Source: an uncultured Faecalicoccus sp.
Lineage (GTDB): Bacteria; Bacillota_I; Bacilli_A; Erysipelotrichales; Erysipelotrichaceae
Reading direction: 5' to 3'
Length of the DNA: 35,400 nt
NCBI RefSeq assembly: GCF_944327125.1
Contig: NZ_CALVGO010000011.1
Coordinates: 1 to 35,400 of the forward strand
Shown here: one piece after another, positions 1 to 35,400 of the stretch
Numbering within the stretch: the first letter of the stretch is position 1
Layout: each line of letters opens with the position of its first letter
Position numbers and translations under genes: made by a program
The notes under the pieces: model-generated
What the model was told of the DNA's origin: nothing
Seen by the model: the letters and a program-made list of their open reading frames with translations, nothing else
Databases searched by the model: none

Positions 1-80
1 ATGGAAATGGAATTGTCGATAAATTTAGTGGTTTCTAGGATTCTCATGAAAAGTATTCTATCATAAATTAGTAAAAGAAC

Positions 81-107
81 AAAAAAAAAGAAGGACTTTC
101 GTCCTTC
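81..107 (-). terminator. Rho-independent terminator of the cell-wall hydrolase gene
   Basis: On the minus strand a perfect 7-bp stem (GAAGGAC / GTCCTTC) with a GAAA loop is followed by nine U residues. It begins 8 bases after the TAG stop of the hydrolase gene. Confidence 0.9.
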
Positions 108-114
108 AAGTTGA

Positions 115-1389
115 CTATCCTACGTGGATATAACCAATCAATGCATTGTTACAGTTGACAGAGAATACAACTGTTGTGTATCCATTCCATCCACCGTGTA
201 CGGCCTGGCCGTTACCAATGTAGATCGCAACGTGTCCGCTGTAGATAATGATATCTCCTGGGACCGGATTGCTTGTCCAGCTTCCTAAAGCTGCATATTC
301 ACTTGGCCATCCGTGGAAATTGATTCCTACCGCTTTCAGTGAGTTTGTTACTAACATCGTACAGTCCTGGTTAACCCCAACCTGAGCTAAGGCAGCACTG
401 GCGATTGCACTGGAGCTTACCGATCCTCCTACAGAAGGAGCGGATGGCTGCTGTGTTGATGAATTGCCGGAATTCGAATTGCCCGTATTCGTAGATCCTG
501 TGTTTGTAGATCCAGAATTGGAAGTGTTTGAATTTCCTGTAGATGGTGCAGACTGACTTTCTGAATTGGATCCAGTGTTTGTCTGTGGCTTAGAAGTTTC
601 TGGCTGTGGTTCTGGCTCAGCAGGCTTCTGTTCAATTACAGTCGCTACGCCATCGCTTCCGATCGTATAACCATCTTTTGTAGTGTCTTTTAATAATGCA
701 CCATTTTCATCAAAGAAATATTTCTTTCCTTCGATGTCGGCTGATTTTCCTTTGACTTGTTCACCAGTTTTACTGAAGTAGTAAGATGTGTCTCCTTCTT
801 TGACCCATCCTGTCTTCAATTCACCAGTGTCGGATAAATGATAAGTTTCACCATCTACCGTAATTTTTCCTGTGGCCAAAGACCCGTCTTCATTGAAGTA
901 ATACTTCTTGCCGTCAATCTCCTGCCATCCTAATACTGAATGTCCCTCTGCATCAAAGTAGTACTTTGATCCATCAATTTCCAACCAGGAAGTAAGAACT
1001 TGCTCACCTTTTTCATTGTAGTAAGTTCCATCATCCTGCCAACCCTGAAGAAGAACTCCGTCCTTCTGGAAATTGTAGGTCGTACCTTGCAGAGATGTTT
1101 TTCCAGTTGCAGCGGTTCCTTCAGCGGTAAAGTAGTAAACATCGTTACCAACGTTCTGCCAACCAAACTGAAGATTTCCGTCTTGGTCAAAGTAGTACAA
1201 TTCATCGTTGATTTCAGTTAATCCTGTAGCCTCTTGACGTGTCGACTCTAAAACATAGCTTCGATTTTTTCCTTCCCCATGCCATCCTGGTTGAGTTTCA
1301 TAGGCATATACCGTAGAAAGCACCGGACCACATGCACAAGCACAGAGAGCAACGGCCAAGATTTTGCTGTGTTTCTCGATAAAATTCAT
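115..1389 (-). CDS. Secreted cell-wall-binding-repeat protein with C-terminal NlpC/P60-like hydrolase domain
   Basis: A 424-residue exported protein, probably a peptidoglycan hydrolase. Residues 1-29 form a Sec signal peptide (cut near VYA/YE). About nine to ten cell-wall-binding repeats of roughly 20 residues follow (e.g. GWQEIDGKKYYFNEDGSLAT), then a Pro/Glu and Ser/Asn/Thr/Gly-rich linker of about 70 residues. The C-terminal ~100 residues resemble NlpC/P60 or CHAP folds, with a candidate catalytic Cys343 (DCTMLV), His386 (GHVAIYIG) and His398 (VHGGW). Such enzymes cut stem-peptide bonds; the repeats bind choline or other wall polymers in related proteins, and the ligand here is unknown. 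The ATG at 1389 is preferred because AGAGGTG lies 6 bases upstream; an in-frame GTG at 1398 falls inside that site. It is monocistronic. The domain call is from pattern only, and an amidase CHAP is the main alternative. Confidence 0.88.
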   Translation of the reverse strand: MNFIEKHSKILAVALCACACGPVLSTVYAYETQPGWHGEGKNRSYVLESTRQEATGLTEINDELYYFDQDGNLQFGWQNVGNDVYYFTAEGTAATGKTSLQGTTYNFQKDGVLLQGWQDDGTYYNEKGEQVLTSWLEIDGSKYYFDAEGHSVLGWQEIDGKKYYFNEDGSLATGKITVDGETYHLSDTGELKTGWVKEGDTSYYFSKTGEQVKGKSADIEGKKYFFDENGALLKDTTKDGYTIGSDGVATVIEQKPAEPEPQPETSKPQTNTGSNSESQSAPSTGNSNTSNSGSTNTGSTNTGNSNSGNSSTQQPSAPSVGGSVSSSAIASAALAQVGVNQDCTMLVTNSLKAVGINFHGWPSEYAALGSWTSNPVPGDIIIYSGHVAIYIGNGQAVHGGWNGYTTVVFSVNCNNALIGYIHVG

Positions 1390-1567
1390 TACTGTCACCT
1401 CTCATACAACAACCTTAGGATAACATACTCACTTTTTATCGCAAAAAAAATCAGGCAATTTCTCTTTTTGATTTTGGAATGATTTTTGACAATAAAATAA
1501 AATTAAGCTTTATTTAAAGGGTCAATTTGAATATTATGGGATATTATGTGATTTTTTAAAAAATTTT

Positions 1568-1603
1568 AAAAAAAAGTCAAATAAATACATATGTTCATGT
1601 ATT
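1568..1603 (-). terminator. Weak AT-rich terminator after the membrane protein gene
   Basis: On the minus strand a 7-bp AT-rich stem (AATACAT / ATGTATT) is followed, after a few bases, by a run of eight U residues. The stem is weak, so termination may be partial. The rest of 1390-1567 is AT-rich leader DNA of the hydrolase gene, in which I could not settle on one promoter. Confidence 0.4.
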
Positions 1604-1612
1604 GTGTACATT

Positions 1613-2176
1613 TTATGCGGTTTTCCCTGATTTTATCGCTCTTTTAATCATTGAATGTACAAATTTTACTAACAACCACATAAATAGAACGATGGTTACC
1701 CCAAGACAAAAACCCGCCATTATGTGAAGAATTTGGATAACCATCTGTAACGAAGTGCTCTTCATAGCTATGATCAAGCTAACAAATACGACAAAGATCA
1801 GCAGAAGATTCAAAGTACAAAACCAAATCAGCGGTTTTTTCTTTGTCTGCAATGTCCACAGCAGAGTTAAAGCCAAAAACAATATCGTCATGAAATCGAT
1901 AGAATTTAAAACGCTGTGAAGGATCGATACAAAAGATACAGTGGAAATCGATATAAAACGATAAGCCATATTCACAAAGATGGACGATGTATAATGATCC
2001 ATCCCAGTCATAAATTCAAACAATGTGTCATAATCCACGACCTGAAACAAAGAGAAAAAGAAAAGAAGCTGCCAGAGATATTGCCACAGCCAAAAAAGTG
2101 CAACGATTCCCTGCAGACAGCTTCTTCTTTTTTCCTTTGTATCAAAAAGACGATCAATCCAGGAATAGAGTTTCAA
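1613..2176 (-). CDS. Small four-helix membrane protein, function unknown
   Basis: A 187-residue hydrophobic protein that I do not recognise. Predicted membrane helices lie near residues 22-47, 75-110, 115-137 and 145-172, with positively charged ends (TKEKRR near residue 15, IKRAIKSGK at the C-terminus). The reading frame starts with TTG at 2176, supported by an AAAGGAG/GGAGAGG site 6 bases upstream, and overlaps the 3' end of trmL by 23 bases. That arrangement implies translational coupling and co-transcription from the rdgB promoter. No catalytic motif is visible. It may be a lineage-specific integral membrane protein; no role should be inferred from trmL. Confidence 0.7.
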   Translation of the reverse strand: MKLYSWIDRLFDTKEKRRSCLQGIVALFWLWQYLWQLLFFFSLFQVVDYDTLFEFMTGMDHYTSSIFVNMAYRFISISTVSFVSILHSVLNSIDFMTILFLALTLLWTLQTKKKPLIWFCTLNLLLIFVVFVSLIIAMKSTSLQMVIQILHIMAGFCLGVTIVLFMWLLVKFVHSMIKRAIKSGKTA

Positions 2177-2675
2177 GATAATCCTCTCCTTTTAGTTTTT
2201 CATCCGTGCTCAATCCAGGATACCCTAATTGTCTCAATACTTCATATACAACAATTGCCGTACAGTTGCTAAGGTTCAAACTTCGGGCATTGGCAACCAT
2301 GGGAAGACGCATACACGTTGAAAGATGATCTTTTAAGATCTTTTTATCGACACCAGTACTTTCTTTTCCCAAAACTAGGAAAATGTCCCCTTTTTCTTTT
2401 GTGAAATCAAACTCGCTGGGAGCTTTATGACCATAACGCGTCATAAAATAATAATGTTCACTGGGATACTTCTGAATAAATTCCTGCCAGTTTTTATGAA
2501 TATGAATATCCGCATCCTTTATATAATCCATCCCGCTGCGGCGAAGATGTTTTTCATCCAGGGAAAAGCCCAGAGGTTCGATCAGATGCAGCATGGACCC
2601 TGTGGCCATACAGGTACGAATGATGTTCCCTGTATTCTGCGGGATTTCCGGTTCATACAATACAACATGGATCAT
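2154..2675 (-). CDS. trmL: tRNA (cytidine/uridine-34-2'-O)-methyltransferase TrmL
   Basis: A SPOUT-class methyltransferase of 173 residues, the usual size of TrmL (YibK). The family methylates the 2'-OH of the wobble nucleotide in certain tRNA-Leu species using S-adenosylmethionine. Visible signatures are the N-terminal EPEIPQNTGNIIRTC, the central VLGKESTGV, and the C-terminal knot segment LPMVANARSLNLSNCTAIVVYE around residues 136-157. The start at 2675 has GGAGG 7 bases upstream and overlaps the rdgB stop as ATGA. It is the middle gene of rdgB-trmL-membrane protein. A tRNA-Leu target fits the leucine operon nearby, but co-location with leu genes is not functional evidence. Confidence 0.93.
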   Translation of the reverse strand: MIHVVLYEPEIPQNTGNIIRTCMATGSMLHLIEPLGFSLDEKHLRRSGMDYIKDADIHIHKNWQEFIQKYPSEHYYFMTRYGHKAPSEFDFTKEKGDIFLVLGKESTGVDKKILKDHLSTCMRLPMVANARSLNLSNCTAIVVYEVLRQLGYPGLSTDEKLKGEDYLETLFLD

Positions 2676-3253
2676 ACATTTTCCTCCATATCTTTTAAGA
2701 ACAATTCCAGAGCCTTGCCACGATGAGAAACACTGTTCTTCATTTCTTCGCTTACATTGGCCAGCGTGGTTCCAAAAGGAGGATAGTAGAAGATCGGATC
2801 GTATCCAAATCCGTGCTCCCCAACGGCTTCATGATAAATTTCTCCCTCAATGGTTCCCCGGTATGTTTTTTCCTTTCCATCGGAATCGATATAGGCGATC
2901 ACGCAGACATAGCGAGCCGCTTTGGTTTTGCCTTTGACGGCATCCATGATGGCCTGATTCTTGATCACATAGCTTGTATCTTCACCCATGAAACGGGCTG
3001 AGTACACACCTGGAGCTCCATCCATCGCATCCACTTCCAAGCCGCTGTCATCACTGATGACCGGTTCATGGAGCACGTTATATAAAGAGCGTGCTTTGAT
3101 CAAGGCGTTTTCCTCAAACGTTTTGCCATCTTCGATGATCTGTACAGGACGATCCAGATCTTTTAAACACTTGATCTTTGCCACATCTTTTAACATCGTT
3201 TGAAATTCTTCCACCTTATGCATATTTGAAGTTGCGATCCATATCGTTTTCAT
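2672..3253 (-). CDS. rdgB: XTP/dITP diphosphatase (RdgB/HAM1 family)
   Basis: A house-cleaning nucleotide pyrophosphatase that hydrolyses XTP, dITP and ITP to monophosphates, keeping deaminated purines out of nucleic acids. Family signatures are ATSNMHKVEEF at the N-terminus, ISDDSGLEVDAMDGAPGVYS in the centre, GFGYDPIFY, and SHRGKAL near the C-terminus. The ATG at 3253 gives 193 residues and the standard MKTIWIATSN start, with GGTG 6 bases upstream; an ATG at 3259 and a TTG at 3271 are in frame but less well placed. It is the first gene of a three-gene operon, with a predicted leader of only about 11 bases. Confidence 0.93.
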   Translation of the reverse strand: MKTIWIATSNMHKVEEFQTMLKDVAKIKCLKDLDRPVQIIEDGKTFEENALIKARSLYNVLHEPVISDDSGLEVDAMDGAPGVYSARFMGEDTSYVIKNQAIMDAVKGKTKAARYVCVIAYIDSDGKEKTYRGTIEGEIYHEAVGEHGFGYDPIFYYPPFGTTLANVSEEMKNSVSHRGKALELFLKDMEENV

Positions 3254-3270
3254 TTTCATCACCAAAGGCA

Positions 3271-3299
3271 ATTATAAAAGAAAAAAGAACGCAAATCAA
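3271..3299 (-). promoter_or_regulatory. Promoter of rdgB-trmL operon
   Basis: TTGATT (3294-3299), a 17-bp spacer and TATAAT (3271-3276) on the minus strand form a near-consensus SigA-type promoter. The predicted start near 3264 leaves a leader of about 11 bases to the ATG at 3253. Confidence 0.75.
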
Positions 3300-3365
3300 T
3301 TCGATACCCTTCTAAACAGAATGTCTTTTTCATATATATAGAATGTTTAAAGTTGTATTCGACAC

Positions 3366-3407
3366 AAAAAAAGTCAGAACACTTAAATTCACTTGTATTC
3401 TGACTTT
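3366..3407 (-). terminator. Terminator of the leu operon
   Basis: On the minus strand a 10-bp stem (AAAGTCAGAA / TTCTGACTTT) closes an 18-base apical region and runs into a U tract. It lies just after the leuB stop at 3425. Confidence 0.85.
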
Positions 3408-3424
3408 GTATTAAAAATAAAATA

Positions 3425-4507
3425 TCACTTGGATGTTTGAATTGCTTCACAGATTCGCGATCCCATCTCTGAACAGCCAATCTCCACGCACCCTTCACTA
3501 AAGATATCGGCCGTACGATAGCCTTGATCCAACACTGTATTGACCGCTCTTTCAATTGCCTCTGCCTCTTGTTCCATATCAAAACTGTATCGAAGCATCA
3601 TAGCCGCACTTAAAATACAGGCAATGGGATTGATCTTATCTTGTCCGGCGATATCGGGAGCCGAACCGTGAATCGGTTCATAAAGTCCTCTTGTTCCTTC
3701 TCCCAGAGAACTGCTTGGAATCATTCCAATTGAACCGGTGATCATACTGGCTTCATCACTTAAGATATCGCCAAACATATTCTCAGTAACGATAACATCA
3801 AACTGACTGGGATCCTTACAGATCTGCATAGCACAGTTATCCACAAACATTTGTGAATATTCTACATCCGGGTATTCGTTTTTCAATGTCTGCATCACAG
3901 CTCTCCATAAACGAGAGGTATCCAATACATTGGCTTTATCGACCAAACATAACTTCTTTTTTCGTTTTCTGGCCATCTCAAAACCGATACGTCCAATTCT
4001 TTCGATTTCATGTTCGCTGTAAGGCATGGTATCCAACGCTTTTCTTTCACCGTCTTCGACATACGTTTTGTGTTCACCAAAATATACCCCGCCAATCAAT
4101 TCACGAACCACGACAAAATCAATTCCGTTTTTTACGATGGAATCTTTTAACGGTGAAGCATCGGAAAGCTGCGGCCATAATGTGGCCGGACGATTGTTGG
4201 CATATAGACCCATCCCGGAACGAAGCTTCAACAAACCTTTTTCAGGGCGCAATTCTCCTGGCAAACCTTCCCATTTTGGACCTCCGATAGCCCCCAACAA
4301 GACCGAATCACAAGCCAGGCACTTTTTTAGTTCATGGTCTGGCAAAGGCTCTCCATATTTATCAATGGCTGCACCGCCCATATCGATATTTTCATAAGTA
4401 AAATGATGATCAAACTTTTCTTCAATCACATGCAAAACTCGCAAAGCCTGAGCCACGATCTCCGGCGAAGAGGCATCTCCTTGAATCACTCCAATTTTCT
4501 TTTCCAT
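3425..4507 (-). CDS. leuB: 3-isopropylmalate dehydrogenase
   Basis: Catalyses NAD-dependent oxidative decarboxylation of 3-isopropylmalate to 2-oxoisocaproate in leucine synthesis. The 360-residue length matches LeuB. Visible family features are the N-terminal IGVIQGDASSPEI, the active-site segment LRSGMGLYANNRPA, VRELIGGVYFGE, the metal-binding FGDILSDEASMITGSIGM, and the cofactor-binding LYEPIHGSAPDIAGQDKINP. The start has AAGGGG 7 bases upstream and lies 4 bases after the leuD stop. It is the last gene of leuACDB and is followed by a strong terminator. In the glycine-rich N-terminal loop the usual GPEI reads SPEI, which may be a lineage variant. Confidence 0.97.
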   Translation of the reverse strand: MEKKIGVIQGDASSPEIVAQALRVLHVIEEKFDHHFTYENIDMGGAAIDKYGEPLPDHELKKCLACDSVLLGAIGGPKWEGLPGELRPEKGLLKLRSGMGLYANNRPATLWPQLSDASPLKDSIVKNGIDFVVVRELIGGVYFGEHKTYVEDGERKALDTMPYSEHEIERIGRIGFEMARKRKKKLCLVDKANVLDTSRLWRAVMQTLKNEYPDVEYSQMFVDNCAMQICKDPSQFDVIVTENMFGDILSDEASMITGSIGMIPSSSLGEGTRGLYEPIHGSAPDIAGQDKINPIACILSAAMMLRYSFDMEQEAEAIERAVNTVLDQGYRTADIFSEGCVEIGCSEMGSRICEAIQTSK

Positions 4508-4511
4508 ACAA

Positions 4512-4997
4512 CTACCCCTTTAAGCTGGCCATGAGGCCGCCTTTATCGATAATATTTTGGATAAACTCGGGAAACGGTTCTGCCTGCCAGGACTGATTCA
4601 AAGTTTTATCCGTGATCAGACCGGTATTAAAATCCACTTCCACTTCATCGCCAGGCTGAATGTTTTCGGCTGCTTCTTCACATTCCAGGATCGGCATTCC
4701 GATATTGATCGAATTGCGATAAAAGATCCGGGCAAAACTTTTAGCGATCACCACACTGACCTTGCAAGTCTTGATGGCCAAAGGGGCGTGTTCCCGGCTG
4801 GACCCGCAGCCAAAGTTCCATCCAGCCACGATAATATCACCTGGATTTACCTTTGAAACAAAAGTACTGTCAATATCTTCCATACAGTGTTTTGCCAGTT
4901 CATTGGCGTCGGGAGTATTCAAATAACGAGCTGGAATAATAACATCGGTATCTACATTGTCCTGATACTTAAACACTCTTCCTTTTGCGTTTTCCAT
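4512..4997 (-). CDS. leuD: 3-isopropylmalate dehydratase small subunit
   Basis: The small (swivelling) subunit of isopropylmalate isomerase, which with LeuC interconverts 2- and 3-isopropylmalate through the [4Fe-4S] cluster of LeuC. The 161-residue length is that of the short clostridial/archaeal-type subunit. Signatures are [14 protein letters not shown] at residues 13-26 and the substrate-loop region [14 protein letters not shown] near residues 60-73. The start at 4997 follows AAAGG by about 8 bases, and the leuC stop is 3 bases upstream, so the two subunits are translated together. Confidence 0.96.
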
Positions 4998-5000
4998 AGA

Positions 5001-6260
5001 TCAAACCTTTCTAGGGTCGGTAATATGACCCGTTAATGCACTGGCCGCCGCTGTATATGGGCTGGCCAGATAAACTTCGCTGGTCGTATCCCCCATACGG
5101 CCGACAAAATTACGGTTCGTTGTCGAGATACAGCGTTCATGATCGGCCAAAATTCCCATATAACCGCCTAAACAAGGCCCACAGGTTGGGGTTGAAACGA
5201 CACAGCCGGCATCAATAAAGGCTTCTGTATAACCGCGGCGAATACATTCTTTATAGATTTGCATCGTGGCCGGGATGATGATGACACGAACCCCTTCTTT
5301 GACCAGATGCCCATTTAAGATCTCATAAGCCGCTTCCATATCTTCCAGCCGTCCATTGGTACAGGAGCCGATAACAACCTGATCGATCTCAATTGCTTCG
5401 CCTTCTTTGGCAAGATGGGTATTCTCCGGCAAATGTGGATATGCCACGGTAGGCTCCAGGCTGGATAGATCAATTTCAATCGTCTTAATATAGTAAGCAT
5501 CTTCATCCGCTTCATATACCTTCCAGTTTCTTTGCGAGCGGCCATCCAGATATTCCAGAGTCACATCATCCACGGGAAAGATCCCATTTTTGGCACCCGC
5601 CTCAATGGCCATATTACATATACAGAGTCGATCGTCCATACTCAAAGACAAAACGCCTTCTCCAGTAAATTCCAAAGAACGGTACAAGGCACCATCCACA
5701 CCGATCATTCCAATCAGATGCAAAATCACATCTTTTCCGGAAACACGGTGAGGTAAAGATCCTTTCAATACGACCTTGATGGCTTCAGGTACTTTGAACC
5801 ATGCCTTTCCTGTGGCCATTCCGGCTGCCATATCGGTGGATCCCACTCCCGTACTGAAAGCGCCCAGGGCTCCGTAAGTACATGTATGGGAATCGGCTCC
5901 GATAATACAATCGCCGGCGGTAACAATCCCCTGTTCTGGGAGCAGTGCATGTTCAATGCCCATCTTTCCCACATCGAAGAAATTTTTTATTTGATGTTTC
6001 TGACAGAATTCACGGCACGCTTTTGATTGTTTGGCCGCTTTGATATCTTTATTGGGTACAAAATGATCCAGTACGATGTCGATTTTTTCTTTATCAAAGA
6101 CGGTATCAAAATTCGCTTTCTCAAATTCCTGGATTGCCACCGGTGTCGTGATATCGTTTCCTAACACGCCATCCAAGTCAGCCATGATCAGCTGTCCGGC
6201 CTTTACTTCCTCTAAACCGGCATGGGCCGCCAGAATCTTTTGTGTCATCGTCATTGCCAT
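5001..6260 (-). CDS. leuC: 3-isopropylmalate dehydratase large subunit
   Basis: The aconitase-family large subunit of isopropylmalate isomerase, 419 residues, matching the short LeuC/HacA type rather than the ~470-residue enterobacterial form. Three cluster cysteines are visible: one in VIGSCTNGR and two in [30 protein letters not shown] and the C-terminal [15 protein letters not shown] are also family motifs. AAGGAGG lies 8 bases before the ATG, and leuA ends 3 bases upstream. The solvent-exposed Fe-S cluster of this family is oxidant-sensitive, relevant to the nearby feo and yaaA genes. Confidence 0.96.
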
Positions 6261-6263
6261 AGT

Positions 6264-7937
6264 CTAATCCTCCTTGGGTTTATTATTGATTGCCGAGACA
6301 AGAGCCTTGATACCCGATCGGATAATATCGGTGTCCTGGCCGGCACCCCAGCTCATCTGATCATTTTTCCATTTCAGGCCAATATAACTGACGGCCTGGG
6401 AACCACTTCCCATATCTTCCAAAGAATGTTCCGTATACGTTTCCAGAACATAGCTGTAACCCGTCAATAATTTAATGGCATTGCTGACAGAATCCAGACG
6501 TCCGTTTCCCCTGGCTGTCGAATCAAAGACCTCTCCATCTTTTTCAATCGTTACCATGGCCGTAATGTTGTTTCCCTTCTGTTGAACATAATGGGCTTCC
6601 AATACATTGAGGGGCGAGATCTTATTCTTATAGGTCTGAACAAAGACGTCATAGATTTCTTCCGGTTTTAATTCTTTATGATCTCTGTCGCTCACTTCTT
6701 TGACCGTGTATCCAAAATGTTCACGCATCTTAGGCGGTAACTGGTATCCATGTGATTCTTCCAAAATATAACCAATGCCGCCTTTTCCGCTTTGCGAATT
6801 GACTCGAATCACATCGGCGTCATACGTTCTTCCTACATCATGCGGATCGATTGGCAAATACGGACAATTCCATTGATGCTGGTGATGTTCTTCCCGATAG
6901 TGCATTCCCTTGGCAATGGCATCCTGATGCGATCCTGAAAAAGCCGCAAACACAAGGCTTCCCGCATACGGCTGACGGGGACTGACCTGCATCCGGGTCA
7001 CACGTTCATAAACTTCACAAATGTGAGGCATGTTGGAGAAGTCCAGTTTAGGATCCACTCCGTGCGAATACATATTCATGGCTACCGTGATCGCATCTAC
7101 GTTCCCGGTACGTTCTCCATTTCCAAACAAACAACATTCGACGCGCTGTGCCCCTGCCAGCAATGCCAGTTCTGTACAGGCTACCCCGGTGCCTCTGTCA
7201 TTATGAGGATGGGTGGACAAGATCACCGCGTCTCTGTATTTCAGCCGGTCGGAACAATACTCGATCTGGTTGGCATACACATGCGGCATACTCATTTCAA
7301 CGGTGACCGGCAAGTTGATGATCATCGGTCTGTCTACTGTGGGCTGCATGACATCCAAAACGGCATTGCACACTTCCAATGCATAATCGGGTTCCGTTCC
7401 GGTAAAAGACTCCGGAGAGTATTCAAATAAGAAATTTCCTTCATATTCTTCAGAAAGCTTCTTGACCAGTTTTGCTCCGCTTACGGCAATTTCCTTGATC
7501 TCTTCTTTGGATTTTTTAAAGACTTGTTCTCGTTGGGCTACGCTTGTTGAATTGTAAAAGTGGATCACGGCCCGAGGCGCTCCCTGAACCGCTTCAAACG
7601 TTTTTCGAATGATATGATCCCGGCATTGCGTCAGCACCTGGACCGTTACATCTTCTGGAATCATGTTTCTTTCAATGATCGTTCTTAAAAACTGATATTC
7701 GGTCGAAGAGGCCGCCGGAAAGCCAACCTCGATCTCTTTAAATCCTACATCCAGTAAAAGCTGATAGAATTCCAGTTTCTCTTCCAGTGACATGGGAACG
7801 ATCAGCGCCTGGTTTCCATCACGAAGATCCACAGAACACCAGCTTGGAGCGGATTCAATATGATCCTTCTTTACCCAACGGTACTCATTTTCTTTTGGCG
7901 GATAGTAGCCTGGTGAGTATTTTGTCGCATCCATCAT
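6264..7937 (-). CDS. leuA: 2-isopropylmalate synthase, LeuA2-type
   Basis: Condenses acetyl-CoA with 2-oxoisovalerate, the committed step to leucine. The 557-residue size and sequence fit the longer LeuA2 subfamily. The catalytic TIM barrel shows SVDLRDGNQAL near its start, STHPHNDRGTG with the metal-binding HxH pair, and LFGNGERTGNVD. The C-terminal third is the regulatory dimerisation domain that binds leucine in homologues. The reading frame is open upstream to 8054, but those 39 codons are the T-box terminator and antiterminator; the ATG at 7937 has GGAGAAG 6 bases upstream and gives the standard MMDATKYSPGYYPP start. First gene of leuACDB. Confidence 0.96.
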   Translation of the reverse strand: MMDATKYSPGYYPPKENEYRWVKKDHIESAPSWCSVDLRDGNQALIVPMSLEEKLEFYQLLLDVGFKEIEVGFPAASSTEYQFLRTIIERNMIPEDVTVQVLTQCRDHIIRKTFEAVQGAPRAVIHFYNSTSVAQREQVFKKSKEEIKEIAVSGAKLVKKLSEEYEGNFLFEYSPESFTGTEPDYALEVCNAVLDVMQPTVDRPMIINLPVTVEMSMPHVYANQIEYCSDRLKYRDAVILSTHPHNDRGTGVACTELALLAGAQRVECCLFGNGERTGNVDAITVAMNMYSHGVDPKLDFSNMPHICEVYERVTRMQVSPRQPYAGSLVFAAFSGSHQDAIAKGMHYREEHHQHQWNCPYLPIDPHDVGRTYDADVIRVNSQSGKGGIGYILEESHGYQLPPKMREHFGYTVKEVSDRDHKELKPEEIYDVFVQTYKNKISPLNVLEAHYVQQKGNNITAMVTIEKDGEVFDSTARGNGRLDSVSNAIKLLTGYSYVLETYTEHSLEDMGSGSQAVSYIGLKWKNDQMSWGAGQDTDIIRSGIKALVSAINNKPKED

Positions 7938-7958
7938 AATTTTCTTCTCCTTTTTATA

Positions 7959-8240
7959 TAAAAAGTCCTCATCTCCAAGGACTTTTCCTTGAGAGACGAG
8001 GACTATGTTTCTATAGTTTACCCGCGGTACCACTCTCTTTGCCTGTATGGCCACTCATTGCGATCGGCAGCAGCGAATCGCTTTCTCTTGATAACGGTGA
8101 GGAATCCGTCTTTACTTACTGAATTCAGTAAAGAAGCTCCAGGGTGAGTATGTAAAAACGCTTTTTACAGTCTTCCACCAAAGGACTGCTCTCTATAAAA
8201 AAGGATGAATTTACAGCTCCCTGTCCATGCTTTTGAATTT
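7959..8240 (-). ncRNA. T-box riboswitch leader, leucine-specific (CUC specifier)
   Basis: A tRNA-sensing attenuator in the leuA leader. The T-box sequence AGAGTGGTACCGCGGG lies at 8021-8036 on the minus strand. It is followed by a long terminator hairpin (7960-8004; AGTCCTCGTCTC pairs with GAGATGAGGACT) and five U residues. Stem I begins at AGAGAGCAGTCC, has the GGTGGAA element, and its 3' side reads CTCACCCTGGAGC. In other T-boxes the specifier codon lies directly before that conserved segment, so the specifier is CUC (Leu), matching the downstream genes. Uncharged tRNA-Leu should stabilise the antiterminator and raise leuACDB expression. Confidence 0.92.
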
Positions 8241-8246
8241 AGTTGA

Positions 8247-8275
8247 AGTATACCAAGAGTAAAAAAAGATTTCAA
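8247..8275 (-). promoter_or_regulatory. Promoter of the leu operon
   Basis: TTGAAA (8270-8275), a 17-bp spacer and TATACT (8247-8252) on the minus strand. The predicted transcript starts near 8240, just upstream of the T-box stem I. Confidence 0.75.
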
Positions 8276-8283
8276 TGATAAAA

Positions 8284-8318
8284 TGAAAATTTTTCATGAT
8301 TCTTTGAAAATTTTCAAA
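8284..8318. promoter_or_regulatory. Two tandem TGAAAA/TTTTCA palindromes upstream of the leu promoter
   Basis: TTTGAAAATTTTCAAA (8303-8318) is a perfect 16-bp palindrome. TGAAAATTTTTCA (8284-8296) is a second with a one-base centre. They lie about 44-78 bases upstream of the leu start. GAAAATTTTC is the core formed by overlapping CodY boxes (AATTTTCWGAAAATT); the overlapping 15-mers here carry three mismatches each by eye. A related palindrome lies upstream of ilvB. An AT-rich UP element is the alternative. Confidence 0.45.
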
Positions 8319-8340
8319 AAAAGCTGCTCCACGAGCAGCT
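8314..8340 (-). terminator. Terminator of groESL
   Basis: An 8-bp GC-rich stem (AGCTGCTC / GAGCAGCT) with a three-base loop and seven U residues on the minus strand. It starts 10 bases after the groEL stop and its U tract overlaps the distal leu palindrome. Confidence 0.9.
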
Positions 8341-8350
8341 CATTTCACTA

Positions 8351-10236
<1,886 letters not shown>

Positions 10237-10250
10237 GCTTATTCCTCCTT

Positions 10251-10277
10251 TTAGCACTCCCTTTAATCATGTGCTAA
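10251..10277. promoter_or_regulatory. CIRCE operator (HrcA site)
   Basis: TTAGCACTC-N9-ATGTGCTAA, the canonical CIRCE inverted repeat with two mismatched bases in the second half. It covers the predicted groES start site (about 10275), where HrcA would block initiation. A further TTAGCACTT half-site lies at 10295-10303. Confidence 0.93.
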
Positions 10278-10281
10278 GTAT

Positions 10282-10309
10282 ATTATACTCACTTTTAGCA
10301 CTTGTGCAA
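10282..10309 (-). promoter_or_regulatory. groESL promoter
   Basis: TATAAT (10282-10287) with TTGCAC 16 bp upstream (10304-10309) on the minus strand. The start site falls in the CIRCE element. Confidence 0.6.
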
Positions 10310-10341
10310 TAGGTTTGCTAAAGAATTTTTTAAGCTCTTAC

Positions 10342-10376
10342 AAAAAAAGCCCTCTGAACAAATGTTCAAAGAGCTC
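10342..10376 (-). terminator. Terminator after the thrS-lipoprotein operon
   Basis: A 12-13 bp stem (AGCTCTTTGAAC / GTTCAGAGGGCT, with G-U pairs) and a seven-U tract on the minus strand, 8 bases after the lipoprotein stop. Confidence 0.9.
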
Positions 10377-10384
10377 AAGTTCAA

Positions 10385-11299
10385 TTATTCAACGATAAGA
10401 CCATCCGGAAGTTCCATATGGAAGACAGCCAAGAAGTCTTCAATATCCTCTTTAGCATCGTTTCCCTGCACATAGCGGATGTTCTGCGCATTCCAGGTTT
10501 TGACGGCAATCTGCGTATTCGGTACGCCCAATACCTCAGCTCCGATGTCATCAATGGTTGAAGTCAAAGTTTTTTCATCGGCTTCTTCGACATATTCTTC
10601 CACGGCATCCAGAACCGCTTCTACCTTTTCTTCTTCTCCACTTTTTACAAACAAAGAAGCTTGTGGATAGCCGGCATCTTCACTATTCGTTTTTTCCTGC
10701 CATAATTTTTGAAGATCCTGTAAAACTGTCAGTTCTTTTCCGTTTTCTTTTGCCTTGGCAATCGTAGCGGCCGCTACAGGCTGGGCCAGTAAAGCCACCT
10801 GCTGCTGATTGGTAAGAAGGGCTTGCTGGGCTTCCTGGACCGAAGAATACCACGTTACATTTAAAGACGGATCTTCCACCTGATTGAACACAAGACCTGG
10901 AACGGCATTTTGTCCAAAGGCAGCAATAGAAGCTGTCGAAAGATCTGTTCCTTCCTGTCCAACCAAATAAAGGTTTCCCCATGTCAGGACGGCTTCCAGG
11001 TTATAGCTTTCACTTTCGCCATAGACCTTGGCTCCCACATTGGTTGGAGCCACAATAATATCATATTCTCCATCTTCCTTGGCTAATTCGGAAGTCAGGA
11101 TATCGCTTCCATCCACATACTCTACCGATACATTTTCCAAATCCCAGGTTCCTAACAAACTCAAGGCCGGCGCTCCGGTAGGACAAAGAATCGAAATCGG
11201 TTCATTGGAAGTATCTGTATTGGAACAAGCGGCAAGTCCCAATGCCAAAAAGGAACATGCCATCAAAGAGATCCCTTTTTTTACTTGTTGAACAAACAT
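10385..11299 (-). CDS. Lipoprotein resembling ABC-transporter substrate-binding proteins (NMT1/SsuA-like)
   Basis: A 304-residue predicted lipoprotein. The signal peptide ends in the lipobox LAAC with lipidated Cys25. The mature part begins EPISILCPTGAPALSLLG and contains GEYDIIVAPTNVGAKVY and NAVPGLVF, a pattern seen in periplasmic-binding folds of the NMT1/THI5/SsuA type. No permease or ATPase gene lies beside it, so its partner and ligand are unknown. The start at 11299 has AAAGGAGGTG 8 bases upstream. It overlaps the thrS 3' end by 19 bases and shares its T-box transcript, so expression should rise when charged tRNA-Thr is scarce. A threonine-related role is inference only. Confidence 0.8.
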   Translation of the reverse strand: MFVQQVKKGISLMACSFLALGLAACSNTDTSNEPISILCPTGAPALSLLGTWDLENVSVEYVDGSDILTSELAKEDGEYDIIVAPTNVGAKVYGESESYNLEAVLTWGNLYLVGQEGTDLSTASIAAFGQNAVPGLVFNQVEDPSLNVTWYSSVQEAQQALLTNQQQVALLAQPVAAATIAKAKENGKELTVLQDLQKLWQEKTNSEDAGYPQASLFVKSGEEEKVEAVLDAVEEYVEEADEKTLTSTIDDIGAEVLGVPNTQIAVKTWNAQNIRYVQGNDAKEDIEDFLAVFHMELPDGLIVE

Positions 11300-13029
11300 T
11301 TGTCTTGCACCTCCTTTACAAATTTTTCGATTGCTTCATTCAATGCCATCGTATTGGATTCTTTGGATCCGCTCTTTCGAATCGTAACCGTTTCGTTTTC
11401 CATTTCTCCGTCACCTACAACGATTTGATATGGAACTTTTTTCATCTGCGCTTCACGCACACGGTATCCCAGTTTTTCATTGCGGTCATCCAACTGAACG
11501 CGCATTCCTTTTTCTTTTAAGCTTTCCGTTACTTTCTTTGCATATTCCAGGTGTTTTTCCTGATGCACAGGAATCACAACGATCTGTTCTGGAGCTAACC
11601 ACAACGGGAAATGTCCGGCAAAGTGCTCGATCAAGATACCGATGAAACGTTCAATGGATCCGTAAACAACACGATGCAGCATGATCGGCGTCTGTTTTTT
11701 TCCTTCATGATCCACATAAGTGCAGTTGAATCGGCTCGGTAAGTTCATATCCAGCTGAACCGTACCGCATTGCCATACACGGCCTAAGCTGTCCTTGATG
11801 TGAATATCCAGTTTTGGTCCATAGAAAGCACCATCTCCAGGATTGACCTTAAATTCTTTACCGGCATAGTGACATGCATTGGCTAGCGCCTTTTCACTTT
11901 GATCCCAGATCTCTTCGCTTCCGATATAATCTTTTTCCGGACGAGTCGAAAGTTCAATATCATAAGAAAGTCCAAAGACGCTGTATAAACGATCGATCAG
12001 CATCAATACATTCTTAACTTCCTCTTCGATCTGACTTGGCATAACAAAGATATGGGCATCATCTTGCGTAAACGTTCTTACCCTAAACAATCCATTCAAG
12101 GCCCCACTGGCTTCATGACGGTGCACCTGTCCCAATTCTCCCACACGAAGCGGAAGATCTTTATAGGAATGCAGATCGTTATTGTATACCAGCAAGGCTC
12201 CCGGACAGTTCATTGGTTTGATCGCAAATTCACGATCATCAACCATCGTCGTATACATATTGTCTTTATAATGATCCCAGTGCCCGGAAGTTTCCCATAA
12301 TTCGCGGGACATGATGATCGGTGTCTTGATAAACTTATAGTTTTCCTTTGTATGTTCTTCGTACCAGAACTGTTCAAGAATGTTTCTTAAGATCATTCCA
12401 TTCGGTAAAAAGATCGGCATTCCCGGCGCGTATTCCGAAACCATGAACAATCCCATTTCTTTTCCCAGTTTTTTATGATCACGCTTTTTGGCTTCTTCCA
12501 AAGCTTCCAAATGCGCTTCCAGTTCTTCTTTTGTAGGAAAACAGATTCCATACACACGCTGCAGCTGTTTATTGTTGGCATCGCCTTTCCAGTAAGCTCC
12601 GGAATGTTTCAACAGCTTGAAGTTCTTACATTCTTTTACCGTATCGACATGCGGTCCGCGGCAAAGATCGGTAAAATCTCCCTGCGAATAGATGGTGATC
12701 GTTCCATCTTCCAGATTTGAGATCAAATCTTCCTTATAAGGATCGTCCTGGAACATTTCTACCGCTTCGGCTTTAGAGATTTCCTTGCGCACGATTCGTT
12801 TTCCATCTTTGGCGATCTTCTTCATCTCTTTGGCGATTTTTTCCAGATCCTCATCATTCAAACTGACATCTCCCAGATCCATATCGTAGTAAAAACCATC
12901 CTGGATCACAGGACCTACCCAAAACTTAGCCTGCGGGTACAAACGTTTCACAGCCTGCGCCATCATATGAGCACAGGAGTGATTCAATTTGGAAAGATAT
13001 TCATCTTCCAGTACATTCACTAATTCCAT
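11281..13029 (-). CDS. thrS: Threonyl-tRNA synthetase lacking the N-terminal TGS domain
   Basis: Class II synthetase that charges tRNA-Thr. The 582-residue protein starts directly at the editing (N2) domain: HSCAHMMAQAVKRLYP at residues 18-33 carries the HxxxH pair, and DLCRGPHV supplies the second Cys/His pair. The catalytic core has the zinc-ligand Cys in MNCPGALLVY, His in VHRHEASGALNGLFRVRTF, His in MLHRVVYGSIERFIG, and motif 2 around FRVRTFTQDDAH. The anticodon-binding domain is at the C-terminus (VVIPVHQEKH onward). The usual ~60-residue TGS domain is absent. This is not a start error: the T-box terminator is immediately upstream and AAGGAG sits 7 bases before the ATG. Confidence 0.96.
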   Translation of the reverse strand: MELVNVLEDEYLSKLNHSCAHMMAQAVKRLYPQAKFWVGPVIQDGFYYDMDLGDVSLNDEDLEKIAKEMKKIAKDGKRIVRKEISKAEAVEMFQDDPYKEDLISNLEDGTITIYSQGDFTDLCRGPHVDTVKECKNFKLLKHSGAYWKGDANNKQLQRVYGICFPTKEELEAHLEALEEAKKRDHKKLGKEMGLFMVSEYAPGMPIFLPNGMILRNILEQFWYEEHTKENYKFIKTPIIMSRELWETSGHWDHYKDNMYTTMVDDREFAIKPMNCPGALLVYNNDLHSYKDLPLRVGELGQVHRHEASGALNGLFRVRTFTQDDAHIFVMPSQIEEEVKNVLMLIDRLYSVFGLSYDIELSTRPEKDYIGSEEIWDQSEKALANACHYAGKEFKVNPGDGAFYGPKLDIHIKDSLGRVWQCGTVQLDMNLPSRFNCTYVDHEGKKQTPIMLHRVVYGSIERFIGILIEHFAGHFPLWLAPEQIVVIPVHQEKHLEYAKKVTESLKEKGMRVQLDDRNEKLGYRVREAQMKKVPYQIVVGDGEMENETVTIRKSGSKESNTMALNEAIEKFVKEVQDKCLFNK

Positions 13030-13049
13030 ACATATTCTCCTTTTCCATA

Positions 13050-13268
13050 TAAAAAGCGACAGTCATCTCAAAGGACGTCTGTCGCACGCGGTACCACCTT
13101 TGTTCACATATTTCTATGTGCACCTCATTTTCTTTTAACGCAAGAGTACGGCTCACTTTTTCAAGGGCAATTCAAAGGGAGTAGATCCAGGTTCTCTCAG
13201 AAAGCTTCCACCAGCCGCTTTCCTCTCTCTATCAAAAAGCAGGGATCCATATCCTTATCATCATTGTT
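13050..13268 (-). ncRNA. T-box riboswitch leader, threonine-specific (ACU specifier)
   Basis: The T-box sequence AAGGTGGTACCGCG is at 13087-13100 on the minus strand. It is followed by a terminator (13051-13085; GCGACAG pairs with CTGTCGC) with five U residues. Stem I begins AGAGAGAGGAAAGCGG, contains GCTGGTGGAAGC, and its 3' side reads CTACTCCCTTTGAAT. Aligned with the leu leader (CTC before ACCCTGGAGC), the specifier is ACU (Thr), matching thrS. UAC and UCC in neighbouring registers are less consistent with that alignment. Confidence 0.9.
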
Positions 13269-13274
13269 GACATG

Positions 13275-13303
13275 ATTATAGAATGAAAAATACCAGAAGT
13301 CAA
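13275..13303 (-). promoter_or_regulatory. thrS promoter
   Basis: TTGACT (13298-13303), a 17-bp spacer and TATAAT (13275-13280) on the minus strand, near consensus. The -35 box begins one base after the feoB stop codon, so feoB and thrS are separate units unless feoB reads through. Confidence 0.85.
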
Positions 13304-13304
13304 T

Positions 13305-15335
13305 TTATAAGACCAAAAGTCCGATCTGATAGACCGCAAAACTGACCAGCCAGGCAATCGCAACCTGGAAAATCATCGTTTCAAACATATATTTGATCGA
13401 TCCGCTTTCCTTTTTGATTGTTCCCAGGCTGGCAACACATGGTACATACAGCAAACAAAACAACATCAGACAATAGGCATTTAAACTGCCAAAGCCTAAT
13501 GAGGACAGCTGCGTAGCCAAAGCGCTCATACCGCTAAGACCATTGATGTTGGCAATTCCAAACAATACCGCCGTTGAGGATACGACCACTTCCTTGGCAC
13601 TCAAGCCGGCCAGAAGGGCTACACAGATCTGCCAGTATCCTAAACCGGCCGGGGCCATCAAAGGAACAAGCAGGTTTCCAATGCCGGCTGCAAAGCTGGA
13701 AGAAATGTCCTGCGTATAGCCCATAGAGCCAAAATGCATCAAGACCCACACTGCGATCGAAGCAATAAAGATCGTTGTCCCCGCCTTTTCCAGAAAATCT
13801 TTGACTTTGTCCCACACATAGATAAATACCGTGTAGGCACTAGGCATCTTATATACCGGAAGCTCGATCAACAAAGGATTCTCTGTTTTTTTATGATCCG
13901 CTTTATGAAGAATATAAGCCACGGCAAGAGCCACCACAATACCGATCACATACATGCTGTAGGCGGCCAAGGTTGCATAGTTTCCAAAGAACATCCCGCT
14001 AAACAAAATATATACCGGAAGCTTGGCACTGCACGAAAAGAACGGTGTGATCAACATGACACGATGGCGGTCTTTTTTCGATTCCAGGGCCCGGCTTGCC
14101 ATCAAAGCAGGAACGGTACAGCCAAATCCTAATACCATCGGAATAAACGCCCTTCCAGACAATCCCAGTTTTCCCATGATATCGTTCATCACATAGGCAA
14201 CGCGGGCCATGTATCCGCTGTCTTCCAAAAAAGCAAGGGCTAAAAAGAGGATGGCAATGTTTGGCAAGAAAGTAATGATTCCCCCAACACCGCCGATGAT
14301 CCCATTGGTTACCAGATCGATCAGCCAGTCGGAAACATGGATATACTCTAAAAGGCCGGTACACGAAGTAATCAGCCAGTCGACAAAGATTTCCACATAT
14401 CCTTTCAGCTGGTCCCCCAGCAAGAACGTAAGTCCAAAAACCACCAACATGACCAGAAGAAAGAAGAGGATCCCAAAAATTGGATGGGTGACAAACCGGT
14501 CGATCTTATCTGTTCGATCATCCCCGGCACTTTTTCCAAGAACCACCTCATGGATCATCTCCTGAATATAATCGTATTTCTGATTGATAATCTTTGTATC
14601 TTCATCCCCATTGACCAAAGAACTCAGATCCAGCGGATACTTGTCCTTGATCTCGGCATCATTTTCCAACAGCTTGATAGCGACCCACCGAGGATTGAGA
14701 ATATGGGGATCGTTTTCGACCAGTTCTTCCTGGATCAAAGAAATCTTATGTTCCAGATCTTCACTGTATTCCATGGCATAGCGTTTGATTCTCTCTCCAT
14801 GGATCGATTGAGGCCGATGATTGACCTGTGTGTTCTGTCCTTCCTGCTGATGACAGGCGGCGTGCATCAATGCCTGAATGCCCTGTTTCTTTCGAGCGGT
14901 AACAGGAATCACCGGGATCCCTAAAAGTTCAGAAAGACGATGCAGGTCAATATCCATTCCCCGCTTGGTCACAATGTCCATCATATTCAAAGCCAGCACC
15001 ATGGGTTTGTTCAGTTCCAGAAGCTGCAGTGTCAAGTAGAGACTTCTTTCCAAACTGGAAGCATCGATCACATCAATGATGACATCCACATTGTCACTGA
15101 GAATAAACTGGCGGGAGACTTGTTCTTCCATGGTATACGACGTTAAAGAATACGTGCCCGGAAGATCCACCAGGTGAATGGTCATATCGTGATCCTGAAT
15201 CGCGCCTTCCATGCGTTCTACCGTAACCCCGGGCCAGTTGGCCACTTTTAAATTGGCTCCTGTATAAGCATTGAACAGCGTTGTCTTTCCGCAATTGGGA
15301 TTTCCGATAAAACCGACGGTTATTTCTTTTGACAT
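13305..15335 (-). CDS. feoB: Ferrous iron transport protein B
   Basis: The membrane GTPase-coupled Fe(II) importer, 676 residues. The N-terminal G domain has GNPNCGKT (G1, residues 11-18), a threonine-containing switch near WPGVTVE, DLPGTYSL (G3) and NMMD (G4). The membrane part, starting near residue 280, includes the Gate and core motifs GFGCTVPALMASRALESKKD, FFSCSAKLPVYILF and VPCVASLGTIKKESGS. GAGGTGG lies 4 bases before the ATG, which overlaps the feoA 3' end by 16 bases. I see no hairpin terminator directly behind it; the thrS promoter follows at once. Confidence 0.97.
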   Translation of the reverse strand: MSKEITVGFIGNPNCGKTTLFNAYTGANLKVANWPGVTVERMEGAIQDHDMTIHLVDLPGTYSLTSYTMEEQVSRQFILSDNVDVIIDVIDASSLERSLYLTLQLLELNKPMVLALNMMDIVTKRGMDIDLHRLSELLGIPVIPVTARKKQGIQALMHAACHQQEGQNTQVNHRPQSIHGERIKRYAMEYSEDLEHKISLIQEELVENDPHILNPRWVAIKLLENDAEIKDKYPLDLSSLVNGDEDTKIINQKYDYIQEMIHEVVLGKSAGDDRTDKIDRFVTHPIFGILFFLLVMLVVFGLTFLLGDQLKGYVEIFVDWLITSCTGLLEYIHVSDWLIDLVTNGIIGGVGGIITFLPNIAILFLALAFLEDSGYMARVAYVMNDIMGKLGLSGRAFIPMVLGFGCTVPALMASRALESKKDRHRVMLITPFFSCSAKLPVYILFSGMFFGNYATLAAYSMYVIGIVVALAVAYILHKADHKKTENPLLIELPVYKMPSAYTVFIYVWDKVKDFLEKAGTTIFIASIAVWVLMHFGSMGYTQDISSSFAAGIGNLLVPLMAPAGLGYWQICVALLAGLSAKEVVVSSTAVLFGIANINGLSGMSALATQLSSLGFGSLNAYCLMLFCLLYVPCVASLGTIKKESGSIKYMFETMIFQVAIAWLVSFAVYQIGLLVL

Positions 15336-15550
15336 GGCGCCACCTCAATATTTTTCGTAATCTGATCTCCCAGGGCAAAACGAGTCCCTCTAAGATTGAT
15401 CACCATTGTTCCGTTATGTTTTTTCTGCACAATTTCAATCGATGTATCCTGTGTCATCCCTAAAGACTGAAGACGATCCTGGGTCTGTTTGGGAACACCG
15501 AGCTCTTTGATCGTATAGGTTTGTTCCTTATTTCCTTGACTTAATTTCAT
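15320..15550 (-). CDS. feoA: Ferrous iron transport protein A
   Basis: A 76-residue cytosolic SH3-like protein that accompanies FeoB. The fold is recognisable from IKELGVPKQTQDRLQSLGM (compare the family's G-x-x-RLxxLGM/GM-xPG), IEIVQKKHNGTMVINLRG and the C-terminal TRFALGDQITKNIEV. The start at 15550 has AAGGA 7 bases upstream and a short predicted leader of about 17 bases. First gene of feoAB, divergent from the ArsR-type gene with overlapping -35 boxes. Confidence 0.93.
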   Translation of the reverse strand: MKLSQGNKEQTYTIKELGVPKQTQDRLQSLGMTQDTSIEIVQKKHNGTMVINLRGTRFALGDQITKNIEVAPCQKK

Positions 15551-15573
15551 ATCTTTTCCTTCTTTACTCTTAA

Positions 15574-15601
15574 ATTATATGCATTATGGAGAATTTGACA
15601 A
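15574..15601 (-). promoter_or_regulatory. feoAB promoter
   Basis: TTGTCA (15596-15601), a 16-bp spacer and TATAAT (15574-15579) on the minus strand. Its -35 hexamer overlaps that of the divergent regulator promoter by five bases. Confidence 0.75.
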
Positions 15602-15627
15602 TTCAAAAGCGATTCTACTATAATGCA
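15580..15627. promoter_or_regulatory. Inverted repeat framing the divergent feoA/arsR promoters
   Basis: TGCATTAT (15580-15587) and its exact reverse complement ATAATGCA (15620-15627) lie symmetrically next to or across the two -10 boxes, 40 bases apart. Between them GAATT-TGAC-AATTC (15591-15604) is a smaller inverted repeat over both -35 boxes. Either could be an operator; which protein binds is not shown. Confidence 0.45.
15595..15624 (+). promoter_or_regulatory. Promoter of the ArsR-type regulator, implying a leaderless transcript
   Basis: TTGACA (15595-15600) and TATAAT (15619-15624) are both perfect consensus hexamers, 18 bp apart on the plus strand. The usual start seven bases past the -10 box is 15631, the A of the regulator's ATG. 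Confidence 0.8.
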
Positions 15628-15630
15628 GCT

Positions 15631-15978
15631 ATGGAAAAAACTTACTTATACGAAACCAATGACGCCGATTTGATTGCGAAGGCCCAAAAAGAAATGCCCG
15701 ATTTACAAGCCATCGAATCTTTAGCTGATTTTTATAAAGTTATGGGCGATGCGACCCGCCTGAAACTTTTAATGGCCCTGGAAACCAGTGAATTCTGTGC
15801 CAGCGACCTGGCCAATGTGTCCAATATGACACGAAGCGCCGTCAGCCATCAGCTCAAGATCTTAAAAAATAATAAATTGGTCAAAAGTCGCAAAGAAGGA
15901 AAAACCGTCTATTATTCCCTTGACGATGAACATATTCATTCGGTCTTGAAAGTGGCCCTGGAACACATATTAGAATAA
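15631..15978 (+). CDS. ArsR/SmtB-family metal-sensing repressor, CzrA-like
   Basis: A 115-residue winged-helix regulator. The helix-turn-helix spans about residues 57-80 (ASDLANVSNMTRSAVSHQLK), followed by a wing with SRKEGKTVYYSL. Helix alpha-5 carries Asp99, His101, His112 and Glu115, with the spacing of the CzrA zinc/cobalt site (Asp, His, His, His) but Glu in the last place. Family members repress metal transport genes and release DNA on metal binding. Divergence from feoAB suggests it may control iron import, an inference. The ATG at 15631 is preferred over an in-frame ATG at 15586 because the latter would place the consensus promoter inside the gene. No Shine-Dalgarno sequence is visible. 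Confidence 0.9.
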   Translation: MEKTYLYETNDADLIAKAQKEMPDLQAIESLADFYKVMGDATRLKLLMALETSEFCASDLANVSNMTRSAVSHQLKILKNNKLVKSRKEGKTVYYSLDDEHIHSVLKVALEHILE

Positions 15979-16010
15979 AAGAGGCAGCGAACTATTCGCT
16001 GTCTCTTTTT
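15976..16010. terminator. Bidirectional terminator between arsR-like gene and ridA
   Basis: AAAAGAG-G-CAGCGAA, a CTA loop and TTCGCTG-T-CTCTTTTT form a 14-bp stem with one mismatch and U runs on both strands. The stop codons of both convergent genes lie inside or at its edges. Confidence 0.9.
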
Positions 16011-16386
16011 ATTCCGTTTCTTTGGCCACCACTTCAACTTCTACCAATGCCTGCTTTGGCAATTCTTTGACCGCAACACAGCTGCGTGCTGGTTTCTGCG
16101 TGATATAACGACTGTACACTTCATTAAATTTCGCAAAGTCATTCATATCACGGATAAAACACGTTGTCTTGATCACTTGCGACAAATCACTGCCGCAAGC
16201 TTTTAACACGTGGCTTAAATTGTTCATCACTTGTTCCGTCTGCGTTTCGATATCGGTTCCATGCAGATTCCCCGTTTGCGGATCGATGGGGATCTGTCCT
16301 GAGGTATAAACCAGTCCGTTGTGGATGACTGCCTGTGAATAAGGACCAATCGCATCCGGTGCTTTTTTCGTATTTACGGTTTTCAT
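16009..16386 (-). CDS. ridA: RidA-family 2-iminobutanoate/2-iminopropanoate deaminase
   Basis: A 125-residue enamine/imine deaminase. It hydrolyses the reactive 2-aminoacrylate and 2-aminocrotonate released by PLP dehydratases, protecting other PLP enzymes. Signatures are APDAIGPYSQAV at the N-terminus, VYTSGQIPIDP, and the C-terminal PARSCVAVKELPKQALVEVE with the substrate-binding Arg and the catalytic-site Glu. AAGGAG lies 7 bases before the ATG, which overlaps the ilvA stop as ATGA. Being coupled to ilvA fits its job: IlvA makes exactly its substrates. Last gene of the ilv operon. Confidence 0.95.
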   Translation of the reverse strand: MKTVNTKKAPDAIGPYSQAVIHNGLVYTSGQIPIDPQTGNLHGTDIETQTEQVMNNLSHVLKACGSDLSQVIKTTCFIRDMNDFAKFNEVYSRYITQKPARSCVAVKELPKQALVEVEVVAKETE

Positions 16387-17594
16387 TTTTGTTCTCCTTG
16401 TTCAATCAATTTAAATCCCGCTTTCCTCAAACCTTCGTGAACGGATTGAATATGCTCAAAATTCCTTGTTTCCAGATTGATTCGCAATACACAGTCCGTG
16501 ATATTGCTTCCTTCACTGGCCTTTTCGTAATTCACGCTGGTCACATTGGCCCCATACTGAGCAATAACGGTCGATACTCCCTGGAGCTGTCCAGGCTTAT
16601 CCTCCAACAAGATCACAAGGGTATCGCTTCTTCCCGATTTCAAAAGGCCTCGCTCAATGACCTTAGAAAGAATTGTTACATCAATATTGCCTCCTGACAA
16701 GATACAGGCAACTTTCTTGCCTGCCACAGGGACCTTATTGAACATCACTGCAGCCACGGAAACGGCTCCCGCTCCTTCTGTGATCAGTTTCTGGTTTTCA
16801 ATCAAAGATAAGATGGCACCAGCCACCTCATCATCACTGACGGTAACGATCTCATCAACGTATTTCTGACAAAGATCAAAAGTGTGCATACCCGGTTCCT
16901 TGACCTGTATGCCGTCGGCAATCGTATTGACACTTTCCAGCTGAATGATCTGTTCTTCTTTCAAAGACTGGACCATGCTGGCGGCTCCCTGTGCCTGTAC
17001 GCCATAGATCTTAACATTGGGATTTAAACTTTTGATCGCAAAAGCGACACCGGAGATCAATCCGCCACCGCCTACAGGAACGACGACTGCATCCACATCG
17101 GGGATCTGTTCCAACAGTTCCAGACCGATGGTTCCCTGACCGGCAATCACATCTTCATCATCAAAAGGATGAATGAATGTATAGCCTTCCTGGTCTTTTA
17201 GCTCCAGGGCCCGGTTATAGGCGTCATCATAGACGCCGGGCACCAGTTCCACCTTGGCCCCGTATGCCTTGGTTGCCTCCACTTTGGAGATTGGTGCTCC
17301 ATCGGGAAGACAGATGATAGACGGGATCCCGTTCTGCGTTGCCGCAAAGGCAACACCCTGGGCATGATTCCCCGCCGAACAGGCCACAACTCCTTTTTTC
17401 TTTTCTTCTTCGGTCAGTTGCGAGATCTTGTAATAAGCACCGCGAAGCTTAAACGAACCCGTATTCTGAAGATTTTCCGTTTTTAAATAAACATGGGCCA
17501 AAGGATTGATCTTAGGTGCATATAAAACATCGGTTTTACGGGCTACGTCCTTAAGAACGTAGTTTGCGTGATAGATCTTATCTAATGTCAACAT
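16383..17594 (-). CDS. ilvA: Threonine ammonia-lyase (threonine deaminase) with ACT domain
   Basis: A PLP enzyme converting threonine to 2-oxobutanoate, the first step to isoleucine. The 403 residues hold the catalytic domain, with the PLP lysine in TGSFKLRGAYYK, the phosphate loop SAGNHAQGVA and VVPVGGGGLISG. A single C-terminal ACT-like domain starts near residue 325 (SDTLVILLEDKPGQLQGVST). That layout is shared by TdcB-like and some biosynthetic enzymes. Context in the ilv operon favours a biosynthetic, isoleucine-regulated role. The start has GGAGGAG upstream and overlaps the preceding ATPase gene by 7 bases. Confidence 0.94.
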   Translation of the reverse strand: MLTLDKIYHANYVLKDVARKTDVLYAPKINPLAHVYLKTENLQNTGSFKLRGAYYKISQLTEEEKKKGVVACSAGNHAQGVAFAATQNGIPSIICLPDGAPISKVEATKAYGAKVELVPGVYDDAYNRALELKDQEGYTFIHPFDDEDVIAGQGTIGLELLEQIPDVDAVVVPVGGGGLISGVAFAIKSLNPNVKIYGVQAQGAASMVQSLKEEQIIQLESVNTIADGIQVKEPGMHTFDLCQKYVDEIVTVSDDEVAGAILSLIENQKLITEGAGAVSVAAVMFNKVPVAGKKVACILSGGNIDVTILSKVIERGLLKSGRSDTLVILLEDKPGQLQGVSTVIAQYGANVTSVNYEKASEGSNITDCVLRINLETRNFEHIQSVHEGLRKAGFKLIEQGEQK

Positions 17595-18775
17595 GCGCTC
17601 TCCTCCTTCTTTTCCAGGGAGCTTAACTGCTCTACCAGCTGTCTGGCAGCTCGGGCCGAACGGCCGGCTTTACGTAAGGCAAACTGCTCGGCCTTTAAGG
17701 CTAATGTTTCTTTATCCATATGCAGTCCATACTGAGAAGCCAGACCATATACAATTTCCAGATACAGATCTTTTTTCGGTTTTTCAAAATAGATCTTTAA
17801 ACCAAATCTCTCAGACAAAGAGATCGTTTCCTGCATCGTATCGTTACGATGGATCTCGTCGCCCATGCGCGCCTGGAAGGTTTCTTTGACGATATGACGG
17901 CGATTGCTGGTGGCATAGATCACGGTGTTTTTTGACCGCGTGGATACACTGCCTTCCAATACCGCTTTCAAGGCACTGAAGTCATCGTCGTTATCCTGAA
18001 AGGACAGATCATCAATGAACAAGATAAACTTCAGCGGATTCATTGCCAGCTGATCCAACAGTCTTGGCAACAGATGCAGTTCCTTTTTGCCCAGTTCAAT
18101 CAAGCGTAACCCTTGAGAAGCATACTCATTGGCAACAGCCTTGACTGTGGCACTTTTTCCTGTCCCGGCATCTCCATACAGAAGCACATTGCTGGCAAGG
18201 TGCCCCTGCAACAAGATCTCCGTATTGGCAATCAGCTGCTGCCGAGGCAATTCATACCCAATCAAATCGCTAAACCGGATAGGATCCGGATGCGCTACAG
18301 GCTTAAGCTGAATTCCCTCTTCCAACCCTTGCAGACGGAAAGTCGTAAACAAGGCATAATCTCCAAATCCAAACTGTTCGATATGTGACAACCTTTCAAA
18401 ATAGATGTCCTTGAAATCGATGTTTTCAATGGTCCACCCTGCCTTGAATCCCTTCATTTTAAAATCATCCGGCTGCATCACGGAAAGTTCCTGGAGAATC
18501 TCCAACTCATAACGAGCCGCCTGCATCATCGCTTCGGGAATCGGCTTGTTCTGCGATGCCAGCTTCACCAGGCAGTTTTCCAGTGATAAGGCCTGTTTCA
18601 ATAAATACTGTGTCCAGTTGTCTGTTTCTGTTTTGTAAAGGGAACTGACAAAATCCGAATAACTTTCCATATCTTCCTTTCGAAGAAGACGAAAGAAATT
18701 AAAAATAACTTTGTCTTTGGCAAGGTCTTTAAAAACCACAAACGAAAGGACATCCGAAAATACTTTTAGACTCAT
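17588..18775 (-). CDS. AAA-type ATPase of the DUF815 family, embedded in the ilv operon
   Basis: A 395-residue P-loop ATPase of unknown function. Residues 1-160 are a variable N-terminal domain. The Walker A motif [10 protein letters not shown] is at 201-210, Walker [11 protein letters not shown] at about 250-259, and a sensor-1-like [11 protein letters not shown] follows, then [12 protein letters not shown] and a C-terminal helical lid ([17 protein letters not shown]). The layout matches DUF815 ATPases. It overlaps ilvD upstream (ATGA, 4 bases) and ilvA downstream (7 bases), so it is translated within the ilv transcript. No DNA-, protease- or amino-acid-binding domain is evident. Its link to branched-chain synthesis is positional only. 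Confidence 0.86.
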
Positions 18776-20433
18776 TTGTTGATAATGGCTCCTTTATCTG
18801 CACTGCTGACCAGACGGGCATAACGTTTCAAATAGCCTTTAATGTCTTTTTTGACCTTGATTGGCATCGTCTTTTTACGTTCTTCAATTTCTGCTTCATC
18901 GACTTTCAGTTCAATTTTATGATTCGGGATATCAATGGCAATTGTATCTCCATTCTTGACATAGGCAATCAGGCCCTTGGATACCGCTTCCGGAGAGACA
19001 TGTCCGATACAGGCTCCGCGAGTGGCCCCTGAAAACCGTCCGTCCGTGATCAAAGCGACTTCTTTATCCAGGCCCATACCGGCAATGGCACTGGTTGGCG
19101 ACAACATCTCCCGCATTCCCGGTCCTCCGGCAGGTCCTTCATAACGAATCACTACAACATCTCCGGCTTCCACTTCTTTATTGAAGATACCGGCTATGGC
19201 TTCTTCTTCGCTGTCATAGACTTTGGCCGGGCCTTCATGGACAAGCATTTCCGGTGCAACCGCGCTTTGTTTGACCACACAGCCATCCGGTGCCAAGTTT
19301 CCTCTGAGAACCGCAATGCCACCCGTATGGGAATACGGCTGATCGATTGGACGAATCACATTCGTGTTGCGATTTGGATGCCCTTTTAAATTTTCTTCCA
19401 TGGTTTTGCCTGTACATGTCATTACATCGGTATAGATCAAATCTTTTTTCTTCAATTCATTTAAGACTGCATAGACACCGCCGGCTTCATCCAGCTCCTC
19501 AATGTAAGTTGGACCGGCAGGCGCCAAATGGCAAAGATTCGGTGTTTTCGAACTGATTTCGTTAACGATATCCAAATCGATGGTAATTTTGCATTCATTG
19601 GCAATGGCCGGAAGATGAAGCATCGAATTGGTCGAACAACCTAAGGCCATATCAGCGCACAAGGCATTATGGAAGGCCTTTTCTGTCATGATATCCAAAG
19701 GACGAATGTTTTTCCTGTAAAGCTCCATCACCTGCATCCCGGCATGTTTTGCCAGTTCGATGCGCTTTGAGTATACCGCCGGAATCGTTCCGTTGCCCGG
19801 CAATCCCATTCCCAGAACTTCGGTCAGACAGTTATGAGAATTGGCCGTATACATCCCGGAACAGGATCCGCAGGTAGGACAAGTCTTTAATTCATACTCT
19901 TTTAATTTTTCTTTTGAGATCTTTCCCGCCTGATAGGCACCCACCGCTTCAAACATTGTGGACAATGACGTTTTGTGTCCATCGATATGTCCAGCCAGCA
20001 TCGGTCCCCCAGAGACAAAGATCGTAGGGACATTGATGCGAGCAGCCGCCATCAAAAGTCCAGGTACGTTTTTATCACAATTCGGGATCATGACCAGGGC
20101 ATCAAATGCATGCGCCAGAGCCATTGCTTCGGTGGAATCGGCGATCAGATCCCGGGTAACCAAAGAATACTTCATTCCCTGATGTCCCATGGCAATCCCA
20201 TCACAGACAGCGATAGCCGGAAATACGATTGGCGTCCCTCCGGCCATCGCCACGCCCATCTTGACAGCTTCGGTAATCTTATCCAGATTCATATGTCCGG
20301 GAACGATCTCATTGTATGAGCTGACGATTCCTACCAGAGGTTTGTCAATTTCTTCCTGTGTCAATCCCAAAGCGTGTAACAAAGAGCGCTGCGGGGCTTT
20401 GTCAAAGCCATCTTTCATTGCGTTACTTGACAT
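18772..20433 (-). CDS. ilvD: Dihydroxy-acid dehydratase
   Basis: An Fe-S enzyme that dehydrates dihydroxyisovalerate and dihydroxymethylvalerate to the 2-oxo acids of valine and isoleucine. 553 residues from the ATG at 20433, which has AAGGAG 7 bases upstream; seven more codons are open upstream without a binding site. Cluster cysteines are in [22 protein letters not shown] and in the [20 protein letters not shown] stretch. The C-terminal [19 protein letters not shown] motif is also present. It follows ilvC after a 73-base gap containing a terminator-like hairpin. Confidence 0.97.
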
Positions 20434-20460
20434 AGTATTTCTCCTTTTTCGCATTATGAT

Positions 20461-20495
20461 TCTTAAAAAGATAAGACAATCCCGCAGGATTGTCT
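20461..20495 (-). terminator. Terminator-like hairpin between ilvC and ilvD
   Basis: On the minus strand AGACAATCC pairs perfectly with GGATTGTCT over a TGCG loop, followed by TATCTTTTT. The U tract is interrupted. It may be a partial terminator or an mRNA-stabilising hairpin that sets the ilvC:ilvD ratio; ilvD has no obvious promoter of its own in the remaining gap. Confidence 0.55.
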
Positions 20496-20506
20496 ATTCA
20501 GTGAAC

Positions 20507-22070
<1,564 letters not shown>

Positions 22071-22071
<1 letters not shown>

Positions 22072-23750
22072 TAGGCTCCCTCCATTTCCGTGATGATATC
22101 ATCAAATGAACCGCCTGGCGGAAGCATCGGCAATACCAGCTCATCCTTATCGATATGACAATCCACCAAGGCCGGACCTTCTTCTTTCATCGCCTGCTCA
22201 ATGACCGACGACAATTCATCAAAGGCTTCAATACGATAGCCTTTCATATGGAAAGCTTTTGCCAGTTGAACATAATCCGGATGACTTTCCAGGGTCGTTT
22301 GAGAATAATGTTTCTCAAAGAAAAGGTTCTGCCACTGACGAACCATACCCAAAACCCCATTGTTCATAATGATGATCACGACCGGGGCCTTCAATCGGGA
22401 AAGCGTCGCCAGTTCATTCAGATTCATTCCAAAGCTTCCATCTCCGGTGAACAATACCGTTTTCTGCCGGGTCGCAAGACTTGTTCCGATGGCGGCACCT
22501 AAGCCAAATCCCATGGTACCCAAACCGCCGCTGGTGATCAGTGTATGCGGATTCTGGAAACGGTAATACTGAGCCACCCACATTTGGTGCTGTCCCACAT
22601 CCGTAACGATTGGGGTCTGCGGCTGGGTATACTTCTGAACTTCCTGGATCAATGTATAAGGATTCAATGTATCCAGTGGCGTTGTTTTCTCAAATTGTTC
22701 TTTTTCTTCTTCTTTCAAGGTTTCCACTCGTTTTTTCCAGTCATCATGCTGACAAGGTTCCACCAGTTTCAACAACTCTGTCAAAGCTTCTTTGACATCA
22801 CCGCCGATTCCCAGATCAACTGCGACGTTTTTATCCACTTCGGCGCGATCAATATCGATATGAATAATTCGCGTGTGACGTCCATACTTATTGACATTTC
22901 CGGTGGCACGATCAGAAAAACGAGCTCCTATAACCAGAAGAAGATCGGCTTCGCTAAGCGCCTTGGAACTGGCATAATGTCCATGCATGCCCACCATTCC
23001 TAAAAAATGCGGATCGTCTTGTGGAACAACCGAAAGTCCCATCAATGTGCATCCAACCGGGGCATCGATCAGATTGGCCAGTTGAACGATCTCTTCCGAA
23101 GCCTGGGCGCGTATAGCCCCGCCTCCTACATAGATAAAAGGCTTATGGCACTCTTTGATCATTCGTGCCGTTTTTTCCAGTTTATATTCCTTCGGTTTGC
23201 GTTGTTCTTCCTTAGGTACGACCGGCATCGGTGTATAATCGTATTTCCCGGTCTGTATATCTTTAGGAATATCGACCAAAACGGGCCCAGGTCTTCCGGA
23301 TTTCGCAATTTGGAAAGCTCTGCGTATCGTATCGGCCAGATCTTCAATATTTTTCACGAAAAAATTATGTTTTGTGATGGGAATCGTGATCCCGGTAATG
23401 TCCACTTCCTGAAAACTGTCGCGTCCAATCAGTGAATTGGGAACGTTTCCTGTAATCGCGACAACGGGAACGGAATCCAAATATGCGGTTGCGATCCCTG
23501 TCACCAGATTAGTGGCCCCCGGTCCGCTGGTGGCCATCACAACGCCTACTTTTCCACTGCTTCTGGCATAGCCGTCTGCGGCATGGGCCGCACCTTGTTC
23601 ATGCGCTGTCAAAATATGGTGGATTCGGTCCTGAGCCTGATAAATCGCATCATACAAATCGATGACCTGACCGCCTGGATAACCAAAGACAAATTCGGTT
23701 CCTTGTTCGATCAAGGTCTCAATTGTGATCTGCGCACCTGTCATTTTCAT
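22071..23750 (-). CDS. ilvB: Acetolactate synthase large (catalytic) subunit
   Basis: A thiamine-diphosphate and FAD-dependent enzyme making 2-acetolactate from pyruvate, or 2-aceto-2-hydroxybutyrate from pyruvate and 2-oxobutanoate. 559 residues. The catalytic Glu51 is in LTAHEQGAAHAADGYA, after VFGYPGGQVIDLYDA. The ThDP-binding motif GDGSFGMNLNELATL and its NN end lie near residues 435-465. First gene of the ilvBNCD-ATPase-ilvA-ridA operon; AGGTGAG sits 5 bases before the ATG. The predicted leader is about 26 bases, so no T-box is present here, unlike the leu operon. Confidence 0.97.
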
Positions 23751-23783
23751 TGTCTCACCTGATTTCTACTAATATTGAAACTA

Positions 23784-23812
23784 ATTATATCAAAAAACAC
23801 TCATTTTTGAAA
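23784..23812 (-). promoter_or_regulatory. ilv operon promoter (extended -10)
   Basis: TGATATAAT on the minus strand combines a perfect -10 (23784-23789) with a TGn extension. The -35 region 17 bp upstream (TTTCAA, 23807-23812) is weak. Predicted start near 23777. Confidence 0.65.
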
Positions 23813-23822
23813 ATTATTTTCA
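23808..23822. promoter_or_regulatory. TGAAAATTATTTTCA palindrome between ilvB and yaaA
   Basis: A perfect 7-bp inverted repeat with a one-base centre that overlaps the ilvB -35 region and lies between the two divergent promoters. Its TGAAAA/TTTTCA halves match those upstream of the leu promoter, with a three-base instead of zero- or one-base centre. A CodY-like or other nitrogen/branched-chain regulator site is possible. Confidence 0.45.
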
Positions 23823-23846
23823 CTTTTTTTCAGACATTTTCATTGG

Positions 23847-23852
23847 TAAAAT
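23847..23852 (+). promoter_or_regulatory. -10 box of yaaA, implying a leaderless or nearly leaderless mRNA
   Basis: TAAAAT on the plus strand; the base seven positions past it is 23859, the A of the yaaA ATG. The -35 region is only a T tract (about 23824-23829). No Shine-Dalgarno sequence lies at a usable distance before the ATG. Confidence 0.45.
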
Positions 23853-23858
23853 AAGAGC

Positions 23859-24584
23859 ATGAAGATCTTGATCAGTCCCGCTAAACAAATGAAACATTCC
23901 GACATCGATTTTTTCGAAGGAACGCAGCCCCTTTTTTTAGAGGAAGCCCACTTTTTAGTGCAGGAATTAAGATCCAAATCTTTGGATGCATTCCAAAGCA
24001 TCATGCATTGTTCCACAGCGATAGCTCAAAAAGCGTACCATCTCTATCAGACTTTTGAACAACAGGAACGATCGCTTGCCCTTTTCAGTTACAAAGGGAT
24101 CCAGTATCAATACATGGCACCCGATGTGCTGGAAGATTTGGCGCTGGCTTACCTTCAGGAGCATCTGATGATTCTTTCTGGACTTTACGGTCTTCTTCGC
24201 CCTTTTGACTGGATTGCCCCCTATCGCCTGGAGATGCAGGCCCGGCTTCCTTATTCTCTTTATGATTTCTGGCAAAACAAACTGGCCGATTCCATTCACG
24301 AGGATCTTATTCTCAACCTTGCCAGTGAAGAATACGCCAAAGCGATTCGTCCGTATAAAAAAATGATCGACGTTCGCTTCTTTGAAGAAACCGGATCCAA
24401 ACGAATCGAAAAAGGCGTGTATGTCAAAATGGCACGCGGGCAGATGGTCCGCTACCTGGCCCAAAATCAAATCAATGATCTTTCTGGAGTCCGATCCTTT
24501 CATGAAGCCGGTTATTGTTTTCAAAAGGATCTCAGCAGCGAATCAGAAATCGTGTTCACAAGAAAAACGGATGTCTCCCACTGA
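23859..24584 (+). CDS. yaaA: YaaA family peroxide-stress protein (DUF328)
   Basis: A 241-residue YaaA protein. The Escherichia coli member lowers intracellular free iron during peroxide stress and has a DNA-binding fold. Family hallmarks are MKILISPAKQM at the start, FSYKGIQYQYM, LSGLYGLLRPFDWIAPYRLEM around residues 107-127, FWQNKL, and the C-terminal VYVKMARGQMVRYL. It diverges from ilvB across 108 bases. A protective role toward the Fe-S dehydratases IlvD and LeuC nearby would fit, but is an inference from position. Confidence 0.93.
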   Translation: MKILISPAKQMKHSDIDFFEGTQPLFLEEAHFLVQELRSKSLDAFQSIMHCSTAIAQKAYHLYQTFEQQERSLALFSYKGIQYQYMAPDVLEDLALAYLQEHLMILSGLYGLLRPFDWIAPYRLEMQARLPYSLYDFWQNKLADSIHEDLILNLASEEYAKAIRPYKKMIDVRFFEETGSKRIEKGVYVKMARGQMVRYLAQNQINDLSGVRSFHEAGYCFQKDLSSESEIVFTRKTDVSH

Positions 24585-24599
24585 GAACATCCGTTCTTT
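24563..24599. terminator. Bidirectional terminator between yaaA and the oxidoreductase gene
   Basis: ACGGATGTCTC and GAGAACATCCGT (24567-24594) pair over a short loop, with T-rich tails on both sides. The hairpin includes the last codons and stop of yaaA. Confidence 0.8.
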
Positions 24600-25586
24600 C
24601 TATATTTGATGCAGTGACTTCTCCAATAAAGAAACCACCCGCAAAGTCTGCTGACACAGCGCCTGATACGTTTCTTCATCCTGATTTTCAATGACGGAAA
24701 GAAATGTTTCACACTCATAGGTCATATGCGGTTTTTGATCCACTCCGATATTCTGGCTGAGATCTGCATCTTTCTTTCCGATCATATCCCCTTTTGTCGG
24801 AAGATATTCCACATGGGCACAAACCCCACAGCTGGAACCATAGACACGGAGCGTTCCCTTGTCCCCCTGAACTATGGCATGGTTAGGAGAACTGCTGTCT
24901 TTGGCTCCTGTGCAAATCGCAAGCATACCCGGATATTCCATGATCACGACCCCGCTGGTATCGATTCCATTATATCCTTTGTTGGCGATATAACGGCTTG
25001 AGATTGGTTCTCCGAAAAGCCCTGTCACAAAATGGAGACAATACACATTGATATCCATCAGCGCCCCTCCGTTAAAGGCCGGATCAAAGACATTGGTCAC
25101 GATGTGTTCTTTATATTTTCCATAACGGGAAGAATACTGAGAAAAATTGCACTGTACCATCTTGATCTCCCCGATGTCCTTCAAATGTTCCTTGACGATC
25201 TTGAAGTTAGGAACATGAATCGTGGTAATGGCCTCGAAAATATAGACTCCCTTTTGACGGGCAAGCGCAAACAATTCGTTTGCCTGGTCCACGGATGGCG
25301 CAAACGGCTTTTCACAGATAACATGTTTACCCGCTTCCAGTGCTCTTTTGGACTGGGCATAATGAAGACTGTTGGGACTGGCTACATAGACTGTATCAAT
25401 GGATGGATCGGCAAGCATATCATCCATATCATCATACGCTTTCTTGACGGCATGTTTATGGGCGTATTCCACCGCTCTTTCCATTGTGCGCGAATACACG
25501 GCCTCCACTGAAATCCCATCCGTCAGTTTCATCGCTTCGATCATTCGGTCTACGATCATTCCCGAGCCAATGGTTCCTACTTTCAT
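24600..25586 (-). CDS. Gfo/Idh/MocA family NAD(P)-dependent oxidoreductase
   Basis: A 328-residue sugar- or cyclitol-type dehydrogenase of unknown substrate. The N-terminal Rossmann motif is KVGTIGSGMIVDRM, the family motif with the catalytic-region lysine is HVICEKPFAPS near residue 93, and the C-terminal alpha/beta domain contains GGALMDINVYCLHFV. The preferred ATG is 25586, with GGGGAG 5 bases upstream; the frame also offers ATG at 25589 and GTG at 25592. The start is adjacent to the histidine kinase stop at 25589, so it is the last gene of the long unit from the HAD gene. It may act on a cell-envelope or nutrient sugar. Confidence 0.86.
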   Translation of the reverse strand: MKVGTIGSGMIVDRMIEAMKLTDGISVEAVYSRTMERAVEYAHKHAVKKAYDDMDDMLADPSIDTVYVASPNSLHYAQSKRALEAGKHVICEKPFAPSVDQANELFALARQKGVYIFEAITTIHVPNFKIVKEHLKDIGEIKMVQCNFSQYSSRYGKYKEHIVTNVFDPAFNGGALMDINVYCLHFVTGLFGEPISSRYIANKGYNGIDTSGVVIMEYPGMLAICTGAKDSSSPNHAIVQGDKGTLRVYGSSCGVCAHVEYLPTKGDMIGKKDADLSQNIGVDQKPHMTYECETFLSVIENQDEETYQALCQQTLRVVSLLEKSLHQI

Positions 25587-25588
25587 CA

Positions 25589-27067
25589 TCACTCCCCCTG
25601 TTCCTTGATTTTTTCTTCTGTTGTTTCTTTTTTACCTTCGTGTTCTTTTTTCCATCCTTTTCGTTCAGGATTCTTTTTCTTTGGTTTCTCTACATTTCGA
25701 TAGATCTTAAAACATACACCATCTTCGGTATTATACCCTTTTACATGGTATTTATTGGCCTTTACGACCCTGGATACAATGGAAAGGCCTAAGCCGAAAC
25801 GTCCGCCTTCTCCTTTTTCATAAGGTTTAAAAAGCGTTTCGATCCGGTCTTCCGGCATTTTTGGACCATCGTTGGAAATCTCCAGATCATTTTCACGAAC
25901 CTTGATCTGAATATAACTTTTCGCATAGCGGAACGCATTTTCCATGATGTTCTCAATGCAGACACGCCACGATTCCAGTAAACCATCAAAGAAGACTTCT
26001 TCGACATCGGTAATGATGCGAATCTCTGGACGAATCACCACCGAGTTCAAAACGACTTCTTCGACTACATCCTTCATATTGGTGACCACACCTTCGGCAT
26101 CGCTGGTGATCAGATATTCGATCCGGTTCAAATACAACAGGTTGTGGACCTTGGCCTCCAACCGGTTGGCATTATCCAAAATCACATCCACGCTTTTTTC
26201 CAGTGTTCCGTAAGGATAGATTCCATCTTTGATGGATTCCGAATACGATTTGATCGTCGCAATCGGTGTTTTTAAATCATGAGAAATGTTATGGATCATT
26301 TCCTCTTTCACTTTTTCCTGTTTTTGAAGTTCATCCTTCATATTGACCAGTTCCATGGCCACCTCACCAATCTCGTCATTACGGTTTAGATGCAGTTCCA
26401 CTTCTTTTCCCTGTTTGACCTGGGCGATGTAGTTTTTGATCTGATTCAATGGATGGATGATAGAAAATACCCAGATCATCATCCCAATAATAAACACACA
26501 GAAAGCCAGGATCGTTCCATATACCGTAGAATCGACCAAAGTATTTCGAATGGACTGCGGATAGGAATCGTTCATAAAGCTGGCCAGTACGACCGTTCTT
26601 CCAGTAGAAGTCTGTACCTTTTTCATCAGATAATAATATTGTTCATTATGGCTGACAAGAGCGCCCTGTCCTTCTTTTTGATCACTGTCGCTTTCCAGAA
26701 GCGCATCCGCCTGGGTCGCAATAAAGCGAAGCAGACTTTCATCATTTTCTACCAGGTCATTGGGATTGATCACCGTCATATTGGTTTTTCCGGTGACCTT
26801 TGACTTGGACACAATACAATTGGTTTGTATATCATCCGCTCCCAGGATCTCGTAGATTTCATCCAGTCCTGGATAATTGGATTTCAAATACGCGATGATC
26901 GGCTGTTGGCGATTGGACATCGTCATATACATCTGATTGGCAATCGTATTATCGATATTGTTGCTGAGGAAGAAAAAGAAGAATGTCCCAAAAAAACCGA
27001 TAAACAGCAGAATCATAAAAAGAACCTGCTGTGTCAAAGACAATTTTTTAAAAAATCGTGAAATCAT
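25589..27067 (-). CDS. Sensor histidine kinase, CssS-like
   Basis: A 492-residue membrane kinase. TM1 spans about residues 14-34, an extracellular sensor about 35-179, TM2 180-203, and HAMP 204-252. The phosphoacceptor is His263 in HNISHDLKTPIA; the ATPase domain has the N box ENIMENAFRYA, and G boxes SNDGPKMP and GGRFGLGLSIV. The segment SIKDGIYPYG plus LLYLNRIEYL strongly recalls Bacillus CssS, the secretion-stress sensor, from memory. The last ~35 residues are an unusual Lys/Glu-rich charged tail (KKEHEGKKETTEEKIKEQGE). Paired with the regulator 3 bases upstream. Its stimulus is unproved. Confidence 0.92.
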   Translation of the reverse strand: MISRFFKKLSLTQQVLFMILLFIGFFGTFFFFFLSNNIDNTIANQMYMTMSNRQQPIIAYLKSNYPGLDEIYEILGADDIQTNCIVSKSKVTGKTNMTVINPNDLVENDESLLRFIATQADALLESDSDQKEGQGALVSHNEQYYYLMKKVQTSTGRTVVLASFMNDSYPQSIRNTLVDSTVYGTILAFCVFIIGMMIWVFSIIHPLNQIKNYIAQVKQGKEVELHLNRNDEIGEVAMELVNMKDELQKQEKVKEEMIHNISHDLKTPIATIKSYSESIKDGIYPYGTLEKSVDVILDNANRLEAKVHNLLYLNRIEYLITSDAEGVVTNMKDVVEEVVLNSVVIRPEIRIITDVEEVFFDGLLESWRVCIENIMENAFRYAKSYIQIKVRENDLEISNDGPKMPEDRIETLFKPYEKGEGGRFGLGLSIVSRVVKANKYHVKGYNTEDGVCFKIYRNVEKPKKKNPERKGWKKEHEGKKETTEEKIKEQGE

Positions 27068-27070
27068 ATT

Positions 27071-27730
27071 TTATCCTAATCGATATCCATATCCATAAAT
27101 GGTATGAATGTTCAAATTCGGAAGCTTTTTACGTAGACGTCGCAATGTATCATCCACGACACGGTCGCTTCCAAAATAGTTTTCATCCCACACATTCTCC
27201 AGGATCTTATCGCGGGAAAACGCAATCCCCTTGTTCTTGATGAACATCATCAAAAGATCAAATTCCTTTGTGGTCAATTCAATTTCCACATTATCGGCAT
27301 ATATTTTTCTTTGTTCTTCATCCAGATCATAACCATCGACCGAAATACGGTTGTTGTCGTCCTTATAAGCTCGTTTAATGATATTGTTTACACGCAAAAC
27401 CATTTCCTTCGGAGAGAAAGGTTTGGTGATGTAATCATCACAGCCTTTTTCCAATCCAATGATACGGTCAAATTCCTTATCACGGGCCGACATAAAGATC
27501 ACAGGGATCTCCGGCCCCTGAAGACGGATCTCTTCGATCAGATCAAATCCGGATTTATCATCCAGCATGATATCCAGGATCCATAGATGAACATCATCGT
27601 CCTGCACATGCGCACTGGCTTCTTCATACGTATAATAAGAACGAACCTCATATCCTTCTTTACGAAGATACTGTGCCACAAGATTGTTTAGATCTTTTTC
27701 ATCTTCAACCACACATATTACTCGTTTCAT
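27071..27730 (-). CDS. OmpR-family response regulator, CssR-like
   Basis: A 219-residue regulator. The receiver has acidic residues in VVEDEKDL, phosphoacceptor Asp53 in WILDIMLDD, a conserved Ser in FMSARD and Lys103 in YITKPFSP. The winged-helix DNA-binding domain (about 125-219) has LTTKEFDLLMMFIKNKG, DRVVDDTLRRLRKKLP and the terminal IYGYGYRLG. DVHLWILDIML and YFGSDRVVDD resemble Bacillus CssR closely, as remembered. It lies 13 bases after glmM and so is probably co-transcribed with cdaA-cdaR-glmM. Expected targets in the CssR model are HtrA-type proteases; none is in this window. Confidence 0.92.
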   Translation of the reverse strand: MKRVICVVEDEKDLNNLVAQYLRKEGYEVRSYYTYEEASAHVQDDDVHLWILDIMLDDKSGFDLIEEIRLQGPEIPVIFMSARDKEFDRIIGLEKGCDDYITKPFSPKEMVLRVNNIIKRAYKDDNNRISVDGYDLDEEQRKIYADNVEIELTTKEFDLLMMFIKNKGIAFSRDKILENVWDENYFGSDRVVDDTLRRLRKKLPNLNIHTIYGYGYRLG

Positions 27731-27743
27731 AGGCTCCCTCCTT

Positions 27744-29078
27744 CTAGTATTCTTTTTCTTTGATATAGTCCACGACTTGTTTCACGTAGTGTTCACATAA
27801 CGCATCGGTCTGGGCTTCCACCATGACTCGAACCAAAGGTTCGGTTCCGCTGGGGCGAACCAGGATCCGGCCATTGTCCTTCAGTTCCTTTTCCACCGAT
27901 TTTACAACGTCCCATAAAGCTGGATCTTCCAGACAGCGATCTTTATCTTTTACAGTGACATTCTCTAAAAGCTGCGGATAAATAAACAGACCTTCGGATA
28001 AGTCTTCCAGGCTCTTGCCGGTATTCTTCATGATCTCCAGTAATTTTAATGCGGTCAAAAGCCCATCTCCGGTAACGGCATTTTCATAAAAAATGATATG
28101 TCCGCTTTGTTCTCCGCCTAAATAATAATCATGTTTCTGCATTTCCTCAAAAACATATTTATCCCCTACCGGAGTCTGAATGTAATCGATCTTGTTGGCA
28201 TCCAGAGCTTTATACAGGCCCAGGTTGGCCATGACCGTGGTCACGCACATATTTTTATTGAGGCGATTGCACGATTTCATATAGCGGCTGCAGATATAAA
28301 GGATGTAATCCCCATTGATCAGCTCTCCTTTGGCATTGACCGCAATCAAACGGTCGGCATCTCCATCAAAGGCCAGTCCGATATCGTAGTCGCCTTCACG
28401 AACCATTTCCTGTAATTTTTCCGGATGGGTCGATCCACAGTTTTTGTTGATATTGATTCCATTCGGAGAATTCGAGATGGCTTCCACGGTGGCGCCTAAA
28501 GAATCCAGGGTTTCAATAGCGGTACTTGTGGCCGAGCCGTTCGCATTATCGACCGCGATCTTAAAGCCTGTCAGATCCACAGGTACGATTTCTTTTAACC
28601 AGGACATGTAGATTTCCAAACCATCCTGCCATTCGATATATTCCCCAATATGATCGCCTGTAGACAGTTCAAGCTGACTTTTGCCATCCATATAATCTTC
28701 AATTTGAAGAAGAACTTCTTCTTCCATCTTTTCACCATTATGATTAAACACTTTGATCCCGTTATCATAATAAGGGTTGTGACTGGCGGATACCATGATT
28801 CCACAGTCAAACCGCTCTTTCTGGATCAAATAGCTGACAGCAGGTGTAGGGCATACGCCTAAAAGATAGACCTGTGCTCCCATGGATGTAGCCCCGGCGG
28901 CAAGACCCAGTTCAAACATATCGCCGCTTAGACGGGTGTCTTTTCCTATCAGGATGCGGGCATGTTTGTTTTTTCCATAATACATACCCAGATATTGTCC
29001 TATTTTAATCGACATATCTAAGGTCAATGTTTCGTTAGCTCTTCCTCTTACTCCATCGGTTCCAAAATATCTTCCCAT
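27744..29078 (-). CDS. glmM: Phosphoglucosamine mutase
   Basis: Converts glucosamine-6-phosphate to glucosamine-1-phosphate for UDP-GlcNAc and peptidoglycan synthesis. 444 residues. FGTDGVRG is at residues 5-12, the phosphoserine loop VSASHNP has Ser99, the metal-binding loop is FDGDADR, and the C-terminal phosphate-binding loop is RPSGTEP. It is in the conserved cdaA-cdaR-glmM arrangement, where GlmM and CdaR modulate the diadenylate cyclase in studied Bacillota. AGGAG lies 6 bases before the ATG and cdaR ends 9 bases upstream. Confidence 0.97.
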   Translation of the reverse strand: MGRYFGTDGVRGRANETLTLDMSIKIGQYLGMYYGKNKHARILIGKDTRLSGDMFELGLAAGATSMGAQVYLLGVCPTPAVSYLIQKERFDCGIMVSASHNPYYDNGIKVFNHNGEKMEEEVLLQIEDYMDGKSQLELSTGDHIGEYIEWQDGLEIYMSWLKEIVPVDLTGFKIAVDNANGSATSTAIETLDSLGATVEAISNSPNGININKNCGSTHPEKLQEMVREGDYDIGLAFDGDADRLIAVNAKGELINGDYILYICSRYMKSCNRLNKNMCVTTVMANLGLYKALDANKIDYIQTPVGDKYVFEEMQKHDYYLGGEQSGHIIFYENAVTGDGLLTALKLLEIMKNTGKSLEDLSEGLFIYPQLLENVTVKDKDRCLEDPALWDVVKSVEKELKDNGRILVRPSGTEPLVRVMVEAQTDALCEHYVKQVVDYIKEKEY

Positions 29079-29087
29079 AAATAACTC

Positions 29088-29870
29088 CTATTCTGTATCT
29101 TCTCTTTCGACCGTCGCATCGATCTTATCCGGTTCGATTTCAACCTGAACCCGGCTTCCATCGGCATCATAGCAGGCAACCGATGCTTTGACTTCGAATT
29201 TCTTTTCTTCGTTTGTATGGCCGCTGACATCGACAATGGCACGCACAAAGCGAATCGCATTGAGTTCATCGGCAGTCGCCCTTACCGTTACCATGTTCTG
29301 TGATAAGACCGGTGTTTTGAAATCGGAAGATTTCTGACCCGTACCGATCACGATTTCCGGACTCACGGTAAAAGAACGTGTTTGTTTCTGCGTGATGGTG
29401 GCGGTCACCGTTTCCGGTGAAATGATCGATTTTAGTGTAGAAGGAAGATTCTTTAATTCCAGTTCGATCACATGACTTCCTTCGTCATACTGACGCAAGT
29501 CCGCTTCCACTTTTAAATTCGGGTTCTGCTGACGAAAAACCTGAATGTCCATGGCTTCCCCGGATAAAGAAACCTGCACACTGGAAGGAACTCCGCTTAC
29601 TTCAAAGTTTTCTTCATCGAGTTGAATATCCACATCAATGTTTCCTAAATCAACGATCGTTGTTCGGTCGTTGAACAGTTCCACACGAATATTGTCATAA
29701 TTGATACCTAAACAGATCACCAGTGAAATCAAAAAAGAAACAATAAGCGATCCCACTTTATTAAAGATGATCTTGTCAAACATTTTATTGAATCTTCGAA
29801 ACAAAGACCGCAATACATTCTGGATCTTCTCTAAGAAAGGAGTAGAATGCTTAGGATTTTGGTTTGACAT
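29088..29870 (-). CDS. cdaR: YbbR-domain protein CdaR, regulator of CdaA
   Basis: A membrane-anchored protein of 260 residues with one N-terminal transmembrane helix (about residues 38-55, VGSLIVSFLISLVICLGI) and extracellular YbbR repeats (motifs such as VDIQLDEENFEVSGVPSSVQVSLSG, and VRATADELNAIRFVRAIVDV). In Bacillota YbbR proteins bind and modulate the c-di-AMP cyclase CdaA. The ATG at 29870 is chosen because GGGGGTG lies 7 bases upstream; the ATG at 29876 is only about one base from that site. It overlaps the cdaA 3' end by 20 bases. Confidence 0.92.
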   Translation of the reverse strand: MSNQNPKHSTPFLEKIQNVLRSLFRRFNKMFDKIIFNKVGSLIVSFLISLVICLGINYDNIRVELFNDRTTIVDLGNIDVDIQLDEENFEVSGVPSSVQVSLSGEAMDIQVFRQQNPNLKVEADLRQYDEGSHVIELELKNLPSTLKSIISPETVTATITQKQTRSFTVSPEIVIGTGQKSSDFKTPVLSQNMVTVRATADELNAIRFVRAIVDVSGHTNEEKKFEVKASVACYDADGSRVQVEIEPDKIDATVEREDTE

Positions 29871-30807
29871 GTGCATTCACCCCCTGATTACTTAAATCGA
29901 CAACCTCAAGAGGATGGATCCTTTCATCCGTATTTCTTCTTTGACTGTCGGCATTGCGCTTGTTTCTGGTCAATCCCAGATTCTTGGCCGTTTTGATCAC
30001 CGGCTGAAAAATCGAATTGGAGGAACTCGGCTCCGTGGCATCCGGAACGAGCAAATTCATCAATAATCGCTTCAGGCCTTCCGGTTTATACTGTGTCAGC
30101 TGCCCATTCATGGCCACTGAGATATTTCCGGTTTCTTCACTGACGATGATCGTGATCGAATCGGTGATCTCACTGATCCCGACAGCGGCTCTGTGCCGGG
30201 CCCCGTACTTGCTTGGAAGGTCTTTTGTCGTTGGCGGATAATAAGCCGCCGCACAGGCAATCTTATTTCCGATGATAATGACGGCACCATCGTGCATCGG
30301 TGTCCCATACTGAAAGATGGTTCCCAAAAGTTCACTGGTAACAACAGAATCCATCTCGATCCCGGTATGAACAAAATCTTCCAGTGAAGAGGTTCTTTGA
30401 ATGGAGATCAAAGCCCCCGTCTTTGATTGAGACATCGCCGTGCAGGCACGCACCAGTTCCTCGATCATGTTGATTTGATTGTCCCGAGACACATTGAGGC
30501 CTAAGAAAGAACTGGTTTTTCCAAATTTTTCCAAAGTTTCTCGAATCTCCGGCTGAAAGATGATAACTAAAATGATCACTCCCCAACTGACAAAAGTGTT
30601 GATCAAAAAACTGACAGCACTTAAGCCCAGGATACTCGAAATGCCTTGTGCAATCACAATAAACAAGATACCTTTTGCGATCTGTATGGTTCGGGTATTG
30701 TTTCGAACGATCTTTAACGCATAATAAAGAACGGCCCAAACCACGATAATATCTAAAATCAGCCGCAGGAACAATGAAACATCACTTAAAGTAATATTCA
30801 CACTCAT
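29851..30807 (-). CDS. cdaA: Diadenylate cyclase CdaA (c-di-AMP synthase)
   Basis: Makes cyclic di-AMP from two ATP. Three predicted membrane helices occupy residues 12-85, then the DAC domain has the catalytic MHDGAV (Asp173-Ala175) and RHRAA (Arg204-His205-Arg206) motifs. A ~65-residue C-terminal tail (about 255-318), rich in Asn and Arg, is variable. The family size is about 270 residues, so this tail is an extension. Start: the ATG at 30807 is only one base from the SD-like AAAGGGGG, while an in-frame GTG at 30801 has the ideal seven bases; 30801 may be the true start. Head of cdaA-cdaR-glmM. Confidence 0.94.
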   Translation of the reverse strand: MSVNITLSDVSLFLRLILDIIVVWAVLYYALKIVRNNTRTIQIAKGILFIVIAQGISSILGLSAVSFLINTFVSWGVIILVIIFQPEIRETLEKFGKTSSFLGLNVSRDNQINMIEELVRACTAMSQSKTGALISIQRTSSLEDFVHTGIEMDSVVTSELLGTIFQYGTPMHDGAVIIIGNKIACAAAYYPPTTKDLPSKYGARHRAAVGISEITDSITIIVSEETGNISVAMNGQLTQYKPEGLKRLLMNLLVPDATEPSSSNSIFQPVIKTAKNLGLTRNKRNADSQRRNTDERIHPLEVVDLSNQGVNAHVKPKS

Positions 30808-30825
30808 TCCCCCTTTAACAAGTTA

Positions 30826-31596
30826 TTATTTCAAGATTTCACGAATCATGCTTCCTACCGAATCATAGATCAAGGAAGCGTTTTCTTTGACTTCTTCCAG
30901 AGCCATTTCCATGCAGGCTCCGTGATCCCCATAGGTCATCAAAGGAATATCGTTATAAGAATCCCCAATCGTATAGACATCGTCATCGGCAACATTGGCA
31001 TACTCAATGACGAATTCAAGACCCGTAGCTTTAGAGATTCCTTTTGGAACCACATCCACTACAAAATTGTTTGCATAGGCAACAACGTTTTCCCCAAAGA
31101 ACATATTGATATTTTCAGCCATGGATTTTGCCAGCCCCTGATCGGCCATGGACAAAACCACCTGAGCAAATTTCTGGCATGTCATGATATCTTCTTCTGT
31201 ATAGTCACTGGCCATATCCGGATAGCGATGGTCCGTTATGGTTTCATCGATCGTAACTTTATGACGATGTCTTCCATCGTTGATCACAACACTGGCAACG
31301 CCTTCTTCCTGCTTGGCCGCAAAAAAGATATCGATGGCCGTTACAACATCCAGATAGTTGGATAACAGTTCCTGCCCATCGGCATCAAAAACCATACCCC
31401 CATTATTGGTAATATAGTAATCCACCGGCAAGCTGTATTCCTTTGCCTGGGCTTCAATGGATTCCATGGAACGTCCGGTACAAAGTACAAACATATTTCC
31501 TTGTTTCTTCCATTCCTGAATGGCTTCCAGATCTTCCGGCATGATGTGTTTTGCGTATTTTAATGTTCCATCATAATCTGTCGCTAATAGTTTCAT
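30826..31596 (-). CDS. HAD-superfamily phosphatase, Cof type
   Basis: A 256-residue Cof/YbiV-like hydrolase. The N-terminal LLATDYDGTL holds the nucleophile Asp7 and Asp9; a cap of about 100 residues follows, and the C-terminal TIGDSYNDIPLM carries the metal-binding motif. Family members dephosphorylate sugar phosphates, flavins or PLP; the substrate here is unknown. The ATG at 31596 has GAGGA 7-8 bases upstream; the frame is open 15 codons further without a binding site. It precedes cdaA by 18 bases and is probably the first gene of that transcription unit. Confidence 0.88.
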   Translation of the reverse strand: MKLLATDYDGTLKYAKHIMPEDLEAIQEWKKQGNMFVLCTGRSMESIEAQAKEYSLPVDYYITNNGGMVFDADGQELLSNYLDVVTAIDIFFAAKQEEGVASVVINDGRHRHKVTIDETITDHRYPDMASDYTEEDIMTCQKFAQVVLSMADQGLAKSMAENINMFFGENVVAYANNFVVDVVPKGISKATGLEFVIEYANVADDDVYTIGDSYNDIPLMTYGDHGACMEMALEEVKENASLIYDSVGSMIREILK

Positions 31597-31689
31597 AAAA
31601 GAGTCCTCAACTTTTCTTTTTTTCTGTATATAATATACCACAGAACATTGAAATCACATAATTCAACGAATAAAATTTATCGCATAGAA

Positions 31690-31720
31690 ACAAGAAAAGC
31701 AGGAATCTCAAGATCCCTGC
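31690..31720 (-). terminator. Terminator of the candidate RNA
   Basis: On the minus strand GCAGGGATCT pairs with AGATTCCTGC with one mismatch, followed by TTTTCTTGTTT. On the plus strand there is no U run, so it works only for minus-strand transcription, about 450 bases past the LytTR gene. Confidence 0.75.
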
Positions 31721-32113
31721 TTTATGAAACTATTTTGTTGTATGATCCATCTATCTTGACGAATTTCTGTATAACGTATTTTCTACAGCATTGCCTAACT
31801 ACGATCTATATTCAGGTGTCTGTGCTCTTTTTATACAGAATTAGATGACATCTTAACATTTACCAAGACGTTTTCCCTTGTGAAATTCATCACTGATAGT
31901 CAACTTCTCTACCTAACTACGTCCATGTATCTGTTAAGTCCAAGGAATGTTTTTTTCGGATTGCTCCGACCTGACGTTTGGAGGCTTCTCTCCATAGCTT
32001 CGTGCTTCGCCAGGAAAAACAAGATCCTGGCAACTATTGTATTGTCATCTTCCCACCGCTCTCTTTTTTCTATCCTGGGAAACTATTTGCGTCCTCTTTG
32101 TTTCCCTTTGTTC
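31697..32113 (-). ncRNA. Candidate structured non-coding RNA of about 417 nt
   Basis: This fills the gene-free stretch 31642-32168. A minus-strand promoter (see 32120-32147) and a terminator delimit it. The predicted RNA has several clean stems: GGGAAAC/GTTTCCC at the 5' end; GCCAGGA/TCCTGGC; CGGA-GCAA-TCCG with a GNRA tetraloop; and a long stem in which AATTCTGTATAA pairs with TTATACAGAAATT, enclosing about 60 bases. No reading frame of useful length with a ribosome site exists on the minus strand; the longest short frame (MKVNKGKQRGRK) starts at the -10 box. I recognise no known RNA family. Reading it as a long 3' leader of the LytTR mRNA is the main alternative. Confidence 0.45.
31794..31921. 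repeat. Pair of direct repeats CCTAACTACG
   Basis: An identical ten-base sequence at 31794-31803 and 31912-31921 inside the candidate RNA, 118 bases apart, in similar flanking context (both followed by a pyrimidine-rich AT segment). On the minus strand it reads CGTAGTTAGG, which faintly resembles LytTR-type sites. Confidence 0.5.
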
Positions 32114-32119
32114 ACTTTC

Positions 32120-32147
32120 ATTATAGCCAAAGAAACTTCAAAGACAA
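32120..32147 (-). promoter_or_regulatory. Promoter of the candidate RNA
   Basis: TATAAT (32120-32125), a perfect -10, with TTGTCT (32142-32147, four of six matches) 16 bp upstream on the minus strand. It lies 22 bases past the end of the LytTR gene. Confidence 0.6.
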
Positions 32148-32168
32148 CAAGGCTGTCCAAAACGGCAT

Positions 32169-32849
32169 TTATTCTGTCTCTTTTGGTTTTTTCTTCTGAA
32201 AGATCCTTTTTTTCTGGGATCTGGACAAAGGAACTCTTTCTCCCGTGGAAAGTTCAACTTCGTCCTTATACCAGGCTACGATATGGATCGCATTGACAAG
32301 AAAGGAAACATGAACCCGTAAAAATCCATAACTTTCCAAGGTCTCAGAGAGTTTGGACATGCTGGCGCGTTCATGAAACTCCCCTTTTTTTGTATGGAAG
32401 TACAGCATTTTTTCCATTTTATCCACATAGTAGATATCCTGATACGGCAAGCGCATATGAACCCCGTCATAATTCAATTCATAAAATTCCTGCTGATGAC
32501 ATAAAGAAGTAATAATATCTTTTTGATTCAATATTTCTTCTTTAATGTTGGATTTATTGATATATAAGATACGATTTCGCTGATCGTTGCCTTTTTTCAT
32601 AAGGGCGTTGTCACACAGGTAGACAAAAAGCGCATTCGGATTGTCATGAACAAAAACACTTTCCAGACGAGGCGTTTTAAAAACTTCGTCAAAGAGAAAC
32701 AGCCGATATTCTTCCTTTTTCATCTTTCGGGCCAGATCCGAAGCTTTTGTGAACAAGCGAAACGTCCAGTCCACATCCTCTAATACCTTTGCCAAAGTAA
32801 ATACGGCTTCCATGGCTTCTTTTTCATACTCCAGTATCGCAACTTTCAT
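32169..32849 (-). CDS. LytTR-domain transcriptional regulator with receiver-like N-terminus
   Basis: A 226-residue regulator. The C-terminal ~100 residues (about 120-216) form a LytTR DNA-binding domain: YYVDKMEKMLYFHTKKGEF, LSETLESYGFLRVHVSFLVN and VELSTGERVPLSRSQKKRI. The N-terminal ~110 residues resemble a CheY receiver in size, with a possible Asp54 (LFLFDEVF) and Lys99, but the acidic pocket reads ILEYE instead of the usual adjacent acids, so phosphorylation is doubtful. No kinase is nearby. The start follows the murA terminator by about 13 bases with no clear Shine-Dalgarno site; the promoter is probably inside or beside that terminator. Confidence 0.85.
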   Translation of the reverse strand: MKVAILEYEKEAMEAVFTLAKVLEDVDWTFRLFTKASDLARKMKKEEYRLFLFDEVFKTPRLESVFVHDNPNALFVYLCDNALMKKGNDQRNRILYINKSNIKEEILNQKDIITSLCHQQEFYELNYDGVHMRLPYQDIYYVDKMEKMLYFHTKKGEFHERASMSKLSETLESYGFLRVHVSFLVNAIHIVAWYKDEVELSTGERVPLSRSQKKRIFQKKKPKETE

Positions 32850-32862
32850 ACTTCAATTCTAA

Positions 32863-32894
32863 TATAAAAAAGACTGTAAAATCAATTACAGTCT
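32863..32894 (-). terminator. murA terminator
   Basis: AGACTGTAA pairs with TTACAGTCT in a 9-bp stem followed by six U residues on the minus strand. The TAG stop of murA forms part of the stem. Confidence 0.88.
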
Positions 32895-34158
32895 ACTCAA
32901 CTTCTTCACGCCAGAGATTGGCTCCCAAAGATTTCAATTTTCCATCCAGATCTTCATATCCACGATCAATATGATAAATATCATGAATTTCTGTGACTCC
33001 TTCGGCCATCAATGCGGCAACGACAAGACACGCCCCGCATCTTAGATCGGTAGCCACGACATTGGTTCCAAATAAAGGGGTATTCCCGTTGATAAAGGCA
33101 CTTGGAACACGAACATCGATATCCGCCCCCATCTTATTCAATTCATAACAGTGTTTAAATCGTTCGGTATAAATCGTTTCCGTTACAACGGACTGCCCTT
33201 CGGCACGGGTCAATAAAGCCGTAAAAGGCTGTTGGACATCGGTGGCGAAGCCCGGATATGGTTTTGTCAAAATGTCGGTCGGTTTCAACGGTCCCTCTGT
33301 TTTGAACACTTCAATGGCATCGGCTCCTACTTCCATCTTGATACCGATCTCCTTTAATTTCATTGTGATCGCATCCACGTGCTGCGGAATGATGTTTTCG
33401 ATCCGCATATGATCGGCCATGGCAGCGGCAATGATCAAATACGTGCTGGCCTCAATGCGGTCAGGGATGATCTCATGCATGCATCCGCTAAGACGGTCGA
33501 CCCCATCAATGGTCAGTGTACTGGTTCCCATACCGTGAATACGCGCCCCCATCTTATTCAACAAAGTCGCAATGTCAATGATTTCCGGTTCACGGGCGGC
33601 ATTTTCAATAACCGTTCGTCCTTTGGCATACACCGCAGCCATCATGATATTGATGGTGGCTCCTACCGAACTGATATCTAAGAAAATATTGGCCCCTTTA
33701 AGTTCTTTGGCATCCAGGATATAACATCCTTTCGAATAGGTCACGGTAGCCCCTAAGGCCTCAAAGCCTTTGAGGTGCAGGTCGATGGGTCTTGGCCCCA
33801 GATAACAGCCTCCCGGCATCTTGATTTCCGCATGACCAAATTTTCCCAATAAAGCTCCCATAAAATAGTAACTGGCTCTCAGCTTACTAACCGCAGTCGA
33901 TACCATCGGTTTATTATTCATACGGCTGGGATCAATATATAAAGTCTCTTCATCGATGTAAGAAACCACAACATCCAGTTCTTCGAGCAATATTTTTAAA
34001 GATCGAACATCGCTGATATTAGGAACACCATAGATGGTCACCGGTTCATTGGCTAAAACACAGGCAGGTATCAAAGCTACCGTAGCGTTTTTTGAACCGC
34101 TGATTCGCACCGTTCCATTCAATCGGTGTCCACCTTCGATCTTGATAACTTTTTCCAT
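32893..34158 (-). CDS. murA: UDP-N-acetylglucosamine 1-carboxyvinyltransferase (MurA/MurZ)
   Basis: The first committed step of peptidoglycan synthesis, transferring enolpyruvate from PEP to UDP-GlcNAc. 421 residues. The substrate-binding ISGSKNATVALIPA has Lys23, and the catalytic loop MPGGCYLGPRPIDLHL has Cys118, the residue alkylated by fosfomycin, so the enzyme should be sensitive in principle. The C-terminal DLRCGACLVVAALMAEG is also conserved. Sequence features (MEKVIKIEGG start) suit the MurA2/MurZ branch of Bacillota. GGGAGG lies 7 bases before the ATG. Monocistronic. Confidence 0.96.
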   Translation of the reverse strand: MEKVIKIEGGHRLNGTVRISGSKNATVALIPACVLANEPVTIYGVPNISDVRSLKILLEELDVVVSYIDEETLYIDPSRMNNKPMVSTAVSKLRASYYFMGALLGKFGHAEIKMPGGCYLGPRPIDLHLKGFEALGATVTYSKGCYILDAKELKGANIFLDISSVGATINIMMAAVYAKGRTVIENAAREPEIIDIATLLNKMGARIHGMGTSTLTIDGVDRLSGCMHEIIPDRIEASTYLIIAAAMADHMRIENIIPQHVDAITMKLKEIGIKMEVGADAIEVFKTEGPLKPTDILTKPYPGFATDVQQPFTALLTRAEGQSVVTETIYTERFKHCYELNKMGADIDVRVPSAFINGNTPLFGTNVVATDLRCGACLVVAALMAEGVTEIHDIYHIDRGYEDLDGKLKSLGANLWREEVE

Positions 34159-34263
34159 AAAGAATCCTCCCTAACAGGTTTATATATCATCTACAAAAAA
34201 CTACGATTGTTTAAAGACTATTTTAATTTTAAAAAACACATGTCCAAAACGCAAGTATCAGGC

Positions 34264-34292
34264 AAAAAAAAACATTACCGTTACCGATAATG
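34264..34292 (-). terminator. Terminator of the tRNA operon
   Basis: CATTATCG pairs with CGGTAATG over a GTAA tetraloop, followed by nine U residues on the minus strand, 11 bases after the Gly tRNA. Confidence 0.9.
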
Positions 34293-34302
34293 AGCGCTTT
34301 CA

Positions 34303-34376
34303 TGGAGCAGGTGATGAGAATCGAACTCACGTAGTCAGCTTGGAAGGCTGAAGTTCTACCATTGAACTACACCTGC
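34303..34376 (-). tRNA. tRNA-Gly (anticodon TCC)
   Basis: A 74-base cloverleaf including an encoded CCA end. Acceptor GCAGGTG pairs with CACCTGC; the D arm AGTTCAATGGTAGAAC, the anticodon loop CTTCCAA (TCC at 34342-34344) and the T arm GAGTTCGATTCTC are all present. Last tRNA of a three-gene operon. Confidence 0.97.
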
Positions 34377-34384
34377 AAAATAAA

Positions 34385-34460
34385 TGGCGGTCCAGATGGG
34401 ACTCGAACCCACGATCTCCTCCGTGACAGGGAGGCATGTTAACCACTACACCACTGGACC
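34385..34460 (-). tRNA. tRNA-Asp (anticodon GTC)
   Basis: A 76-base cloverleaf with encoded CCA. Acceptor GGTCCAG pairs with CTGGACC; the anticodon loop reads CTGTCAC and the T arm GTGGGTTCGAGTCCCAT. It is the middle tRNA of the operon, 8 bases upstream of tRNA-Gly. Confidence 0.97.
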
Positions 34461-34483
34461 AAATTCTATATCTTTTAATAAAA

Positions 34484-34574
34484 TGGCGGAGAAGGAGAGA
34501 TTTGAACTCTCGCGCCAGTTTCCCGACCTATACCCTTAGCAGGGGCACCTCTTCAACCACTTGAGTACTTCTCC
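34484..34574 (-). tRNA. tRNA-Ser (anticodon GCT)
   Basis: A 91-base class II tRNA with a long variable arm (GGTATAGGTCGGGAAACTGGCG region) and encoded CCA. Acceptor GGAGAAG pairs with CTTCTCC; the anticodon loop CTGCTAA reads AGC/AGU codons. First tRNA of the operon. Confidence 0.97.
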
Positions 34575-34614
34575 AAGTTTTAAGATCAGGAACGCTACTC
34601 ATCAGCGCTAGTAA

Positions 34615-34643
34615 ATATTACCATGTTCATTTCCATTGCGCAA
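34615..34643 (-). promoter_or_regulatory. tRNA operon promoter
   Basis: TTGCGC (34638-34643), a 17-bp spacer and TAATAT (34615-34620) on the minus strand. The predicted start near 34608 is about 34 bases before tRNA-Ser. Confidence 0.65.
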
Positions 34644-34650
34644 GCTTTTT

Positions 34651-35331
34651 TTACAAAATTTTTTTAATTTCTTTTAAATCTTGTACGATATACTTTGGCT
34701 GCGGTGAAATCGTACACGCCATCCCCTTGGGATTGTACCAGATCGAATCCAGAGATACCCGATTGGCTCCCTGAATATCGGCCCGCAAAGAATCACCGAT
34801 CACGATGACTTCTTCCTTGTTTTTGATTTTCAGATCATTCAGGCAATATTCAAAAAATTCTCTGGCCGGTTTTTGAAACCGAACATTTTCGGAAACATAG
34901 ATATTCGCCATATAGTCATAAAGCCCGGCAATCTTCAAGCGATTGATCTGCTGAGCCAAAGAAGCATTCGAAGTTACACATAGCCGATACTTTTTTGATA
35001 GATAAGCCACCAGATCCTGTGCCCCTTCAATCGGAAAAGAATGGTAGTTTAATCCATCGACAAATTTTTCTTCCAATCGAGGGCCGTCAAAATCAATATG
35101 CAAAGCCTCAAGAATCAGGTTCCATCGGATCCTGGCATGTTCTTTTTTGGTCAGTGTTCCTTTTTCGATCTTTTCCCATAATCCATTATTGATCTTTAAA
35201 AATGTCGAAAAAACTTCCCGGGAAAAAGGAAGTCCAAAATAAGTAAACGCTTCTTTCATCGACGCAAGAGCACAGGCGTTAAAGTCAATGAGCGTGTTAT
35301 CGACATCGATAAATACTGTTTTGATCATCAT
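34651..35331 (-). CDS. HAD-superfamily hydrolase, YjjG/YfnB-like nucleotidase
   Basis: A 226-residue phosphatase. The nucleophile loop VFIDVDNTLIDF, a helical cap (about residues 17-95), the Ser/Thr motif LCVTSNASLAQQINRLK, the Lys of RFQKPAREFFEYCL and the metal loop VIGDSLRADIQGANR match the YjjG/YfnB branch, whose members remove phosphate from non-canonical pyrimidine nucleotides. The substrate is not established here. Start: tandem ATGs at 35331 and 35328 lack a Shine-Dalgarno site; a TATAAT 5 bases upstream would put transcription at the second ATG, although no -35 box is visible. Confidence 0.88.
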   Translation of the reverse strand: MMIKTVFIDVDNTLIDFNACALASMKEAFTYFGLPFSREVFSTFLKINNGLWEKIEKGTLTKKEHARIRWNLILEALHIDFDGPRLEEKFVDGLNYHSFPIEGAQDLVAYLSKKYRLCVTSNASLAQQINRLKIAGLYDYMANIYVSENVRFQKPAREFFEYCLNDLKIKNKEEVIVIGDSLRADIQGANRVSLDSIWYNPKGMACTISPQPKYIVQDLKEIKKIL

Positions 35332-35342
35332 AGGGATTATAC

Positions 35343-35370
35343 AAAAAAAGCGACCAGATTACTAGTCGCT
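35343..35370 (-). terminator. Terminator of the gene beyond the right edge
   Basis: AGCGACTAG pairs with CTGGTCGCT (one G-U pair) over TAAT, followed by seven U residues on the minus strand. Its stem contains the apparent TAG stop of the upstream partial gene. Confidence 0.85.
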
Positions 35371-35400
35371 GTGTACTTTGATACGATTCATCGCCCGCAC
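35362..35400 (-). CDS. 3' end of a gene truncated by the window edge
   Basis: Thirteen codons open to the edge, ending VRAMNRIKVHSD and TAG. The stop sits inside a strong terminator, as for murA and ridA here, which supports it being a real gene end. Too short to identify. Confidence 0.4.
   Translation of the reverse strand: MRAMNRIKVHSD

Follow-up and report, generated by a model that had tools for sequence, protein, structure and literature searches.

A conserved structured RNA with a minute reading frame beside a LytTR regulator gene in gut Erysipelotrichaceae

We analysed a 35,400-nucleotide stretch of DNA from an uncultured Faecalicoccus sp. (hereafter the window) and found on its minus strand a gene for a structured RNA of about 424 nt (31690..32113). 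Judged by sequence comparison, it is a previously uncatalogued structured RNA, and at least 26 gut bacteria from a single family carry it next to the same regulator gene. Its near-invariant start module is followed by a frame of only 3-6 codons, which is unusual, and ribosome loading as a regulatory act would thereby become directly testable.

An earlier note on this DNA had pointed to a candidate structured RNA of about 417 nt in this region, preceded by a perfect TATAAT with a fair -35 element and followed by a terminator on the minus strand only. Our results agree closely with this description. The promoter, TTGTCT-16-TATAAT (32120..32147, minus strand), is conserved in all homologues; TATAAT is located at 32125..32120 and the -35 element TTGTCT at 32147..32142, with 16-bp spacing and 10 of 12 matches. 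At 31696..31723 (minus strand) lies the stem of an intrinsic terminator, with a T-rich tail behind it, and the terminator-like site on the plus strand, at 32152, is weak. The 5′ end of the RNA (~32113) was deduced from the promoter and the 3′ end (~31690) from the terminator, giving the length of 424 nt. The predicted fold (-120 kcal/mol) is more stable than those of dinucleotide shuffles (-90 ± 5 kcal/mol; z = -6.0), and none of 100 shuffles reached as low a value. Taking into account the stability of the fold, the conserved promoter, the terminator, and the homologues and covariation described below, the minus strand from 32113 to 31690 is almost certainly a real and independent RNA gene. 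Ahead of the HAD gene downstream, a TTGAATTATGTGAT-like stretch was observed at 31640-31690 (minus strand). It recurs in loci with and without the RNA (L004, L007, L131, L133) and is perhaps the promoter of the HAD-cdaA genes.

As for known RNA families, a search against Rfam 15, one of the checks proposed in the earlier note, gave no match for the RNA at the gathering score. With a relaxed E-value, the best match was L20_leader, at 23.6 bits against a cut-off of 58.7, and it covered the terminator end together with a loosely aligned piece ahead of it. RNase P RNA, tmRNA, SRP RNA and 6S RNA, which the note had set aside, likewise gave no family-model match at this stretch. The genome carries RNase P RNA and tmRNA elsewhere (292 and 77 bits, contigs C8 and C39), and a sub-threshold 6S-like match is present on contig C2. 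RNase P, tmRNA and chance structure are already refuted as identities. Within the window, a T-box leader at 7989-8236 (minus strand) exceeds its own gathering score, and three consecutive tRNA genes are present at 34306-34574 (minus strand). Concerning protein genes, none of the frames stays open across the core in every one of the 16 homologues. A 138-aa frame on the plus strand (31880-32296) was rejected, as it runs antisense to the A-rich RNA, where stops are rare. The literature searched gave no description of the RNA; an unnamed prior listing among the thousands of microbiome candidates is possible (PMC8040213).

A DNA search found the RNA stretch in 8 of 60 genomes, the window's own included. 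A covariance model built from eight sequences matched 15 of 315 genomes of the order, so that conservation in relatives, on which the candidate had been expected to stand or fall, was observed; among 395 genomes drawn from the class, matches were obtained only in the window's own and one Merdibacter. A pattern search checked with the model placed the RNA in Faecalicoccus pleomorphus and Faecalicoccus acidiformans, Faecalitalea cylindroides, Holdemanella biformis and Holdemanella porci, Catenisphaera, Absicoccus porci, Merdibacter and several uncultured Erysipelotrichaceae. Among its 43 matches in contigs of named genomes, only those from Erysipelotrichaceae scored strongly with the model and the rest look like chance; none of the 7 matches in viral contigs was upheld. 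Two loci of one genome (L002 and L009, contigs C45 and C34 of G001) both stop within the RNA gene and overlap by 77 identical bases, which is an assembly break and not two copies.

The stems named in the earlier note were all recovered in the predicted fold, including the one closing about 60 bases. On the minus strand from the 5′ end, these begin with a terminal hairpin, GGGAAAC/GTTTCCC (32077..32106; 32106..32100 with 32083..32077), comparable hairpins being visible by eye in most homologues. Hairpin P1, GCCAGGA/TCCTGGC (32009..32031; 32031..32025 with 32015..32009), has 8 of 8 pairs changed on both sides. Hairpin P2, TGGAG-AGAAGN-CTCCA (31979..31994), is nearly invariant, with 100% of cells paired and one pair showing a double change. 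In the GCAA-capped hairpin P3, TCGGA-GCAA-TCCGA (31956..31969; 31969..31965 with 31960..31956), 5 of 5 pairs have changed on both sides and 97% of cells are paired. P4 (GGACG/CGTCT, 31866..31924), which encloses P5 (GTGA/TCAC, 31893..31880), is predicted from the fold and was seen by eye in homologues. The 3′ domain is predicted to be closed by the stem TTCTGTATAA/TTATACAGAA (31765..31840; 31840..31831 with 31774..31765), which encloses the roughly 60 bases mentioned above. Finally, TGTCATC (31844..31850) is the proposed long-range partner of GATGACA (32049..32043), which overlaps the start codon of the frame described below. The UCAUC of this start-codon helix recurs by eye in most type-a homologues, that is, in RNAs of the kind found in the window; the helix has no compensatory support.

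Covariation, a further check proposed for the candidate, was examined in 16 homologues from Faecalicoccus, Faecalitalea, Holdemanella, Catenisphaera, Absicoccus, Merdibacter and other genera, and strong compensatory changes were found. When the 16 were aligned to the covariance model, 92.4% of cells paired. Both sides had changed in 73 cells, against 23 ± 4 in shuffles, and the covariation score was 0.550, against 0.202 ± 0.020 in shuffles and at most 0.14 when the partners were slid; these values come from an alignment fitted to the model, which leans towards it, and from shuffles that ignore relatedness. The signal is carried by P1 and P3, and helix 1 of the model had no compensatory support in these homologues. 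An alignment artefact is unlikely in view of the control with slid partners and of the wide variety of pair types.

The gene upstream of the RNA (32169..32849, minus strand) encodes an atypical regulator with a receiver-like domain and a LytTR DNA-binding domain (Pfam LytTR, 57 bits). In its predicted structure (30 orthologues, pLDDT 91), a five-strand beta-alpha domain precedes the LytTR domain, and the PDB entries ranked highest by Foldseek were ComE in full length (E 1.5e-12) and LytTR domains, among them promoter-bound AgrA. The phosphoacceptor Asp of the receiver (position 54) is not conserved, being D in 19 of 30 orthologues and N, H or Q in the others (alignment A3), and ordinary phosphorylation therefore seems doubtful for the set of orthologues taken together. 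Orthologues with E below 1e-20 were found in 43 of 314 genomes of the order. By our own count, RNAs with the start module occur in 26 of the 43. A further three (G226, G087 and G015) show the promoter and, behind an altered ribosome-binding site, a short frame; in the remaining 14 no RNA was recognised. The LytTR matches in L124 (G228) and L131 (G004) each contain an in-frame stop, TAG and TGA, respectively, perhaps marking the gene end or a broken copy.

The RNA lies directly 3′ of the LytTR gene, often in the order murA-LytTR-RNA-HAD-cdaA, and in other genera it remains near the LytTR gene even with a whole gene in between. The gene downstream of it varies, and can be rubredoxin-like (L003, L006), gamma-glutamyltransferase-like (L005) or, in Merdibacter, a convergent asparaginase-like gene, where all neighbour names except LytTR and HAD were read by eye from translations. 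In Holdemanella (L005), a terminator-like hairpin is found between the LytTR gene and the RNA promoter.

LytTR operators consist of 9-bp repeats separated by 11-13 bp, and their distance to the -35 element is usually 10 bp (PMC6193735). The promoter in the window reads ACCAAAAGA-12-GCCGTTTTG-10-TTGTCT-16-TATAAT, with repeat 1, ACCAAAAGA (32179..32187, minus strand), within the 3′ end of the LytTR gene and repeat 2, GCCGTTTTG (32158..32166, minus strand), 10 bp before the -35 element. This layout equals that tabulated for LytTR operators, for example ACCACTTAC-12-ACCACTTAT-10-TTTACA-17-TATAAT from Clostridium botulinum (PMC6193735, Table 3). When 20 promoters were anchored on TATAAT, two similar boxes about 21 bp apart were found at a fixed distance to the -10 element. 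With 11 more promoters added to these 20, self-similarity at lag 21 was 0.556, against a mean of 0.268 (sd 0.068, max 0.424) at other lags of the 31. As 9-mers, the repeats of other promoters are nearer to ACCGATTTT, and in several genomes repeat 1 is displaced by one base. With a matrix trained without Faecalicoccus, the promoter of the RNA ranked first in the window, scoring 25.6 against 7.6 for the next site. A matrix from all promoters detected strong sites in L162 (34.5) and L168 (36.9), which are LytTR neighbourhoods without a recognised RNA. The fit to the operator matrix was bad in Absicoccus (1.2) and moderate in M258 (18.2) and F. pleomorphus (18.9). It is thus likely, as far as promoter sequences can tell, that LytTR controls the RNA. 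Activation would be likelier than repression, since the repeats, -35 and -10 elements are arranged as in published LytTR-activated promoters. The earlier note had suspected an undescribed RNA perhaps linked to the LytTR gene upstream, and both the operator in the RNA promoter and the persistence of the RNA near LytTR speak for such a link. The orphan LytTR regulator beside murA and cdaA would thereby acquire its first predicted target.

The near-invariant start module AGAGCGGTGGGAAGATGACA (32043..32062, minus strand) comprises a ribosome-binding site and a start codon. It opens the mini-ORF ATG ACA ATA CAA TAG (MTIQ*; 32034..32048, minus strand). The view of the earlier note that the region holds no convincing frame stands for long conserved frames, but not for this conserved 4-codon frame at 32048..32034. 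In all 16 type-a RNAs, AUG is followed by a stop after 3-5 codons (MTIQ, MTIV, MTIT, MKIK, MTRDL, MTIS, MTIH, MKRY, MTI). Eleven RNAs with a second body, described below, have frames of six codons (MGTIAG, MGTIER, MGTIIR, MGTDDR, MGSLIR, MGTFDR, MGSFRG, MGCLLR, MGQLAR and, twice, MGTSER). The frame is closed within six codons in 27 of these 27 copies, against a mean of 7.5 and a maximum of 17 in base shuffles and 9 and 6 in the other two frames; with one copy per genus, 16 of 16 are closed against a null maximum of 12, in tests that, like those on base pairs, do not model phylogeny. All three stop codons are used, and several codon differences are silent. Weaker matches to the start module with an ATG in these genomes mostly precede longer frames, as expected for a ribosome-binding site, and in another family the module occurs twice in exact form, both times at the start of an ordinary gene. 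Three loci with LytTR-type repeats and a changed ribosome-binding site, L162 (G087), L168 (G015) and L125 (G226), continue with MGT*, MAQSDDY* (GTG start) and MVPP*, respectively, frames that were read by eye after the fact and are supporting only. These sequence data suggest that ribosomes likely engage the mini-ORF. A frame beginning with AUGGAGAGAAG was dropped, as it varies in length and its third codon can be either Ser or Arg. The element GGTGGGAAGATGAC presumably resembles a stretch of 16S rRNA, which may be chance.

In Merdibacter, a type-a copy is followed about 1.4 kb downstream by another RNA (L055:2156-2265, plus strand; L067:2564-2634, plus strand; L032:1012-1124, minus strand) with the same promoter boxes and start module and a different conserved body. 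This second RNA, whose frame has 12 codons (MTIESRCVKN[HN]R), sits behind an oppositely oriented gene. A search with it revealed the same start module near LytTR in other genera. As a result, 11 of the 27 copies proved to combine this module with an RNA body of another kind, located close to the LytTR orthologue (L158, L159, L160, L161, L164, L165, L166, L167, L169, L170 and L171), with the conserved elements ACGGT, GCCTGAAG and GGTACAGCA following in this order. Only the promoter and the start module are common to type-a and second-body RNAs. In these other genera the second body is conserved in sequence, and RNAalifold on its MAFFT alignment gave only 8 pairs. The mini-ORF, the operator and this wider set of RNAs with a common start module had been missed by the earlier note.

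From an RNA gene, a promoter, operator-like repeats and a closed tiny frame, all read from the DNA, we infer activation by LytTR, ribosome loading and action in trans. We hold with moderate confidence that the RNA is a LytTR-driven, trans-acting regulatory RNA of the FasX, RNAIII and VR-RNA kind, which would also engage ribosomes via its mini-ORF. The neighbouring LytTR protein would bind the direct repeats upstream of the -35 element and switch transcription on, and the RNA would fold into its conserved branched body and end at the intrinsic terminator. A ribosome would probably load on the 3-6 codon frame near the 5′ end, and might protect the RNA or, in competition with the start-codon helix, make it refold. 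The RNA may then act on other transcripts, as FasX, RNAIII and VR-RNA do. Such action in trans on mRNAs, for which we argue by analogy, has in our estimate slightly less than an even chance; it is favoured by the varying downstream neighbours and by one clear family of known precedents. Alternatively, loading of ribosomes on the 3-6 codon frame may be the function itself, with a body that provides stability and no mRNA targets. Through a strong ribosome-binding site, an abundant RNA might occupy ribosomes, bring about peptidyl-tRNA drop-off, or report the translation state through a fold switch. The start module is indeed the sole RNA element common to both bodies, with a frame closed in every copy, and effects on transcripts and on cells are described for minigenes that have a strong ribosome-binding site (PMC8708949). 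However, conservation of the type-a body, in both sequence and pairing, extends far past the start and exceeds the needs of a stabiliser, and we regard this explanation as unlikely. A related idea, which we find somewhat doubtful, concerns the RNAs as a class: their only universal element would be a ribosome-loading minigene of 3-6 codons placed on interchangeable bodies, and ribosome engagement, not antisense pairing, would be the core function. Were this true, these RNAs would serve to titrate ribosomes or peptidyl-tRNA, or to switch with the state of translation. As the bodies are unshared among LytTR-adjacent RNAs, antisense action would fit less well than ribosome engagement.

If the RNA were a cis-acting leader or attenuator of HAD-cdaA, the genes downstream, the common strand would be accounted for, as would the terminator that precedes HAD both in the window and in several relatives. 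This reading is very unlikely, since the gene downstream is rubredoxin-like, gamma-glutamyltransferase-like or a convergent asparaginase-like gene in other loci, and since a promoter-like stretch recurs past the terminator, ahead of HAD, in loci with and without the RNA. The position directly downstream of LytTR on the same strand could also suggest a 3′ UTR processed from the LytTR messenger, which the conserved promoter with its operator, the terminator-like hairpin ahead of the RNA in Holdemanella, the whole gene intervening in other genera and the second Merdibacter RNA behind an oppositely oriented gene make highly improbable. Size and structure would suit a housekeeping RNA, but RNase P and tmRNA score above cut-off elsewhere in the genome, the weak 6S-like match also lies elsewhere and Rfam offers no match; a disguised small protein gene or chance structure is opposed by the lack of a frame open across homologues and by covariation far above shuffles and slides. 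To this last group of identities we give next to no credence.

In a few pathogens, a LytTR regulator is known to have an effector RNA of its own. Among these systems, fasX adjoins fasA and its RNA is about 200 nt long, the AgrA-driven promoter of RNAIII has direct repeats and the hld frame of RNAIII encodes a 26-aa peptide, and VirR is of the LytTR type. In Streptococcus pyogenes, the LytTR-family (AgrA-like) regulator FasA promotes transcription of the small regulatory RNA FasX (PMC3673130), which pairs with target mRNAs (PMC4691137). The pair described here likewise joins a LytTR-family regulator to a putative regulatory RNA; unlike FasX, the new RNA is longer and carries a mini-ORF, no sequence relation is indicated (no Rfam match), and no kinase genes were noticed in the examined part of the window. 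AgrA of Staphylococcus aureus drives the long structured RNAIII (PMC3673130, PMC4691137), and the RNAIII/hld locus shares with ours the LytTR regulator, a long structured RNA, a direct-repeat promoter and a small frame within the RNA, whereas the frame of the new RNA has 3-6 codons, no agrBDC genes lie beside it and there is no Rfam match. VirR of Clostridium perfringens activates transcription of the 386-nt VR-RNA (PMC4691137), which is similar in size to the new RNA, but has no sequence relation that we found and another gene neighbourhood. The operator layout is that of the HdrR and BrsR LytTR regulatory systems (PMC6193735); in those systems the repeats drive the operon of the regulator itself, which includes a membrane partner, whereas in the new locus it is an RNA that would be driven, and no partner gene was seen. 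As for the mini-ORF, a hexapeptide minigene with a strong ribosome-binding site is known in which ribosome binding stabilises the transcript (PMC8708949). Minigenes resemble the new RNA in having a very short frame after a ribosome-binding site; the known ones lie in mRNAs before a gene, whereas the new transcript has no further conserved frame. Judged against these systems, the locus looks like a new regulator-RNA pair, and would bring a conserved example of LytTR with an RNA into commensal gut Erysipelotrichaceae.
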